DNA of 64,000 nt from Rhodocytophaga aerolata (GTDB taxonomy: Bacteria > Bacteroidota > Bacteroidia > Cytophagales > 172606-1), in NCBI RefSeq assembly GCF_030503435.1, contig NZ_JAUKPO010000001.1, positions 310,001 through 374,000 of the forward strand, given 5' to 3'. The notes beneath the pieces were generated by a model. It did no database searches and was not told the origin of the DNA. It saw nothing but the letters and a program-made list of their open reading frames with translations. Below, piece by piece: positions 1 through 64,000 of the stretch; positions within the stretch are counted from its first letter, which is position 1; each line of letters begins with the position of its first letter. The translations under genes and the position numbers were made by a program.

Positions 1-288
1 AGCAGCAGTAATACTGGTATTTCGTTATCGGGTTTATTGCTTGGCGCAGCTACTGGTGTAGCGGTAGGTATGTTACTGGCACCCTCTACCGGCTCAGATT
101 TCAGAAGAAAAATTTCGTCACAAGCCAATAACCTGTTCGACCAGTTTGGCGGCCAGTTGGGCTCCGTATCGGATGTTGCCAAATCACTGCTAGATAAATT
201 TTCTGCCCAGGAAGGCAAATCTGGCGGCAATCCTTCAGGTCCACAATCACAAAACAGCCCCTATGGAGCTGGCGGACCTAAGTTTTAA
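1..288 (+). CDS. YtxH-like protein, 5' end outside the window
   Basis: The reading frame is open from base 1, so this is the C-terminal part of a gene that starts upstream. The visible 95 residues begin with a glycine-rich hydrophobic stretch (GLLLGAATGVAVGMLLAP) followed by SDFRRKISSQANNL and a hydrophilic, Gly/Ser/Pro/Asn-rich tail. A Gly-rich membrane segment ending in LLAP and leading into a basic amphipathic helix is typical of the YtxH family (small general-stress proteins of unknown mechanism). A TTG lies at base 37, but the frame continues upstream of it, so it is probably not the start. A strong terminator follows. Family assignment is fairly sure; the role is not. Confidence 0.7.
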   Translation, partial: SSSNTGISLSGLLLGAATGVAVGMLLAPSTGSDFRRKISSQANNLFDQFGGQLGSVSDVAKSLLDKFSAQEGKSGGNPSGPQSQNSPYGAGGPKF

Positions 289-306
289 TGTAGATGAATA
301 GAAATT

Positions 307-341
307 AAAAAACCTCCTGGTTAGTTGCCAGGAGGTTTTTT
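307..341. terminator. Bidirectional intrinsic terminator
   Basis: A perfect 14-bp inverted repeat (307-320 with 328-341) has a 7-nt loop and is flanked by A-run and T-run ends, so it can stop transcription from both directions. It directly follows the YtxH-like gene and lies downstream of the convergent histidine kinase gene. Confidence 0.85.
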
Positions 342-483
342 AATGTAGTTGATCTATATAGTGATCAAACAAGGATTGTTCGTTCTATCATCTTTTCAAA
401 CAAGAAAGCCTGTAGCTGTCTTTAAATACAGTATGGATATAGGAAGGGTGATCATGCTTATAATAATTTGTCACTAGTGTGTA

Positions 484-3123
484 TTAGTGAGGATTTACTG
501 CTTCCTTCTCTTGAATAGCCTTGTATCTGGATAGCTCTGTTTTTACCCAGGAACACTCTTCTTCAGTTTGTTTGATCAATTGCGAAATAACTTCCCCATT
601 ATCCTGCTTGGTTTGTAGCACTTGTTTACTTTGTTCCAGTAGTTCATGCAACTGAGCCAAATCCAGTAACTGTAGCAGCGATTTAAATTTATGCATGCTA
701 TCCCGTAGCCCGTCTACATTTTTGCTATGCATGCTTGAGGTATAAGAGCCCTGTAACTCAGAAATATTGTTCAGGCAAGCATCCAGCAACTCCTGCATAA
801 ATTGTTTATCTCCTTCAGCCAGCTTTTGAATTTGCTGATAATTTAATTCTTTCGCTTTGTTTTCAGGCTCCACTGCTGGAGAACTACTTTCTACCGGCTT
901 GTCAGCTACTGGAACTGTGCAGGAGACAATTACCTGATATAAATCTGTTGGATGGAAGGGCTTAGCCAGGTAATGGTTCATTCCAGCTTCTTTGATCTTT
1001 TGTTTAATGTCGGCGCTTACATCGGCTGTGAGGGCAATAATGGATAATTTCTCGTACTCTCCGGACAACCGACGGATGGCACTGGCAGCCTCCAGGCCAT
1101 TCATTACTGGCATTTGTAAATCCATCAGCACTAGGTCGTAGGTTTTTTGCTGCACCTTTTCTAGGGCTTGCCTGCCGTCTTCTGCTACATCAGCCGTAAT
1201 ATTCCATTTCTGCAAAAACTTTTGTGCTACCATTATATTTACCTGGTTGTCTTCTACCAGCAGCAAGCGGATATGCCCCAGGTCAGTTTTCATGGAAGCC
1301 TGCCCCGATAAGTTATATGCCGCCTTGGCTGCGTCTGTCCGGAAAGGCAAGCAAAAGCCAAAAGTAGAGCCTATGCCTTCTAGGCTGTTTACCCATATTT
1401 TGCCATTCTGCAATTCTATTAGCTTTTTACTGATGGCCAGGCCAAGTCCGGTTCCGCCGTATTTTTTGGTTGTATCTGGCTCAGCCTGTTCAAAAGCCAG
1501 AAATATCTTCTCCAGCTTTTCAGCCGGTATCCCTATGCCGGTATCTGTTACAGAGAAAGAAAGATTACAGGAAGTACCCTGGCTTGCCGTTAAGCTTACG
1601 TGCAGTTTTATAGAGCCAGCATTGGTAAATTTTATCGCATTGCTTAACAAATTATTTAATACCTGCGTCAGGCGTACAGGATCGCCGGTAAGCACCTCTG
1701 GTATGTTCTTGTCTGTATGCAGGGTGATGCTAATGCCTTTTTCTGCTGCGTTAAAGGTAAATGCATAAATAATGGTATGGAGCAGGTCTTTGATATTGAA
1801 CGTGGCCTCTTCAAAAAGTATTTTTCCTGCTTCAATCTTTTGTAAATCCAGTATGTCATTAATCAGCGCAAGCAGGTTTTCCGACGAAAACCGGAGTACT
1901 TTCAATAGTTCTACCTGGTCGGGCCGTGGATTTTGCTCTAGCAGCAGATTACTAAGCCCTAATACCGCATTCATAGGGGTACGAATCTCATGGCTCATGT
2001 TCGATAAAAAGTCGGATTTTATTCTGGTAGCCTGCTCAGCCATTTCTTTGGCCGCAATTAATTCAATCTCTGCTACTTTCCGGTCGTTAATGTTTTGCAT
2101 GAAGGTAGTTACCCCCACTACTTTCTTATCTTTATCTATAATAGGGTTAAAAAATACTTCTTTGTAAAAATTTTCACCAGGAAGCTCTACAGAAAATTTA
2201 TCGCCGGCAAGCGCTCTGTCATAAAAGCCTTTCCATTGCCGGGCTATTTTCGGGGGCAACAAGCTGATGAAATTGTCTCCGGTTTTTATATCGGCTCCAA
2301 AGCGGTAATAAAACAACTTTTTGTATCTGGAATTATAATACGTAAGCTTATACTCGCTGTCTAACGACCAAATGTAATGATTCGCATTCTCCACGATGGC
2401 TGATAATTTTGCCTTTTCTGCATCTATTTCGCGGGTAAGCTTCGACAAATGTTCCAGATTAGTCTTTAACTCTTCTTCCCTATGAGTTAACACTTTGTTG
2501 AGGCTCTCTTCTGTTAAAACGGTGGAGGTTAATTCGTTCTCTACAAAGTAATTGGCTTTTATCAAATGGTATAAGCAAAGAATAGTAAGCAATAAGGAAG
2601 TAAGCAGCGAATACGAATACAGAATATCCAGTTTAGTAGGGGAAAGCGGAATTATCCACGAATTAAGTTTTACAGGCAAATGAAGTGCAAAGAGACTCAC
2701 CAGGCTAACGGATAAAACTAGTAGCGATTTGTCCATTTCGCGGTAGTCGAACAGCACAAGTGCGGCACAAACCAGGGGGAAATAACAAAGGTAAATTCCA
2801 GCTTCCATCCCCAGCAGCAAAGAGTCGTAAAATATTTCCGTGCATGCCGTAAATAGCAGAAAATACTTGGCATAGGTATAATGCCCTTTTCTATTCAGCC
2901 AGAATACAAACAAATAGATGCCTATACAGAGTGTATGAAGAAAAATGAGGGAATGAATATGAAAAGCAATCAGAAACACATCGTATAAAACCGTATTGAT
3001 CACCACTAGGAATCCTAGCTGGTTACATAAAATAATTTTCCTGTTGGATAAATAACTGTGGGTATTATTTAAGCCTATATAGGAAAAACGGTTCCAAAGC
3101 TTGATAAATTTATTCATCTGCAC
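484..3123 (-). CDS. Hybrid sensor histidine kinase with receiver and Hpt domains
   Basis: An 879-residue membrane sensor carrying a whole phosphorelay in one chain. Residues about 30-190 contain several hydrophobic segments (about six helices). A coiled linker (about 195-240) and one PAS domain (about 240-350, ending FMQNINDRKVAE) follow. The HisKA box SNMSHEIRTPMN gives phospho-acceptor His378. The HATPase domain shows N-box NLLSNAIKF, DTGIGIP and GGTGLGL. A receiver domain (about 618-735) has VEDN, Asp668 in LVLMDLQMP and a conserved Lys in LAKPF. A C-terminal Hpt domain has His811 in SMHKFKSLLQLL. All catalytic residues look intact. No DNA-binding response regulator is adjacent, so the output and the signal are unknown. 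It is transcribed alone. Confidence 0.93.
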   Translation of the reverse strand: MQMNKFIKLWNRFSYIGLNNTHSYLSNRKIILCNQLGFLVVINTVLYDVFLIAFHIHSLIFLHTLCIGIYLFVFWLNRKGHYTYAKYFLLFTACTEIFYDSLLLGMEAGIYLCYFPLVCAALVLFDYREMDKSLLVLSVSLVSLFALHLPVKLNSWIIPLSPTKLDILYSYSLLTSLLLTILCLYHLIKANYFVENELTSTVLTEESLNKVLTHREEELKTNLEHLSKLTREIDAEKAKLSAIVENANHYIWSLDSEYKLTYYNSRYKKLFYYRFGADIKTGDNFISLLPPKIARQWKGFYDRALAGDKFSVELPGENFYKEVFFNPIIDKDKKVVGVTTFMQNINDRKVAEIELIAAKEMAEQATRIKSDFLSNMSHEIRTPMNAVLGLSNLLLEQNPRPDQVELLKVLRFSSENLLALINDILDLQKIEAGKILFEEATFNIKDLLHTIIYAFTFNAAEKGISITLHTDKNIPEVLTGDPVRLTQVLNNLLSNAIKFTNAGSIKLHVSLTASQGTSCNLSFSVTDTGIGIPAEKLEKIFLAFEQAEPDTTKKYGGTGLGLAISKKLIELQNGKIWVNSLEGIGSTFGFCLPFRTDAAKAAYNLSGQASMKTDLGHIRLLLVEDNQVNIMVAQKFLQKWNITADVAEDGRQALEKVQQKTYDLVLMDLQMPVMNGLEAASAIRRLSGEYEKLSIIALTADVSADIKQKIKEAGMNHYLAKPFHPTDLYQVIVSCTVPVADKPVESSSPAVEPENKAKELNYQQIQKLAEGDKQFMQELLDACLNNISELQGSYTSSMHSKNVDGLRDSMHKFKSLLQLLDLAQLHELLEQSKQVLQTKQDNGEVISQLIKQTEEECSWVKTELSRYKAIQEKEAVNPH

Positions 3124-3150
3124 CGGTTATTAGCTACACATACTACGAGG

Positions 3151-3184
3151 CAAATTTACCAAGAATCAGCAAGATAAAAACCAA
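3151..3184 (-). promoter_or_regulatory. Possible Bacteroidota-type promoter of the hybrid kinase gene
   Basis: Read on the minus strand, TAAATTTG (3151-3158) matches the -7 consensus TAnnTTTG. A TTG at 3182-3184 sits 23 bases further upstream, at the outer edge of usual spacing. It lies 28 bases before the kinase start codon. This is a pattern match only. Confidence 0.35.
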
Positions 3185-3258
3185 TATTAGCTGCAAACCC
3201 ATACTATGTAATGAAAAGCCACTCTGGCTTAAACAGATAGGGTTATTGTACAGGAAGA

Positions 3259-4563
3259 TTATCGGGTGACCATTACCCGGTGAATAAACTCCTGTTGGCC
3301 AGTATATATACTTACCATATACAAGCCGGCAGGAAACTGGCGCATATCAAACTGCTGCGTAAAATACCGTCTGGCTCCGGTTAAACTGGAAGTTAGTAAC
3401 TCTTTACCTAGCAAATCGGTTACTTTTATGGAAAGTCCGGTAATGTTTTCTTCGAAAAAGCCATCCACTGTTAAGGTGCCATTGGTGGGATTGGGAAATA
3501 TGGCTATTGGCTCGTCTCCGGCTTCTGGCGTACGGGTACGCCATCCAATGGCAGAAAGCATTCTCAGCGTGAGCTCACCGGGCCAGTAAATAGATTCTGC
3601 TCTCCCGATCTGAGGTGTCATAAGGGCATTTTCGTTGCCAGCCGGGTACCTGAACTCGTCCAAATGCGAAATACTGGAGCCTAAGCTAAAAAGCCTTGGC
3701 GCATATATGCGTGGTAATGCATCGGCAGTAGCCGGGTTGTTAGAAGAAGACACATCAAAGAATAAATTATTGTTGGTTAACTGGCTGGCCAGACTTGCAG
3801 AGGGATTTGGAAAAAGAGTGGTATTGGTAAGCCGCTGATTGCTGGTGTTTTCAATAAAATAATCGTATACAAAGGCATAGCCAGTTTCTTCTCCCCATTG
3901 CCCCTGGTTGGTAGCCACATCAAACGAAGAGAAAAACCCTAGGCCATGAGCTATTTCATGCAGCACCACTGTTACCAGGCTATACTGCCCAGCCGGGGTA
4001 CGTCCATCTATGCCATAATACCAGTTTACATTGCTGTTGAACGAAGCCACAATATCTGGTTCCCCAGGTTCATTTAGCTCCCTGCCGGTTAATCTTTCAG
4101 CCAAAGCTACCGGATACCATAGTCCAGGTCTAAGGGCTCCCGGAAAATCACGGTATAAGGTGGTAGCCCCTGCGGAACCAAGCGTAGTAGTTTCCAATTC
4201 CTCCCAGCTTGCATCAATTTGAATAGGAACTGAAGAGACCAATACCGATTGCCAGATACTTACCGCGTACTGGAATGCCTGTTGCGCCTGTGGAGTAAAG
4301 CCGCTGTAATTAACAGTAATAGTAGAGTTTACATTGCCAATAGACTGGAGATTTTCGCGGTAGGCCGAGGGCATGGCTACCATACTGTTAAAGTCTTCGT
4401 TATGGCCGGGACAAGAGAGAATTGGTCCTGGCGTAGAAATCTGTGCTGATGCTGTGGGGATACTGCCTAATAGGCTAAGCACTACGAATAATACCCCGGT
4501 CAGGTTGATGTAGGGAGTAAGTGTTTTTTGTTGCATAGCTGGATAATCAGTAAGGGAAGACAT
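3259..4563 (-). CDS. Secreted HExxH zinc-peptidase-like protein with T9SS sorting domain
   Basis: The 434-residue product has an N-terminal hydrophobic signal (about 17-41, ending TASAQ); a start at Met10 (base 4536) is equally possible. The central domain carries HEIAHGLGF with His202, Glu203 and His206, a metzincin-like zinc signature. The third His expected at 212 is Ser. A later conserved-looking SSISHLDEF stretch (His300) may supply the missing ligand, which is inference. Residues about 352-434 form a type A T9SS C-terminal domain (IFPNPTNGTLTV, LLGKELLTS, FPAGLYMVSI), so the protein should cross the outer membrane by type IX secretion and be released or anchored. Substrate is unknown. 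The gene stands alone, upstream of the hybrid kinase. Confidence 0.82.
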   Translation of the reverse strand: MSSLTDYPAMQQKTLTPYINLTGVLFVVLSLLGSIPTASAQISTPGPILSCPGHNEDFNSMVAMPSAYRENLQSIGNVNSTITVNYSGFTPQAQQAFQYAVSIWQSVLVSSVPIQIDASWEELETTTLGSAGATTLYRDFPGALRPGLWYPVALAERLTGRELNEPGEPDIVASFNSNVNWYYGIDGRTPAGQYSLVTVVLHEIAHGLGFFSSFDVATNQGQWGEETGYAFVYDYFIENTSNQRLTNTTLFPNPSASLASQLTNNNLFFDVSSSNNPATADALPRIYAPRLFSLGSSISHLDEFRYPAGNENALMTPQIGRAESIYWPGELTLRMLSAIGWRTRTPEAGDEPIAIFPNPTNGTLTVDGFFEENITGLSIKVTDLLGKELLTSSLTGARRYFTQQFDMRQFPAGLYMVSIYTGQQEFIHRVMVTR

Positions 4564-4770
4564 CCCTTTGAAGAGATATTGTATACTAAACTTATGAGAT
4601 TCATACGGAGAAGTACAAAAGTTTGATATATGTATGTATTATTTCCTGACTGTACTGCAGCTATTACCTGTTAATATATATTGATAAAAAATAGCCTATA
4701 TCCCTATTTTTCAGCCATCTACTTCATAAGAACCTTATTTTATATAGCCTACAAACCTTTTTAAAACACA

Positions 4771-4810
4771 TCAGCCGGTGAGCAAATCGTATGATTCCCT
4801 CACCGGCTGA
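4771..4810 (-). terminator. Hairpin, probable terminator of the 62-aa gene
   Basis: A perfect 12-bp inverted repeat (4771-4782 with 4799-4810, arm sequence TCAGCCGGTGAG) encloses a 16-nt loop. It lies 35 bases past the stop of the minus-strand 62-residue gene. The following minus-strand sequence is only moderately T-rich, so efficiency is uncertain. Confidence 0.6.
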
Positions 4811-4844
4811 TGCATACCTGAATGTACGCAGAGTAGCTACCTTT

Positions 4845-5033
4845 TTAAGAGACTACTAGCTTTTTTTCTTTTTTCTTTGGCTTGCTGCTCGTTGGATAAG
4901 TAACAAATTCTTTTTCCAGTACTTCTAAATGCTTTCTTAAGGTTTGCCTGCCCAGATCAGTTTGTGCTTCCTTCAGTTGACTGAGTGTATCGTTAACCCG
5001 TTTACGGACTTCTAATTTGCGGTGCTTTTTCAT
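4845..5033 (-). CDS. Small lysine-rich hypothetical protein
   Basis: A 62-residue, highly charged protein predicted to be mostly helical (KRVNDTLSQLKEAQTDLG, RKHLEVLEKEF), ending in a Lys-rich tail (KPKKKEKK). It has no signal peptide, Cys or recognisable domain. It starts 71 bases after the stop of the C26-type amidohydrolase on the same strand and is followed by a hairpin, so it is probably the last gene of the amidoligase operon. It could be a small nucleic-acid-binding protein or a partner or substrate of the amidoligase; nothing in the sequence decides this. Coding status rests on length, composition and position. Confidence 0.55.
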   Translation of the reverse strand: MKKHRKLEVRKRVNDTLSQLKEAQTDLGRQTLRKHLEVLEKEFVTYPTSSKPKKKEKKLVVS

Positions 5034-5104
5034 AGCGGCCTTTTCTAAAGTTAAACTGTATTACTATTGCTTATTAATGTACCAGGCTGAAAATTGTAAC
5101 CTTC

Positions 5105-5962
5105 TTATCCGGCTTCTATTGCTTCCGGTTCATTTTGTTTCGTTGCTGGTTTCGTTATACTGGCTTTTACTAAGGCTTTGAATATCCGCCTGTGTATTTT
5201 TTTCTGGATCAGGTATTCCGGATGCCATTGCACCCCCATAATAAAATACTCAGTAGTTGCCTCAATGGCCTGAACCACATCGTTTGATTCTTTTGCCACA
5301 ATTTTTATGCCTTTCCCTGGCTTTTTAACAGCCTGGTTATGGATGGAGTTTACCATTAATTCAGGCACATTTAGTATGGCAGATAGTCTGGTGGTAGGCT
5401 GTACAAAAGCTTTTTTAACAGGAAAGATGCTATGCCTGTTCGGTTTTTCTGTATAAAAGTCTTTGATATTTTTGTAAAGCGTTCCCCCAAAATATACGTT
5501 AATCAGTTGTGAGCCACGGCATATACCCAGTACAGGTATTTGTTTCTCTATAGCCTGATTCAGCAGATTAAACTCTAGCAAATCCCGGTCTTTATCCAGG
5601 CCATGACCTTGAGTACCCCGGCTTAGCCAAATCCGAATAAAATACACCGCCGGATAAAGAATCAGACTGAAGAAGCTGCTGATCCGTTGCAGGAACGATT
5701 TGCGTTTATTTCTAAGTGTCTGATTTAGGTAGGCCTGAATAAAATTATCTTTTTCGTACGTATTCGGATCAACGTCTGCTCCACCTCCAATAATAAGCGC
5801 ATCTAATTTAGCTACCGGCTGTGGCTTAGCAGGCGTAATCCGCCTGGGTATACCGCCTGCAATCAGTACAGAAAGAGCTGTAAAAAACCAGGCGGCTGTA
5901 CCGCCAGTATCTGGTCCGGTTATGCCTATAGTTGGCTTGGTAAAGGTCGGCTTTGCATCCAT
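5105..5962 (-). CDS. Class I glutamine amidotransferase-like, peptidase C26 family
   Basis: The 285-residue protein has a class I amidotransferase/gamma-glutamyl hydrolase fold like PuuD. IIGGGADVDPNTY (57-69) matches the family's substrate loop. Cys148 in LGICRGSQLINV is the nucleophile, SIHNQAVK (206-213) is typical of C26, and His247/Glu249 in GVQWHPE complete the triad. Family members hydrolyse gamma-glutamyl amide bonds. An insertion at about 88-115 is unusually hydrophobic (SSFFSLILYPAVYFIRIWL) and could touch the membrane. The start overlaps the end of the amidoligase gene by 37 bases, so the two are probably co-translated; together they suggest making and trimming or recycling of a gamma-glutamyl-like amide. 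The exact substrate is unknown. Confidence 0.85.
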   Translation of the reverse strand: MDAKPTFTKPTIGITGPDTGGTAAWFFTALSVLIAGGIPRRITPAKPQPVAKLDALIIGGGADVDPNTYEKDNFIQAYLNQTLRNKRKSFLQRISSFFSLILYPAVYFIRIWLSRGTQGHGLDKDRDLLEFNLLNQAIEKQIPVLGICRGSQLINVYFGGTLYKNIKDFYTEKPNRHSIFPVKKAFVQPTTRLSAILNVPELMVNSIHNQAVKKPGKGIKIVAKESNDVVQAIEATTEYFIMGVQWHPEYLIQKKIHRRIFKALVKASITKPATKQNEPEAIEAG

Positions 5963-6954
5963 TCTTCCATTTTATTAATCCATATTTCCTCAAAATTTGT
6001 CAGGTTCATCGCCGAAATCCGCAGGTATTCCTTGCTTAACTCGGCTAGTGCGCCGGGGTCGCAGGCCAGTTTTTCTACTTCTACCCAGCGGTTCCATTCT
6101 TGGGCAATGGTCCAGTCCGGATCATCTATTAAACTGTTGGGTAAGCGGTAGTGAAACGTAGGCCTTGGAGAAACTTTACCAATATCTTTCAGGCCGTTTA
6201 CTTTTTCTGCGTTCAGCCAGGCAAATACCGGATACAAATCCAAAGGCCGGTTGCGGTCTGGATTCAGCAGATAATAATCATCTATGAACTGATCTAGCTG
6301 CGGAGCATACTGTTCATCTAAGATAAACCGTATATAGGCAGCCGGGAATGGATTAATAAACGAACTGATCCGGCGGGCAATAGCAATTTCAGAGACTTTA
6401 AACAGCCATGGATAGAGCATTACAAAGGCTCTGGTGTAGGCAAGCAGGGTTTGTACATTTTTTTCCGGCAACTCAGGATTTATATGCATAGCAAATGCAT
6501 AGAGAATGGAAGATTTTGTGCCCTTTGCATCAATTTCCTGGAGCCCCTGCCTTAAGCGCTCAATTTGATGCAACTCGGTAATTGGCAGGGATGGCGCAGA
6601 AATTTCATAGGGAATTACCGTAGTTATCCCTGATTCCAGTACATTTTCAATAACAGTGTCCAAGGAGGTGTTGCCAATATTGATTGTAGCCAGATTAATG
6701 CCTAGTTTCTCAAACAATACCGTATATTTTTTCTCAGACAATAAACGTAAATCTACATTCAGGCAGAAATCGCCTATGGACGAATTGTTTACCCGTTGTT
6801 TCTGCTTATCGGTGGTTACATATTCTCCGCCATATTGCTGTAAAATTACGGTTGCCGCTTTTTGTAAATCTACTCCGGCAAATTCCAGCTCAAAGCCTAC
6901 TCTACGTATTTCCCCTTTCTCATTGAGAATAACGGGAGGTTTTTTGAATTCCAT
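5926..6954 (-). CDS. Amidoligase-family (glutamine synthetase-like COOH-NH2 ligase) protein
   Basis: I use the ATG at 6954 (MEFKKPPVIL); an open frame extends to 7032 but its extra 26 residues look non-conserved. The 342-residue protein opens with IRRVGFELEFAG, the GxExE metal-binding motif of the amidoligase branch of the glutamine synthetase fold. Later YAFAMHINPELP and RPTFHYRLPN fit conserved His- and Arg-containing strands of that family. Such enzymes are predicted to form amide bonds with ATP. The downstream gene overlaps by 37 bases and encodes a C26 amidohydrolase. Comparative-genomics work on amidoligases (Iyer, Aravind and colleagues) predicted such ligase/amidotransferase pairs, but the product is not known. 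Confidence 0.75.
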   Translation of the reverse strand: MEFKKPPVILNEKGEIRRVGFELEFAGVDLQKAATVILQQYGGEYVTTDKQKQRVNNSSIGDFCLNVDLRLLSEKKYTVLFEKLGINLATINIGNTSLDTVIENVLESGITTVIPYEISAPSLPITELHQIERLRQGLQEIDAKGTKSSILYAFAMHINPELPEKNVQTLLAYTRAFVMLYPWLFKVSEIAIARRISSFINPFPAAYIRFILDEQYAPQLDQFIDDYYLLNPDRNRPLDLYPVFAWLNAEKVNGLKDIGKVSPRPTFHYRLPNSLIDDPDWTIAQEWNRWVEVEKLACDPGALAELSKEYLRISAMNLTNFEEIWINKMEEWMQSRPLPSQL

Positions 6955-7070
6955 AAAAAATGATATTTCTCTAAAGTGCTTTGTATACGTATAAAAACTC
7001 CACCTTAGTTGCAGAAAATAAGGAATTCCCATGAAGGCGTGGGCAGTATCAAGGAATTAAAAATAAGAAT

Positions 7071-7117
7071 ACCCATAAAAATTGCCTCCTATACTAAGCT
7101 AGGCAATTTTTATGGGT
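7071..7117. terminator. Long inverted repeat, probable bidirectional terminator
   Basis: Perfect 17-bp arms (7071-7087 with 7101-7117) enclose a 13-nt loop, with A/T runs inside the stem. It lies between the stop of the minus-strand Gfo/Idh/MocA gene and the start of the amidoligase gene, so it probably separates the two transcription units. Confidence 0.7.
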
Positions 7118-7184
7118 TTATCTTGTTTAATGTTAGCTCTAAAAAAGTATATCGTTTTGTTACAGCCTATTGCTAGCAGCTTGG

Positions 7185-8636
7185 TTAGCCTGGTAAACTC
7201 CAGCCTTGCCGGTATTCTCTTTTTACAAATTGGTTAGCTGTATCGAAGTTTGAGATTTTCATATTTTTTCCATCCCAGAGTAATTGTTTGCGGCCAGGAT
7301 ACGAATAGCCTTTGCCATCGGCATTAGGTTGCCGGAAGTTGTAGCTGCGTACAGCCAGGTTACCCATCAAAATAGTTTCAGTAAGCGGACCTGCTTCTTC
7401 GAACGGAGAGCTGGTATAGGCCCCATGTCCCTTTTTGCAAGCTTTTACCCATTGCTGCTGATGCCCTTCCGGCCCACCTTCTACCATAGGTTTGGCAGCT
7501 GCCGGCAGCGTAACCTCTTGCATTTTTGAGGTAGGAAGCAACGTAGGTTTTCTGCCCCACATGCCTGCTGTTAATTTACCTTTGGTTCCCTCGAAAATCA
7601 TTCCTCCATCTTGGTCACCCATTTTTTCGTCCGGTTTCAGTTCTATGGGACGTTTGGGAAGAATTCCCCCATCCGACCAGGAGAAATCTACAGCAGGCAT
7701 AGTCCCGCGCGCCGGAAACTTCAAATAAATAACCGAAGATGGCGGACAGCTTTCTGAGAAATCAGCTTCTTTAAAAAAATCTGCATATACGGCTCCAACA
7801 CTACATTCCACAGCCTCCGGATATCCCAATTTGAGCGCCCGGAAGGGCACATCCATAATGTGGCAGCCCATATCTCCTAAGGCGCCAGTACCAAAATCCC
7901 ACCACCCCCGCCAGCGGAATGGCATATAGGCTTCATGGTATTCACGGAATGGAGCGGTGCCGAGCCACAAATCCCAGTCCACGCCTTGAGGTACTGGCAT
8001 TTTGTCTTTGGGAGTAGGCACTCCTTGTGGCCACACCGGGCGGTTTGTCCAGGTGTGTACGGTGTGTACATCGCCGATCAACCCTTGCTGAATCCAGGTT
8101 TCAATGTTACGTGTATCGTCACCGCTGCTGCCCTGGTTGCCCATCTGGGTTACTACTTTGTATTTTTTTGCTGCCTCTGTCAGCATGCGGGCTTCATAAA
8201 TATCGTGGGTAAGGGGTTTTTCTACGTACACATGCTTACCTGCTTGCATAGCGGCCATGGCAATAGGAAAATGCATATGATCTGGCGTACTCACAATAAC
8301 TGCATCTATACTTTTATTTTCTTTTTCTAGCATTAGGCGGTAGTCTTTGTGGTATCTGGCCTTTGGCCACTTCTGGCGAGCTTCTTTGGCCTGTCGGTCA
8401 TCTACATCGCAAAGCACCACTATATTGTCGCTGCCATTGTTATATGCCTGGGTAAGATTATACATGCCTTTGCCACCTGCGCCTATAGCCGCAATATTCA
8501 ATTTATCGCTAGGAGCAACATAGCCTTTTCCGCCAAGTACATGCCTGGGTACAATAAATATTCCGGCAGCAGCTACAGTGCCTGCCTGTAAGAATGATCT
8601 GCGGCTAACTTTTTCAGGTTTGTTTTGATTTTCCAT
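7185..8636 (-). CDS. Tat-exported Gfo/Idh/MocA family oxidoreductase
   Basis: I choose the ATG at 8636 (MENQNKPEKVSRRSFL), because it puts the twin-arginine motif SRRSFLQAG at residues 11-19, followed by a hydrophobic segment ending near HVLGG. The 483-residue protein has a Rossmann nucleotide-binding domain (NIAAIGAGGKGMYN, Gly52-57), CDVDDRQ, and the family motif EKPLTHD (Glu139-Pro141). The C-terminal half is the usual Gfo/Idh/MocA domain with conserved WRGWWDFGTGALGDMGCH. These enzymes oxidise or reduce sugars and polyols with NAD(P). A periplasmic copy implies export of the folded, cofactor-loaded enzyme. It may work with the cytochrome operon at 10-16 kb, which is inference from proximity. 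Confidence 0.9.
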   Translation of the reverse strand: MENQNKPEKVSRRSFLQAGTVAAAGIFIVPRHVLGGKGYVAPSDKLNIAAIGAGGKGMYNLTQAYNNGSDNIVVLCDVDDRQAKEARQKWPKARYHKDYRLMLEKENKSIDAVIVSTPDHMHFPIAMAAMQAGKHVYVEKPLTHDIYEARMLTEAAKKYKVVTQMGNQGSSGDDTRNIETWIQQGLIGDVHTVHTWTNRPVWPQGVPTPKDKMPVPQGVDWDLWLGTAPFREYHEAYMPFRWRGWWDFGTGALGDMGCHIMDVPFRALKLGYPEAVECSVGAVYADFFKEADFSESCPPSSVIYLKFPARGTMPAVDFSWSDGGILPKRPIELKPDEKMGDQDGGMIFEGTKGKLTAGMWGRKPTLLPTSKMQEVTLPAAAKPMVEGGPEGHQQQWVKACKKGHGAYTSSPFEEAGPLTETILMGNLAVRSYNFRQPNADGKGYSYPGRKQLLWDGKNMKISNFDTANQFVKREYRQGWSLPG

Positions 8637-8908
8637 GTTACCTATATATTCTATACCATTAAAGTTCAATAAAAACTATTGAACATACAATATTTTCTAA
8701 CTGACTTATTTAAGTGAAAAGAAGAAAAGCTTGCGAATAGCAAAGAAATATCCCACAAATAATCATAAAAAGGTATAGCCTTTGGTAAATAGTTTATTCC
8801 GCTCATCCATTAACTCATTGAATTTCAGATGGTAAATATTACCTTACTGTTCTCTACTCAATGCCAGATCTGAAAGCTTGTTGCTGAAAAACAAACCATC
8901 CCAACACT

Positions 8909-10189
8909 ATGAGCACTCAAACCATTACTTCTGTAGTTAGCACCCCCATCATACCCGTCAGGCAAGCAAAAGACCGAATCCAGGTTATAGATGTACTCCG
9001 GGGATTTGCATTAGCCGGAATCTTATTTGCCCACCTGTCTAATGAATTTTCAGCGGGGATGTTGCCTCAACGCATTTACGAAACAATGATGAGCCATCCG
9101 GCTAATATGGCGGTAATTATTATCAGCAATATATTTGTGCAGGGTAAATTTTATACTATTTTTTCGTTTTTGTTCGGGTTAAGTTTTGCGCTACAACTAA
9201 GTTCGGCCAGAGAAAAAGGAGGACATTTTCTTGGCAGGTATGCCTGGCGTTTACTGATTTTAGGCGCAATTGGCCTTATCCATCATTTACATTGGCGCGG
9301 AGATATTTTAACTATTTATGTAATCCTGGGCTTTGTGATGCTGCTGTTCCGAAATTTGCCGGATAAATCTCTTCTACTTATTTCTCTGCTATTGGTACTT
9401 AACCTGCCAGGTAGACTCACCAATCTATATGAAGCTATTACCGCCGGGCCGGCTCCGGCACAGGCGCAAGTTGAAGCGGAGAACAAGCAGCGGGAAGCCC
9501 AGGCAGAAAACTATTATGACTTTATTAAAAATGCCTCCTATGTACGCACCTTGCAAGAAAACTTTGTGGCTTTTGCTGATAAAATGAAATTTCAAGTAGA
9601 AAGCGGAAGAATATACATGACACTCGGATTTTTCTTAATGGGTATGTATGCCGGAAGAAGGCGGCTGTTTGAACAACTGCCGGATAACAAACCTTTTTTT
9701 AAGAAGATCTTTAAATACACTGGTTTACTTACCCTTGGGTTAATTTTACTGGCCTGTGGCCTCTTTTTAACACCGCTAATGAAAGACAATCCTTATGCAA
9801 ATGCCGTTGGAGGATTTATTTTTGATACTGGCAGTACGGCCCTTACTTTATTTTATATAGCCGGCATAAGCTTATTATTCTTCCGTAAAACCTGGACTAA
9901 ACGTTTAGCACAACTAGCGCCGGTCGGTAAAATGGCCCTGACCAGTTATCTGATACAAACGGCTTTTGGCCTGCTGATTTTCCAGAGTTATGGTCTTAAT
10001 TTGCTGGGTGAAATTGGTGTAGCCGCGGCAACTGCCCTTACTATTCCTATATTTTTCCTGCAGGTAGTATTTAGCAAATGGTGGCTAACGAAGTATCAAT
10101 ATGGGCCAGTGGAGTGGCTATGGCGTTCCCTCACCTATCTAAAAGTACAGCCTTTAGCTAAACCTAGTTTGGAAGTTCCAGCACCATAA
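8909..10189 (+). CDS. DUF418 family multi-spanning membrane protein
   Basis: A 426-residue integral membrane protein. It begins with RIQVIDVLRGFALAGILFAHL (Asp-x-x-Arg-Gly-Phe-Ala), the hallmark first helix of DUF418/YeiB-like proteins. It continues through about eight to ten hydrophobic helices with GKFYTIFSFLFGLSFAL, a charged linker near 185-240, and the conserved C-terminal LAQLAPVGKMALTSYLIQT and KYQYGPVEWLWRSLTYL. The family is related to acyltransferase-like membrane proteins, but its reaction is not established. It is a single-gene unit, divergent from the Gfo/Idh/MocA gene and convergent with the cytochrome operon. Confidence 0.85.
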   Translation: MSTQTITSVVSTPIIPVRQAKDRIQVIDVLRGFALAGILFAHLSNEFSAGMLPQRIYETMMSHPANMAVIIISNIFVQGKFYTIFSFLFGLSFALQLSSAREKGGHFLGRYAWRLLILGAIGLIHHLHWRGDILTIYVILGFVMLLFRNLPDKSLLLISLLLVLNLPGRLTNLYEAITAGPAPAQAQVEAENKQREAQAENYYDFIKNASYVRTLQENFVAFADKMKFQVESGRIYMTLGFFLMGMYAGRRRLFEQLPDNKPFFKKIFKYTGLLTLGLILLACGLFLTPLMKDNPYANAVGGFIFDTGSTALTLFYIAGISLLFFRKTWTKRLAQLAPVGKMALTSYLIQTAFGLLIFQSYGLNLLGEIGVAAATALTIPIFFLQVVFSKWWLTKYQYGPVEWLWRSLTYLKVQPLAKPSLEVPAP

Positions 10190-10252
10190 TCGGATAGGTA
10201 CCCTTACTCACCATAGCCATATCATTTATAGCTATTGCAGGTAGGGTTCTAT

Positions 10253-11821
10253 CTATTGTTTCTGACTTACTACTTTCAACACCGAATCTTTATCTGATTT
10301 GGAAACCGAGTCTTTTTTATTGGTGTCTGTCCAGCCGGTATTAATGACTAGTTTCGGGTGTTGTTTTTGTAAAGATTGTACGCCGGTTTCGCTTACCTTG
10401 GTTTGCCACAGATATACGGACTGCAAGCCTTTAAAAGAAGTTAATTTAGGTAAGGCTTTGTCTGAAACGGCTGTGCCATACAAATTCAGGTATTCCAGAT
10501 TATCTAGCTTTTGTAGCGATGCAATAGCCTCATCAGTAATATTGGTTTTATCCAGCCGAAGCCTGGTAAGATTGCGTAAACTACTTATTTCCTTTAATCC
10601 TTCGTCAGTTATTTTGGCGTTACTTAGATCAAGCCAGGTAATTTGTGGGGCTATGGCTTGTAAAGCCTTGGCTTGTGCTTTACCAAAGTTTTCAGTTGTG
10701 TGTGTATATTTTACCTGCAAATACTGATTATCCTGCGAAATAGAGGTAACCTGGAAACCGGCTTTTTTTACACTGTCAATCGCGGAAGGCTTGGCCGGAG
10801 GTACTTGCTTGGCAAAAATACCTTTAGGTTTGCCCTCATCTTCTGTAGATACACCCAGGCTTGCAAGAGCCTTTTCCACCGGTTCTGTTACCGTTGCCTG
10901 GGCTACTTTTTTATCGGCCGAAGCACCTTCATCAATCCACCAGCGGATAAGTTCTATCTGGGCTTTGGTTAATTGTTTTTTACCCTTTGGCGGCATATGA
11001 TCATCATCTTCCAGAGGGAGGGTTATATGTTTGTAGAGAGGACTTTCAGCAGATTTTCCGGAAACCAGTACTTTTCCATCCTCGCCGCCTTTCATCAGGT
11101 CGCTGAACGTATGCATGAGTAGGTCGCCTTTCTTTTTATCCGGGTTGTGGCAACTAATACACCGCTCTTCAAAAATGGGATGAATAATGTCTGTATATAG
11201 TACGGCTTCCTGAATATTGGTGATGGGTTTAGCTTCCGTCTTTTTAACCGGAGCTGGTAAGCCAGCCAATGTCCGTAGCGGACCGGGCATGTACTGCGTG
11301 AGGTATTCGGAGCCATGCGTTAAGTTTCCACCCAAGTGACCTGCTACCATCAATACCACCATACTGGAAGCTAACAAAGGAAAATAAGCCTTAGACACCA
11401 ACGTTATGTTACTGACGGTGCGAATTTTTAGAAAATAGGCAATTGCGGATGTTACCGCTACCCCAATACCAAACCATTGATGCCAGAATAAAGCATCTTC
11501 ATCATACCCACCTTCAAAGGAAAGAAAATACCCCAAAATAGCTGCCGCTACTGCACTTAAGGTACCCAGGAGCAGTACCAGAGACGTAGCATGCCGCACT
11601 TCGCTGAACCGTTGCAGGCGGGAAAAGCATTCCAGCAGAAAGGCAATAATGAGAAAGCCAATAGGTAAATGCACAAACAGGGGATGAAAACGGCCCAGGA
11701 ATAATAGAAATTCGGATGGCTCGTCGGCATTCGTGGCTGCCATGACTGGTCCGGAAAGTATCAGAAAAAATAAAATGAGTCGGCTCTTCACAAAATATAA
11801 GTTAATGGAGTGGTATAACAA
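10253..11821 (-). CDS. DUF2231-like membrane / cytochrome c / leucine-rich repeat fusion
   Basis: A 522-residue three-part protein. A signal-like helix (about 11-29; a GTG at Val11 is an alternative start) precedes four membrane helices (about 45-160) resembling DUF2231, with RFHPLFVHLPIGF supplying His residues. Next comes a planctomycete-type cytochrome c domain (about 205-300) with CISCH (Cys221, Cys224, His225) and a candidate axial Met276 in DHMPPKGKK. Residues about 375-492 form four to five leucine-rich repeats (LDLSNAKITDEGLKEISSL and similar). It is the last gene of the DUF1553-DUF1501 operon, 26 bases after DUF1501, and would be the membrane haem partner of the exported operon products. 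The electron donor is unknown. Confidence 0.83.
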   Translation of the reverse strand: MLYHSINLYFVKSRLILFFLILSGPVMAATNADEPSEFLLFLGRFHPLFVHLPIGFLIIAFLLECFSRLQRFSEVRHATSLVLLLGTLSAVAAAILGYFLSFEGGYDEDALFWHQWFGIGVAVTSAIAYFLKIRTVSNITLVSKAYFPLLASSMVVLMVAGHLGGNLTHGSEYLTQYMPGPLRTLAGLPAPVKKTEAKPITNIQEAVLYTDIIHPIFEERCISCHNPDKKKGDLLMHTFSDLMKGGEDGKVLVSGKSAESPLYKHITLPLEDDDHMPPKGKKQLTKAQIELIRWWIDEGASADKKVAQATVTEPVEKALASLGVSTEDEGKPKGIFAKQVPPAKPSAIDSVKKAGFQVTSISQDNQYLQVKYTHTTENFGKAQAKALQAIAPQITWLDLSNAKITDEGLKEISSLRNLTRLRLDKTNITDEAIASLQKLDNLEYLNLYGTAVSDKALPKLTSFKGLQSVYLWQTKVSETGVQSLQKQHPKLVINTGWTDTNKKDSVSKSDKDSVLKVVSQKQ

Positions 11822-11847
11822 CTGTATAATTTCATGTACTTACTAAA

Positions 11848-13341
11848 TCAGGCAAGTATATCCCGTACTACTTGGCCATGCACGTCTGTCAGGCGGAAAT
11901 TACGTCCCTGGAAATGGTAGGTAAGTTTTTCATGGTTCATCCCTAGTTGGTTTAATATAGTAGCCTGAAGGTCATGCACGTGCACTTTGTCTTTTACCCC
12001 GTAATACCCAATTTCATCGGTTTCGCCAAAAGAGACGCCCCCTTTCACACCCCCTCCGGCCATCCATACGGTGAAGGCTTCTGTATGATGGTCGCGGCCT
12101 GTAAATGGATTTTCTTTTCCTTCCCGGTTTTCTAGCATCGGCGTACGGCCAAACTCTCCGCCCCACACAACCAGGGTATCTTCCAATAACCCTCTTTGTT
12201 TTAAATCCTGTATAAGGGCTGCCATAGGCTGATCTACTTCCCGGCAACGGTCCATAAACCCGAAATTCAAGGCTTCTTCTTTTCCTGCGCCGTGGGCATC
12301 CCATCCCCAATGGAAGAGCTGCACAAAGCGCACATCGCGTTCTATCAGGCGGCGGGCTAGTAAGCAATTATTCGCAAAAGACGATTGACCCGGACTTGTC
12401 CCATACATCTGATGCACAGATTCTGGCTCTTTGGAAATATCCATCGCTTCCGGCACAGATACCTGCATTTTAAAAGCCATTTCATATTGCGAAATCCTGG
12501 AAATTATTTCCGGATCGCCCATTTCTTTGTATTGCTCTTCATTAATTTTATTAATGGCATCCAAGGTATGCCGCCGTAAATCCCGGTTCATGCCTTTCGG
12601 ATCAGATACATATAGCACAGGTTCGCCTTTAGACCGGCACTCTACCCCCTGATATACCGTTGGCAGGAATCCGCTTCCATAGGCACTTTTACCAGCATCA
12701 GGCTGTTTGCCGCCAGACACTAAGACAATAAACCCTGGTAGATTTTCATTTTCTGATCCTAAGCCATAAGTTACCCAGGAACCCATACTTGGCCTGCCTA
12801 GGCGGCCATTGCCAGTTTGCATCAAGAGCTGGGCAGGGGCATGGTTAAACTCATTCGTATGCATGGCTTTGAGAAATGCTACATCATCTACCACCTTAGA
12901 AAAATAAGGCAAATGCTTGGAAACCCAGGCTCCCGACTGTCCATGCTGTTTGAATTCAGCCTGTGGGCCTAACATTTTTGGTACACCCTTAATAAAGGCA
13001 AACCGCTTTCCTTCCAGCAAAGATTGTGGGCAACTCTGTCCGTTGAGCTTCATCAACTCTGGCTTATAATCAAATAATTCTAGCTGGGAAGGCGCCCCGG
13101 CCATGTGCAAAAATATGACGCGTTTGGCTTTTGGAGCAAAATGGGCAGGTTTGGGGAGAAGCGGATTTGTGCTGTGTTCTGCCAATGCTTTTGCTGTGTT
13201 ACCTGTGGATTTTCCCGAGGAATTACATCCCAGAAACGAACCTAAAGCCATGGCTCCTAAACCTGTTGTGCATTTTAGCAAAAAATGCCGCCTGGTTAAA
13301 TATTGTAACCGCTCAAATTCCGCTTGTTCAAACAAATTCAT
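11848..13341 (-). CDS. DUF1501 family exported protein
   Basis: A 497-residue protein of the DUF1501 family, a sulfatase/alkaline-phosphatase-like fold. The N-terminus holds a twin-arginine motif (LTRRHFLLK, 15-23) followed by a hydrophobic stretch with a possible lipobox (SFLGCNS), so it is probably Tat-exported and may be lipid-anchored. Typical family blocks are visible: FLHMAGAPSQLELFDYKP, WVSKHLPYFSKV, SGAWV, QLFHWGWDAHG, VVWGGEFGRTP, GRDHHTEAFTVWMAGGGVKGG and HDLQATILNQLG. It is the middle gene of the operon with the DUF1549/DUF1553 lipoprotein (61 bases upstream) and the cytochrome/LRR protein. The enzymatic activity of this family is not established. Confidence 0.9.
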   Translation of the reverse strand: MNLFEQAEFERLQYLTRRHFLLKCTTGLGAMALGSFLGCNSSGKSTGNTAKALAEHSTNPLLPKPAHFAPKAKRVIFLHMAGAPSQLELFDYKPELMKLNGQSCPQSLLEGKRFAFIKGVPKMLGPQAEFKQHGQSGAWVSKHLPYFSKVVDDVAFLKAMHTNEFNHAPAQLLMQTGNGRLGRPSMGSWVTYGLGSENENLPGFIVLVSGGKQPDAGKSAYGSGFLPTVYQGVECRSKGEPVLYVSDPKGMNRDLRRHTLDAINKINEEQYKEMGDPEIISRISQYEMAFKMQVSVPEAMDISKEPESVHQMYGTSPGQSSFANNCLLARRLIERDVRFVQLFHWGWDAHGAGKEEALNFGFMDRCREVDQPMAALIQDLKQRGLLEDTLVVWGGEFGRTPMLENREGKENPFTGRDHHTEAFTVWMAGGGVKGGVSFGETDEIGYYGVKDKVHVHDLQATILNQLGMNHEKLTYHFQGRNFRLTDVHGQVVRDILA

Positions 13342-13402
13342 ACCTATCTATATTTAAGTCCACAGCCCATTATATTGCCAAGCTATGGAGTATTTAGTAA
13401 AT

Positions 13403-16180
13403 TTATTCCTTGGTTATTACCTCATCCAGATTCAATATGGCATTGCTAACTACGGTTAGTGCTGCCAGCTGAGTGTTGGTTGATTGTTCCTCCCCTAGTA
13501 TTGCTCCTACCTCTTCGGGCTTTTCTTTATAATAGGAAAGAGAGTTTGTATATAATTGCTTCAGAATAGCAAGTTTAGCAGCAGTAGGTTCCCGCAGTGT
13601 AGCTAGCTTATATCCGGTTTTTAATTGATCTTCTATGGTAGCTTCGTCCTTAGTTGAGCTCATCCGGCTGGCTAGCCCACGGGCAGCTACTATATAAACA
13701 GTATCGTTCAGTGTAACCAGGGCTTGCAAAGGTGTATTGGTCCGGATACGCCGGGAAACGCAAATTTCCCGGACTGGGCTGTCAAACGTGATCATGGAAG
13801 GATACGGAACTGACCTGCGCCAAAAGGTATAAATGCCTCTTCGGAAAGCATCTTCTCCCTCGCTGTTTTTCCATTGTAAACCACTGTACACCACTTGCCA
13901 CACACCTGCTGGCTGTGGAGGCATTACGCTTGGTCCACCCATTTTTGTACTTAATAAACCTCCTATGGCCAGTGCCTGATCCCGTACTTGCTCAGCCGTC
14001 AACCGGACTCTGGGGCCGCGGGCCAATAACCGGTTATAAAGGTCTTTTTCCTGCAGTTCCGGGGTCACTTTCGCCGATTGCCGGTAAGTAGCAGATAGCA
14101 CTAGTTGCTTCAGCATCTTCTTTACACTCCACTGCTGTTCATGCATAAACTGAAGTGCCAGCCAGTCTAACAATTCCGGGTGGGAAGGTTTCATGCCTTG
14201 AGAACCAAAATCCTCTAATGTTTCTACAATGCCTGTCCCAAATAATTGTTCCCAGAAGCGGTTAACAGTTACCCTAGCAGTTAGCGGGTTTTCAGGGCTA
14301 ACTAACCATTTTGCCATACCCAACCGGTTACTCGGAACTCCTTTTGGCAAGGGGTTCATGGAGGCAGGCACTCCACTCTGCACTTGCTCTCCTTTTACCA
14401 GCCAGTTACCCCGCACAAACACATGGGTTTTCCGGCGAGTAGTTTCGCCGTTCTCCTGCAGTATGGGCATTCTGTCTGGTTTAGCTGTATTGTGCAGGCT
14501 CAGCAAACTATCTTGTACAGCCTTGAACCCTGGTTTATCCCATCCTGGCATTGCTTCACTGAACACTACCCAGTCGACAATGGCTACTTCACTTTTCGCA
14601 GCAGGATTATTAAATACCAGATACACATCATGGGTTCCTTCGGTTGGCTGAATGAAAAACGATTTTACTACATATTTCCAGCGGCTACCAGTGCTTTCTA
14701 CCTGCCAGGTACCAATTTTTTCACCATCTACAGCACCTTTTCTAAGCTCTACCACACCGCCCGGACTTTCCGCTGCATACCGCGTAAACACTTGTGTTTT
14801 ACCAGTAAAATTAATTTGCTTTAGCCTGGTAAAGCCTGTATGATGTATTCCTGGCGATTTGTTATCTCCGGTAAGCACACCTTTCGTTAAAGAATCAAAA
14901 TTATGTCCGTGAAATTTTGGCTCCAGCACCTGAAGAAAATGGCGGATCTTTTGTTCTTGCTGCGCTTTTTCCTTTGCCGGGCTATGGTTTGTAATCCAGT
15001 CTTTTACTAACTGAACTTTTGTTTGCTCTTCCTGCTTAAAAAAATTCAGTGTTGGGGTTTCATTCGGGGTGTCTTCATCGCGGGTGTTATTAAAATACGA
15101 CATGAATTGGTAATATTCCTTTTGCCGGAATGGATCATAGGGGTGGCTATGGCATTGTACACAAGCCATGGTAGTCGCCTGCCATACTTCCCAGGTAGTA
15201 TTTACCCTATCTAGAACAGCGGTTGTGCGGAATTCTTCATCGTCTGTACCCCCTTCATCGTTGTTGGTCGTGTTCCTGTGGAAACCTGTGGCAATCAGTT
15301 GTTTTTCGGTCGGTTCTGGCAATAAGTCTCCGGCTAATTGTTCAACCGTAAACTGATTAAAGGGCAGGTCTTTATTGAATGACTCAATTACATAATCGCG
15401 GTACCGCCAGATATTCCGGAAATCGTCTTTTTCATAGCCTTTAGAATCGGCATAGCGGGCTAAATCTAACCACATAGCTGTCCAGCGTTCCCCATAGTGA
15501 GGAGAAGCCAGCAAGCGGTCTACTACTTTTTCGTAAGCGTTCGGAGAATTATCTTTCAGAAAACTGTCAACCTGGGTTTGTGTTGGAGGTAATCCGGTTA
15601 AGTCCAGCGTAACGCGGCGAAGTAAGGTTGTTTTGTCTGCTTCCGGAGAAGGTTGCAAGCCTTCTGCTTCCAGTTTTTGGAGAATAAAGTAATCTATCCC
15701 GTTTTTAGGCCAGGCAGTATTGCTTACTTTGGGTAACTCTTGGGGCTTGGGCTTTACATAGGCCCAATGATCTTCCCATTGTGCTCCTTGTTTAATCCAG
15801 GCTTTTAACTTGCGTATTTCTTCCTCGTTGAGTGGCGGGGCATCCAGGGGCATCCGGTATTCTGGATCGTCGTGTACCAGGCGTTTGATAAGTTCGCTTT
15901 CGCCAGGCTTGCCCGGAATAATGGCTGGTTGCCCTGATTCTGTTTCCGCCAGTGCTTCCTCCCTGAAAAGCAAACTAAAGCCTCCATTCTTTTTTACTCC
16001 CCCATGGCAAGAAATACATTTTGTATTAATTATCGGGCGGATATCTGCATTAAAGTCTATATGTTCATTTGAAGAACAAGCGCCAGCCAGGTATACGAGT
16101 GAAGCTACGCCTATTCCTTTTATCAAGGATAGACTATTTTTTTTCTTCATTTGTATGCTGAGGTTCCTAAGTAGCTTCAT
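13403..16180 (-). CDS. Planctomycete-type cytochrome lipoprotein, DUF1549/DUF1553 with CBM6-like domain
   Basis: A 925-residue exported protein. The signal ends in lipobox YLAGACSS (Cys35), so it is a lipoprotein. Residues about 40-135 form a PSCyt1 cytochrome domain with CISCH (Cys55, Cys58, His59) and candidate ligand Met110. DUF1549 follows (about 157-365; GERWTAMWLDLARYADSKGY) and contains a second CxxCH, Cys340-Cys343-His344 (CVQCHSHPYDPF). Residues about 440-541 look like a CBM6-type carbohydrate-binding domain (ARYAAESPGGVVELR-like strand, GTHDVYLVF). DUF1553 fills about 615-885. It is the first gene of the operon with DUF1501 and the DUF2231/cytochrome/LRR protein. The domain mix suggests haem redox chemistry on a carbohydrate, which is inference. 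Confidence 0.9.
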   Translation of the reverse strand: MKLLRNLSIQMKKKNSLSLIKGIGVASLVYLAGACSSNEHIDFNADIRPIINTKCISCHGGVKKNGGFSLLFREEALAETESGQPAIIPGKPGESELIKRLVHDDPEYRMPLDAPPLNEEEIRKLKAWIKQGAQWEDHWAYVKPKPQELPKVSNTAWPKNGIDYFILQKLEAEGLQPSPEADKTTLLRRVTLDLTGLPPTQTQVDSFLKDNSPNAYEKVVDRLLASPHYGERWTAMWLDLARYADSKGYEKDDFRNIWRYRDYVIESFNKDLPFNQFTVEQLAGDLLPEPTEKQLIATGFHRNTTNNDEGGTDDEEFRTTAVLDRVNTTWEVWQATTMACVQCHSHPYDPFRQKEYYQFMSYFNNTRDEDTPNETPTLNFFKQEEQTKVQLVKDWITNHSPAKEKAQQEQKIRHFLQVLEPKFHGHNFDSLTKGVLTGDNKSPGIHHTGFTRLKQINFTGKTQVFTRYAAESPGGVVELRKGAVDGEKIGTWQVESTGSRWKYVVKSFFIQPTEGTHDVYLVFNNPAAKSEVAIVDWVVFSEAMPGWDKPGFKAVQDSLLSLHNTAKPDRMPILQENGETTRRKTHVFVRGNWLVKGEQVQSGVPASMNPLPKGVPSNRLGMAKWLVSPENPLTARVTVNRFWEQLFGTGIVETLEDFGSQGMKPSHPELLDWLALQFMHEQQWSVKKMLKQLVLSATYRQSAKVTPELQEKDLYNRLLARGPRVRLTAEQVRDQALAIGGLLSTKMGGPSVMPPQPAGVWQVVYSGLQWKNSEGEDAFRRGIYTFWRRSVPYPSMITFDSPVREICVSRRIRTNTPLQALVTLNDTVYIVAARGLASRMSSTKDEATIEDQLKTGYKLATLREPTAAKLAILKQLYTNSLSYYKEKPEEVGAILGEEQSTNTQLAALTVVSNAILNLDEVITKE

Positions 16181-16661
16181 AGATGAAAAAGGGTGGTTAG
16201 TAAGGCATGTATTAGGTTACCTGAGGCACATTTTATTTTCAGGCAGATCGATACTATTTCCCGCCTGACAGGCTATGTTTTGCCTGATATTGGCTGCGGC
16301 ATTCATTAAGTATTGCTGGCTAAGAATAGTGGCGGTCATACAACAGGCATGGATTTGGGGTTCTACCTAAGAAAAGAAATTATTATTGTTCTAATCACGA
16401 ATATACAAAATTTTATAGTAAATATCTTTTAAATACTATAAAACCTGCACCCATAATTTGCTCAATAAGGGCTGCCAACCTTCTACCACACAAAATTTTA
16501 TGTTTCCGGTTATGTAAATAGTGAGCATTGCATTTCTATTTTTTATATCTTTGGCGGATGAAGTAGTTATCCCCAAATACAGAACCTCTTGCTAGCCATC
16601 CTCCGGCTACCTTTTTCTTTATTCACTGTATTATTCTTTATACTTTTCTGTCCTTCTGTAT
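16181..16661. other. Divergent intergenic region
   Basis: This spacer separates the minus-strand cytochrome operon from the plus-strand MATE gene and must hold both promoters. It is AT-rich toward the MATE side. I see no open frame with coding character, no tRNA and no clear repeat. The only promoter-like pattern noted is the one listed at 16528-16553. Confidence 0.6.
16528..16553 (+). promoter_or_regulatory. Weak promoter candidate for the MATE gene
   Basis: TTG (16528-16530) and TATCTTTG (16546-16553) match the Bacteroidota -33 and -7 boxes, but the 15-base spacer is shorter than usual. It lies about 110 bases before the start codon. Confidence 0.3.
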
Positions 16662-18083
16662 ATGGATCATCAACAGCCGCTTGTTACTGGCAATAAACTT
16701 CAACGCATAGTTGCGTATTTTAAGATTGCGGTAAAAGGCGAGGAAAAAAATTTTACATCTGGCAGCATCAACAAAGCCATTTTTATGCTTTCTGTTCCTA
16801 TGATTCTGGAGATGGTGATGGAATCTTTGTTTGCTGTAGTGGATGTGTTTTTTGTAAGCCGCCTGGGAGAAAATGCCGTAGCGACCGTAGGCCTAACCGA
16901 ATCTGTGCTGACGTTGATCTATGCCGTAGCCATTGGAATAAGTATGGCCGCCACGGCTATGATCGCCAGACGCGTAGGCGAGAAGAAAGAAAAAGAAGCA
17001 TCGGAAGCTGCCGGTCAGTCGCTTGTTCTGGCAATCAGTATCTCTGTGCTCATCAGTTTGGCAGGTATTTATTTCGCTGCCGATATTCTGCGGCTGATGG
17101 GCGGTTCGGAGGAATTAATTGCGCAAGGACAAGGCTTTACCCGGCTCATGTTGGGAAGTAACCTAACTATTATGCTTCTCTTCCTGAACAATGCCATATT
17201 CCGGGGTGCTGGCGATGCTTCTATCGCCATGCGTTCTTTATGGATTGCCAATGGTATTAACCTGTTATTAGATCCTCTGTTTATATTTGGCTGGGGACCT
17301 GTACCTGCTTTTGGTGTAACTGGTGCTGCCATGGCTACCACAATTGGTCGCGGATGTGGGGTTATTTATCAGTTTGTCATATTATTTTCCGGCAGATCAA
17401 TCATTAAAATTAACTGGGAAGATATACAGTTGCGCCTCTCTGTTATCTGGCAAATTCTGAAGATCTCTTTTGGCGGCATGGGGCAGTTTCTGATCAGTTC
17501 TGCCAGCTGGGTCTTTCTGACACGTATCATCTCTGAGTTTGGCAGCGATGCTTTAGCCGGTTATACGGTAGCTATACGGGTTATTATATTTACCATTCTT
17601 CCTTCGTTGGGCTTAGCAAATGCAGCGGCAACATTAGTAGGGCAAAACCTGGGTGCCGGTCAGCCAGCACGGGCCGAGAAATCGGTATGGCGGGCCGCTT
17701 TTTTTAATATGCTTTTTCTAACAGCTGTCTCAATAGTCTTATTTATTTTGTCAGAAAATATCATTCTTATTTTCTCTCAGAAACAAGAAGTAGTAACTTA
17801 TGGTAAACAATGCTTGCGGTATATATGTGTAGGATATGTTTTTGCAGCCTATGGGATGGTCATTAGCCAGTCATTTAATGGAGCCGGCGACACCCGTACT
17901 CCTACGTTCATTAATTTCTTTAGCGAATGGGTACTCCAGATTCCTCTGGCTTATATGCTAGCCATTTATTTAGATCTGGGGCCTGCCGGTGTATTTATTG
18001 CCATTGCCATTAGCTTATCAGTACTGGCTATTATTAGCATTTTTCTTTTTAGAAGAGGCAAATGGAAGCTGGTGAAAATATAG
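16662..18083 (+). CDS. MATE family efflux transporter
   Basis: A 473-residue protein with twelve hydrophobic segments, starting with a cytosolic N-terminus and then INKAIFMLSVPMILEMVMESLF, the standard opening of the MATE fold. The two homologous halves are visible: PMILEM...VDVFFVSRLG in the first, and GQNLGAGQPARAEKSVWRA plus SQSFNGAGDTRTPT in the second. MATE proteins export cationic drugs and metabolites using Na+ or H+ gradients. It ends before a hairpin terminator shared with the convergent M1 peptidase gene. The substrate cannot be read from the sequence. Confidence 0.93.
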   Translation: MDHQQPLVTGNKLQRIVAYFKIAVKGEEKNFTSGSINKAIFMLSVPMILEMVMESLFAVVDVFFVSRLGENAVATVGLTESVLTLIYAVAIGISMAATAMIARRVGEKKEKEASEAAGQSLVLAISISVLISLAGIYFAADILRLMGGSEELIAQGQGFTRLMLGSNLTIMLLFLNNAIFRGAGDASIAMRSLWIANGINLLLDPLFIFGWGPVPAFGVTGAAMATTIGRGCGVIYQFVILFSGRSIIKINWEDIQLRLSVIWQILKISFGGMGQFLISSASWVFLTRIISEFGSDALAGYTVAIRVIIFTILPSLGLANAAATLVGQNLGAGQPARAEKSVWRAAFFNMLFLTAVSIVLFILSENIILIFSQKQEVVTYGKQCLRYICVGYVFAAYGMVISQSFNGAGDTRTPTFINFFSEWVLQIPLAYMLAIYLDLGPAGVFIAIAISLSVLAIISIFLFRRGKWKLVKI

Positions 18084-18270
18084 AAAACCGGTTGAGAAAC
18101 CCCTGTCTAGTAGGCAAGCAAGATTACATCTAGTACTTGTGAAGAGCACGGGAAATTAATAAGGGAGCGGTTTAATGTTAAAAGATACATTAACTAGGTT
18201 CGAGCTATATAATGATATAATTAAAAGAAAGTACAAAGTTTGCTTCAGTCTGATAAATCCGGATGGTAAG

Positions 18271-18329
18271 AATTAAAAGCAGGGAATAAAAAGTGCATGT
18301 GGTCCACGTTCTATTCCCTGCTTTTAATT
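18271..18329. terminator. Bidirectional terminator between MATE and M1 peptidase genes
   Basis: Perfect 17-bp arms (18271-18287 with 18313-18329) with A/T-rich outer ends surround a 25-nt loop. It lies directly between two convergent stop codons. Confidence 0.8.
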
Positions 18330-18335
18330 TACTCC

Positions 18336-20657
18336 TTAATTGGTGTTCATTTGCCCGGCGGCTTCCCGTTGCTGTTGCATCGGGTTTTTAGGTGTCATTT
18401 TCCGTTCCTTATATAGTTGAAACCTGGTAGGCACGGATTTTCTTGGGAACGCATTATTTTCTGTATCAATGTCAGCAGTTTCCAGGTACGGGTCTAATGT
18501 AAATTGTGCTACAGGTTTTTCCGTAAAAAGCACTTTATTTATCTCCTGATTATTCATTCGCCATACTTCCGCCGGAATCCGCACTACTTTCTCGGTGCCA
18601 TCTTCAAAGTCCATTTTAATGATTAATGGCATAATGGTACCGCCATTGTTTTTCAAAGAAAGCACATAAAAATTCAATCCTGAATCTACCAGTTCTTTTT
18701 CTTCCGGAGTTAGAGAGTTATAGTACCGTTGATATTTTGCACGATCGGCTTGTGTAACCTGGTATGGATCATAAGAATTATAAAAGTCAGACACGGCAGT
18801 ATCCCGTTCCTGTAAGGTACTCTTTATATCTTTCGCATTCTGTATTTTACTTAGGGTTTGCGGATTAGCTTGTTCTTTGGCTAAGGGTTTCTCAACCTCC
18901 GGATTTTGCGTGTTAATCTGATAATGTGTTACATCGGCCAGGGCTATTTCTACCGGATTCGTGCTATAGAACCAGCCTCTCCAGAACCAGTCCAGATCCA
19001 CACCGGAAGCATCTTCCATGGTGCGGAAAAAATCTGCCGGATGCGGATGTTTAAAAGCCCATCTGCGGGAATATTCTTTAAAGGCATAATCGAACAACTC
19101 ACGTCCCATTACCGTTTCGCGCAGGATGTTCAAGGCTGTAGCCGGTTTACCATACGCATTTGCCCCAAACTGCATAATCTGCTCAGAATTCGTCATAATC
19201 GGTACCAAAGCCGTAGGATCGCTTTTCATATAAGGTACAATTTTATATGGCTCCCCCCGTCTGGACGGATAATCCCGCTGCCACTCTTGTTCGGCCAGAA
19301 ACTGGCAGAAGCTATTTAACCCTTCATCCATCCAACTCCACTGCCGCTCGTCTGAATTAACAATCATCGGGAAAAAGTTATGCCCAACCTCGTGAATAAT
19401 CACCGAAATCATGGCATATTTAATTTGTTCGGAATAGGTACCATCTGGTTCCGGACGTCCGCCATTAAAACAAATCATCGGATATTCCATGCCAAACACT
19501 GGTCCATGTACAGAAATAGCTACCGGATATGGGTAATCGATGGTATGCTTGGAATAAACCTGTAAGGTATGGGCTACTACTCTGGTAGAATACTGGCCCC
19601 ACAGTGGATTTCCCTCTTTAGGATAATACGACATGGCCCAAACTTTTTTCCCGGCAATGTTTACCTGCATGGCATCCCAGATAAATTTCCGGGAGCTGGC
19701 CCAGGCAAAATCCCGTACATTTTTGGCTTGGTACACCCAGGTTTTTGTGCCCTTTGCTTTGCTTTTTTCGGCTTGTTCGGCTTCCTGTTGCGTAACAATT
19801 ACTACTGGTTCTTTGGTATTTTTTGCTTTTTCCCAGCGTTTTAACTGAGTAGAAGTTAATACCTGATTCAGATTCTGGCATTCACCGGTGGCCGCCACTA
19901 TATGATCTGCCGGCACGGTAATAGCCACTTTATAGTCTCCGAATGGCAAGGCAAACTCTCCCTGACCTAAAAATTGTTTATGCTGCCAGCCATACACATC
20001 GTCATAAACGGCCATGCGCGGAAACCATTGGGCTATTTCATAGAGGTAATTGCCATCTTTTTCAAAATATTCAAAACCTGTACGGCCTCCCAGTTTTTTC
20101 TGGTCATTGATGTTATAGTTCCAGTCTATTGAAAACGCAAACGTACCCTTTGGCTTGAGCGGCCGGGGCAGGTCTATCCGCATCATGGTTTTATTGATAT
20201 TGTACGTCAGTTTAGCGCCAGATTTCTCTTTAACAGCAGTAATTTTATAGCCTCCGTCAAACTTCTCCCGTTTCACAAAGTCCAGGGCATCAAACGATAG
20301 GTTATCATTCAATGTGCCTGTTTCGGTCTTATACGTATCTGAGTCTTTAGAAAACAAATTCTGGTCTAACTGTACCCACAGATAGGTTAGCTCATCCGGA
20401 GAATTATTAGTATAGGTGATTACCTCTGAACCGGTAATATGCTGTTTTTCATCATCGAGCTGCACTTTAATATCATAATCTGCTTTCTGCTGCCAATAAT
20501 CCGGGCCGGGAGCACCAGAGGCACTCCGGTAGGTATTGGGTGTAGGCAGCATGGTGCCTAACTGCTCAAACTTTGAATTAGCTGGCTTATATTCCTCCTG
20601 CGCCCACAGCTGTGTGTATAGTGTGCAGCAAAAGATCAGAAAACAAACTCTTTTCAT
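18336..20657 (-). CDS. M1 family (gluzincin) metallopeptidase, secreted
   Basis: A 773-residue protein with a classic signal peptide (residues 1-20, ending LWAQ). An N-terminal beta domain (about 55-260) precedes the catalytic domain, where His422, Glu423 and His426 (IIHEVGHNFF) and Glu445 in WSWMDEGLNSF form the HExxH-18-E zinc site of M1 aminopeptidases. The usual GAMEN exopeptidase motif is represented by GMEYPMICF (389-397). The C-terminal part (about 570-773) is charged and less conserved. It should trim peptides in the periplasm or outside the cell. It is a single-gene unit; a TAnnTTTG-like element (20742-20749, minus strand) lies upstream without a clear -33 box. Confidence 0.92.
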   Translation of the reverse strand: MKRVCFLIFCCTLYTQLWAQEEYKPANSKFEQLGTMLPTPNTYRSASGAPGPDYWQQKADYDIKVQLDDEKQHITGSEVITYTNNSPDELTYLWVQLDQNLFSKDSDTYKTETGTLNDNLSFDALDFVKREKFDGGYKITAVKEKSGAKLTYNINKTMMRIDLPRPLKPKGTFAFSIDWNYNINDQKKLGGRTGFEYFEKDGNYLYEIAQWFPRMAVYDDVYGWQHKQFLGQGEFALPFGDYKVAITVPADHIVAATGECQNLNQVLTSTQLKRWEKAKNTKEPVVIVTQQEAEQAEKSKAKGTKTWVYQAKNVRDFAWASSRKFIWDAMQVNIAGKKVWAMSYYPKEGNPLWGQYSTRVVAHTLQVYSKHTIDYPYPVAISVHGPVFGMEYPMICFNGGRPEPDGTYSEQIKYAMISVIIHEVGHNFFPMIVNSDERQWSWMDEGLNSFCQFLAEQEWQRDYPSRRGEPYKIVPYMKSDPTALVPIMTNSEQIMQFGANAYGKPATALNILRETVMGRELFDYAFKEYSRRWAFKHPHPADFFRTMEDASGVDLDWFWRGWFYSTNPVEIALADVTHYQINTQNPEVEKPLAKEQANPQTLSKIQNAKDIKSTLQERDTAVSDFYNSYDPYQVTQADRAKYQRYYNSLTPEEKELVDSGLNFYVLSLKNNGGTIMPLIIKMDFEDGTEKVVRIPAEVWRMNNQEINKVLFTEKPVAQFTLDPYLETADIDTENNAFPRKSVPTRFQLYKERKMTPKNPMQQQREAAGQMNTN

Positions 20658-20776
20658 CTGGTTATACGGTATGTTGATAAACTATAAAATTAAACTTGCT
20701 ATTTTCTTATTGAGGGCAACTATTGCTCTAATTGCATTCTTCAAAGATAAACAATTCTGTAGAGAGCGCACAGGCT

Positions 20777-21385
20777 TCAGAATATATTTGTCTTGATAAG
20801 CAGGGTAATGGCAAAACCAATGACAATCCCAGAGACAATCAGAATCCAGTCACGCCGGGACACCTTTAATATATTCTGGAAAACGACAGCCAGGCAGAGC
20901 ACCACAAACACTATAGCCAATTGACCTATTTCCAGACCTATATTAAATGCCAGCAGGGGCTGAAAGATGCTAGCCTCTTTCCCTAGCAAACTTCTCAGAT
21001 AATTAGAGAACCCCAGCCCATGAATTAACCCAAACAGAAGAGCCATGCCATATCGGAGCTTAGGTGTTTTTTCATCCGTGAGTCTACCGGTAGTTTTAGG
21101 ATTGTTGAACAGATTACCAACCGCCGTCAGCACTATAGTAACTGGTATAAGAAATTCGATAATATCGCTGCGGAACCGAACCATGTTCAGCGTAGCCAAG
21201 GCCAGGGTGATGGAATGGCCTACGGTAAAAGCCGTAACCAGAATTAACACCTTTTTCCACTCTCTGAACTGATATATTATGCAGAGCGCCACAATAAACA
21301 GGATGTGGTCGTAGCCATTTAAATCTGTAATATGAGAAAATCCTAGTCTTAAATACGCTTCAAATTCAGTCATTTCTACAAGCAA
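20777..21385 (-). CDS. HupE/UreJ-like membrane protein
   Basis: A 202-residue membrane protein with six to seven helices and the conserved polar residues of the HupE/UreJ_2 family: GFSHI (His18), GYDHILF (Asp25, His26), TVGHSITLAL (His57), GLIHGLGFS (His122) and NIGLEIGQ. HupE and UreJ relatives are implicated in nickel or cobalt uptake, and the His/Asp residues fit metal binding. No hydrogenase or urease gene is nearby, so the metal and the client enzyme are unknown. It is transcribed in the same direction as the M1 peptidase, 119 bases upstream of it, but probably separately. Confidence 0.82.
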   Translation of the reverse strand: MLVEMTEFEAYLRLGFSHITDLNGYDHILFIVALCIIYQFREWKKVLILVTAFTVGHSITLALATLNMVRFRSDIIEFLIPVTIVLTAVGNLFNNPKTTGRLTDEKTPKLRYGMALLFGLIHGLGFSNYLRSLLGKEASIFQPLLAFNIGLEIGQLAIVFVVLCLAVVFQNILKVSRRDWILIVSGIVIGFAITLLIKTNIF

Positions 21386-21463
21386 CTTGGGTAATCAGCA
21401 TACATTACGAGCAATGCATCCTGAGAAAATACACTTAATGAGATTGGAAGTTTTACTATGATT

Positions 21464-22099
21464 TTAAAAATTCAAGGGGTCCAGATGCTTAAAATGGCCA
21501 TTCAACCGGATTCTTTCTTTGGTTCGCTCCATATCCTGTATCAAAGGTATAGCATTTTGCAAATGTGTAACTAAAAACTCCTGCCGGCTTTTTTCTGAAG
21601 GCATAGTCAGCAACTGATATTCTTGCTCCGTGGAAAGGCCAATCTTATGCGCTAACTCAAAAGACAGGTACTGATACAGTTTAAAATCCAGGTTCAGGTT
21701 TAGTTGCAACAGGCTATATAATTGCTTTACTTGGCCTATCAGCTGGGTAGTTATTGGCTCACTGGCATCGTCGATGAGTTCCAGGGCTTGTACTTCGCCG
21801 CCCGCATACAATTTGCTTTTCACTGGATTTTCAAAACTCAGCAACTTAAAAATACGCAAGCCTTGTGTTTCAATATCCATTTTGCCATCTTCATATATCT
21901 TGCTTATCGCAAGCAGGCGCATTTCTGTACCATACCCTTCAATTTTATTATTAATAAAGCACGGAATGCCAAAAGTGGTATGTTGTGCATAGCATTCAGT
22001 AATTAACTGTTTGTAGCGGGGCTCAAAGATGTGCAGGTTAAGTTTTTCCTTCGGATACACCACCAGATTTAAAGGAAAAAAAGGCAGAAAATGGTTCAT
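21464..22099 (-). CDS. LON substrate-binding domain protein
   Basis: A 211-residue stand-alone LON N-terminal domain. It opens with FLPFFPLNLVVYPKEKLNLHIFEPRYKQLI, the signature strand-turn-helix of this domain, and continues with TEMRLLAISKIYEDGKMDIETQG. The C-terminal half is helical (LSTEQEYQLLTMPSEKSRQEFL). There is no AAA+ or protease domain, so it is not Lon itself. Stand-alone versions probably bind unfolded or hydrophobic protein segments, but their role is not settled. It is a single gene between gldH and the HupE-like gene. Confidence 0.87.
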   Translation of the reverse strand: MNHFLPFFPLNLVVYPKEKLNLHIFEPRYKQLITECYAQHTTFGIPCFINNKIEGYGTEMRLLAISKIYEDGKMDIETQGLRIFKLLSFENPVKSKLYAGGEVQALELIDDASEPITTQLIGQVKQLYSLLQLNLNLDFKLYQYLSFELAHKIGLSTEQEYQLLTMPSEKSRQEFLVTHLQNAIPLIQDMERTKERIRLNGHFKHLDPLNF

Positions 22100-22298
22100 G
22101 GCTCACAGAAAATTGCGGGTAAAATTACAAAGTAAACTCATTAATGCATAATAAGTTTGCTTCGCATCAGGTTTCTATCTGAGGCATCATAAGGCAATAA
22201 ACTATCAGGTGGCCTGAAAACTGATGGCAGGCATCCACGAGTTGTTTGTTCCTAAACGTATGGTTGGATACTGATCCGTTAAATAATGGCGCTAGAAA

Positions 22299-22781
22299 TT
22301 AACTGCCTTCTGCCTGCTCTACCCGAATTCCTACACTCATGATAGATGGCAGTGGATCTTGCCGCATATATTGTTTTAGTCTGATGGTGTACGTGCCAGC
22401 TTTGGGAAATTTGAAATTTGGCAACGCCACAATCTGATGGTCAAAAATATCACCTAAGCCATTTCCTAGGGGTTTACCGGTTTTAGGGTCTAACAACGTT
22501 AACTCTTGCAGGCGGGCGGATACCTGGTTACCCTCTTCATCCAGCAAGTAGTAAGTCAGGTAGAGGTTATAATACGGATATGAATTAGCATTGCGGATGT
22601 TGTAATAGATATTGTAAGCTGCCGTAGAATCAGTAATAGTAAATGTAAAACTTGGGATACTATCAATATACCATTGATTGTTAGGAATTGTATGATTTTG
22701 TTCATACACCCTGTCTGAATCGCAGGCAAAAAAAATGGTGCTAATGGCTACTACAAATAAAATATATTTCATCATGCGCAA
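22299..22781 (-). CDS. gldH: Gliding motility lipoprotein GldH
   Basis: A 160-residue lipoprotein whose signal ends IFFACDSD, with the lipid-modified Cys at about residue 20. The mature part has the GldH pattern: WYIDSIPSFTFTITDS, YNIYYNIRNANSYPYYNLYLTYY, LLDPKTGKPLGNGLGDIFDH and GTYTIRLKQYMRQDPL. In Flavobacterium, GldH is needed for gliding and is linked to type IX secretion. It sits 55 bases downstream of ricT on the same strand, an arrangement I recall from other Bacteroidota. Met1, Met3 and Met4 are all possible starts. Confidence 0.9.
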   Translation of the reverse strand: MRMMKYILFVVAISTIFFACDSDRVYEQNHTIPNNQWYIDSIPSFTFTITDSTAAYNIYYNIRNANSYPYYNLYLTYYLLDEEGNQVSARLQELTLLDPKTGKPLGNGLGDIFDHQIVALPNFKFPKAGTYTIRLKQYMRQDPLPSIMSVGIRVEQAEGS

Positions 22782-22836
22782 ATAAAATAAATTATCCGCA
22801 ATTCGTAAGCTCTCTACGCATTGCGGATAATCAAAA

Positions 22837-24108
22837 TTATTCAGTTTTTGGTTTTGGTTTCTTTTTCTTCTTCTTCTTTGGCCTGTCTGTTTTTCCGTTT
22901 AAGCTTTTATCGGCTAGTATTGGCTTTTCTGTAAGTGGCTTATCGGCTGGTACAGGTTTTTCACCGGTAGGCCTGTTATGCCTTGGATTTTCTGCCCCTT
23001 TTGGCTTTTTGTTCTTTTTCTTATCAAACCGTTCAAGATCGTTTTGAAGAAGGGCATCTGCTTTTGCTTCTTTTTTTGCATCTGATCCGTTTTCTTCCAA
23101 CTCCAAAGGTTTTAAGCCTTTTTTGTTCATGGCCAGAATTTCGTTTACCCGTTCTACCGGAATAGGATGCCAGGTACTTTCATTGTCATAGCCAAACCAG
23201 AGCAGTTTCTTGAAAATATCAGTCTTTTGTAAAAATACCGGCCCCTTTTCAGTCATTAATGGGCCTTCTACCGTGGGAATATCTTTTAATGCATCCATGT
23301 ACGTATCCAGTTCGTAGTTGAGGCAGCATTTGAGCCTGCCACACTGGCCAGATAACTTACTGGGATTCAACGATAAATTCTGATACCGGGCAGCAGCCGT
23401 GGATACACTTTTAAAGTCGCTGAGCCAGGTGGAGCAGCAAAGTTCACGGCCGCAGGAACCAATGCCTCCTAAGCGACCGGCTTCTTGCCGGAGGCTGATC
23501 TGTTTCATTTCCACCCGTATTTTAAACTCTCCAGCCAGCAGTTTAATCAGTTCACGAAAATCTACCCGTTCTTCGGCAGAGTAATAAAAAGTAGCTTTGG
23601 TATTATCTGCCTGATACTCTACATCCGTCAACTTCATGTCCAATTTTAATTCCTGGGCTATTGCACGGGTGCGGTATAAAGTAGGCATTTCCCGGAGCTG
23701 GGCCTGCTCAAATTTTTCCAGATCTTTGGCTGTGGCTACCCGGTAGATAGGCCGGATATCATCGGTTTCTTTCACACCTTTTTTCAGCATTTGTAACCTG
23801 ACCAGTTCACCCTGTAAAGAAACATGTCCCATATGATGGCCATTGGGCACGTCTACAATCACCGGGTCGCCGGTATACAGCTCCAAATGATCGGTATTGC
23901 GGAAAAAATCTTTGCGTCCTCCTTTGAAACGGACTTCTACTATATTGAACCGGCTGGTAGCAGGAAGGTCCATATTACCAAGCCAGTCGAAAACATTCAT
24001 TTTATTGCAGCCACCTGTACGGCAGCCACCATTGTTGCGGCATCCTGCCACTTTTCCGTCAGCTGTTTTGGTGCCGCAGCCGCCGGACGAACAACTCTTA
24101 CATCCCAT
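22837..24108 (-). CDS. ricT: RicT (YaaT/PSP1 domain) iron-sulfur regulatory protein
   Basis: A 423-residue PSP1-domain protein. The core (about 45-300) includes RVEMKQISLRQEAGRLGGIG followed by two Cys clusters, SCGRELCCSTW and GQCGRLKCCLNYE, as in RicT/YaaT, part of the RicAFT complex that binds [4Fe-4S] clusters and affects RNA processing and phosphorelays in Bacillus. The N-terminus adds a Gly/Cys-rich extension with Cys3, 6, 11, 23, 29 and 34. The C-terminal 100 residues are Lys/Pro-rich and probably disordered (KPKGAENPRHNRP, KPILADKSLNGK), ending in a poly-Lys stretch. It probably forms an operon with gldH. RicA/RicF partners are not in the window. Confidence 0.9.
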   Translation of the reverse strand: MGCKSCSSGGCGTKTADGKVAGCRNNGGCRTGGCNKMNVFDWLGNMDLPATSRFNIVEVRFKGGRKDFFRNTDHLELYTGDPVIVDVPNGHHMGHVSLQGELVRLQMLKKGVKETDDIRPIYRVATAKDLEKFEQAQLREMPTLYRTRAIAQELKLDMKLTDVEYQADNTKATFYYSAEERVDFRELIKLLAGEFKIRVEMKQISLRQEAGRLGGIGSCGRELCCSTWLSDFKSVSTAAARYQNLSLNPSKLSGQCGRLKCCLNYELDTYMDALKDIPTVEGPLMTEKGPVFLQKTDIFKKLLWFGYDNESTWHPIPVERVNEILAMNKKGLKPLELEENGSDAKKEAKADALLQNDLERFDKKKNKKPKGAENPRHNRPTGEKPVPADKPLTEKPILADKSLNGKTDRPKKKKKKKPKPKTE

Positions 24109-24356
24109 GTTATGTATATATTTAATCAGTAAGCTGGCTTACTTACCAACCTACCTACCCAACGCATTGATTTATTTATATATATTGAAATATACTGTTA
24201 CTAAAACACTTTCAGCGTATGTTACTGATGGTATGAAGTTCTGTGATTATTCAATCTTCAACCAGTGTTTCAAGTAAGTGGTATACTTGTATGAATGATT
24301 ATACATACTATATCTGTTAAACTTCACTTATCCGGATACAGAAGTTTTCAAAGTTA

Positions 24357-25652
24357 CTAACTATTTATATTTAAATAAAGAACATCTAAACCAATGTCTT
24401 TTCTATAATATTTATTTTCCCACTCAATTAGTTGAGCGGCTGCCCGTGATTTTTGTAGTGCCTCCTCTAACGTAGTGCCAGTGGCCGTAAGCGCTAAAAC
24501 ACGGCCGCCATCTGTTACAACAGTACCATCTGGCAGTTGCTTGGTAGCTGCATGAAAAGCCGTTACTTCCCTTATTTTGTCTAACCCACTGATAGCCTTC
24601 CCTTTCTCATACCCTTCCGGATACCCACCTGAAACTAGCATAGTCGTAGCAGCCGGATTCGGATCTATTTCTAGCTGTATATCATTCAGTTTTCCCTCCG
24701 CTGTTGCCTGCAATAAGGCGACCAGGTCGGTTTTAACTCTGGGAATGACTACTTCTGTTTCCGGGTCTCCCATGCGCACGTTATATTCGATAACGTACGG
24801 ATCGCCTTTTACATTCATTAAACCCAAGAAAATAAATCCTATATAATGGATGCCCTCTGCCTGCAAACCTTGGATAGTTGGCTTAATTACCTGCTCGTCA
24901 ACCTTCTGCATAAAAGCAGCATCTGCAAAAGGTACAGGAGAAACAGCACCCATCCCACCAGTATTTGGCCCTGTGTCCCCTTCTCCTATTCGTTTATAAT
25001 CTTTCGCTTCCGGCAGGGTTACATAGTTTTTGCCATCTGTCAGCACAAATACAGACAGTTCAATACCTGACAGAAATTGCTCTATGACTACTTTGGCGCT
25101 GGCCTCGCCAAAACGTTTATTGGCCAGCATATCTTGCAGGGTGGTGCGGGCTTCTTCAGTTGTCTGGGCTATAATTACACCTTTCCCTGCTGCCAGGCCA
25201 TCGGCTTTTAATACCACTGGCAGGCTGTGTTTGTCTACATAGCTCAGGCCTTGAGATAAAGTTTCGTAGGTGAATGTGGCCGAACTAGCCGTAGGGATAG
25301 CATATTTCTGCATGAAGGATTTAGCAAAGTCCTTACTGCCTTCCAGGCGGGCGCCCGCTTGGTCAGGGCCAATTACCGGGATGGAAGCTAGTGCTGCATG
25401 CGCAGCAAAGTAATCTTTAATACCGCGCACCAAAGGTTCTTCCGGACCCACTACTACCAGTTGCACAGCGTTGTCTGTTACAAACTGAGCTATTGCCTTA
25501 AAATCGGTTACAGAAATGGATACATTTTGTGCAACGGAGGCGGTGCCTGCATTACCTGGAGCTATAAACAAGCGGCTGCATAAAGGGCTTTGGGAAATTT
25601 TCCAGGCAAAGGTGTGTTCTCTGCCCCCAGAGCCAAGTATGAGTATATTCAT
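24357..25652 (-). CDS. purD: Phosphoribosylamine--glycine ligase
   Basis: An ATP-grasp enzyme that makes glycinamide ribonucleotide in purine synthesis. I choose the ATG at 25652 (MNILILGSGGREHTFAW), which begins exactly as the family does; the 16 upstream in-frame residues are non-conserved. Domains are all present in the 431 residues: N-domain (GSGGREH, GPEEPLVRGI), ATP-grasp (VVLKADGLAAGKGVIIA, EQFLSGIELSVFVLTDG, DYKRIGEGDTGPNTGGMGAVSP, EYNVRMGDPETEVVIPR) and C-domain (SGGYPEGYEKGKAISGL). It lies 84 bases downstream of recQ on the same strand, with a short repeat/hairpin in between. Confidence 0.96.
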   Translation of the reverse strand: MNILILGSGGREHTFAWKISQSPLCSRLFIAPGNAGTASVAQNVSISVTDFKAIAQFVTDNAVQLVVVGPEEPLVRGIKDYFAAHAALASIPVIGPDQAGARLEGSKDFAKSFMQKYAIPTASSATFTYETLSQGLSYVDKHSLPVVLKADGLAAGKGVIIAQTTEEARTTLQDMLANKRFGEASAKVVIEQFLSGIELSVFVLTDGKNYVTLPEAKDYKRIGEGDTGPNTGGMGAVSPVPFADAAFMQKVDEQVIKPTIQGLQAEGIHYIGFIFLGLMNVKGDPYVIEYNVRMGDPETEVVIPRVKTDLVALLQATAEGKLNDIQLEIDPNPAATTMLVSGGYPEGYEKGKAISGLDKIREVTAFHAATKQLPDGTVVTDGGRVLALTATGTTLEEALQKSRAAAQLIEWENKYYRKDIGLDVLYLNINS

Positions 25653-25654
25653 AA

Positions 25655-25731
25655 GAATGACGAATGACGAATGATGAATGACTATGTAATACGCAAGCAA
25701 GGTACTACTTATTCATTAATGATTCGTCATT
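25655..25731. repeat. Heptamer repeat and inverted copy in the recQ-purD spacer
   Basis: Four consecutive GAATGAY heptamers occupy 25655-25682. An inverted counterpart at 25722-25731 (ATTCGTCATT) pairs perfectly with AATGACGAAT at 25656-25665 or 25663-25672. A transcript from recQ into purD could therefore fold just before the purD start. No T-run follows, so it is not a standard terminator. Confidence 0.6.
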
Positions 25732-25736
25732 TGCTG

Positions 25737-27923
25737 TTAATTTGCTACTTCTGAAATAAACTTAATCCGCATCAGCCGCAGTTCTTCTTCAGAATACTCT
25801 TTGCCTAGCTTGTTTAAAGCTACCTGAATATTATCCGTATCGGCATTCATAAAGTAATCAAAAATATCTTCTTGCCGTTCGTCGTCCAGCACTTGGTCTA
25901 TGTAGTAATCCAGATTGAGACGGGTGCCAGAGTAACAGATATGCTCTATTTCTTCCAGCAGTTCAGCCATATCCAGGTCTTTAGATTCAGCTATTTCTTC
26001 CAGATCAATTTTACGGTCTATCTGCTGAATGATGAATATCTTGATTTTCGACTTGTTTACCGTGGATTTAACTACTACATCTGAAGCCGTTTCAATATCG
26101 TTTTCTTCTACGTATTTAGCGATCAGATCTATAAAGGGCTTACCAAACTTAGCTACTTTCCCCATACCTACCCCATTGATCTGGGCTAGTTCTTCTCGGG
26201 TGGTTGGATAAGTAGTGGCCATTTCTTCCAATGAGGGGTCCTGGAAGATTACATATGGCGGTAAGTTTTTCTCTTTTGCCAGTTTTTTACGCAGGGCTTT
26301 CAGCAGTTCGAATAACACCTGGTCGTGTGCTTTAGAGGAAGTAGTAGCAGGGGTATCGTCTTTATCGTCATCTTCTTCTGTTGCACTGGAATAATCGTGG
26401 TCTTTGGAGAAGGTGATCGGATAAGGATTTTCAACATAGTTCAACCCTTTTTCTGTAACGTGTAGCACGCCATAATTATCAACATCTTTGTCCAGATAGT
26501 CGAACACCAGAATCTGGCGGTAGAGAGAGTTCCAATAGGTTGCTTCCTGCTCGGCCCCCTGACCATATACGTCTAGTTTGTTGTGGTTATAGCTAATGAC
26601 GTATTGGTTTTCCTGGCCTCTTAATACATCTACCAGGTGTGCAGCGCCGAAACGTTGGTCAGTTTGCAACACCGCCTTAATGGCAAGCACTACTTCATCC
26701 TGGGCCACAAATTTTTCTTTGGGTTTCAAACAGTTGTCGCAGAAACCACAGTCTTTATCCATGTGTTCGCCAAAATAATGCAGCAACTGGCGGCGGCGGC
26801 AAACAGAAGATTCGGAATAAAAAGCCATTTCCTGCAACAGGTGCTTGGCATTGTCTCTTTCAGTAACGGGTTTGTCTTTATTAAATTTCTCTAGCTTAAT
26901 AATGTCGTTATAGCTATAGAACATCACACAATTACCTTCCAGGCCATCTCTTCCGGCCCGGCCAGTTTCCTGATAATAGCCTTCCAGCGATTTTGGCGTA
27001 TCGTAGTGGATTACAAAGCGGACATCTGGTTTATCAATACCCATCCCAAAAGCAATAGTTGCCACAATAACATCTACTTCCTCATTCAGGAATGCATCCT
27101 GGTTGTGCATGCGTACCTGCGGATCAAGACCTGCGTGGTAAGGCAAAGTCCGGATATCATTTACATTCAGCAACTCGGCTATCTCTTCTACTTTTTTGCG
27201 GCTTAGGCAGTAAACAATGCCTGATTTACCTTTATGGTTTTTTATGTATTTGATCAGCTGTTTTTTGGTATCTGTTTTTGGCCGGATCTCATAATACAGG
27301 TTTTTCCGGTTGAAAGACGATTTAAAAACAGCCGCCTCCTCCATTTGAAGGTTTTTCTGAATATCCTGCTGTACTTTAGGCGTGGCAGTGGCTGTAAGTG
27401 CAATCACCGGCAAACGGCCTAAGTTATCAATAATGGTTTTAATCTTACGGTATTCCGGGCGGAAATCGTGGCCCCACTCGGAAATACAATGTGCTTCATC
27501 TATGGCCACAAAAGAAATATTTGCTTTCTGAAGAAAAGCCACATTCTCTTCTTTAGTCAGTGATTCCGGCGCTACATACAACAGCTTTACTAATCCGGAA
27601 AGGGTATCTTTTTTAACTTTGGTAATTTCGGCTTTTGTGAGGGTGGAGTTAAGGAACTGAGCGTTCACGCCTACGGCATTTAACTGATCTACCTGGTTTT
27701 TCATCAACGCAATAAGCGGAGAGATGACAATAGCTGTACCGGGTAAGGCAATAGCGGGAAGTTGATAGCACAACGATTTGCCTGCTCCCGTCGGCATAAT
27801 GACAAATGTGTTTTTACCTGCCAGCACATTCCCAATTATAATTTCCTGGTTACCTCTGAATTGGCCGTAACCAAATACTTCTTTTAATTTATCTTTTAAA
27901 TTTGGGGCCTGATCTGTTAACAT
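25737..27923 (-). CDS. recQ: ATP-dependent DNA helicase RecQ
   Basis: A 728-residue 3'-5' helicase acting in recombination and stalled-fork repair. Visible elements are the Q-motif region (FGYGQFRGNQEIII), Walker A MPTGAGKS (43-50), DEAH (142-145), VIALTATATPKVQQDI, ATIAFGMGIDKPDVR and QETGRAGRDG. The RecQ-Ct zinc site follows (CRRR...CGFCDNC, about 375-400), then a winged helix, an HRDC domain (about 535-605) and a C-terminal helix-turn-helix extension (KIKIFIIQQIDRKIDLEEIAES onward) common in Bacteroidota copies. Length is slightly longer than E. coli RecQ because of that extension. It is upstream of purD. Confidence 0.96.
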   Translation of the reverse strand: MLTDQAPNLKDKLKEVFGYGQFRGNQEIIIGNVLAGKNTFVIMPTGAGKSLCYQLPAIALPGTAIVISPLIALMKNQVDQLNAVGVNAQFLNSTLTKAEITKVKKDTLSGLVKLLYVAPESLTKEENVAFLQKANISFVAIDEAHCISEWGHDFRPEYRKIKTIIDNLGRLPVIALTATATPKVQQDIQKNLQMEEAAVFKSSFNRKNLYYEIRPKTDTKKQLIKYIKNHKGKSGIVYCLSRKKVEEIAELLNVNDIRTLPYHAGLDPQVRMHNQDAFLNEEVDVIVATIAFGMGIDKPDVRFVIHYDTPKSLEGYYQETGRAGRDGLEGNCVMFYSYNDIIKLEKFNKDKPVTERDNAKHLLQEMAFYSESSVCRRRQLLHYFGEHMDKDCGFCDNCLKPKEKFVAQDEVVLAIKAVLQTDQRFGAAHLVDVLRGQENQYVISYNHNKLDVYGQGAEQEATYWNSLYRQILVFDYLDKDVDNYGVLHVTEKGLNYVENPYPITFSKDHDYSSATEEDDDKDDTPATTSSKAHDQVLFELLKALRKKLAKEKNLPPYVIFQDPSLEEMATTYPTTREELAQINGVGMGKVAKFGKPFIDLIAKYVEENDIETASDVVVKSTVNKSKIKIFIIQQIDRKIDLEEIAESKDLDMAELLEEIEHICYSGTRLNLDYYIDQVLDDERQEDIFDYFMNADTDNIQVALNKLGKEYSEEELRLMRIKFISEVAN

Positions 27924-28356
27924 CTTTTATTTTATAGACAAAAAAGTGACTGCTTTTTATATATTTGCTACGAAGTTCATCAAAAATACACAATAACAAA
28001 ATTACAAAGGGAAGTTAGTAAAAAATAAAGTGAAAAATGCAAAATTTAATAAATCAATCTCGCATAAATTATATTTTATATCCAGTGAGCAGAGCATATG
28101 GCTTAGGGCAGCTGTAAGGTACAGTTACCTTTTTATGTTTGAAGGTGTACAAAACGCACGAATATAACAACCTAACAATCAATTTACTACTATTCTATTT
28201 TTAGAGTCCTTTATTTTTGCAACACTTCTTTACTTTCGTTTTCCCTAACTGATCTGATCGCTAAAGTGAGATAGAACTCTTTGTTTTTTTACAGAAAAAA
28301 TTCAAAAAATTACATAATACTTTTATAATGTATTTATCAGCTAAACAACCGAACAA
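27924..28356. other. AT-rich divergent spacer between recQ and the guanylyltransferase gene
   Basis: The 433 bases hold no convincing gene. Upstream of recQ is a promoter-like pair at 27981-28008. On the plus strand TATTTTTG at 28212-28219 matches a -7 box for the guanylyltransferase gene, but I see no -33 partner at the right distance. Confidence 0.5.
27981..28008 (-). promoter_or_regulatory. Possible recQ promoter
   Basis: On the minus strand TTTG (28005-28008) is followed after 16 bases by TATTTTTG (27981-27988), close to the TTTG-N17-23-TAnnTTTG pattern. It sits 57 bases before the recQ start codon. Confidence 0.4.
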
Positions 28357-29430
28357 ATGAACAGAAATAATTATGTAGTAATAATGGCAGGTGGAGTAGG
28401 AACGCGCTTTTGGCCTTTCAGCCGTACAAATTTTCCAAAGCAATTTCATGACGTATTAGGCACCGGTAAAACCTTGTTGCAACAAACTGCTGAACGATTT
28501 GAGGGGGTCTGCCCTTCTGAAAATATTTATATCGTTACCAGCCAGGAATATAAAGAACTTGTTCAGCAACAACTGCCATATTTGTCCGCTCACCAGATAT
28601 TACTGGAACCTACCCGCCGCAATACCGCTCCCTGTATTGCGTATGCCTGCTACAAAATAGCTGTTAAAAATCCGGAGGCTAATATTGTGGTAGCCCCCGC
28701 AGATCATATTATTTTAAAAGAACAGGAATTTAAAGATACCATCCGCAAGGCACTGGCTGCTACAGCGGAACAGAATATACTTATTACACTTGGTATAAAA
28801 CCTAGCCGGCCCGACACCGGATACGGCTATATTCAATACATTCCGCAGAGCACCTCTGAAATAAAGAAAGTAAAAACATTTACCGAAAAGCCTCACCTGG
28901 AACTGGCTAAAAAGTTTATTGAAAGTGGGGAGTTTGTATGGAATTCCGGAATTTTTATCTGGAACGCACAAGCCATTATTCAGAATTTTGACCAACACCT
29001 GCATGAAGTAGCCGAGCTTTTTGAAGAAGGAAAAAAAGTATTCTACACAGACGAAGAAGAAAGTTATATTAAAAAAACGTATTCTTTCTGCAAGAATATT
29101 TCAATAGACTATGGTATTATGGAGAAGAGTGAAGAAGTATATGTGCTGCTGAGTGATTTTGGCTGGTCGGACCTGGGCACCTGGAAGTCCTTATATGACG
29201 TATCGGAAAAAGATTCTTCCGGCAATGTGATAGATGGGCAAGTAATGACCTATAACACAACTAATTGCATCATTAAAACTCCGAAAGACCGCCTGGTAGT
29301 AGCCCAGGGATTAGAAGGGTATATTGTAGCTGAATTCGACAATGTGCTGCTGATCTGCAAAAAAGACGAGGAGCAAAAAGTTAAAGATTTTGTAGCCGAT
29401 GCTAAATCAAAAGGCGCAGAATACATTTAA
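28357..29430 (+). CDS. manC: Mannose-1-phosphate guanylyltransferase
   Basis: A 357-residue nucleotidyltransferase that makes GDP-mannose for surface glycans. It begins NYVVIMAGGVGTRFWPFSRTNFPKQF, the G-x-G-T-R nucleotide loop followed by the FPKQF substrate motif. It continues with LLEPTRRNTAPCIAYACY, VAPADHII, TGYGYIQY, FTEKPHLELAKKFI, WNSGIFIW and IDYGIMEKSEEVYVLLSDFGWSDLGTW. The C-terminal isomerase cupin found in bifunctional ManC/AlgA proteins is absent, so it is the short, monofunctional form. A good terminator follows. It may supply the polysaccharide genes elsewhere, such as those at 54-58 kb. Confidence 0.92.
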   Translation: MNRNNYVVIMAGGVGTRFWPFSRTNFPKQFHDVLGTGKTLLQQTAERFEGVCPSENIYIVTSQEYKELVQQQLPYLSAHQILLEPTRRNTAPCIAYACYKIAVKNPEANIVVAPADHIILKEQEFKDTIRKALAATAEQNILITLGIKPSRPDTGYGYIQYIPQSTSEIKKVKTFTEKPHLELAKKFIESGEFVWNSGIFIWNAQAIIQNFDQHLHEVAELFEEGKKVFYTDEEESYIKKTYSFCKNISIDYGIMEKSEEVYVLLSDFGWSDLGTWKSLYDVSEKDSSGNVIDGQVMTYNTTNCIIKTPKDRLVVAQGLEGYIVAEFDNVLLICKKDEEQKVKDFVADAKSKGAEYI

Positions 29431-29457
29431 CTAACCACCACCGGTTTAACTATTTTT

Positions 29458-29495
29458 AAAGCAGACATAGCCCTCCTGGGTTATGTCTGCTTTTT
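29458..29495 (+). terminator. Intrinsic terminator after manC
   Basis: Nine-bp perfect arms (29461-29469 with 29482-29490), extendable with flanking AAA/TTT, are followed by a run of seven T. It lies 30 bases past the manC stop. Confidence 0.88.
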
Positions 29496-29691
29496 TTACA
29501 GGATTTTCATATTGAATAGCTATACCTATATATTATATTAAGTTTCTATTACTTCTATTAAATAACTCTGAAAAGGTTTAGTCACTGATGCACCTCCTTC
29601 TTCATGTCTGTAAAGTGTAAAATTAACTTTTGTTCTTTTCAACCTTTTTAGGCAATTTTTGGTTATTTCTGATAAATACTGAATTTTGAAC

Positions 29692-30780
29692 ATGCTAGCG
29701 TCTACTTCTGCTATACAAACTGAGCAACCGTCTAAAAAAAATTTCACACCTGCCCGCCCACGGACTGGGGTATTACTTGTAAACCTAGGCACACCAGATA
29801 GTCCATCTGTGCCAGATGTACGAAAATACTTGCGGGAATTTTTAATGGATGGTAGAGTAATTGACATTCCGTTCATTTCAAGATTCTTCCTGGTTAATTT
29901 TATTATTGCACCTTTCCGGGCGCCTAAATCAGCAGAAGTCTACAGAAAACTCTGGACAGACAAAGGGTCACCATTAAAAATCTATGGGTATGAGGTAGCT
30001 TCTCTGCTGCAACAGGCTTTGGGAGAGGAATACCTGGTTTCGTTGGGTATGCGTTACCAGAGCCCAAGTATAGAGAGTGCATTGCAGGAGTTAAAGGATA
30101 AGGGGCTGGACAATATTATTGTTGTTCCTTTATTTCCTCAGTATGCATCGGCTACTACTGGTTCTGTACACGACAAAGTAATGGAGATTGTACGTACCTG
30201 GCAGATTATACCACAAATCAACTTTATTAATAGTTTTTTGCAGCATCCTAAGTTTATAGAAACTTTCGCCTTGCTGGGTAAGAAGTATATAGCCGAACAT
30301 CCGTTTGACCATTATATATTTACCTATCATGGCTTGCCTGAGCGGCAGATACGCAAAGGGGATGCAACCAATACCTGTCTGCAGGGCAACTGTTGTGGTT
30401 CCTTGCATGCGCTAAACCAGCATTGCTACCGGGCACAGTGTTTTGAAACTTCTAGATTATTAGCGGCCGCTTTAGGCATTACGCCAGATAAATACACCGT
30501 TTCGTTTCAGTCCCGGTTGGGGAAAGACCCATGGATTAAGCCCTATACTGATGATATGATTTCGGAACTAGCGGCCAAAGGGGTGAAACGGGTGCTGGCT
30601 TTCTCACCCTCGTTTGTATCTGATTGTCTGGAAACCACTATTGAAGTAGGAGAAGAGTACAAAGAGTTGTTTGAAAAAAAGGGTGGGAAACACTGGCAAC
30701 TGGTAGAAAGCCTCAACAATCATCCCTTATGGATAGAAACGCTGACAGATATTGTTCATAGAAATAATGTAAAGGCCTGA
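29692..30780 (+). CDS. hemH: Ferrochelatase
   Basis: A 362-residue enzyme that inserts Fe2+ into protoporphyrin IX (or coproporphyrin III) in haem synthesis. I start at ATG 29692; the TTG two codons earlier is less likely. Visible motifs are GVLLVNLGTPDSPSVPDVRKYL, GSPLKIYG, catalytic His213 in TYHGLPERQI, SFQSRLGKDPWIKPYTD and Glu314 in VSDCLETTIEVGEEY. Between 229 and 250 lie five Cys (CLQGNCC, HC, QC), which might bind a metal or an Fe-S cluster, as some bacterial ferrochelatases do; this is inference. It is a single gene between manC and a sensor kinase. Confidence 0.95.
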   Translation: MLASTSAIQTEQPSKKNFTPARPRTGVLLVNLGTPDSPSVPDVRKYLREFLMDGRVIDIPFISRFFLVNFIIAPFRAPKSAEVYRKLWTDKGSPLKIYGYEVASLLQQALGEEYLVSLGMRYQSPSIESALQELKDKGLDNIIVVPLFPQYASATTGSVHDKVMEIVRTWQIIPQINFINSFLQHPKFIETFALLGKKYIAEHPFDHYIFTYHGLPERQIRKGDATNTCLQGNCCGSLHALNQHCYRAQCFETSRLLAAALGITPDKYTVSFQSRLGKDPWIKPYTDDMISELAAKGVKRVLAFSPSFVSDCLETTIEVGEEYKELFEKKGGKHWQLVESLNNHPLWIETLTDIVHRNNVKA

Positions 30781-31151
30781 TTTACTGATAACGTAGAAAA
30801 GAAAGGGTTATAAGTTTTTGTTACTATAAGAAAAATCTAATATTGTGCCGGGCCAGGTGAAGTGCCCCCAAAATTACTCTCATCATCTTTTTAAGGAGAT
30901 TGCCTGTGTAGGTGTTTCAGACAAATTTTTCTGGAAAAAGTTTTAATTTATGCCAAAAAAAAGGGGCTATTATTTGGTATTCCGTATTCATTTAATAAAT
31001 TTCACATCAGATTTATAGACTGATTAAGCAAGCAAAGGTAATCCCAGGTTGTATAAAAGTATAGTGCTGTTTATTTTATCTCTACCGGGTAATTCAATGA
31101 TGGCAACAAACCTGGTAAAAATCTTCAATACATTTTGTTTTACAATAAGCT
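30781..31151. other. Intergenic region upstream of the GAF/PAS kinase
   Basis: AT-rich spacer with no convincing gene. A short open frame at 31049-31264 runs into the kinase gene in another frame and has no coding character. I see no terminator after hemH and no clear promoter boxes. Confidence 0.5.
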
Positions 31152-33314
31152 ATGGATTCGCAACTATTGCTGCAAGAACTAGCACAGGGATTTTCTACGG
31201 CAGCTATAGGAAAGGAGTTTTTCCGCTCACTGGCCCAATATCTGTCGAAAGCTCTGGAAGTTGATTATGTATTTATTGGTGAGCTTACTGCTGTCAGTAA
31301 TGAGGCCGATGCAAATCAGGCTTCTGCTCTATACAATCAAACGGTGAGGTCTATCGTGTTCTGGAGCCATGGCGCAGAAACCAGCAGCACACAATATCCA
31401 CTGGTAGGATCTCTGTGTGAATATGTGGTAAAAGATAATTTCTGCTCTTTTCCATCCAATGTACAAAAGCAATTTCCTTACAACCAATCCCTTAAGCAGT
31501 ACCAGGTAGACAGTTATGTAGGTATTGCGTTATATAATTCACAGAAGCAAGTAGCTGGGCTAATCTATATTATGCATGGAGCCCCTATCCAGAATATTTC
31601 TCAAACTGAGTCTTTGCTTAGAATAGTTGCACGCCGGGCAGAACTTGAGCTGGAGCGTAAACAAAAAGAACGGCAGTTGCTGGAGAAAAATCAGCAGTTG
31701 CAACAAGCGCAGGATTTACTACTTCAACTCAACGAACAACTTGAGCAGCGGGTAAATCAGCGTACCAAAGAACTACAAGCAGCCAATACGCAAATACAAA
31801 CCTTGCTGGAACGCGAAAGAGCAGCCCGCCTGGAGGCCGAAATACAGCAAAGGCAGGTGGAAACGCTGCTCCGGCAAGCGCCGGTTGCCCTTGGAATTTT
31901 GAGCGGACCAGCTTACACTATTATGGTGGCCAATGAGGCTTTATGCAAAATGCTGGGCAAACCTCAGCAAGAGGTAATCAATCATCCGCTTTTTGCTATA
32001 TTACCTGAATTAAAAGGCCAGGTATTTGAAAAATTGCTGGATACAGCCTTTTCATCCGGAGAGCCTTTGGCTGGCACGGAACTGCATGCCATAATTACGC
32101 GGAAAGGCGAGCGCAGGGAGGGATATTTGAATCTGGTTTACCAACCTATCCGCGATCCTAAAGGTGAAATCACAGGAATTATTGTGGTAGTGCATGAAGT
32201 TACCGAACAAGTAATAGCCCGCAAAAAAATTGAAGAAAGTGAATCCAGGATATTACAGATTCTGGATAGTATTCCGCAGATAGCCTGGACTTCACTGCCG
32301 CACAGCCTTAACATTGCTTTTTTCAACAAACGCTGGTACGACTATACCGGTTTAACGCAGGAGCAAAGCCAGGATGCAGGTTGGCAAAAAATTATTCATC
32401 CGGATGATTTGCCTACAGTAGTTGAACGCCGTACGAAGGGACGCAGTGAAGGAAAATCGTACGAAATAGAAAACCGGTATAAAAGAGCCGATGGTACGTA
32501 CCGCTGGTATTTGAGCCGAATTGTGCCCATCCGGGATGAGCAGGGGGCCATTTCTTTGTGGGTAGGCACAGCCACCGACATTCATGAGCAGAAAGTAACA
32601 CAACACAAGCTGGAGCACACCCTCAAAGAACTCAACGATAAAAATTACGAACTTGACCAGTTTGTCTACAAAACCTCTCACGACCTCAGAGCTCCGTTAA
32701 CCAGCATATTAGGCTTAATTAATATATCCAGGCTGGAACAGGAAGAGGCCACCCGAAAAAATTATATGGACCTGATAGAAAACAGGGTGCATAAGCTGGA
32801 TAATTTTATTCACTCTATGCTGGAATATTCCCGGAATGCACGGACTACTACAGCTCAGGAAAAGATTAACTTCCATACGCTTTTACAGGAATGTTTGGCA
32901 GAACTGACCTATATGCGGAATTTTGGCCAGCTAACGGTTAGCATGGAGGTTCACGGAGATAATTTTTATTCAGACAGGTTCCGCCTTAAGATCATTTTTA
33001 CAAACCTGATATCCAATGCCATTAAATATCAGGATTTTGCAAAAGAGAAGCATTACCTGAAAATACGTATTTCCATCACCCCCGAACAAGCTACTTTTGA
33101 ATTTACAGATAATGGCACCGGCATTGAACCTCAGTTCCAGGAAAAAATATTTCAGATGTTTTTCCGTGGCTCCGAACACTCCGATGGGTCAGGGCTGGGC
33201 CTATATATTGTAAAACAGACTGTAGATATTCTTCAGGGAAAGATAAGGGTAAACAGCCAGGTAGGCCAGGGTACGTGTTTTACGGTAACCTTACCCCTTT
33301 ACCTCACTCAATAA
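31152..33314 (+). CDS. Soluble GAF-PAS-PAS sensor histidine kinase
   Basis: A 720-residue kinase with no membrane segment, so it should sense a cytoplasmic or diffusible signal. Order of domains: GAF (about 10-165), a long coiled coil (about 160-235, QQLQQAQDLLLQLNEQLEQR), PAS (about 238-355), a second PAS/PAC (about 365-485; WYDYTGLT, IIHPDDLP, WVGTATDIHEQK), HisKA with His510 (YKTSHDLRAPLTSILGLIN) and HATPase (about 610-717; NLISNAIKYQ, DNGTGIEP, GSGLGLYIVKQ). Catalytic residues are intact. No receiver or response regulator gene is adjacent, so its partner must be elsewhere. Confidence 0.92.
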   Translation: MDSQLLLQELAQGFSTAAIGKEFFRSLAQYLSKALEVDYVFIGELTAVSNEADANQASALYNQTVRSIVFWSHGAETSSTQYPLVGSLCEYVVKDNFCSFPSNVQKQFPYNQSLKQYQVDSYVGIALYNSQKQVAGLIYIMHGAPIQNISQTESLLRIVARRAELELERKQKERQLLEKNQQLQQAQDLLLQLNEQLEQRVNQRTKELQAANTQIQTLLERERAARLEAEIQQRQVETLLRQAPVALGILSGPAYTIMVANEALCKMLGKPQQEVINHPLFAILPELKGQVFEKLLDTAFSSGEPLAGTELHAIITRKGERREGYLNLVYQPIRDPKGEITGIIVVVHEVTEQVIARKKIEESESRILQILDSIPQIAWTSLPHSLNIAFFNKRWYDYTGLTQEQSQDAGWQKIIHPDDLPTVVERRTKGRSEGKSYEIENRYKRADGTYRWYLSRIVPIRDEQGAISLWVGTATDIHEQKVTQHKLEHTLKELNDKNYELDQFVYKTSHDLRAPLTSILGLINISRLEQEEATRKNYMDLIENRVHKLDNFIHSMLEYSRNARTTTAQEKINFHTLLQECLAELTYMRNFGQLTVSMEVHGDNFYSDRFRLKIIFTNLISNAIKYQDFAKEKHYLKIRISITPEQATFEFTDNGTGIEPQFQEKIFQMFFRGSEHSDGSGLGLYIVKQTVDILQGKIRVNSQVGQGTCFTVTLPLYLTQ

Positions 33315-33733
33315 ATTTTGATGATATTCAGCTCAAACCAAGCTGCTGTAATCCTTTTTTAACACCTGGCAACACCTGAAAATGCCCTTAAATATGGGAT
33401 AAGTAATCATAACTAATCCATGCCCATACAAAACCTCTTCATACAGATAACACTTTGCTAGAAACAGCCCTTGCGCAAACTTTTTACATTCAACCTACTT
33501 ACTTGCAGCAAATAGTTGCGTAGAAACTATTATCTATAAAAAAAATTCAAGTAGATAGTTGTTTTTTTATATGAATGATGATAAACTAGCTAGTGCATGT
33601 TGGTAGCCTGACTGAATAGTAGTTAGTTATCTGGCAAAAATACGTTGGTAGGAGCCCCGCTAAACAAGCGTATTACCGGCTACTTCCTTTTCTTAGATAC
33701 CTTACCCTGTATACACCTTTTTAACCTTTATTT
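33315..33733. other. Intergenic region before the second Gfo/Idh/MocA gene
   Basis: The 419 bases lack a convincing open frame. A short direct repeat (ACACCTG, near 33362-33376) and a small inverted element around the AAACTATTATCTA stretch near 33526-33538 are the only structures I noticed. It should hold the promoter of the downstream gene, but no TAnnTTTG box stands out. Confidence 0.5.
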
Positions 33734-35098
33734 ATGAACATTTCAGAAAAAGTATCCAGCCGGAGAAGTTTTTTAACTACTACCGGAGCAGTGGTTACCG
33801 GCAGCTTATTACTGAATCCACTTTCTGTAGCTGCCCAATCTGTTGCTTCCGCAGATAAAAAAATGCGTCTGGCCATGGTGGGCACCGGCAGCCGTGGCAT
33901 CGGCATGTGGGGAGTTGATGTACAGAAACAATACAATCAGCATATAGAATTTGTAGGCCTTTGCGATACCAACCCAGGCCGGCTGGAATATGCCAAAAGC
34001 CGGATGGGTGTTGCTTGCCCGGTGTATACCGATTTTGAAAAGATGATGAAGGAAGCAAAACCAGATATGTTAATTGTAACTACGGTGGATGCCACGCATC
34101 ATGAATTTATTATCAAAGGAATGGAAATGGGTGCCAATATTATCACCGAAAAACCCATGACTACGGATGAAAAGAAATGCCAGGCCATACTGGATGCAGA
34201 AAACCGCACCGGAAAAAAAGTAACCGTTACCTTCAACTACCGCTACTCTCCCCACCGGGCCAAAATGTATGAATTACTACGGCAGGGGGCCATTGGCAAA
34301 TTAACTTCCGTGGATTTTCACTGGTATCTGGATACCAGCCATGGAGCAGATTACTTCCGGCGCTGGCACCGCCTGGAAGAAAAAAGCGGCTCATTGTGGG
34401 TTCATAAAGCCACCCACCATTTCGATCTGCTCAACTGGTGGATAGACAGCGATCCATCCGAAGTATATGCCTCAGCCTCTCTGGACCATTATGGCAAAAA
34501 CAATCCGTTCCGCCACACCCACTGCCGGCCATGTCCGCATAAAGAAAAGTGCAACTTCTACTGGGACATTACCAAAAACAAAAACTATATGGAGCTATAC
34601 GTAAATAACGAAAAGCACGATGGCTACCTGCGTGACGGCTGCGTATGGAAAGAGGATATAAATATTTATGATAAAATGGCGGCGACTATTAAATACATGA
34701 ATGGCGTACAAGTGAGTTATTCGCTTACTACCTATTCTCCCTATGAAGGCTATCGGGTTGCCTTTAATGGCACAGAAGGCCGTTTAGAAGCGTGGATCGA
34801 AGAAAGTAACCCGGTAGAAAAAAGAGACTACGATGAACTAATGCTCGTCAAAAATTTTGGCAAACGGGAGTTTTTCAAAATTCCGCACGGCACCAGCGGA
34901 CATGGTGGAGGCGACAGATTGCTGAAAGACAAAATATTTTTACCAAATAAGCCAGATCCCTTACGCCAATCAGCTGGCACACGGGATGGTGCCTTATCTG
35001 TGCTGGTTGGGGTAGCCGCCAGGAACAGCTCTAAAAGCGGGCAACCAGTTAAGATAGCTGATCTTACATCCATTAAACCACAGACTCAGAAAGCATAA
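33734..35098 (+). CDS. Tat-exported Gfo/Idh/MocA family oxidoreductase with Cys cluster
   Basis: The 454-residue protein begins with a twin-arginine signal (SSRRSFLTTTGAV, Arg10-Arg11) ending near SVAAQS. The Rossmann domain has AMVGTGSRGIG (Gly50-55) and CDTN, and the family EKPMTTDE motif is at 139-146. After the usual WHRLEEKSGSLWVHKATHHFDLLNWW stretch the protein carries Cys264, Cys267 and Cys273 (HCRPCPHKEKCNFYWD) and Cys303 (RDGCVWKE), which could form a metal site. The substrate is probably a sugar derivative. It is a distant paralogue of the gene at 7185-8636 and stands alone between spacer DNA and a terminator. Confidence 0.9.
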   Translation: MNISEKVSSRRSFLTTTGAVVTGSLLLNPLSVAAQSVASADKKMRLAMVGTGSRGIGMWGVDVQKQYNQHIEFVGLCDTNPGRLEYAKSRMGVACPVYTDFEKMMKEAKPDMLIVTTVDATHHEFIIKGMEMGANIITEKPMTTDEKKCQAILDAENRTGKKVTVTFNYRYSPHRAKMYELLRQGAIGKLTSVDFHWYLDTSHGADYFRRWHRLEEKSGSLWVHKATHHFDLLNWWIDSDPSEVYASASLDHYGKNNPFRHTHCRPCPHKEKCNFYWDITKNKNYMELYVNNEKHDGYLRDGCVWKEDINIYDKMAATIKYMNGVQVSYSLTTYSPYEGYRVAFNGTEGRLEAWIEESNPVEKRDYDELMLVKNFGKREFFKIPHGTSGHGGGDRLLKDKIFLPNKPDPLRQSAGTRDGALSVLVGVAARNSSKSGQPVKIADLTSIKPQTQKA

Positions 35099-35113
35099 CG
35101 CTACCTGCCTGAC

Positions 35114-35157
35114 TAGCAAAAAGCCTTTCTATTAGCAACATAGAAAGGCTTTTGCTA
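35114..35157. terminator. Bidirectional terminator between convergent genes
   Basis: Arms of 17-18 bp (35114-35131 with 35141-35157), differing only by one extra A, enclose a short loop between the Gfo/Idh/MocA stop and the convergent DUF4440-like gene. Confidence 0.82.
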
Positions 35158-35172
35158 AACATATGAAACTTA

Positions 35173-35598
35173 TTACAGTTTAAAAGCCTGGCGGGCAAGC
35201 AATTTCCATTGTCCTTGCTGCTTCTGCCATACCAACAAAACTCCCAGATTTACATTTCCAGGCTGTCCGCTGTTTACTACTTCGCCAGTAAGCTTATGCC
35301 GGACAAGGGCAGTGTTTCCAGCTAACTTTATGGTCTGTTCTGTGAGGTTGATGCTTTTAAAATCAGCCTTCCCACTGGCTAGTGCCTCTACAAAAGCAGC
35401 TTTATCTTCTATTAACCCATTGGAGTGCCCATACGTGAGTTCTGTAGCAGCTATGTTTTCCAGCGAAGAGCGGTTTGCATCTAACATGGCTTTTTTGAGG
35501 CTTTCTACGGCAGCCGCTACTTCTTTTTCCTCTTTTGACTGAGCCTGTAAACTACTGCTGAGAACTAAAAATAAAAGTAATCCTAAAAGTTTTTTCAT
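35173..35598 (-). CDS. Secreted NTF2-like (DUF4440-type) protein
   Basis: I choose ATG 35598 (MKKLLGLLLFLVLSSSLQAQ), which gives a clean signal peptide; an open frame extends upstream to 35634. The 141-residue product has the SnoaL/NTF2-like fold pattern: VAAAVESLKKAMLDANRSSLENIAATELTYGHSNGLIEDKAAFVEAL, then ALVRHKLTG and GVLLVWQKQQGQWKLLARQAFKL. Such domains form cone-shaped pockets and may bind small ligands or act as scaffolds. The ligand is unknown. It is a single gene facing the oxidoreductase. Confidence 0.82.
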   Translation of the reverse strand: MKKLLGLLLFLVLSSSLQAQSKEEKEVAAAVESLKKAMLDANRSSLENIAATELTYGHSNGLIEDKAAFVEALASGKADFKSINLTEQTIKLAGNTALVRHKLTGEVVNSGQPGNVNLGVLLVWQKQQGQWKLLARQAFKL

Positions 35599-35959
35599 GG
35601 GTGTATGGGTTAAAACGGAGTGGATTGGTAACAAAGCGAAATTTATTAAAAATTACCTGTAAGTAAAACAGTTAATTTGTGCAAGCCATGCGTCTCCGCT
35701 TTTCCTGCACATTAGCCATTTTTCAACCAACTTATAAACATTCAGTACTCTGCGTTGTTCACTATAGAAGATAGGTATACCTTTGAGGTTTGTGGGTTTG
35801 GATTAAGTCAGATACGGCAGAAAAGAATGGGTATCTCTTTCCGGCAGTTGATTCCAGGCATCTATTCCAATATATAAATACATATTTTTTCCGCTACTTA
35901 TCCGCAAAAAAGAATAAAAGCGTATTTTCATTCATTTCTACAGTCAAAATTAGTATGCC
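35599..35959. other. Divergent intergenic region
   Basis: This spacer lies between the NTF2-like gene and the alpha/beta hydrolase gene, which point away from each other. I see no gene, clear promoter box or strong hairpin. Confidence 0.5.
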
Positions 35960-36805
35960 ATGTCTACTGATGTGTTAGTTACAGATGTATTTGCTATTCA
36001 AACCACCGATGGGCTGCATTTGCAGGGAAAATACTGGAAAATAAACAAGCCTAAAGCCATTATATGCCTGGTACATGGCCTCGGCGACCATATAGGCAGG
36101 CACATGCATGTAGGTGATTTTATGGCTGCACACCAGATTGCCATGGTAGCCTTTGACCTTCGGGGACATGGAAGATCAGAAGGCAAAAGAGGGCATATTC
36201 CTTCCTATGAAGTTCTGTTGAATGATGTTGAACGTGTACTCACGTATACCAAAAGCCTTTATCCCGATGTTCCTCTCTTTCTGTATGGACATAGTATGGG
36301 TGGCAATCTTGTAGCTATTTATGTATTAAAAAAGAAGGTAGATATACTAAAAGGGGCAATTATTTCTTCCCCCTGGTTGCGGCTTAGCTTTAATCCTTCT
36401 GCTATTCAACTGACTTTAGCTAAGCTGGCGAGCAAAATTTATCCTAAGTATACGCAACCCAATGGCCTCAATGCTAAGCAACTTACCCACGATCCGGAAA
36501 TAGCCAAAGCCTATGTGTCAGACCCACTGGTACATACACATATTTCTGCTACTTTATTTTTTGGGATGTACCAGAACGGGGAATGGGCCATTAAGCATGC
36601 CGACCTTTTAAAAATTCCTGCACTCGTTATGCATGGAGAAAACGACCCTATCACCTCTATGCCGGCTACCCGGGAATTTGCCCGCAAAGCTGGTAATTTA
36701 GCTACCCTTAAGGTGTGGGACGGACTTCTGCATGAGACGCATAATGAATCTAACCGGATGGAAATACTGGCCTATATGAAAGACTGGATTCTGAGCCATA
36801 GTTAG
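35960..36805 (+). CDS. Alpha/beta hydrolase, monoacylglycerol lipase-like (serine aminopeptidase S33)
   Basis: A 281-residue cytoplasmic hydrolase. It has the early strand and oxyanion region AIICLVHGLGDHIGRH, the motif FDLRGHGRSEGKRGHI, the nucleophile elbow YGHSMGGNL, an Asp in MHGENDPITSMPATREFA and the catalytic His in WDGLLHETHNE. These are typical of lysophospholipase/monoacylglycerol lipase relatives. It probably cleaves lipid esters, though the exact substrate cannot be read. No signal peptide is present. It is a single gene upstream of the TonB receptor. Confidence 0.9.
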   Translation: MSTDVLVTDVFAIQTTDGLHLQGKYWKINKPKAIICLVHGLGDHIGRHMHVGDFMAAHQIAMVAFDLRGHGRSEGKRGHIPSYEVLLNDVERVLTYTKSLYPDVPLFLYGHSMGGNLVAIYVLKKKVDILKGAIISSPWLRLSFNPSAIQLTLAKLASKIYPKYTQPNGLNAKQLTHDPEIAKAYVSDPLVHTHISATLFFGMYQNGEWAIKHADLLKIPALVMHGENDPITSMPATREFARKAGNLATLKVWDGLLHETHNESNRMEILAYMKDWILSHS

Positions 36806-36936
36806 TTTTACACTTTTGTTGAATAGAATTTTTATTTTTTTTCCTTCCCGCATAGGGGTAGTGCTCTTTCTGCCTGTCTTATCTACAAAAGGATCAAAAC
36901 CGGTTTTCCTCCACAAAATGATAATTCAATAAATTA

Positions 36937-36950
36937 TTGGATATATCCAA
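36937..36950. promoter_or_regulatory. 14-bp perfect palindrome upstream of the TonB receptor gene
   Basis: TTGGATATATCCAA is a perfect dyad about 120 bases before the receptor start codon, in an otherwise plain AT-rich spacer. It could be an operator for a dimeric regulator. No regulator gene is adjacent. Confidence 0.35.
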
Positions 36951-37068
36951 CTTATAACGTAGGCTGTTGCTTTAACCTATAAATCAACCGCTTATACTAT
37001 ATGTATTCAACTAAAAACAATAAAACTGCATTTTTACTTCGCAAAAAAATCTATTTCAATAGAAAACA

Positions 37069-39465
37069 ATGAACGTATCGAAAGGTTTACTCTTGCTTAT
37101 CTTTTGTGCTCTATTTGGGTATAGCCATGCACAAAGTAAATATACCATCAGCGGCTATATAAAGGATGCCCGGAGTGGGGAAGAACTCATTGGGGCTACC
37201 GTGTATGTACAGGAACTAGGTACCGGGGCCACTTCCAATGCCTATGGATTTTACTCGCTCACCCTACCTGAAGGAAACTATACCCTCTTATATAGTTATG
37301 TTGGGTTCATCAATCAGAAAAAAGCCCTAACCCTTACCTCCGGACAAACCATTAATATAGAACTCTCCGAGGAAAGTGTGCAGATGCAGGAAGTAGTAGT
37401 ATCGGCTCAGAAAATGGATGAGAACGTGACGGAGGTGAAAATGAGCCGGGAAAATATCAAGATTGAACGCATCAAATCCATGCCTGCCCTGTTTGGTGAG
37501 GTAGATGTGCTCAGAAGTTTGCAGATGCTGCCCGGCATCCAATCTGCTGGCGAAGGCACCACCGGCCTGTTTGTACGCGGAGGTTCTGCTGATCAGACTC
37601 TGATGCTGCTAGATGAGGCTACCGTCTACAATGCTTCTCACTTTCTGGGCTTTTTCTCTGTTTTCAACCCGGATGCCATTAAAGATATTGAGCTTTATAA
37701 AGGCGGTATCCCGGCAGAGTTTGGCGGCAGACTAGCCTCTATTGTGGATGTACGCATGAAAGATGGCAACTCTAAAAACTTTGCAGCCTCTGGTGGCATT
37801 GGTACCATCTCCAGCCGCTTAACGTTAGAAGGCCCTCTTGTTAAAGACAAAGCTTCGTATATTATCTCTGGCAGAAGAACCTATGCCGATTTGTTTTTGA
37901 AACTTTCTCCGGATGAAGCCATCAACAGCAACACCTTGTATTTCTACGACCTGAATGCCAAAATGAATTACAAGATCAATGACAAAAACCGTATATTCCT
38001 GTCAGGCTACTTTGGAAAAGATGTTTTTGGCTTTGATGATGTCTTTGGGTTGAACTGGGGCAATACCACGACTACGTTGCGCTGGAACCACCTGTTTAGT
38101 CCTAAATTATTTCTCAATACAACGGTCTTGTTCTCTGATTTCAACTATGGCTTCGATATAAACGACGGCGCACAAAACTTTCAATGGAAATCGAATCTGC
38201 AGGAATATGCGCTGAAACTGGATTTCAATTACTTTCTTAACCCTAGCAATGAATTAAAGTTTGGGTCTAACACCATGGTTCACCGCTTTTCTCCGGCTAC
38301 CATTAAACCTAAAAATTCCAACTCTATTTTTGAATCCTTTGCTTTGGATAATAAATATGCCGTAGAGCAAGCCTTTTACCTGAGCAATAACCAGAAAATC
38401 TCTGACCGTTTGTCGTTGCAATATGGCCTGCGTTACTCTTTATTCCAGAATGTAGGGCCAGGCCGGGTATTCCAGTATGCCCCTGGTGTGCCAAAAGCGG
38501 ATAATACCATTGTAGATACAGTAAGCTATGGCCGTCTTGAGAAAATTAACCTCTATCATGGCCTGGAACCTCGGCTGGGTGCCCGCTTCCTGGTAGATCA
38601 GAACAGTTCGGTGAAGGCTTCTTACAACCGCATGCGCCAATACCTGCAGATTGCCTCCAACTCTACGGCCGGCCTACCCATTGACCGATGGGTACCTGCA
38701 GATAGCTACATTAAACCTCAAATTGGCGATCAGGTGGCCGTAGGGTATTTCCGTAATTTTAAAGACAACATGTTTGAGGCTTCGGTAGAAGTCTATTATA
38801 AGTGGATGCAAAATCAGATTGACTTCAAAGATGGCGCAGAAATATTATTGAATAATAACCTGGAAGCCGAGTTGCTTTCGGGCAAAGCCTGGGCGTATGG
38901 CTCTGAATTTATGCTGAAGAAAAACACCGGCCGCACCACCGGCTGGATAAGTTACACCTTAGCCAAAGCGCAACGGCAAATTGAAGGCATTAACAATGGC
39001 AACCCTTACAGCCCCCGCTACGACAGGCGGCACAATGTGTCTCTGGTACTTACTCATGAGCTCAGCCCCAGACTATCTCTATCCGGCAACTGGGTATATA
39101 CCACGGGAAGTGCAGTCACGTATCCACAAGGATTTTATGAAGTAGAAGGCCAACGCATAGCCTACTATCCGCAGGAACGCAACACCAGCCGTATGCCAGC
39201 TTACCACCGCATGGATTTATCGCTCAACCTGGCCGGCAAAAAGAAGCCTGGCAGAAAATGGGAAAGCAGCTGGAACTTCTCCTTATACAATGCTTATGCC
39301 CGTAAAAATGCCTTTACCATCCAATTCAGAGATGTGATTAATGGTGACCCTGGTGTAAGTGAGTTTGATGATGATCTGGTCATTAACACCCGTGAACCCA
39401 AAGCGGTAAAAACCTCCCTGTTTGGCATCGTGCCTTCTGTTACTTATAATTTCAAATTTCAATAA
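37069..39465 (+). CDS. TonB-dependent outer-membrane receptor with carboxypeptidase-like N-domain
   Basis: A 798-residue outer-membrane receptor. A signal peptide (1-22, ending SHAQ) is followed by a CarboxypepD_reg-like beta-sandwich (about 25-110; GYIKDARSGEELIGATVYV, NAYGFYSLTLPEGNYTL). The plug domain (about 120-225) has SLQMLPGIQSAGEGTTGLFVRGG and ELYKGGIPAEFGGRLASIVDVRMKDG, and a beta-barrel fills the rest, ending in the aromatic PSVTYNFKFQ. It imports an unknown ligand with TonB energy. The DUF4249 lipoprotein gene starts 3 bases after the stop, a pair seen repeatedly in Bacteroidota, analogous to but distinct from SusC/SusD. Confidence 0.92.
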   Translation: MNVSKGLLLLIFCALFGYSHAQSKYTISGYIKDARSGEELIGATVYVQELGTGATSNAYGFYSLTLPEGNYTLLYSYVGFINQKKALTLTSGQTINIELSEESVQMQEVVVSAQKMDENVTEVKMSRENIKIERIKSMPALFGEVDVLRSLQMLPGIQSAGEGTTGLFVRGGSADQTLMLLDEATVYNASHFLGFFSVFNPDAIKDIELYKGGIPAEFGGRLASIVDVRMKDGNSKNFAASGGIGTISSRLTLEGPLVKDKASYIISGRRTYADLFLKLSPDEAINSNTLYFYDLNAKMNYKINDKNRIFLSGYFGKDVFGFDDVFGLNWGNTTTTLRWNHLFSPKLFLNTTVLFSDFNYGFDINDGAQNFQWKSNLQEYALKLDFNYFLNPSNELKFGSNTMVHRFSPATIKPKNSNSIFESFALDNKYAVEQAFYLSNNQKISDRLSLQYGLRYSLFQNVGPGRVFQYAPGVPKADNTIVDTVSYGRLEKINLYHGLEPRLGARFLVDQNSSVKASYNRMRQYLQIASNSTAGLPIDRWVPADSYIKPQIGDQVAVGYFRNFKDNMFEASVEVYYKWMQNQIDFKDGAEILLNNNLEAELLSGKAWAYGSEFMLKKNTGRTTGWISYTLAKAQRQIEGINNGNPYSPRYDRRHNVSLVLTHELSPRLSLSGNWVYTTGSAVTYPQGFYEVEGQRIAYYPQERNTSRMPAYHRMDLSLNLAGKKKPGRKWESSWNFSLYNAYARKNAFTIQFRDVINGDPGVSEFDDDLVINTREPKAVKTSLFGIVPSVTYNFKFQ

Positions 39466-39468
39466 GTC

Positions 39469-40284
39469 ATGAAAACAATAAACATCTATATTTTTGCCGG
39501 GTTGCTTTTTCTTTTATCCGCTTGTCAAGAGGTGATAGAGGTACCTCTGGATAATACAAATCCCAAACTAGTGGTAGAAGGAGCTATTACCAATCAACCG
39601 GGGCCCTATTATGTTAAACTATCGCAGACAGGCGACTTTTACAGCACGGCCCCTGCTCCCAAAGTAACCGATGCAGTGGTGACCATCTCGGATGATGCAG
39701 GCAACAGTGAGGTATTGACGCACCTGTCTGATCAGCCTGGTACCTATGCGACCAGCAGTTTACAAGGGGAAACAGGCCGCACCTATACCTTAACTATTGT
39801 GCACGAGGGGCAAAATTATCAAGCACAGTCCAAGCTACTTCCAGTAACGAATATCGATAAACTAGAGGTGCGGTTTGTGCCTGAAAGCCCTACCAAAGAC
39901 GAAGGCTATTATATTTATTTCTTTGCCAAAGAGCCGCAGGGAGAAACCAATTATTACCGGTTTATGGTGTATGAAAACGATTCGCTCTACAACAGCATCA
40001 ACGACTTGCTGGTGAGCAATGATGATTTTATTAAAGGAGATATCGAAAACCTGGAATTAGGCTATGCCTTTCAGTTAAATGATGAAGTGAAGCTGGAAAT
40101 GCATTCGATCAGCAAAGAAGTGTACGACTACTACATTGGCTTAATTAACATTTACAACAATGACGGGGGCTTGTTCAGTCCGCCTCCGGTGAATCCGCCA
40201 TCCAACATCAGCAATGGGGCTTTGGGTGTTTTCCGGGCATCTTCGGTAGTTTCACAAACCGTTACCATTACAGGCGAAGAATAA
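39469..40284 (+). CDS. DUF4249 lipoprotein, partner of the TonB receptor
   Basis: A 271-residue lipoprotein with lipobox LLSACQEV (Cys19). The N-terminal half has the DUF4249 pattern: EVPLDNTNPKLVVEGAITNQPGPYYVKLSQTGDF, VTDAVVTISDDAGN and PGTYATSSLQGETGRTYTLTI. The C-terminus ends PPVNPPSNISNGALGVFRASSVV, again typical. It is probably a surface lipoprotein that works with the adjacent receptor, perhaps in ligand capture. It is separated from the receptor by 3 bases and followed by a terminator, so the two make a two-gene operon. The ligand is unknown. Confidence 0.88.
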   Translation: MKTINIYIFAGLLFLLSACQEVIEVPLDNTNPKLVVEGAITNQPGPYYVKLSQTGDFYSTAPAPKVTDAVVTISDDAGNSEVLTHLSDQPGTYATSSLQGETGRTYTLTIVHEGQNYQAQSKLLPVTNIDKLEVRFVPESPTKDEGYYIYFFAKEPQGETNYYRFMVYENDSLYNSINDLLVSNDDFIKGDIENLELGYAFQLNDEVKLEMHSISKEVYDYYIGLINIYNNDGGLFSPPPVNPPSNISNGALGVFRASSVVSQTVTITGEE

Positions 40285-40310
40285 TTTTAGCACTTGTTTA
40301 TACATATTTT

Positions 40311-40347
40311 ACACCCCACCGATAATTATTTGTGGGGTGTTTCTTTT
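40311..40347 (+). terminator. Intrinsic terminator after the DUF4249 gene
   Basis: Nine-bp perfect arms (40311-40319 with 40332-40340) with a 12-nt loop are followed by a T-rich tract. Confidence 0.85.
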
Positions 40348-40478
40348 TATTAACGTCAATTCAGGTACGTGCGCTCTTATTGCTATTCTAAGTATAATTA
40401 TTTAATTTAATCAAATAATTCTATTCGTGAGTAAACCGATTTTATAACTTCTGCCTGTAGTATTAAATATCCACACCT

Positions 40479-41618
40479 ATGAAGAAACTTACTATTTCCG
40501 CTGACAAATGCCTTCTGGGTCTTTTTTTATTGATTAGTAGCATATTTACAGGTATAGGCCAAGCATTCGGTGACGATCCGAAAACACTGGAAATAGGCTC
40601 TGCTGCCCCGGATTTCAACCTGAAAGGCATTGATGACAAAATGTATAGCCTGAAAAGCTTTGCTGATGCCAACGTATTAGCCATTATTTTCACCTGCAAC
40701 CATTGCCCCACTGCCCAGGCTTACGAAGACCGCATTAAACAACTGGTAACCGATTATAAAAGCAAAGGCGTAGCTATTGTGGCTGTATCTCCGAATGACC
40801 CGGAATCTGTCAGGTTAGATGAACTGGGCTACTCAGACATGGGCGATACATTTGAGGAGATGAAAATCCGGGCAAAAGACAAAGCCTATAATTTTCCTTA
40901 CTTGTACGACGGCGAAAATGAAAAAATGTCTATGGCCTATGGACCGGTAGCTACTCCGCATGTGTTTATTTTTGATAAAAACCGCAAACTCCAGTATACC
41001 GGCCGTATTGATGATTCTGAAAAACCAGGTACACCCAAAGTACACGACACCCGCAATGCTATTGAAGCCTTACTGGCCGGAAAACCTGTGCCGGTAGCCA
41101 AAACAAAAACCTTTGGATGCTCTATTAAATGGGCCGATAAACGGGATTATGCGAAGAAGGCCTATGTAGATTGGGCTAAAGAAGAAGTATTGCTGGAGAT
41201 GATTGATGAAAAGGGTTTAAAAGAATTGATTAAAAATGACTCGGACAAATGGCGGCTTATTAATGTGTGGGCTACCTGGTGTGGCCCCTGTGTAACTGAA
41301 TTTCCTGAGTTTGTGGATATGAACCGGATGTACCGCAACCGGGAGTTTGAGTTTATTTCCATCAGTGCCGACAAACCCGACAAAAAAGACAAAGCTTTGG
41401 CATTCTTAAAAAAATCGCAGGCATCCGGAAAAAACTATCTGTTCAACTCGGAAGATAAATATGCGTTGATAGAGGCTGTTGATAAAAACTGGCAAGGTGC
41501 CCTCCCCTATACTCTTTTAGTCGGGCCTGGCGGTAAAATTGTGTACAGCAAGCAGGGCACCATTAATCCGCTGGAAATGAAACGGACCATTGTAGAGCAG
41601 TTAGGCAGGTATTATTAG
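40479..41618 (+). CDS. Exported protein with two thioredoxin-fold domains
   Basis: A 379-residue protein with a hydrophobic N-terminal signal (about 11-30). Domain one (about 36-205) is AhpC/TSA-like: GSAAPDFNLKGIDDKMYSLKSF, then FTCNHCPTAQAY with Cys73 and Cys76. Domain two (about 235-379) is TlpA-like with WATWCGPCVTEFPEFV (Cys268, Cys271) and GALPYTLLVGPGGKIVYSKQG, including the cis-Pro. Having both a CNHC and a CGPC pair suggests that electrons pass between domains in the periplasm, for example in thiol reduction or cytochrome maturation. It stands alone, so the client proteins are unknown. Confidence 0.88.
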   Translation: MKKLTISADKCLLGLFLLISSIFTGIGQAFGDDPKTLEIGSAAPDFNLKGIDDKMYSLKSFADANVLAIIFTCNHCPTAQAYEDRIKQLVTDYKSKGVAIVAVSPNDPESVRLDELGYSDMGDTFEEMKIRAKDKAYNFPYLYDGENEKMSMAYGPVATPHVFIFDKNRKLQYTGRIDDSEKPGTPKVHDTRNAIEALLAGKPVPVAKTKTFGCSIKWADKRDYAKKAYVDWAKEEVLLEMIDEKGLKELIKNDSDKWRLINVWATWCGPCVTEFPEFVDMNRMYRNREFEFISISADKPDKKDKALAFLKKSQASGKNYLFNSEDKYALIEAVDKNWQGALPYTLLVGPGGKIVYSKQGTINPLEMKRTIVEQLGRYY

Positions 41619-41816
41619 TTTTCCCACACGCTTACGCTTAGCCATCAGGCCGCAGTTCTATACTTTGCTCATCCGGCAACAGAAACAGGTATACATTTCC
41701 TGATCTCTTTTGCAAAATCTGTTGCCGTTTCTTTTATTGCATGCGTATATCCCAACAATGCACTACTTTAGTGGGCTAAACGTATAGGAAACCCTTATAA
41801 TTAACTTGAGACTTTT

Positions 41817-42455
41817 ATGGAAAATCCGGTAATCATTTTAGGAGCTGGCGGCCTGGGCCTGGTAGCATTAGATGTTTTTCAGAGCAATGGGGTAGTGGTA
41901 TACTGCTTCCTGGACGATAATACTGAACTACATGGCAAGGAAATACACGATGTATCGGTACTGGGCAGCACCGACGATGAAGGCTACCTGAAATTGATCG
42001 GCAAAAAATGTGAAGCATTCATAGCTACCGATGATACTAAACTCCGCAAGCATCTGGTAGAAATGCTGAACGAACGCCGGAAAATGATGCCGGTTAACGC
42101 CATCCACAATCAGGCATACATTTCTTCGCTGGCTACTATTGGGCACGGAAACCTCATAAGCGCCGGCACTATTCTTAATACGGAAGCAAAAATAAGCAAC
42201 CACTGCATTCTGCATGCACGGGCTGTAATAGATTACCAGGCAGAGCTGGGAGATTTTGTACAGGTAGGCACCGGCAGTATTATTAACTCTGGCGTAAAAA
42301 TAGCGAATGATGTATTTATAGGCGCTGGCGTTACGGTAGTTTCCGGCATCACTATTGGCAAAGGTGCCCGCATAGGGGCAGGTTCGGTGGTTATAGAGAA
42401 TGTAGCAGCCAATGCTACAGTATTCGGCAACCCTGCCAAAGCCATTGGAAAATAA
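41817..42455 (+). CDS. NeuD/PglD-type hexapeptide acyltransferase
   Basis: A 212-residue sugar O- or N-acyltransferase of the NeuD family. The N-terminal Rossmann-like domain (VIILGAGGLGLVALDVFQ, FLDDN) precedes a left-handed beta-helix of hexapeptide repeats (about 100-205; IGHGNLISAGTILN, VQVGTGSIINSGVKI, VFIGAGVTVVSGITIGKGARIGAGSVV), ending FGNPAKAIGK. His132 and His137 (CILHARAVIDYQ region) include the likely catalytic base. It acylates a nucleotide sugar or glycan. It is a single gene just before the cassette-like region. Confidence 0.87.
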   Translation: MENPVIILGAGGLGLVALDVFQSNGVVVYCFLDDNTELHGKEIHDVSVLGSTDDEGYLKLIGKKCEAFIATDDTKLRKHLVEMLNERRKMMPVNAIHNQAYISSLATIGHGNLISAGTILNTEAKISNHCILHARAVIDYQAELGDFVQVGTGSIINSGVKIANDVFIGAGVTVVSGITIGKGARIGAGSVVIENVAANATVFGNPAKAIGK

Positions 42456-42537
42456 ATTGAGTGAGTTGTACAAAACGCCAGACAGCGTGTATCCTCTAAA
42501 TTCACTATATGTCCGCTATAATAGCGTGTGTATAAGT

Positions 42538-42544
42538 GTTAGGT
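42538..42544 (+). other. attC-like core site at the left edge of the cassette region
   Basis: GTTAGGT fits the integron recombination core GTTRRRY. It lies 12 bases before the start of the orphan 210-residue gene and marks the point after which gene content and base use change. No complete attC stem could be traced on its left side. Confidence 0.3.
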
Positions 42545-42556
42545 GTAAGTTGAATT

Positions 42557-43189
42557 ATGAAAAAAATTGGGTTTTTACTTCTGCTGTTTTTAATATTTAC
42601 TAAAAGTTATTCACAAGTAGAAATCCGTGGTGTCAACAAAATTGCAACACAGGGCATACAGTCCGACTCTATAAATGTATCGCCGAATAAAGATTTTGAG
42701 GAGCGAATCAGAATAAAGCCAACAAAAGAATCAAAAAATGATGTAGAAATAAGGTTCTATGCTCATTCAACACTGACTGATACAAGAGATTTACTAATAA
42801 TACAATTACATGAGAGTACTTGGAAAGGAATTATATTTAGGGAGACGAACTACCCAAAGATTAAGATTAGCAAGTATAAGTTGAAAGCAAAAGCAGAGTT
42901 GGCCGAAGTGTATACTACGCTTCTTGAAAATAATTTGACAAGGTTACCTAATCAAGAGGAACTCAAGCCCAAGATGCGGAAAGTTTCGATGCAAGACGGC
43001 TGGGAAGTTGAACACAAGCTTTCTGTTACCGATGGAACGGTCTATATGGTAGAGTTTAAAATTGGCGATAAATTTAGGGTTTACTCATTCCATAGTCCCG
43101 AACTGTATTCCGAATTTTATCCGGATGTACAAGAATTGAAAGACTATGTTGCTATAAAGAAGATTTTTGAAACAAAACTAATAGAATAA
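42557..43189 (+). CDS. Secreted orphan hypothetical protein
   Basis: The 210-residue product has a clear signal peptide (MKKIGFLLLLFLIFTKSYSQ). The mature part is Lys/Glu-rich with alternating strands (VEIRFYAHSTLTDTRDLLIIQLHES, TVYMVEFKIGDKFRVYSFHSPELY) and no Cys or known motif. I do not recognise the family. Base use is more AT-rich than that of the neighbouring NeuD-like gene. It has its own small spacer and lies between an attC-like core site and attC-like stem-loops, so it may be a cassette gene acquired by transfer. Confidence 0.68.
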   Translation: MKKIGFLLLLFLIFTKSYSQVEIRGVNKIATQGIQSDSINVSPNKDFEERIRIKPTKESKNDVEIRFYAHSTLTDTRDLLIIQLHESTWKGIIFRETNYPKIKISKYKLKAKAELAEVYTTLLENNLTRLPNQEELKPKMRKVSMQDGWEVEHKLSVTDGTVYMVEFKIGDKFRVYSFHSPELYSEFYPDVQELKDYVAIKKIFETKLIE

Positions 43190-43314
43190 CTGCTAGCCAA
43201 ACCGGTTAGCAGCCAGCACAGCGCAATCTCCAAGCTTGAGGGTATGCCGCCGGTTGGCTTTGGTCAATAAGAAATCATTGTAACAGACGAACCGGCTAAT
43301 TCTAACCGGTTGAT
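43190..43314 (+). repeat. Cluster of attC-like stem-loops after the orphan gene
   Basis: Immediately after the stop, GCCAAACCGG (43196-43205) pairs with CCGGTTGGC (43250-43258) over 9 bp with a single bulged A, enclosing about 44 bases. An alternative local hairpin uses 43190-43198 with 43204-43212. A second element at 43290-43298/43303-43311 (AACCGGCTA, TAACCGGTT) forms a 9-bp stem with one mismatch. Imperfect stems with an extrahelical base are characteristic of integron attC sites, but core AAC/GTT positions are less clear here than at 44165-44236. Confidence 0.45.
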
Positions 43315-43457
43315 AATTTAAATCCAAAAGTTGTTAATCAGTTTCATAAGAGAAAGACATTTAAATTTCTAATATTTCATAAATAATAACAAATATTTAC
43401 TGTTTATCAATAATTATTTATTATATTTATAGTGAAATTTTAATTTATAAAATCATT

Positions 43458-43937
43458 ATGAAAAGAATTTCAACAACATTTCTTCAGGCAGTTATCGTGC
43501 TTATCGGCATGGTGGCGATTGCCATTTTGATTCGGTTTCCCTTAACCGAGGGAAGGGCTACAAATCTAGACTTGTTCAGCATTTACGCTGACCCGTTCAT
43601 CTTGTATGGATACGCAGCATCAATCGCTTTTTTTGTTGCGCTGTATAAGGCCTTCAAATTATTGGGATACATCGGGCAAAATAAAGTGTTCTCCTCAGAC
43701 TCTGTCGGAACTTTAAAGAGCATAAAGTATTGTGCCATTGTATTAAGTGTTTTAATTGTGGCAGCAGGACTATACATTAGAATATCCCATTCTAAAGAGG
43801 AAGACCCTGCGGGTTTTATTGCCATATGTATCTTGGCTACTTTTGTGTCGATTGTAGTTGCAACTGCTGCGGCAATATTTGAAAAAATCTTGCAGAATGC
43901 CATGGACCTGAAATCTGAAAACGACTTAACAATTTAA
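43458..43937 (+). CDS. DUF2975 membrane protein
   Basis: A 159-residue protein with four membrane helices (about 10-28, 47-66, 93-112, 122-147) and the DUF2975 layout: a short N-terminus, a polar loop with a PLTEGR segment, and IYADPFILYGYAASIAFFVALYKAFKLLGYIGQNKVFS between helices two and three. Function is unknown. It is nearly always paired with a small XRE regulator, as here, 3 bases downstream; the membrane protein may control the regulator's access to DNA. It lies between attC-like elements. Confidence 0.83.
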   Translation: MKRISTTFLQAVIVLIGMVAIAILIRFPLTEGRATNLDLFSIYADPFILYGYAASIAFFVALYKAFKLLGYIGQNKVFSSDSVGTLKSIKYCAIVLSVLIVAAGLYIRISHSKEEDPAGFIAICILATFVSIVVATAAAIFEKILQNAMDLKSENDLTI

Positions 43938-43940
43938 CCT

Positions 43941-44168
43941 ATGCCAATCATTGTAAACTTAGACGTGATGATGGCAAAACGAAAAATTTCTCTGAATGAA
44001 CTTTCTCAAAAAGTTGATTTGACATTATCTAACCTTTCTATCTTAAAGACAGGTAAGGCGAAAGCCATTCGTTTTAGCACCTTAGACGCAATTTGTAAAG
44101 CATTAGACTGCCAACCAGGCGACATTTTGGAATATGTAACTGACAAAAATAAAATAACAACTCACTAA
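43941..44168 (+). CDS. Small XRE-family (Cro/CI-like) regulator, YozG type
   Basis: A 75-residue helix-turn-helix protein: IIVNLDVMMAKRKISLNELSQKVDLTLSNLSILKTGKAKAIRFSTLDAICKALDCQPGDILEYV. Helices two and three (LNELSQKVDLTLSNLSILKTGK) match the Cro/CI HTH, and QPGDILEY is typical of the short YozG-like branch. It starts 3 bases after the DUF2975 gene and probably controls this two-gene unit and perhaps other targets. The stop is directly followed by the attC-like element at 44165-44236. Confidence 0.88.
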   Translation: MPIIVNLDVMMAKRKISLNELSQKVDLTLSNLSILKTGKAKAIRFSTLDAICKALDCQPGDILEYVTDKNKITTH

Positions 44169-44236
44169 CCTCAGCTTGGCAAAAGTAGGGCTGACAGTTT
44201 CCATTGTCAAGCCTTCACCAAGCCATAAACCGTTAG
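44165..44236 (+). repeat. attC-like recombination site candidate
   Basis: The 72 bases have the nested symmetry of an attC site. CTAAC (44165-44169) pairs with GTTAG (44232-44236). GCTTGG (44174-44179) pairs with CCAAGC (44218-44223). GGCTGACA (44189-44196) pairs with TGTCAAGCC (44205-44213) with one bulged A. The left core overlaps the XRE gene stop, as in tight cassettes. The cores keep AAC/GTT but do not fully match RYYYAAC/GTTRRRY. Confidence 0.5.
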
Positions 44237-44250
44237 CCAGTACAAAAAAG

Positions 44251-44343
44251 ATGAAGTTAAGGAAAGGAATAACTGGATTTTATACTCAATGTGACAAACA
44301 ACCGACTCCAACAGTAGATGAAGAATTGTTAAAAACTCTCTAG
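44251..44343 (+). pseudogene. 30-codon open frame, probable truncated cassette gene
   Basis: Starting 15 bases after the attC-like site, an ATG opens a 30-codon frame beginning MKLRKGITGFYTQC and ending at a TAG. The start resembles, from memory, the N-terminus of longer hypothetical proteins of Bacteroidota; if so, this is a fragment cut off by a stop or deletion. Nothing homologous-looking continues downstream in the other frames. It could also be a genuine small peptide. Confidence 0.35.
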
Positions 44344-44428
44344 TATAGGCATACTAATAATTTTCTTTGGAATTGCTAAACTTGGCAAATAGTGATAATT
44401 TACCGGCTTATCACCTATTCCATCGTAC

Positions 44429-44932
44429 ATGAAAAGTCTTTATTTTTTATGGTTGCTGGCTGTCGGCTGCTTCGCCCTACCAGAGGTTTATGCTCAAAAT
44501 GCTGCCAGTAAAGGTTCTCTTAGTGACTTAGCTTTTATAGAAGGCCATTGGAAAGCAACACCCGAAGGGCGAACAATAGAAGCTTCCTGGTTTCCTCCCG
44601 CAGGCGATAACATAGCCGGCATGATGCGTATGATGACCAATGGGAAAGTTACTATGTACGAAATCCTGGGCTATGAGAAGACAGAGCAGGGTATAGTATC
44701 TCTGGTAAAACATTTTAAACCCGGTATGATTGGGCAGGAAGACATAGAAAAGCCTGTACGGTATATTTTCTTGGAGTCAAGCAAAGACCGGGTAGTGTTC
44801 GAGCAGGATAATCAGCAGGTGCGGGTATTGTATGAAAAACGATCTACTGATGCTTTTGTCATCTCCATTGGCCGGCAGGAAGAAGGCAAATGGGCATTTA
44901 AACCCTTGTTTGAGTTTAGCCGGGTTAAATAA
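44429..44932 (+). CDS. Secreted DUF6265-like protein
   Basis: A 167-residue protein with a signal peptide (1-22, ending VYAQ). The mature domain reads LSDLAFIEGHWKATPEGRTIEASWFPPAGDNIAGMMRMMTNGKVTMYEILGYE, with the G-x-W and E-x-W pattern of DUF6265, a lipocalin-like beta-barrel group, and ends in FKPLFEFSRVK. Function is unknown; these domains probably bind small hydrophobic ligands. It is a single gene right of the cassette-like segment, followed by a terminator. Confidence 0.8.
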   Translation: MKSLYFLWLLAVGCFALPEVYAQNAASKGSLSDLAFIEGHWKATPEGRTIEASWFPPAGDNIAGMMRMMTNGKVTMYEILGYEKTEQGIVSLVKHFKPGMIGQEDIEKPVRYIFLESSKDRVVFEQDNQQVRVLYEKRSTDAFVISIGRQEEGKWAFKPLFEFSRVK

Positions 44933-44974
44933 ATCATTCATCCATAGCATTCTACATTAGCTTATAAATTCTAT

Positions 44975-45020
44975 GCCTCCGCTTCTTTGGGTTTTTATAA
45001 AAAGAAACGGAGGCTTTTTA
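44975..45020 (+). terminator. Intrinsic terminator after the DUF6265 gene
   Basis: Arms of 14 bp with one mismatch (44975-44988 with 45001-45014) and a 12-nt loop are followed by a T-rich run. Confidence 0.83.
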
Positions 45021-45108
45021 TTCAATAATTCTACCCAACTGCTTCATTTGATAATAACTAATCGTCAGTAACTTACGTAGGGATAAAGATTATTAGTGAA
45101 ATCTTTCT

Positions 45109-46047
45109 ATGGCTTCTCAATCTTTCTTCCGCAGACATCCCATTCTTACATTCTTTCTGATACTTATTCTTCTAGGCGCTGCGGCAGCTGTCTATCTATT
45201 TAAAACTACATCCAAAGAAGAACTGGTAAAACAGGGAAAAAACTATGTAATGCCAGATTTGCAGAGTGCCAAAACCGTAATAGACGAAATCACTGCCGAC
45301 TCTTTGAAGGGAAAATTAACCCTGCGGGTAAAAAACAGTTTACCCCTTACCATAGATATAGATAGCCTGCAATACAAAGTAACTCTGGATGGCGATACCG
45401 TAACCAAAGGCTATGACGACACAGGCATTCGCATAGAGTCTAAGTCTAATGATGAAGTTACCGTGCCGATAAAAGTGAATATCCGTTCGTTTTATCAGAA
45501 GGTGCGTCAGCTGGAATCGGATAGTGCTATGGTTGGCATACATGCGGTGCTATACAACCACTTTCCTGTAGTAGGCAGTAAGGCTATTCCCGTTAATTTT
45601 ACAAAAAAAATCTATATACCCAAACTGCCGAAGGTGGAAGTAGACGGCATAGATCTATCCAATATGGGCCTAAAAGGCGGTAAATTACAGGTAAAAGTGA
45701 AAGTGACGAATTACAGTGCTATGCCCTATACCGTTAATGGGTTTACCTATCACTTTAAGATGAGCGACAATATAGATCTGGAAGGCAAGAGCGACCAGAA
45801 TTTTAATTTTGATAAACCAGGTACAGAGATTATCACGATACCAGTTGACATAGACCTGAACCAGGTAGGTGAAGCCGCTGTAAAAATCTTGTTTAAAAGT
45901 GAAGACACTCCTTATACGTTCGCAGGCAATATGCACATTGTTACCGACAATGCTGCGCTTGGCAAGTTCAACATGGCCTTTCAAAACGCTGGGACTATCA
46001 AAGAGCTGAAAGAAAATGTGAAAGCGGCCGCACAAAAGGGTAAATAA
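45109..46047 (+). CDS. LEA type 2 (WHy) domain protein, membrane-anchored
   Basis: A 312-residue protein with one N-terminal membrane helix (about 10-30, ILTFFLILILLGAAAAVYL) and two LEA2/WHy beta-sandwich domains. The first (about 50-160) reads KGKLTLRVKNSLPLTIDIDSLQYKVTLDG; the second (about 175-285) reads GGKLQVKVKVTNYSAMPYTVNGFTYHF. A pattern of strands around 'VKNxLPL' and 'VTNYSAMPY' is typical. These proteins are linked to desiccation or stress tolerance in plants and have unclear bacterial roles. It would project into the periplasm. A hairpin follows. Confidence 0.85.
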   Translation: MASQSFFRRHPILTFFLILILLGAAAAVYLFKTTSKEELVKQGKNYVMPDLQSAKTVIDEITADSLKGKLTLRVKNSLPLTIDIDSLQYKVTLDGDTVTKGYDDTGIRIESKSNDEVTVPIKVNIRSFYQKVRQLESDSAMVGIHAVLYNHFPVVGSKAIPVNFTKKIYIPKLPKVEVDGIDLSNMGLKGGKLQVKVKVTNYSAMPYTVNGFTYHFKMSDNIDLEGKSDQNFNFDKPGTEIITIPVDIDLNQVGEAAVKILFKSEDTPYTFAGNMHIVTDNAALGKFNMAFQNAGTIKELKENVKAAAQKGK

Positions 46048-46061
46048 AAGTTGAAGTTTAG

Positions 46062-46098
46062 CAGTATCAACCCGTATGAATTTATCCGGGCGATACTG
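46062..46098 (+). terminator. Hairpin after the LEA2 gene
   Basis: CAGTATC (46062-46068) pairs with GATACTG (46092-46098), with an inner CCCG/CGGG stem (46071-46074 with 46087-46090). The following sequence is weakly T-rich, so this is a probable rather than certain terminator. Confidence 0.5.
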
Positions 46099-46138
46099 TT
46101 AAATATATCACCAATTTTTCAGCGAACTGGCTTTGAGG

Positions 46139-46426
46139 TTAATTTTTAGCTAATAAAGCTTCATACTCGGAAGCGTGCCGCTTTACGAAAGCAGCTACAA
46201 AGCGGCAGGTAGCTAGTATTTTCATTCCATTATCTTTGGCATAAGCAAAGCCGGCTTCTACTAGTTGCTCCCCTACTCCCTGCCCTCTAAGCGATTCGGG
46301 TACAAAAGTATGCTGAAAATCAATAATACCCTCTTCCGGTAAGCTGTATGCAAGTTCGGCTTCTTCGCCTTCTACCTGTGCATAAAAAGTCTGTTCTTGT
46401 AAATTATGATCTATATGTACTTCCAT
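46139..46426 (-). CDS. Small GNAT-type N-acetyltransferase (COG2388 group)
   Basis: A 95-residue single-domain acetyltransferase of the short GNAT group. It shows EAELAYSLPEEGIIDFQHTFVPESLRGQGVGEQLVEAGFAYAKDNGMKI, where Arg47-Gly-Gln-Gly-Val-Gly52 is the acetyl-CoA pyrophosphate loop, followed by LATCRFVAAFVKRH. The substrate is unknown; members may acetylate small molecules or proteins. A diverged paralogue lies at 47691-47954, on the other side of the AI-2E transporter gene. It is divergent from that transporter. Confidence 0.85.
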   Translation of the reverse strand: MEVHIDHNLQEQTFYAQVEGEEAELAYSLPEEGIIDFQHTFVPESLRGQGVGEQLVEAGFAYAKDNGMKILATCRFVAAFVKRHASEYEALLAKN

Positions 46427-46455
46427 AACTATTTTTAGTTGAATACAATCAAAAC

Positions 46456-46485
46456 TTTGTTACTTACGTAAACGACATAAATTTG
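46456..46485 (+). promoter_or_regulatory. Bacteroidota-type promoter of the AI-2E family gene
   Basis: TTTG (46456-46459), 18 bases, TAAATTTG (46478-46485) is a near-ideal match to the -33/-7 consensus. The start codon follows 63 bases after the -7 box. Confidence 0.65.
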
Positions 46486-46548
46486 TAGCAAAACTCAATT
46501 CATTTCCACAGAAATATATTTTACCCGCCTTCGATTTATTAATTATCC

Positions 46549-47694
46549 ATGGATACAACAGAGCCTAAAGATTTAATGCAGCGATATCCGCTTGTTAGGT
46601 ACACCTTTCTTTTATTGTTTGGCTTTTTATTTATTGGTGCTTTGTATTATGCCCGTGCACTCCTGGTGCCGATGAGTTTAGCGGCCTTGCTGGCTATGCT
46701 GATGCTTCCCTTATGCAAAAAGTTTGAGAGCTGGCGTTTTCCCAGAGGATTGGCCATTGTTTTATGTATTTTAATTATTCTGTTAACTTTTCTGGCGTTA
46801 ATCTCTTTATTCACCTGGCAGATTGCCGATTTCGCCAGTGATATTCCCAGCCTGCAGGTTCAACTTAATAAAAAGTTAGATATGTTGCAGGGGTTTGTAG
46901 AGCGCCAAACCAATATTTCCCCTGAAAGGCAGCTTGAATATATCCGTCAACAATTTTCTACTTTCCTGGAATCTGCCGGCCAATACATGACTGGTATACT
47001 AAGTGCAACCACTGGTACACTGGCTACTATAGGTATTTTAGCTATTTACATTTTCTTTTTTATGTTTTACCGCGAGAAGTTTGAGCGGTTTACCTTAATG
47101 ATCACGCCAAATGCCGAACATGACAAAGTAAAGAATATAATTGGACAAATCAGCCTAGTTACTCAGCAATACTTATCTGGGGTACTAATTGTGGTAGTTA
47201 TTTTATCTACACTTAATTCTGTAGGGCTGCTGGTTATTGGTATCAGACAAGCCATATTTCTGGGATGTTTAGCTGGGATACTGAATATTATACCCTATAT
47301 AGGAGTACTTATCGGAAGCTTGCTTCCCATCATTATTGCTTTACTTACAAAAGATGGTATAGGGCCGGCCATTGCGGTAGCAGGTGTATTTGTGTTTGTT
47401 CAATTTCTGGAAAACAACTTCCTGACGCCTAATATTGTGGGTGGCAAAGTGAAGATTAATCCACTGGCCTCTATTATTGCGCTGCTCATTGGAGGCTCTT
47501 TGTGGGGGGTTGCCGGTATGATCCTTTTTATCCCTTTCTTGGGAATAGCTAAAATAATATTTGACAATATAGAAAGCCTTCGCCCGTATGGCTACCTGAT
47601 CGGGGATGAAAGTGATACTGAAGAACCAAATGCAGCAGATAAAATAAAGAAATGGGTTAAAAAGAAAAGGGCTGACAAACAGCCCATTCCTTAA
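46549..47694 (+). CDS. AI-2E family transporter
   Basis: A 381-residue membrane protein with the eight-helix layout of the AI-2E (TqsA/PerM-like) family. Helices at about 15-35, 36-50 and 65-90 are followed by a large soluble loop (about 95-160) and then by a second helix bundle with QYLSGVLIVVVILSTLNSVGLLVIG, AGILNIIPYIGVLIGSLLPIIIALLT and NFLTPNIVGGKVKINPLASIIALLIGGSLWG, the strongest family motif. Relatives transport autoinducer-2, Na+/H+ or other solutes, so the substrate is not determined. The C-terminus is charged. Its stop overlaps the stop of the convergent GNAT paralogue. Confidence 0.92.
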   Translation: MDTTEPKDLMQRYPLVRYTFLLLFGFLFIGALYYARALLVPMSLAALLAMLMLPLCKKFESWRFPRGLAIVLCILIILLTFLALISLFTWQIADFASDIPSLQVQLNKKLDMLQGFVERQTNISPERQLEYIRQQFSTFLESAGQYMTGILSATTGTLATIGILAIYIFFFMFYREKFERFTLMITPNAEHDKVKNIIGQISLVTQQYLSGVLIVVVILSTLNSVGLLVIGIRQAIFLGCLAGILNIIPYIGVLIGSLLPIIIALLTKDGIGPAIAVAGVFVFVQFLENNFLTPNIVGGKVKINPLASIIALLIGGSLWGVAGMILFIPFLGIAKIIFDNIESLRPYGYLIGDESDTEEPNAADKIKKWVKKKRADKQPIP

Positions 47695-47954
47695 CGGTGC
47701 TGGCTGTGTACATATTTTTCGGCAAAGCGGCAACTCGTTATAATGCGGTAGTTATTTTGCCGGGCATAGGCTAATCCGGCCATTACGAGTTGTTTGCCTA
47801 TTTCATTGCTGCGTAGATTTTCCGGAACAAATGTTCTTTTAAAATCTATTAAACTCTCTTCAGGCATTTTATATACTAGTTCTGCCTTCTGGCCCTGTAT
47901 ATCTGCATAAAAAACCTGGTTCTCTTTGTCATGCATTACTTGTACATTCATCAT
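47691..47954 (-). CDS. Diverged GNAT paralogue with altered acetyl-CoA loop
   Basis: An 87-residue relative of the gene at 46139-46426: QKAELVYKMPEESLIDFKRTFVPENLRSNEIGKQLVMAGLAYARQNNYRIITSCRFAEKY aligns end to end. The acetyl-CoA loop is RSNEIG (48-53) where the paralogue has RGQGVG, so two of three glycines are gone, and the C-terminus is shorter. Binding of acetyl-CoA may be weakened or lost. The stop codon shares the palindrome TTAA with the stop of the AI-2E gene. It could still be an acetyltransferase with an atypical loop. Confidence 0.8.
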   Translation of the reverse strand: MMNVQVMHDKENQVFYADIQGQKAELVYKMPEESLIDFKRTFVPENLRSNEIGKQLVMAGLAYARQNNYRIITSCRFAEKYVHSQHR

Positions 47955-48049
47955 AACAATATAATTAGTTAAGTTTCCTTACGGATAAATAGGTACATCT
48001 GTTTTAAAGATGGTTTTGCCACTTACAGCTTCTCTAGTAAGCTTATATT

Positions 48050-49135
48050 TTATCCATAACTTAACGCAGACCGGATCATTACAAATTCTTGTATATTGTT
48101 CATATCGATTACTCCTATCAGGCGGTTGCCTTCTACTACAGGAAAAAAAGCATTTTTCTTGCGTTGTGCATTTGCATATACTTCTGTGAGGCGGTCGCTA
48201 ATAGCTACTGTATCAAAATTCCGCTCCATTATTTCTGTTACGGCTTCTCCTGCCCGGTTTTCGCGAAGGGAGTTAATAATTAAGGAGCGGGTCATGATTC
48301 CTATAGCTTGTCCGTTGTCAACAACTATCAGATCCTGATCAGAGCCAGATAATAGTTTATCTGCTGCATCTTTCACTGAATCAGCCGGTGATAAGGTTAC
48401 GAAGTTGGTAATCATGGCACTTTGCACGGTGTAATCTTTCAGTAATTCCAGGTGTTGCACCATTACATTTTCTGTCCGGGCACCAAAGTATACAAATATG
48501 CCAATCAGAATCAGGATAGGATTGCCGGAAGTAAGGCCGAAAAAGACAAAGCCAAGCGCTAAAAACTGTCCTAAATTCGCCGCAATCTGTGTGGCACGCA
48601 TACGCCCCATCCTCATGGCAAGCAAAGCACGAAGAATTCTGCCACCGTCCATAGGAAAGGCCGGGATAATATTAAAAACCACTAAGGCCACATTTATTCT
48701 GAATAAAGAATTTAAAAAGCCTGCTGTACTAGCTATGCCTGCCGTTTCTTCATTAATAAACAGCTGATCGGTTTGAATAAATGGAAATAACAGCAGGGCA
48801 ATTACAACGTTTACTGCTGGTCCGGCAACTGCTACCCACAACTCTTGTCTGGGGTCCTCCGGAATGCGTTCCAGGCTAGCTACCCCACCAATAGGTAAAA
48901 GTGTAATTTTCTTGGTATCTACCCCGTAGCGCTTTGCCGTAAGCGAGTGGCCTAATTCATGTAGCAAGACGCAAACAAAAATACTTAGTACAAAAACCAC
49001 CGTGTTAATAATAGTGGGCGTATCGTTTCCCTTGCTAACGCCAGATATGACAATCCAGCCTAAAAGCAATAAAAAAGTCCAGTGTACGAGAATTTTTATC
49101 CCGGCAATTCTTCCAAGTACTAAAGATCTGCCCAT
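48050..49135 (-). CDS. Site-2 protease family (M50) membrane protease with two CBS domains
   Basis: A 361-residue intramembrane zinc protease of the SpoIVFB-like group. The zinc site is His59-Glu60-x-x-His63 (LLHELGHSLTAKRYG) and Asp163 in NIIPAFPMDGGRILRALL. About six membrane helices occupy residues 15-225. Two CBS domains follow (about 238-295 and 300-355; VQSAMITNFVTLSPADSVKDA, VTEIMERNFDTVAISDRLTEV), which in this group sense adenine nucleotides. It may cleave a membrane-bound regulator such as an anti-sigma factor, but none is adjacent. It is a single-gene unit. Confidence 0.92.
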   Translation of the reverse strand: MGRSLVLGRIAGIKILVHWTFLLLLGWIVISGVSKGNDTPTIINTVVFVLSIFVCVLLHELGHSLTAKRYGVDTKKITLLPIGGVASLERIPEDPRQELWVAVAGPAVNVVIALLLFPFIQTDQLFINEETAGIASTAGFLNSLFRINVALVVFNIIPAFPMDGGRILRALLAMRMGRMRATQIAANLGQFLALGFVFFGLTSGNPILILIGIFVYFGARTENVMVQHLELLKDYTVQSAMITNFVTLSPADSVKDAADKLLSGSDQDLIVVDNGQAIGIMTRSLIINSLRENRAGEAVTEIMERNFDTVAISDRLTEVYANAQRKKNAFFPVVEGNRLIGVIDMNNIQEFVMIRSALSYG

Positions 49136-49411
49136 AGTGGTTGGTAATGTGGTTAAATATTAGTAAAATAGTACTTCAATCTTACATCAAGTCTGCTCAC
49201 TGGTAGGACTTCCCTCTTTTATAAGGGAATGAACCAGATTCACAGCCTACAGTACCTGATATGTATCTGATACTAACGGATTTGGACGGTGTATGTTTTT
49301 TGTTAATTTTTTAGGTTTTTTATAACAGACACCAAACCCCGTAAGTAATAATTCGTATAGTGTATTATTATAACATTTTAAAGTTAAAACTAGATTAAGT
49401 ATTGTTAGGCC

Positions 49412-49651
49412 ATGGAGTCAATGTTTGAATTTATTATACTACCTTCTGAAGAACAGGCGCAGTATGTATGGGAAAAGGGCACATTTCTGATGTCGCGGCA
49501 ATTAGGCAGATACAACATTAGTTTGTATCACGTAGATGGGTTTTATGCAGAAATATGGTATAATAAATTGGATAATACCATTTACGCAATCACTCCTTTT
49601 AAAGATACTTCCCGGTTAGAGCCTTATTTGGCAGAAATTGAGCTGTGTTAG
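49412..49651 (+). CDS. Small hypothetical protein, 79 residues
   Basis: The product (MESMFEFIILPSEEQAQYV to the LAEIELC end) is acidic with alternating aromatic-rich strands (YNISLYHVDGFYAEIWYN, NTIYAITPF), suggesting a small alpha/beta fold. There is no signal, Cys pair or known motif. I do not recognise it. It has its own AT-rich upstream spacer and is followed by an imperfect hairpin. Codon use and amino-acid pattern look coding. Confidence 0.65.
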   Translation: MESMFEFIILPSEEQAQYVWEKGTFLMSRQLGRYNISLYHVDGFYAEIWYNKLDNTIYAITPFKDTSRLEPYLAEIELC

Positions 49652-50480
49652 ATATACATTTCAATTAATAAGGTAAACCTCAAAGTATGAGATGTAAATT
49701 AGTGCAATTTTTAGGCACTTTATTACATCTGCTTTAGATTACATAAGTTACCTACTTTAGTAAAATTCATTTGTACTATCTATGGATGTAGCATTGGATA
49801 CATTCGTAGATAGTTGCGTTTTATAGGAATATATTCTTATACATTGCTTTATTTAATTTGCCACTTACTCCTACCTATTAATTAGTGGATTTCCTTCCAT
49901 ACCTCCAGGTAATTTTCCTCAAGTTCCCATTTATTGAAGTAGAGTTTTCCTTCTATATACCACACACTTTATTCTTCAAGTAGTTAACATTTCCTCTAGC
50001 AATAAATCGTTATACTCAAACATAAATAGTTAGTAATCAGATTTTTGAATTTAATCAGCTTAAATTATTCTACTCTTTTTAACTTATTTACCTTCTAAGC
50101 TTTTAGTAGTTCATCATCCGCTAAACTGGAAAGTCTAGCTGCACAGCATTGCCCGACTTCCATTCACTTTATCCGGCAAAACTCAAAATCTTTTTTCACA
50201 AAGCTTCAAAAACCTATAGAATTTATAAGCTTAAAGTGCTGAATAACAAAATTTAACTAAAGTATTGTATTTTTTAAACATATTATATAACAAAGCAGTT
50301 AAAAGCTTTAAAGACTGGCAACAATATTGCTTGTAAAAAATAAATTTATTCTACAAAATATCACATTGTTTGCCAGACCTAAGTATAACTATTACACAGC
50401 CAAGGGTAACTTATAGTAGCACTAAAGGAATTTAGCTATACTATCAGCAACTCTTACATCTTTTTTAAATATTTAACCAT
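49652..50480. other. 830-base AT-rich region without a recognisable gene
   Basis: No frame of coding quality spans this segment on either strand. An imperfect hairpin with 16-nt arms (49690-49705 with 49715-49730, three central mismatches) lies 38 bases after the 79-residue gene and may end its transcript. The rest is strongly AT-rich with many stops. It could be decayed DNA, an unrecognised RNA gene or a long leader of the gene at 50481. Confidence 0.6.
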
Positions 50481-51173
50481 ATGACTACAAATCAACAACA
50501 TATTCTCTCCATGTACCAGACAGTGTTGTCTTACATGGATGCTAAACCCACTATGTGGAATACAATAGGGCCTATTGTCAAATCTGTGTTTATGTTCAGA
50601 ACCTACGTAACAGCCCTTATTCAGCAAATGTATATTCAGCCTGGCCAAATGGCTGCACTCTATATGCAAGATAAAGATGGGCATATGCTGGCCATGTCGG
50701 ATATGTCGCTTGCTATTTTATTGAAGGTTCGCGCGTATGCTAAGGCATCTAATAATAAAGCCTTGCTTTATGCCATAAATTACTCTGAGAATGAGCTACG
50801 TACTGGTTCAGAAATACATATTGTGAAACGCTGCCAGACTATATATAACAAGGCAAAAGATCATTTAGCAGAATTGACAAAATATGGCGTTACTGAAGAA
50901 AGATTATCACAGTTGCAGCATGCCATAAACACTGTCAGACCTATGATTACTCACAGGAATGCAGTTGCGAATAAAAAATTAGCTGCTATGGTGAATGTGC
51001 CTTTACTTATTGAAGAAGCGCGGGCCGAACTAGAGAAACTCGACGAATTAGTTAAAACAACTATTTTTGATAGAAGGTATATAAAAATGTATATGCAGTT
51101 ACGCAATCAGACAGAAATGCCTTTACATACACCTTCTGTACAGATGAGTAGCAATAATCTGCAACTTTCCTAG
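50481..51173 (+). CDS. Helical hypothetical protein, 230 residues
   Basis: A cytoplasmic, almost entirely helical protein with no signal or membrane segment. It is rich in Met (about 17) and Gln and contains QQMYIQPGQMAALYMQDKDGHMLAMSD, NKKLAAMVNVPLLIEEARAELEKLDELV and RRYIKMYMQLRNQTEMP. I do not recognise a named family, though the pattern recalls uncharacterised helical proteins of Bacteroidota. It is isolated behind the long AT-rich region and ends at a terminator. Confidence 0.68.
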   Translation: MTTNQQHILSMYQTVLSYMDAKPTMWNTIGPIVKSVFMFRTYVTALIQQMYIQPGQMAALYMQDKDGHMLAMSDMSLAILLKVRAYAKASNNKALLYAINYSENELRTGSEIHIVKRCQTIYNKAKDHLAELTKYGVTEERLSQLQHAINTVRPMITHRNAVANKKLAAMVNVPLLIEEARAELEKLDELVKTTIFDRRYIKMYMQLRNQTEMPLHTPSVQMSSNNLQLS

Positions 51174-51195
51174 AATTGATTCGCACAAGTGTAAC

Positions 51196-51225
51196 AGGCT
51201 TTATCTCAACAGGTAAAGCCTTTTT
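51196..51225 (+). terminator. Intrinsic terminator after the 230-aa gene
   Basis: AGGCTTTA (51196-51203) pairs with TAAAGCCT (51214-51221) and is followed by a T-run. Confidence 0.75.
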
Positions 51226-51251
51226 GCTAATTAGCCCAGTTTATTATAAAA

Positions 51252-51473
51252 CTAACCGGATTGATTCTTAAACCACTTAGCTACTTTTTTATCGAGCCGT
51301 GTAAGATACCCTACAAGCAATATAACTGATATAATGCCGCCCAGTATCATGAACCAAATTACCTGGTCTTGCATATGATCTGGCACTTCTCTACTCCGCA
51401 CGGTGGGATAGTCTGTAGGAGTTTGGGCGAGCAAAACAGGAATCCATAAAAATAAATACAACAGCTTATCCAT
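51252..51473 (-). CDS. Small membrane protein with signal-like N-terminus
   Basis: A 73-residue protein. An N-terminal hydrophobic stretch ending VLLAQ looks like a signal peptide, followed by a short polar loop (TPTDYPTVRSREVPDHMQ) and one membrane helix (VIWFMILGGIISVILLVGYL), with a basic tail (TRLDKKVAKWFKNQSG) inside. No family recognised. It lies 140 bases downstream of the pseudokinase gene on the same strand. Confidence 0.62.
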   Translation of the reverse strand: MDKLLYLFLWIPVLLAQTPTDYPTVRSREVPDHMQDQVIWFMILGGIISVILLVGYLTRLDKKVAKWFKNQSG

Positions 51474-51613
51474 AACACATATTTTTAGGGGTAAAACATA
51501 TAAGCAGGCAAAACTAAAGTTGTTACAAGAGGGTGTATCTCCTGGTTAGTTTAGCTGCTTGTTAGTTTATCCTACGTATTTGATGCTCAGCTGTTGTAAA
51601 ATTTGTCATATAC

Positions 51614-53173
51614 TTAATCTCCGGTGATATAATAAATCTGTAAATCTTTGTTCATTTTCAGCATAGTGTACAGCTTTCGGGTTTTCCAGCTGCGTTGATT
51701 GGGCCGACGGTACCTATAGTTTACATAATAATCTATCACGTAGTTACCTTTTTCATCTCTGGAATAGCGGAAAGTTTCCCACAACACGGTATACTTTGCT
51801 TCAGGTGTACGTTCCCATGCCTGGTTCTGCAACTGTTTCAGTAATTCATCTGACACACCATATTCGTTAAAAAACCGGATAAGGCTAGGGGCATAGTACT
51901 GAGCCAGGCGGCCAGAATCTTTAGCTTCCATAGCTTTGTAATAATTTTCTAAGCGGTATTGCAGCTCTGATTCCGTGAGCATAGCTGTATTGGCAGCCGC
52001 CAGGGTAGTAATCCCTTCCGGAATGGCAGATTCTTCAGTATCTGAGACAGAATCGTCTGCTATCGTAGAATCGGAGTCTTGATTGCTTTCAACAGAATCC
52101 ATATCTACCGATTGGGCTGCAGCATACGTTTCCCGGCTGGCAGACTTGGAGGCATTTTGATACAACAAGGTTATTATAAAAAAACAGGCGGCCATCAGCG
52201 TAAATACAGCAAATATGCCAGCCACCGTTCTCGACTTCTTCTTATGTTCAACAACTTTTATTACTGAATCAACTTCTGCGTCTGTGGATTGGATGCTGTT
52301 TACCGATATCTCCCGCAACATTTCCTGATATTGTTTCTCTCTTTCTTCATTCTGTATTTCCTGTACGGCTATTATAAACTCGTCTGCATCCGCAAAGCGT
52401 TCATCGGGATTTTTAGCAGTGGCTGTATTTACCAGCAGTTGTAGTTTTCCCCTGATCCCTTGCCTGATTTCATGTTCTTTAAACAGGGGTTCATATACGA
52501 TTTTGTTCTGTATCTCAAATTCGGAACAATTGCTTCTAGCATACGGACCATTTCCGGTGAGTAACTCATACAAGACAACACCTGCTGAATAAATATCTGT
52601 ACGGGCATCCAGAGATTTTTCATAAATCTGCTCAGGGCTTTTGTAGCACACATTCCCTATTTTAAAACCCGCCTTCGATAAAGCCATCGTATCGGTTGAC
52701 AGTAACCTGGATGTACTACAAAAAGAGATCTTTACTTTTTTATCTGTAGTAATAAAGATATTAGAAGGCTTAATATCGGTATGCAATACGCCGCGTCTGT
52801 GAGCTAAAGCAATGGCCCCTAGTAGCTGCAGAAAAATCTCCATAATTTCTTCTTCCGCAAGTTCTCTATCCGCCTTGTCGATGTATTGGGCCAGGGTAAT
52901 TCCATCTACATATTCCATCATCAGGCCAATGCCCTCTGTCGATTCTGCCAACTCGTAGATGTGTACAATATTTGGATGGTGCAAACTGCTAATCAGCGGA
53001 ACACTGTTCTTCAGATGTTTGGCCAGCCTGGTGCTTCTTACCAGGTATGGATTATAAACTTTTAAGGTGGCTGGGGTTCCCTTCCGGGTATCTGAGGTAA
53101 GATAGACGGTACTCATGCTGCTCATGTTGAGCAATTTTTCTACCTTATAATGGAGAACTTCCTTTCCTAACAT
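51614..53173 (-). CDS. Membrane-anchored Hanks-type pseudokinase with C-terminal NTF2-like domain
   Basis: The 519 residues contain a kinase-fold domain (about 8-275), a membrane helix (about 318-337), an acidic Ser/Asp linker and a C-terminal SnoaL/NTF2-like domain (about 400-519; LENYYKAMEAKDSGRLAQYYAPSLIRFF). Lys38 (ATLKVY), His131-Thr-Asp133 (LHTDIKPSN), SPEQ and Asp193 are kept. The glycine loop is NMSSMSTVY instead of GxGGMGxVY, the alpha-C Glu position is Ser, and the DFG site reads FCS (151-153; VKISFCSTSR). Three catalytic elements are thus lost while the frame is intact, which points to a pseudokinase, probably a scaffold or sensor. Close relatives with DFG would be active Ser/Thr kinases. 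Confidence 0.88.
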   Translation of the reverse strand: MLGKEVLHYKVEKLLNMSSMSTVYLTSDTRKGTPATLKVYNPYLVRSTRLAKHLKNSVPLISSLHHPNIVHIYELAESTEGIGLMMEYVDGITLAQYIDKADRELAEEEIMEIFLQLLGAIALAHRRGVLHTDIKPSNIFITTDKKVKISFCSTSRLLSTDTMALSKAGFKIGNVCYKSPEQIYEKSLDARTDIYSAGVVLYELLTGNGPYARSNCSEFEIQNKIVYEPLFKEHEIRQGIRGKLQLLVNTATAKNPDERFADADEFIIAVQEIQNEEREKQYQEMLREISVNSIQSTDAEVDSVIKVVEHKKKSRTVAGIFAVFTLMAACFFIITLLYQNASKSASRETYAAAQSVDMDSVESNQDSDSTIADDSVSDTEESAIPEGITTLAAANTAMLTESELQYRLENYYKAMEAKDSGRLAQYYAPSLIRFFNEYGVSDELLKQLQNQAWERTPEAKYTVLWETFRYSRDEKGNYVIDYYVNYRYRRPNQRSWKTRKLYTMLKMNKDLQIYYITGD

Positions 53174-53344
53174 AGTTGTTCTTTAATTATAACTAAGACC
53201 TTAACGTATAACTATACAGAAAAGCTATACCTGGAAGGTAAATACTTTTATAGAATAAATCTATTTTTTAAACTAATATCTTCTATTTTAGCGTTTTATC
53301 CGGACAGTAGAAACCTTAAGTTACTTCAGTAAACTTTTAGTCAG

Positions 53345-53809
53345 ATGAAAAAAATCAATGCTCTTTTTGCCGTTTTATGTATGTTAACTGCATTTCTCCA
53401 GAATGCCTCTGCTCAGAATCCTGCTAGTTATGGGGCTCATTTTGTTCCGGATAATCCGGTGCCTGCTTCAGCCCTTACCAGCAAATTGAATGGAAAAGAA
53501 TCTGTTGACCTGCAGACAACCGGAACCGTAAAAGAAGTTTGCCAGGCTAAAGGCTGCTGGATCAAGGTAGATGCCGGCAATGGACAAGAAATGCTGGTAA
53601 AGTTTAAAGACTATGCTTTTTTCGTACCGAAAGATATTGTTGGAAAACAAGTTGTACTCAATGGAAAGGCTTTTCAGAAAACGATACCTGTAGCCCAGTT
53701 GCAACATTATGCCGAAGATGCCGGAAAGTCTAAGGAAGAAATTGCCAAAATAACCCAGCCTCAATCTTCCCTGCAATTTGAAGCGGATGGAGTGTTGGTA
53801 AAAAATTAA
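53345..53809 (+). CDS. Secreted DUF4920 protein
   Basis: A 154-residue exported protein with a signal peptide (1-23, ending ASAQ). The mature part has the DUF4920 pattern: YGAHFVPDNPVPASAL, VDLQTTGTVKEVCQAKGCWIKVD with two Cys, MLVKFKDYAFFVPKDIVGKQVVLNGKAF and LQFEADGVLVKN, an OB-like beta-barrel. Cys residues separated by three positions (CQAKGC) may bind a metal. Function is unknown. A hairpin terminator follows, shared with the convergent SDR gene. Confidence 0.87.
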   Translation: MKKINALFAVLCMLTAFLQNASAQNPASYGAHFVPDNPVPASALTSKLNGKESVDLQTTGTVKEVCQAKGCWIKVDAGNGQEMLVKFKDYAFFVPKDIVGKQVVLNGKAFQKTIPVAQLQHYAEDAGKSKEEIAKITQPQSSLQFEADGVLVKN

Positions 53810-53823
53810 ATGTATACATTCTC

Positions 53824-53878
53824 TAAAGGCAGTACAGGAGACAGGTTAGCCAACTTCTCCTATGCTGCCTTTATTTTT
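53824..53878 (+). terminator. Terminator after the DUF4920 gene
   Basis: Seventeen-nt arms with two mismatches (53824-53840 with 53857-53873) are followed by a T-run. The downstream arm overlaps the stop codon of the convergent SDR gene. Confidence 0.72.
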
Positions 53879-54611
53879 TGATATAAATATATCCATCTTC
53901 CGCCTGAATGGGAGTCTGAAGTAGCTGCCATACATGGTTTGCTACTTCCTCGGCAGTTAGCAAGCCATTGGAGTTTTTTAAGTCAATAAACCGCTGAAGT
54001 GTGCTGAAATTATCCTGGGTGGTTTCGCGTATGGCATCTTGCATAGGTGTGTCGGTAGCGCCTACGGATAAAATATAATAACTAATTCCTGAGTTTGAAA
54101 TTTCCGCTTCCTGCCTGGCTACTTTTGTTAACATATCTAATGCTGCTTTAGTACTACCATACATAGACATGCCATCTCTGGGGTTTCGCCCGGCACTAGT
54201 ACTCACATTTATCACCAGCTTCTCTTTAGTGGTGTGTGCATATTGTTGTGCAAATGCATTCATCAAAATAGCCGGAGCTACACAATTACTAGCATACACT
54301 CTGGCTATGGAGGCATTATCCAGCTTGCCAATATGTTTCAATTCCCCAATCCAGGCAGCATTATTAATTAATACAACCTTGCTATAGAAGGAAGCATCAG
54401 GAAAAATACTGGCTAGTTTATTTACCAACGCCTGCCAGTCCGACAAATCTGCCTGAATATTCGTGAATCTTTCCCGGCTCTTCATAGGCGTGCGGGAAAT
54501 GCCTATAACTGCTGCATGCGGGTACGAAAGTATTTTGTTGAGCAGTGCTTTACCTATCCCCTTGCTGCAACCGGTAATAATATATAATGCTTGAGGATGA
54601 TTTTCTTCCAT
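53871..54611 (-). CDS. Short-chain dehydrogenase/reductase
   Basis: A 246-residue SDR. Cofactor loop TGCSKGIGKALL (TGxxxGIG), GISRTPMK with a basic pair favouring NADPH, INNAAWIG, INVSTSAGRNPRDGMSMYGSTKAALDML with the catalytic Ser, Tyr and Lys, and SVGATDTPMQ are all present. The pattern resembles sepiapterin/benzil reductase-type SDRs. It lies 43 bases downstream of the flippase gene on the same strand, so it may be part of a polysaccharide or lipid-glycan operon. The substrate is unknown. Confidence 0.9.
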   Translation of the reverse strand: MEENHPQALYIITGCSKGIGKALLNKILSYPHAAVIGISRTPMKSRERFTNIQADLSDWQALVNKLASIFPDASFYSKVVLINNAAWIGELKHIGKLDNASIARVYASNCVAPAILMNAFAQQYAHTTKEKLVINVSTSAGRNPRDGMSMYGSTKAALDMLTKVARQEAEISNSGISYYILSVGATDTPMQDAIRETTQDNFSTLQRFIDLKNSNGLLTAEEVANHVWQLLQTPIQAEDGYIYIKK

Positions 54612-54654
54612 AGGTATATAGCTGTAAGTGATTTAGTATGGAAATAACATATTA

Positions 54655-56169
54655 TCAGGCAGTTTTTTTCATAAAAGCCTTTATTCGGTCTACCCCTAGT
54701 TTAGCCAGGTTATTGGCATCTTCAGATACCTGAAAGACATAGGTAAACCCAACAAACAAACCAGTGATGACCGCTGACCGGAAAAGAATGTTGAGCAATG
54801 TAGGAACAATTTCATCTTCAGGAGCTGGCACCAGGGAGGCAGCAAAAAAAGTAACCGCCATAATTAATACTACGATTACCGTTTTTATATTAAAAGGCTG
54901 CATCCGGAATTTAATCCAGAGAAATACGTATTTTAAAATATTATATAGAAAAACAGACAAGGAAGTACCAAATGCTGCCCCGTTAATTCCATACAGCGGA
55001 ATAAAAATATAATTAGTTACTACAATCAATACAGCCAGAAATACAACCGAGATCAGATTAAACCGGTAATATTTAGATTGAAGAATAATCTCTCCATTTA
55101 CTCCGGTAGCCATATCAAAGAGGCGGGCAGCTCCAATAAACAGAATTACATACTTGCCTGCCCGGTACACTTCCCCATTAGGAATTATATTAAATATAGC
55201 ATCTGCATTGCACCATATGCCCAGAAAGCAAAATGCCCCGATAACAAGTTGATTAATAGCTGATTTCTTATAAATGTCTTCAATCTTATCGAGGTCGTTT
55301 TGTTGCCAGGCCTGCGAAAGAATAGGTGTACTGATTTGAGCAATAGCCCGGCGGGGAATCTCTATAATGGTGCCCATAAAAAAGGCAATGGTATAAATGG
55401 CCACTTCTCTGGTTCCTGCCAGAGAGCCTAACATCAGAAAATCTATTTTCGTAATAATAAGCGTAGCTGCGCCTCCCAGTAATATAAAAGCTCCATAAAT
55501 CCCCATCTCTTTCAAAAGTTTTCCGGTGAGGAAATCCAGGCGAGGTTTTATATGCAATACTTTCAGGTTGTACAAATATGCCATCAGCAGCAATGTAATT
55601 ATTCCATAGGTAGCAATAATCGAGAGAAGAAACTGGTGAAAGGTGATAAGTTGAAAAGAATACAGGAGAATAAAACCCAGCGTAATCAGCTTCAATACCA
55701 CATCCCTGAACAAACCAGGTACCACAATCCGCAGATGCACCCGGCTATACGCCTCCAGTATCAGCTGGTACATCATAAAGAATACAAGGGGAATGAAATA
55801 ATAAAAATAGGTATTTACAGCTGGGGATTTTTCCTGGTATACTTCCAGCCATATATTTTTAAACGCCAGGAATAACAGGCAAAAAAGCAGAAAACCGGCT
55901 AATGGGAAAATCAATAAAAAAAACAGGAAGCCATTATTCGTCTTGTCTTCGGTACGGAATACAGGTATAAACTTATCTGCTATGTTTGCAGCACCCAGCT
56001 GCACAAAAGCGGCTATAAACAAGCCGTTTTCCTGCAATAAACGCATTAATCCATACTGCTCCGGGCTTAATATTTTAGGAAAAACCACTATTGTATTCAC
56101 AGCCCCAATCAATACGCCCAGGTATGCCACCGTCGAATACTTCAAGCCCTGTCTAACAATAATCCCCAT
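54655..56169 (-). CDS. Oligosaccharide flippase / polysaccharide biosynthesis (Wzx-like) protein
   Basis: I start at ATG 56169 (MGIIVRQGLKYSTVAYLGV), a typical opening; 7 more residues are possible upstream. The 504-residue protein has about 14 hydrophobic helices of the MOP superfamily: STVAYLGVLIGAVNTIVVFPKIL, LTGKLLKEMGIYGAFILLGGAA, LGSLAGTREVAIYTIAFFMGTIIEIPRRA and INGAAFGTSLSVFLYNILKYVF. It should flip lipid-linked oligosaccharides across the inner membrane. The SDR gene follows, and a methyltransferase and GT4 gene diverge from it, together a small surface-glycan locus. Confidence 0.9.
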   Translation of the reverse strand: MGIIVRQGLKYSTVAYLGVLIGAVNTIVVFPKILSPEQYGLMRLLQENGLFIAAFVQLGAANIADKFIPVFRTEDKTNNGFLFFLLIFPLAGFLLFCLLFLAFKNIWLEVYQEKSPAVNTYFYYFIPLVFFMMYQLILEAYSRVHLRIVVPGLFRDVVLKLITLGFILLYSFQLITFHQFLLSIIATYGIITLLLMAYLYNLKVLHIKPRLDFLTGKLLKEMGIYGAFILLGGAATLIITKIDFLMLGSLAGTREVAIYTIAFFMGTIIEIPRRAIAQISTPILSQAWQQNDLDKIEDIYKKSAINQLVIGAFCFLGIWCNADAIFNIIPNGEVYRAGKYVILFIGAARLFDMATGVNGEIILQSKYYRFNLISVVFLAVLIVVTNYIFIPLYGINGAAFGTSLSVFLYNILKYVFLWIKFRMQPFNIKTVIVVLIMAVTFFAASLVPAPEDEIVPTLLNILFRSAVITGLFVGFTYVFQVSEDANNLAKLGVDRIKAFMKKTA

Positions 56170-56452
56170 GTATACTTTACTGTTTAACACTTATCTTTAT
56201 AAGCGTCAAATTTATGCAGGATATTGTATAACAGAGCTATCAGCCTGAAATATATGTAAGTGGGCATTGTAAGATTTATCTTTGGGCAATAGAACAAGAT
56301 GGCCACTGGCAGGAAAGATGCTGGGTATAGAGCTACTTCCCTGTTTGTACCACACTTTTATGCTTAAAAAGATAAATTTTTAATTACCGATATTTAATTA
56401 GAATTTTGACCCATTATCTATCTATAGTTCCGGCTTGTTGTTGCAACATGGC

Positions 56453-57100
56453 ATGAAAAAAGTAAAAAAAATCGTCTGGAACAGCTTAAATGCCATTGGT
56501 ATGGGCGGAGCTGTACAATTAATATTGGAAAGTGCTTTACTAGAAAACGGCTGGTTTAGAAGTTACCATACCAAACAATCGGTTGACAGAGACGGACAGC
56601 CAATTCCCTGGTGTACTTATCCTTACATCCATTTTGTGGAGCCTCGCTTACAGGAACATATGGAGGTATTTGAGTTTGGCTGTGGCAACTCCACCCTGTG
56701 GTATTCTTCCAGAGTAAAAAGCATAAAAGCCGTAGAGCATGATAAAAACTGGGTTAAGCTTATGGAGTCCAAACTTCCGGCTAATGCACAAGTTGTTTTT
56801 CAGGCTTTGCAAGAAGACGACAACTATGTACGGGAGGTGGGCAAAAGCGGGAAAAAATATCATATAATTATTATAGATGGAAGGAAACGCAGCAAAAGTG
56901 CCAGAGAAGCCGTGCAACATCTGACTGAAGACGGAGTGATTGTATGGGATAACACAGATCTTCCACAGTACCAGGAAGGTGTTAAGCATCTGCTCAACGT
57001 AGGGTTTAAACGTTTAGATTTTTGGGGATTGTCTCCTATTACCGCACATTTAAACTGTACTACCGTTTTTTATAAATCCACAAATTGTTTACATATATAA
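56453..57100 (+). CDS. Class I SAM-dependent methyltransferase-like protein
   Basis: I choose ATG 56453 (MKKVKKIVWNSLNAIGMGG); the frame extends upstream only by a weak TTG. The 215-residue protein has a Rossmann-type SAM site: MEVFEFGCGNSTLWYSSRVKSIKAVEHDKNWV, then HIIIIDGRKRSKSAREAVQHLTEDGVIVWDNTD. The GCGNSTLW loop and the acidic residue in VEHD fit SAM binding. It sits 50 bases upstream of the GT4 gene, so it may methylate a glycan or its precursor. It is not one of the better-known methyltransferases. Confidence 0.83.
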   Translation: MKKVKKIVWNSLNAIGMGGAVQLILESALLENGWFRSYHTKQSVDRDGQPIPWCTYPYIHFVEPRLQEHMEVFEFGCGNSTLWYSSRVKSIKAVEHDKNWVKLMESKLPANAQVVFQALQEDDNYVREVGKSGKKYHIIIIDGRKRSKSAREAVQHLTEDGVIVWDNTDLPQYQEGVKHLLNVGFKRLDFWGLSPITAHLNCTTVFYKSTNCLHI

Positions 57101-57150
57101 TTTGGTAAAATGGCTACGTATTTCCAGGATTTTATGAAAATAGAACAGCA

Positions 57151-58419
57151 ATGAAAGTACTATTCATGTTTGGCGGCTTACCTCATTATTATAATCTGGT
57201 ATTGAACAGGCTCAACCAAGTTCCCGGGCTGGAAGTTGTTGTAGTGGCTCCGTCTAATCAAAGTAAAAATGTAGGCGCAGGGGTACACCAGACTTTAGAA
57301 GGCATTGATTTTAAAGTTCATTTTCTGGAAGAGTACCAGACAGTGTATGGTAAAACATTCTTTAAAAATTTCAGTCAGCTTATCCGGCAAGAAAATCCAG
57401 ATGTGATAGTCACTATATGGCCTTATGTAGTAGGGTTCGTGTACAACATACCTCTACTAGCCCTGATTAAATCTAAAGGCATTAAACTTATTTTAAAAGA
57501 AATTCCATTTAAGATTCCTAAATACCAAGAAGCCCGCCAATTTTATGCGGAAGGTGGCATCGTTACCGAAGACCTAAAAACTAACCTGAACCGGAATAGC
57601 CTGCTTTTCCGGCTGAAATATGACCTGGTTACCTATGTGCGTAAAATTTATTACAACCTGATGGATGCCCATGTCAATTATATTGAGGAAGCCTATGATA
57701 TTATCGGAAGTTACGGCGTTGACAAACGTAAAATCTTTATCACCTATAACTCGCCAGATACAGATATCATCTATGCAGCGAAAGAAAAGATAAAAGACCT
57801 CCCTCCTATTCTTCCTCCAAATCCGCATCGATTGTTGCATGTGGGCCGGCTTATCAAATGGAAACGGGTGGATATGCTTATTGAAGTATTCAGCCGGTTA
57901 ACAGATGAGTACCCCGACGCTGAACTGGTAATTGTAGGAAATGGTCCGGAAGAGGCCACCCTGAAAAATCAGGTTCAAGCACTAGGGTTATCACAATCCG
58001 TCCACTTTACTGGTGCCATTTATGATACAGAAACCTTAGGACGGTATTTTACAGCTGCCGCTGTATATGTACTGGCGGGTCTGGGTGGCTTATCTATTAA
58101 TGAAGCCATGACTTTTGAGAAACCAATAGTATGTTCAGAATGCGATGGCACTGAGAAAAAACTAGTACGAGAAGGTTACAACGGCAAGTATTTTAAAGAA
58201 GGAGATGCAGATAGTTTGTATCAGGTATTGCAGGAATTATTGGCTAATCCTCAACAACTTGCGCAAATGGGTAAACGGTCGGAAGAGATTATCCGCAATG
58301 AAGTAAACATTCACACGGTTATAAAAGGATATGTAGCTGCTTTTAATTTTGTAACCAATCATAAATATCACCTTCAATACACACCTACGGCAACTACAGA
58401 AAAAGTAAACAAATTATAA
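57151..58419 (+). CDS. GT4-family glycosyltransferase
   Basis: A 422-residue GT-B enzyme. The N-terminal domain opens MKVLFMFGGLPHYYNLVLNRL, and the C-terminal domain has HVGRLIKWKRVDMLIEVFSRL, AELVIVGNGPEEATLKNQV, LGLSQSVHFTGAI and YVLAGLGGLSINEAMTFEKPIVCSE. In the donor-site motif the first of the two conserved Glu is replaced (LGGLSINEAM), while the second is kept. It should transfer a sugar from a nucleotide sugar to a growing glycan. It is downstream of the methyltransferase gene and followed by a strong terminator. Confidence 0.92.
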   Translation: MKVLFMFGGLPHYYNLVLNRLNQVPGLEVVVVAPSNQSKNVGAGVHQTLEGIDFKVHFLEEYQTVYGKTFFKNFSQLIRQENPDVIVTIWPYVVGFVYNIPLLALIKSKGIKLILKEIPFKIPKYQEARQFYAEGGIVTEDLKTNLNRNSLLFRLKYDLVTYVRKIYYNLMDAHVNYIEEAYDIIGSYGVDKRKIFITYNSPDTDIIYAAKEKIKDLPPILPPNPHRLLHVGRLIKWKRVDMLIEVFSRLTDEYPDAELVIVGNGPEEATLKNQVQALGLSQSVHFTGAIYDTETLGRYFTAAAVYVLAGLGGLSINEAMTFEKPIVCSECDGTEKKLVREGYNGKYFKEGDADSLYQVLQELLANPQQLAQMGKRSEEIIRNEVNIHTVIKGYVAAFNFVTNHKYHLQYTPTATTEKVNKL

Positions 58420-58458
58420 AATTCAGCACTGCTTAAAAGCTTTCTATTAAATGTTCTA

Positions 58459-58501
58459 TACAAAAAGAAAACCCGGCTGTAGACCGGGTTTTCTTTTTGT
58501 A
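58459..58501. terminator. Bidirectional terminator after the GT4 gene
   Basis: Perfect 18-bp arms (58459-58476 with 58484-58501) with a 7-nt loop carry A-run and T-run ends. A second 7-bp hairpin (58510-58516 with 58520-58526) followed by TTTT lies just beyond and may act as a backup for plus-strand transcription. Confidence 0.9.
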
Positions 58502-58542
58502 TAATTACACCTGTTTGTCAAACAGGTTTTGCATAGTATTAT

Positions 58543-58836
58543 TTACTTATCCTTGCCAAAGCCTTCCATCTTGATAAGCTTGTTATAAAGACCCAAAAGC
58601 AAGAAAGGAGCTGGCCACTGGCCTACAAATAACGCCTCTTCGTCTTTCTTCATCACTTTAAGTGTAGCTGAAATAGCCATTGAGCCTAAAGCAGCCCATA
58701 GAAATATGTCTGAAGGTATTTTAGCCGTATACTGCTCAATAGCAGTAGCTACCGGACCTTCTTTATACTCTGGATTGAAGTTGTCAGCTTTATTTTTCAA
58801 TCTTTGTGCTTCGTCTTTTACTGATTGTGCTTCCAT
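58543..58836 (-). CDS. Small membrane protein, 97 residues
   Basis: The N-terminal half is charged and helical (AQSVKDEAQRLKNKADNF, GPVATAIEQYTAKIPS), followed by two membrane helices (about 43-61 and 70-86; FLWAALGSMAISATLKVM, WPAPFLLLGLYNKLI) and a short polar tail. No family recognised; the layout recalls small stress-related membrane proteins. It is a single gene convergent with the GT4 gene. Confidence 0.7.
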   Translation of the reverse strand: MEAQSVKDEAQRLKNKADNFNPEYKEGPVATAIEQYTAKIPSDIFLWAALGSMAISATLKVMKKDEEALFVGQWPAPFLLLGLYNKLIKMEGFGKDK

Positions 58837-59168
58837 AATTCTGATTTTTAATTAGGTTTTAAAATGTGGTATATGCCTACCAGAACGTATTTGTTACTTT
58901 ATTGTTTAGCATTTGCTACAAAATAACAAGGAATCTAGCTGATAGAATCATATCTAAGGTTTTACGGAATATTTTCAGTTTAGTTGAATTATAGCTTACT
59001 GGTTTCTACAGCTTTCAGGTAAACACACAATTCCCGACACATAACTCACCTCCTTACAAACCCTAAAATTGCACACGTAAAACCAAGAATCTGTATTACT
59101 TACCGCGTACTTAACCTTTGCCAGGGGTTTGCGTAAGTTAGAGTAATGTTGAACCTAAAGTCTTTGTT
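58837..59168. other. Divergent intergenic region
   Basis: This spacer separates the 97-residue membrane-protein gene from the 50-residue membrane-protein gene. It is AT-rich in its first half. I found no gene, tRNA or convincing promoter boxes. Confidence 0.5.
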
Positions 59169-59321
59169 ATGTATACGTCAGTTTTTTGGATCATTTTAGC
59201 ACTAGTAGCAATTGTACTAGTAGTGTATATAGCTGGCAACAGCAAGAAGCGGAAACGGGTAATTAATGAATCTACCCAGAAGTTTCCTGAAAATAAAAGT
59301 ACTCCCCGTAGTGCCCCTTAA
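59169..59321 (+). CDS. 50-residue single-span membrane protein
   Basis: ATG at 59169 opens a 50-codon frame ending with TAA at 59321. The product has one clean membrane helix (SVFWIILALVAIVLVVYIAG, residues 4-23) directly followed by a strongly basic stretch (SKKRKRV) and a polar tail, which gives a clear inside-positive topology with the C-terminus in the cytoplasm. This pattern is unlikely by chance. No family recognised. It stands alone in a long spacer. Confidence 0.6.
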   Translation: MYTSVFWIILALVAIVLVVYIAGNSKKRKRVINESTQKFPENKSTPRSAP

Positions 59322-59625
59322 CCATACGGGCTAATGCCGGAGAAGGTACTTTCTCAAGAAATACCTTTTAGTTGATAGTGGGACGCTTTACTATACTAAG
59401 CCAGTTTGTAAAGCTGAGTGGCTATAGTATGAAAATATTCCGCCTATACACATTTGACCGGTATGCGTTTGTAGCTTGGTGACTGTTTTTTCAGTAGCTA
59501 GATACCTAGGTCAAAAGCATAAACCTACCTTAATCAGGTAGCTCTGGTTAAACGAAGTTTAAGAATAGCATTGGTTTGAGATATCAAAAACCCTAGTAAC
59601 TTTGATAGTTCAAACCAATATTTTT
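59322..59625. other. Leader region of the E1 fusion gene
   Basis: The spacer holds the promoter at 59575-59604 and no gene that I can support. Confidence 0.5.
59575..59604 (+). promoter_or_regulatory. Promoter of the 2-oxoacid dehydrogenase E1 gene
   Basis: TTTG (59575-59578), 18 bases, TAACTTTG (59597-59604) is a near-perfect Bacteroidota promoter. The in-frame TTG at 59602 lies inside the -7 box and so cannot be the start used from this promoter, which supports GTG 59626 as the real start, with a very short leader. Confidence 0.68.
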
Positions 59626-61605
59626 GTGAAATTTCGTAGAAAACACTATACCGACGATACCTTACTGGCTCTTTACAAAGCTATTCTAAAGCCCCGCCTG
59701 ATTGAAGAAAAAATGCTAATTCTGTTGCGGCAAAACCGGATCAGCAAGTGGTTTTCCGGTATTGGACAAGAAGCCATAGCCGTGGGTTCTACCATGGCTT
59801 TGCAAGAAGATGAATACATTTTGCCGCTTCACCGGAATCTAGGTGTTTTCACAGTTAGAAATTGTCCTTTACATCAGCTTTTCGCTCAATTTCAAGGCAA
59901 ACCCACCGGATTTACCAAAGGCCGAGATAGATCTTTTCATTTCGGCACCCAGGAGCATCATATCATAGGCATGATTTCGCATCTGAATGCGCAGCTACCG
60001 GTTGCTGATGGAATAGCTCTGGCAGATATGCTGGCTAACCGCAATAAAGTAACCCTAGCTTATAGTGGCGATGGTGGCACCAGTGAAGGAGATTTTCATG
60101 AAGCGTTAAATGTGGCTGCTGTGTGGAACCTACCTGTTATTTTCCTTATCGAGAACAACGGATACGGCTTATCTACCCCAAACAACGAACAATATAAATG
60201 CGAATATCTGGTAAGCCGGGGGGCAGGCTATGGAATGAAAGCTGTTCAGATAGATGGGAATAACGTGTTAGAAGTATATGATACCATTGTTCAGCTAAGT
60301 GCCCAGATGCGGGAAAACCCTCACCCCGTACTGGTAGAAGCCCTAACTTTCCGGATGCGGGGCCATGAGGAAGCTTCCGGAACCAAATACGTACCTCAAG
60401 TTCTGCTGGATAAATGGTCGGCGTTAGACCCTGTCTCCAATTACGAAAAGTTTCTCTTGCAAGAAGGGATTCTAACTGAAGCAGTTATAGCAGAAATTCG
60501 TGCATTAATCAAAGAAGAAATCAATGTGGGTCTGGAAAAAGCCTTTCTGGATAAAATGCCGGAAGCAGATACAAAGCAGGAGTTACAGGATATGTATAAG
60601 CCATTTGTACAAACTGCGCATGCACCTGCTAATGCAACCAAAACAGAGAAAAGATACATTGATGCTATTTCGGATGCTTTGCGGGAAAGCATGCTCGCCT
60701 ATCCGAACCTGGTATTAATGGGCCAAGATATAGCAGAGTATGGAGGTGTATTCAAAATTACAGATGGCTTTGTGAAACAATTCGGCAAAGAACGTGTCCG
60801 GAATACACCGCTTTGCGAATCGGCTATTATTGGAGCTGCTCTGGGCTTATCTATCAATGGATATAAAGCTATGGTTGAAATGCAGTTTGCTGATTTTGTT
60901 TCCTGCGGTTTTAACCAGATAGTTAATAACCTGGCTAAAAGTTATTACCGCTGGGGGCAGCATGCAGATGTCGTTATCCGGATGCCTACTGGCGCAGGTA
61001 CAGCTGCCGGGCCCTTTCACTCTCAGTCTAACGAAGCCTGGTTTTTCCATACTCCCGGATTAAAAATTGTTTACCCATCTAATCCTTATGATGCCAAAGG
61101 TTTACTAAATGCAGCGATAGAAGATCCTAATCCGGTTATGTATTTTGAACATAAGTCTCTTTACCGTTCTGTTGCTGCTGCTATTCCGGATAGTTACTAC
61201 ACCGTACCCATTGGCAAAGCCGTCCTAACTGCTATAGGCGAAGATCTGACTATTATCACCTATGGAATGGGTGTACACTGGTGCCTTGAAATCCTAGCAA
61301 AGCACCCCGAAATACACGCTGACCTTATAGACCTGCGCACGTTGTTACCCTGGGATAAGGAAACTGTGGCGGCAAGTGTTAAAAAAACTGGTAAGGTTTT
61401 GGTGGTGCATGAAGACTGCCTTACCGGAGGTATTGGAGGAGAGATAGCGGCCTGGGTGGCAGAACACTGCTTTACGTCCCTGGATGCCCCGGTTATGCGG
61501 GAAGGCAGCCTGGATACAGCTGTACCTTTTGCTCCAACATTAGAGCAAAATTTCTTACCTAAGTATAGAATAGAAGAAAAGATAAAAAAACTGCTTGCCT
61601 TTTAA
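59626..61605 (+). CDS. Fused E1 alpha/beta subunit of a 2-oxoacid dehydrogenase
   Basis: The GTG start at 59626 (MKFRRKHYTDDTLLALYKAI) fits the family and the promoter. The 659 residues join E1 alpha (about 1-325; WFSGIGQEAIAVG, thiamine-diphosphate motif GDGGTSEGDF to IENNGYGLST with Gly148-Asp-Gly150 and Asn177-Asn178) and E1 beta (about 340-659; MGQDIAEYGGVFKITDG, CESAIIGAALGLSINGYKAMVEMQFADF, RMPTGAG, VHEDCLTGGIGGEIAAWV). It decarboxylates a 2-oxo acid, probably branched-chain (2-oxoisovalerate) or pyruvate. E2 and E3 are not nearby, so they must be encoded elsewhere. Such alpha-beta fusions are common in Bacteroidota. Confidence 0.93.
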   Translation: MKFRRKHYTDDTLLALYKAILKPRLIEEKMLILLRQNRISKWFSGIGQEAIAVGSTMALQEDEYILPLHRNLGVFTVRNCPLHQLFAQFQGKPTGFTKGRDRSFHFGTQEHHIIGMISHLNAQLPVADGIALADMLANRNKVTLAYSGDGGTSEGDFHEALNVAAVWNLPVIFLIENNGYGLSTPNNEQYKCEYLVSRGAGYGMKAVQIDGNNVLEVYDTIVQLSAQMRENPHPVLVEALTFRMRGHEEASGTKYVPQVLLDKWSALDPVSNYEKFLLQEGILTEAVIAEIRALIKEEINVGLEKAFLDKMPEADTKQELQDMYKPFVQTAHAPANATKTEKRYIDAISDALRESMLAYPNLVLMGQDIAEYGGVFKITDGFVKQFGKERVRNTPLCESAIIGAALGLSINGYKAMVEMQFADFVSCGFNQIVNNLAKSYYRWGQHADVVIRMPTGAGTAAGPFHSQSNEAWFFHTPGLKIVYPSNPYDAKGLLNAAIEDPNPVMYFEHKSLYRSVAAAIPDSYYTVPIGKAVLTAIGEDLTIITYGMGVHWCLEILAKHPEIHADLIDLRTLLPWDKETVAASVKKTGKVLVVHEDCLTGGIGGEIAAWVAEHCFTSLDAPVMREGSLDTAVPFAPTLEQNFLPKYRIEEKIKKLLAF

Positions 61606-61783
61606 ATCTACCTTGCAAAAGGTGTGAAATGGATTCAGCAAATGCTAGCAGAAATGTATTTTCTTACTTCTAAGAAAAGTATCTTATTGCGTAAAGTTAA
61701 GAAAATCAACCTTTTTGCAGATATTCGTGTTAAAATAGTAACAAGCTGGCAACTAAATAAACATCCATACCAAAACAACAGAT

Positions 61784-62083
61784 ATGAGGACAACTTTAAC
61801 AGGCTATAGTATATTACTCATAATCGGACTGATAGCTTTTTCTTCCTGCCAGAAGAAAAATTGCCCTACCTTTTGGGGACCTGCCGATAACACCCAGGTT
61901 GCTTCAGATAGCAAAAAAGACTCTGGTGAAAATCTGGATACGGAGGATGGCGAACGCACGGTAGAGTTTCCGGTAATACGGGTAAAGCGGGATAAGAATG
62001 GCATTGTTACCAAGCAGCAGCCTAAAAAGGGAAAGAAAATGTATAAAGACCCTAGAAAAGATTACAAACCACAACGAAATTAA
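61784..62083 (+). CDS. Small lipoprotein, 99 residues
   Basis: The signal ends in lipobox AFSSCQKK (Cys22). The mature part has a CPTFWGP segment, then an acidic region (DSKKDSGENLDTEDGERT) and a very basic C-terminus (KRDKNGIVTKQQPKKGKKMYKDPRKDYKPQRN). No known domain. It is the first gene of a three-gene group with the basic repeat protein (65 bases downstream) and YtxJ, suggesting a shared envelope function. Function is unknown. Confidence 0.72.
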   Translation: MRTTLTGYSILLIIGLIAFSSCQKKNCPTFWGPADNTQVASDSKKDSGENLDTEDGERTVEFPVIRVKRDKNGIVTKQQPKKGKKMYKDPRKDYKPQRN

Positions 62084-62148
62084 CCTTGATTTACTGAGCA
62101 GACCCCTCCAGTTCAAGATTTAATCCTAATTAAACACCCTGCACATTG

Positions 62149-63009
62149 ATGCAACAAGTTATTGTTACCTGCTTAAGGGCACTGTTTACATCCTGTTTTG
62201 CTTTTCTTTGTAAAAGAAAGGTAGCAGGTAGTGTATATGCAGGTACTGTTCAAACACTTTGTATAGTATTAATAAGCCTTTTTTTTATCAGTATCCCGGC
62301 AGCCGACGGATTCTCCCAAAGTAAAAAAGACCGGGAAAACCTAGGTATGGTGAAAGTGAGGTCTGATAAATTTAAACGGAAGAAATCTAAAGAAACAGCC
62401 AATTTTACCAGCAGAAACTATAATAACAATCCTCCGGGAGGTTCAGTAAAAGACCGCCAGAAAATGTCGTCTTTTATGGGTAATGGCTTGGTACCCGTTT
62501 CTAAACCTAGTGGCGGTAATATTGGAAATCCCAGCAAAGCAGAAGCCTACCGCAACCTGAAGCCGCTGAAACCAGGCCGCAATCCGATGGGTGAACAGAT
62601 TGCCCGCCAATCGCAAGCCTATAAAGGTAATGGCTTAGTTAAAAGTGATTACAAAAAACGGAAAGATGCCCGCAGACGCGATGGCAGGTTTGGCCACTAT
62701 AAAGGTGTACTGGTAAAAAGTGATTATAAAAAGCGGAAAGATGCCCGCAAGAAAAGTCAGCAGATTAGCAAGTACAGAGGAGATCTGTTAGTGAAGAAAA
62801 TGCCAAAAGGTGCACATCCAAGTGCTGTATGGAGAGGTGGAAAAGTTAAAAATTCTTATCAGCAAAAGGAGAAATACCGTCAGCGGATGATGAAGCGGAT
62901 TGGCAGAAATAAAAACAATCTTCAGCCAAATTATTTGCGGAAGAAAAACCGAGAAGAAAAACCAACGTATGATTCAAGAGAGAACGAAATTTGGAGCAAA
63001 CCTAGATAA
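62149..63009 (+). CDS. Exported, extremely basic repeat protein
   Basis: A 286-residue protein with a long N-terminal region containing a hydrophobic segment (TLCIVLISLFFISIPAADGF, about 39-58) ahead of SQSKKDRE, so the real start may be further in; I use ATG 62149. The mature part is rich in Lys/Arg/Asn/Gly. It contains two nearly identical copies of a VKSDYKKRKDAR unit (about 165-176 and 190-201), each preceded by YKG, and related GNGLV and LLVKKMPKG segments. The pattern suggests a secreted basic, probably disordered, protein that binds polyanions. The family is unknown. YtxJ follows after 6 bases. Confidence 0.68.
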   Translation: MQQVIVTCLRALFTSCFAFLCKRKVAGSVYAGTVQTLCIVLISLFFISIPAADGFSQSKKDRENLGMVKVRSDKFKRKKSKETANFTSRNYNNNPPGGSVKDRQKMSSFMGNGLVPVSKPSGGNIGNPSKAEAYRNLKPLKPGRNPMGEQIARQSQAYKGNGLVKSDYKKRKDARRRDGRFGHYKGVLVKSDYKKRKDARKKSQQISKYRGDLLVKKMPKGAHPSAVWRGGKVKNSYQQKEKYRQRMMKRIGRNKNNLQPNYLRKKNREEKPTYDSRENEIWSKPR

Positions 63010-63015
63010 AAACCT

Positions 63016-63372
63016 ATGAACTGGATTAAATTGAATGACTCGTCACAAGTAGACGAAATAAAAAAGGAATCGGAACAACAACCTGTCTTAATATTTAAGC
63101 ATAGTACCCGTTGCTCTATCAGTGCAACTGCCCTAAGCCGGCTGGAGCGTTCGTGGAAGGACGATGACATGAAAGAGTTGAAACCTTATTATCTGGACCT
63201 GCTTAGCTACAGGCCTATTTCTAACAACATTGCCGAAACCTTTGGTGTATATCATCAGTCGCCTCAGGCGTTGATTATCCACAAGGGTAAATGTGTATAC
63301 AACTCCTCACATTTTGATATTACTTACCCGGATATTAAATCGCAGATGGAGACTATTACTAAAGTAGCCTAA
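63016..63372 (+). CDS. ytxJ: Bacillithiol-system redox protein YtxJ
   Basis: A 118-residue monothiol thioredoxin-like protein. It reads NWIKLNDSSQVDEIKKES, PVLIFKHSTRCSISATALSRLE with a single active-site Cys in RCSIS, YYLDLLSYRPISNNIAETFGVYHQSPQALIIHKGKCVY, and ends in a helix, matching YtxJ. YtxJ removes bacillithiol from proteins, so the organism probably makes bacillithiol. It begins 6 bases after the basic repeat protein, suggesting translational coupling, and a strong terminator follows. Confidence 0.9.
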   Translation: MNWIKLNDSSQVDEIKKESEQQPVLIFKHSTRCSISATALSRLERSWKDDDMKELKPYYLDLLSYRPISNNIAETFGVYHQSPQALIIHKGKCVYNSSHFDITYPDIKSQMETITKVA

Positions 63373-63410
63373 ACAAAAAGAGCAGAATGTAGATTCTGCT
63401 CTTTTTGTTT
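63371..63410. terminator. Bidirectional terminator between ytxJ and the OsmC gene
   Basis: Perfect 18-bp arms (63371-63388 with 63393-63410) with a 4-nt GTAG loop and A-run/T-run ends lie between the convergent stop codons. Confidence 0.92.
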
Positions 63411-63418
63411 ATTGGCGC

Positions 63419-63826
63419 CTAAAAAGTAAAACTTACCACTTGCTCTACGTCCGGATGCAGACTCAACGCCACCGGACAGGTTAAAGCAGCTCTTTTTAAT
63501 TTTTCTTGCTGCTCTATAGATAATGATATATTGGCTTTCATATCAAATACAATTTCTATTTTAGCAATTTTTCTGGGATTAGAAGCCATCGTCTTAATAA
63601 TTTCAAATTTTGTATCCCGGAGTTCAATTTTTTCCCGTTCAGCGACTATTCCCATAATAGTCATCATACAGCTGCCTAAGGCTGCACACACCAGGTCTGT
63701 TGGAGAAAAGGCTTCGCCCTTTCCGTTATTATCTACCGGGGCATCTGTAATAAGGGTATTACCTGAGGCAACATGCGTAGCTTTTGTCCGGAGATTACCC
63801 TGATAAATTGTCTGGATTGTTGGCAT
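63419..63826 (-). CDS. OsmC family peroxidase
   Basis: A 135-residue thiol peroxidase of the OsmC/Ohr family. It has IYQGNLRTKATHVASGNTL, the AFSPTDLVCAALGSCMMTIMGIVAE segment with the first redox Cys (GSC), and ALTCPVALSLHPDVEQVVSF with the second. The Arg/Glu partners of the active site are harder to place by eye. It reduces organic hydroperoxides, probably in the cytoplasm. A TAnnTTTG-like box lies upstream (63869-63876, minus strand) without a clear -33 partner. Confidence 0.92.
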   Translation of the reverse strand: MPTIQTIYQGNLRTKATHVASGNTLITDAPVDNNGKGEAFSPTDLVCAALGSCMMTIMGIVAEREKIELRDTKFEIIKTMASNPRKIAKIEIVFDMKANISLSIEQQEKLKRAALTCPVALSLHPDVEQVVSFTF

Positions 63827-64000
63827 AATTAAGTAAATTGGTCTAGAAGATCAGAATTCAGCAAATATCAAATTTATGTGTAGTAAAATACGTTCATAAT
63901 ATACGTATTTTACAAGCTAAAATTATAACTATATTGCCCTTGATAAAACTTAGAACAGGTTAAATGCCTGTTGCTAAAGGATTTTGTCTAGAACAATTGC
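63827..64000. other. Intergenic end of the window
   Basis: AT-rich sequence upstream of the OsmC gene, with a possible -7 box at 63869-63876 on the minus strand. No gene is visible before the window ends. Confidence 0.4.

Follow-up and report, generated by a model that had tools for sequence, protein, structure and literature searches.

The gene at coordinates 51614–53173 of the window (the whole 64,000-nucleotide stretch of DNA analysed here) raises the question of whether a kinase-like protein with several of its catalytic motifs replaced, joined through a membrane helix to an outer domain, still acts as an enzyme or signals by binding. The gene is on the reverse strand, as are all of the features within it described below, its 519 codons are open throughout, and the 519-residue product has a kinase-TM-NTF2 order. 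The kinase domain (residues 1–272; 52358–53173) matches PF00069 across residues 17–260 (1.3e-35), and at 123.5 bits against a cut-off of 31.7 this is the full-length Hanks-type fold that had been proposed for it; matching to PDB sequences finds PknB (2.7e-35). Foldseek with a full-length AF2 model confirms the kinase fold and nothing more, and as that model is poor (pLDDT 56, 3 rows) we have not interpreted its active site. The gene stands alone, with genes transcribed from the opposite strand on both sides: 53345–53809, which encodes a DUF4920 protein, and 50481–51173, which matches no Pfam family. The promoter pattern that we take to be typical of Bacteroidota has no match within the window.

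The catalytic changes listed in the original prediction are all real, both in the sequence itself and in its alignment to relatives. All four P-loop glycines are absent, with NMSSMS at residues 16–21 (53111–53128) where active relatives mostly have GEGGMG, the alpha-C glutamate is replaced by S57 (53003–53005), and F151-C152-S153 (52715–52723) is in the place of DFG. Two further sites are lost, the P+1 threonine being replaced by N174 and the alanine preceding the beta-3 lysine by T36. The beta-3 lysine itself is kept (K38; 53060–53062), together with the aspartate of H131-T132-D133 at the HRD position (52775–52783), K135, N138, and S179-P180-E181 at the APE position (52631–52639). Bioinformatically, a pseudokinase lacks at least one of the VAIK lysine, the HRD aspartate and the DFG aspartate, as worded in passages of PMC4718504, and with F151 at the DFG aspartate position the domain falls within this definition. 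The pseudokinase call is thus supported by the sequence and also by the relatives described below, and from it we infer a loss of activity. A recent point mutation of an active gene is ruled out, as kinase-domain identity reaches no more than 41–42% among the relatives found and no relative with an intact DFG is found at over 90% identity.

Because K38, D133, K135 and N138 are retained, the domain could have some residual activity, and the protein could be an atypical but active kinase capable of weak or cation-independent phosphotransfer in the manner of CASK or TRIB2. CASK transfers phosphate without a DFG aspartate and TRIB2 has a low cation-independent activity (PMC4718504); however, CASK retains its glycine-rich loop and lysine (PMC4718504), whereas this protein has lost all four glycines, the alpha-C glutamate and the P+1 threonine. 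Moreover, the lysine and the HRD aspartate are gone in the other four degenerate proteins of the family, so that any activity would be confined to the window protein, and we regard this explanation as quite unlikely.

The single hydrophobic segment (residues 319–337; 52163–52219; hydropathy maximum 2.54 over 19 residues) is preceded by a KKKSR stretch, and because of this the kinase half is predicted to be inside and the C-terminus outside. An acidic linker (residues 342–399; 51977–52150; 12 D/E and 2 K/R) leads into the outer domain (residues 400–519; 51617–51976), which is captured by our NTF2 profile A2 and falls below the cut-off for Pfam families by sequence, both for DUF4440 (20.4 against 25.2 bits) and for DUF3909. 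SnoaL_2 is matched by 6 of the 12 A2 members at E values up to 5, the best at 1.8e-7. An AF2 model of the outer domain alone has a mean pLDDT of 65 from a 3-row alignment, and with this model VIA-align finds a CaMKII hub (Z 9.0) and 3lyg (Z 8.9) tied at the top, with 112 and 102 of 124 residues aligned; the program warns that best Z scores of 7 to 8 are common without true kinship. Foldseek with the outer domain yields no NTF2 match below 0.001 (best 6.5e-3), and a profile search of PDB sequences with this domain gives nothing firm (best 0.051). Mainly from the VIA-align result, the predicted fold appears to be NTF2-like, a class defined by a cone of helices and a curved sheet. All 24 aligned rows share W453 and Y486, and 25 outer-domain columns are invariant in the five degenerate proteins, including L404, W465, T467, D473, Y488, R489, W496 and T503.

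CaMKII, an active kinase without a membrane helix, likewise has a Ser/Thr kinase followed by an NTF2-like domain; the predicted helix in the window protein places it outside the CaMKII family. That the outer domain is nonetheless an assembly hub of the CaMKII type, and the protein a scaffold gathering other kinases, seems very improbable: the CaMKII hubs are its best structural neighbours (Z 9.0 by VIA-align) and CaMKII is multimerised by its C-terminal NTF2-like domain (PMC3924330), but other NTF2-like proteins, 3lyg included, score within 1 Z of these hubs, and the mean pLDDT of the model is only 65. A C-terminal NTF2-like domain is also present in cotton MKK3 (PMC4945917).

The kinase-TM-NTF2 order recurs in relatives, but neither the FCS triplet nor the glycine-free loop is conserved among them, each degenerate relative being damaged differently. 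We compared 24 full-length proteins of this order from three families of the order Cytophagales (f1, f8 and f14). Nineteen of these keep the lysine, the alpha-C glutamate, HRD, the catalytic-loop lysine and asparagine, and the DFG aspartate, and four of the nineteen, forming a second f1 subfamily, have an altered glycine loop. The remaining five are degenerate, and all are within the window's own family. The eleven f14 rows were filtered on a length of >440 and the letters DFG, which all 11 loci passed with none dropped; a further locus (L082 in genome G160) was excluded since its kinase part, with HRD and DFG intact, and its NTF2 part are in two overlapping ORFs. Near-copy rows are present in the sample (G051/G102 and G003/G005).

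Five places in the window's own genome (G000) pass the Pkinase cut-off, two of them being the window pseudokinase and a degenerate kinase-TM-NTF2 paralogue, L035, on contig C44. The close relatives within this genome are L035 and an intact kinase on contig C158, which directly adjoins a PP2C phosphatase gene and is without an NTF2 domain. Further degenerate copies are found in G001 (L037), G004 (L044) and G006 (L047).

No two of the five degenerate proteins share a pattern of residue loss. The window protein has K at the beta-3 position, S at the alpha-C position, HTD, N and FCS, and is the sole keeper of the beta-3 lysine, whereas L037 has R, Q, HHS, C and GFG, and is alone in having a GxGxxG loop. 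The corresponding residues are E, K, HGH, H and GFG in L044, and E, R, HGQ, F and GLG in L047. Among the classical elements (glycine loop, lysine, alpha-C glutamate, HRD aspartate, asparagine and DFG aspartate), the alpha-C glutamate alone is lost in all five, and each of the other five elements is retained by at least one member. The losses in L035 (7328–8959 on C44) are almost complementary to those in the window protein, as it keeps DFG and the asparagine and has R for the beta-3 lysine, L for the alpha-C glutamate and HMA for HRD.

In a tree of the NTF2 domains the five degenerate proteins form one clade with support of 100/99, establishing, at the level of sequence, a common descent of the outer domain. 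In the best kinase-domain tree, from which two g3 kinases without NTF2 domains were dropped, the five are on one side of a branch with support of 56/75, and when the fastest row (L047) is removed the best tree splits the other four, although their union is not rejected (p-AU 0.38). Because this union is weak, the kinase halves of the five may be of separate origin. A group with support of 100/100 in the kinase tree separates the five from the second f1 subfamily only, and we have not used it. The five have kinase end branches of 0.89–4.26 changes per column, where the median over all rows is 0.22, and NTF2 end branches of 0.32–0.49; three active kinases without NTF2 domains are similarly long-branched (1.35–1.82), and the tree program warns of long branches. 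In a table of ten, the best kinase-domain identities with a fellow pseudokinase and with an active kinase, respectively, are 34 and 41% for the window protein, 42 and 38% for L037, 42 and 42% for L035, 32 and 38% for L044, and 28 and 35% for L047. The kinase tree pairs L037 with L035 (100/98) and the NTF2 domain of the window protein is nearest to that of L037 (52%), groupings that the long branches render unsafe.

The two halves of these proteins differ in which is the better conserved. All 105 pairs formed by the 15 active proteins have a higher identity in the kinase domain (mean 66%) than in the NTF2 domain (mean 35%), and 5 of the 6 pairs within the second f1 subfamily likewise favour the kinase domain. 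Among the pseudokinases this is so in none of ten pairs (30% for the kinase domain, 44% for NTF2), the NTF2 domain being better conserved in all ten, and constraint in the pseudokinases is thus inverted between the halves relative to the active proteins, as judged by pairwise identity.

The losses are also unevenly placed within the kinase domain. We defined near-invariant columns as those with at least 90% agreement across 29 active rows, excluded from the conservation counts six rows of the type found in the second f1 subfamily, and chose 13 active-site columns ourselves from known kinase anatomy. The five degenerate proteins together keep 19 of 65 near-invariant cells in the active site and 181 of 277 in other columns (Fisher p 1.4e-7), and the window protein alone keeps 4 of 13 and 39 of 56, respectively (p 0.013), both p values being nominal because the rows are related and few. 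Thirteen fold columns are kept in all five (Y9, H66, E87, L94, H125, H131, P180, D193, Y195, G198, A251, T252 and R259), and nine other columns are kept in none (A36, E57, R132 and T174, together with R53, F54, I154, T166 and M178), so that besides the alpha-C glutamate the functional positions A36, R132 and T174 are lost throughout. Erosion directed at the active site in a fold that is otherwise kept is the pattern predicted by a loss of catalysis, unlike that of a plain pseudogene.

The faster evolution of the kinase half, evident in both branch lengths and pairwise identities, could instead mean that this half is a drifting, functionless relic, that the use of the protein lies in its anchored NTF2-like domain alone, and that the gene is on its way to encoding a membrane-anchored NTF2 protein. 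Kinase-free NTF2 domains behind membrane segments do occur in the order, and a sixth family copy, a relative of the G006 pseudokinase in G002 (L040; 6784–8150 on contig C2), has broken reading frames. However, these breaks may reflect either decay or an assembly error, as the oxidoreductase-like gene next to this copy encodes 310 aa where the equivalent gene in G006 encodes 355 aa. Five of the six copies have a full-length kinase domain of about 250–270 aa, and fold residues are selectively kept (181/277 against 19/65), such that we consider a functionless relic unlikely.

Returning to a kinase fold retained after catalysis is lost, the pattern of losses suggests that the loss is old, repeated and confined to one bacterial family, and is not a single-gene accident. 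If the kinase halves share an origin, then by parsimony their common ancestor probably still possessed most of the active site, and the losses would be later, separate events. It is plausible, at a little under an even chance, that a near-intact kinase-TM-NTF2 ancestor lost the alpha-C glutamate, that this freed the active site, and that its descendants then eroded differently while the outer domain stayed better conserved. If so, there would be several independent routes within one family from an enzyme to a transmembrane signal that acts by binding only, and the active sisters that share the architecture would serve as controls.

Synteny was considered as a guide to orthology and to partners and was set aside, as close neighbours in common (matches to 1e-8) are seen for one pair only, G002 and G006, two members of a single genus. 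The regions around the window gene and L037 share weak family-level matches only, and in G001 relatives of three flanking genes are at two places, neither with a pseudokinase within the surrounding 17–18 kb. Because synteny is this weak, the window gene, the G001 gene and the C44 paralogue are not callable as orthologues, and no close orthologue of the window gene was found. A juxtamembrane segment (residues 267–345 of the window protein) is visibly conserved among the three copies in the genus (the window protein, L037 and L035), with a pattern of (D/E)-E-R-E ... S-(T/V)-I-(K/E), of which the other genus retains only S-x-I-E.

The reading that we favour, with moderate confidence, is that this Hanks-type pseudokinase spans the membrane and sends its signal by binding. 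The NTF2-like domain would dimerise or bind a ligand outside the inner membrane, the single helix would transmit its state inwards, and the kinase fold would serve as a docking or allosteric module, carrying out no normal phosphotransfer. Action through an active Hanks kinase is a more tentative, somewhat doubtful step, for which the most likely target would be the kinase encoded beside the PP2C phosphatase gene on C158, elsewhere in the genome. Kinases of the C158 type, at 49% identity or more over nearly the whole length, are present in G000, G001, G002, G004 and G006, which are also the genomes with a pseudokinase (broken in G002). In G003, G005 and G007 (the last 72% complete) the pseudokinase is absent and only remote kinases are found. 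This co-distribution hints at a pairing of dead and live kinases, and counts as one evolutionary contrast because the split follows genus lines (g1 and g2 against g3); neither an operon nor synteny joins a pseudokinase to a kinase at the loci compared. A genome with two pseudokinases and one PP2C-linked intact kinase offers a small test set on whether, in bacteria, live kinases come under the control of dead ones.

The original prediction knew of no description of this combination, a view that is right only in part. Passages of PMC3924330, from 2013, describe proteins in which an NTF2-like domain outside the cell is linked to a domain inside it, in some cases a Ser/Thr kinase, and propose that the outer domains bind ligands. 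These fusions (DUF3828, DUF3887 and DUF4878) have, like the window protein, a Ser/Thr kinase inside and an NTF2-like domain predicted to be outside, but dead kinase domains go unmentioned in those passages, and the outer domain here is matched by none of the three families, only by DUF4440 and DUF3909 below their cut-offs. We found no paper on an NTF2-fused bacterial pseudokinase in the open-licence PMC literature.

Bacterial pseudokinases, largely unexplored experimentally according to a 2025 review (PMC12599244), include five families that are wholly pseudokinase (ActPs1-3, GLW and DLHK) and two that are so in part (CP1 and DYD). In the parts of the review that describe them, these families share with the window protein a degenerate Hanks fold, several are membrane-anchored and their functions are unknown; none of the terms NTF2, SnoaL and Bacteroid appears in its main text. 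By the descriptions given there the window protein is set apart from three of the families: from DYD (beta-3 lysine to arginine, no alpha-C glutamate, DYD motif) by K38 and FCS, the alpha-C loss alone agreeing; from GLW (beta-3 lysine to leucine or tryptophan) by K38; and from DLHK, which has no transmembrane region, by the predicted helix at 319–337. In its motif state the window protein is most like TRIB1. TRIB1 and TRIB2, in passages of PMC4718504, similarly keep the beta-3 lysine and catalytic aspartate, have no alpha-C glutamate and a degraded glycine loop, and have SLE for DFG; they are thought to be scaffolds, with no nucleotide binding seen for TRIB1 and weak binding for TRIB2. They differ in being mammalian and in having a C-terminal COP1-binding region, and kinship is claimed for the kinase fold only.

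The nearest solved kinase domains are those of the PknB/Stk1 PASTA kinases, which have a kinase-TM-sensor layout. The window protein differs in having no PASTA match and in the loss of its catalytic site, and at 209.8 bits for NF033483 against a cut-off of 450 it is not a PASTA kinase. As the architecture is intact in sister families and has been damaged in several separate ways within one family, the role of a kinase fold after its chemistry is lost becomes directly comparable.

The NTF2 profile A2 has matches in 46 of the 390 genomes searched within the order, in 18 of 395 sampled across the class and in 9 of 395 sampled across the phylum, the three draws overlapping in part and the matches in the order having been opened in part. 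Of the class-level and phylum-level matches, 19 loci were opened; one is a kinase fusion (L137 in G988), with the lysine and HRD intact in the part printed, and we read the N-terminal parts of the other 18 as lipoprotein signals, proteases or unknown domains. In family f12 all seven opened loci have a short N-terminal motif, which we take to be SHOCT-like, followed by a TM segment and the NTF2 domain, without a kinase. Kinase-free NTF2-like modules placed after a short N-terminal motif and membrane segments are seen at L091–L097 and L116–L118 in f12 and f1 genomes. In a scan of contigs, relatives are on two contigs from uncultured Cytophagales MAGs, with one distant kinase match in a Woesearchaeota MAG, and 795 plasmid records have a match, none covering 80% of the query.

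Elsewhere in the window, the M50 peptidase with CBS domains at 48050–49135 seems to have lost its middle part in a congener (G001, contig C1, 1151115–1151501), where matches cover residues 1–83 and 316–360 only, one of them with stops. The secreted-looking protein at 62146–63009 contains LVKSDYKKRKDAR twice, and no DNA-level tandem repeats were scored at 62000–63500. Judging from their translations, three consecutive genes at 10253–16180 are presumably a set of the cytochrome-domain/DUF1501/DUF1553 type.
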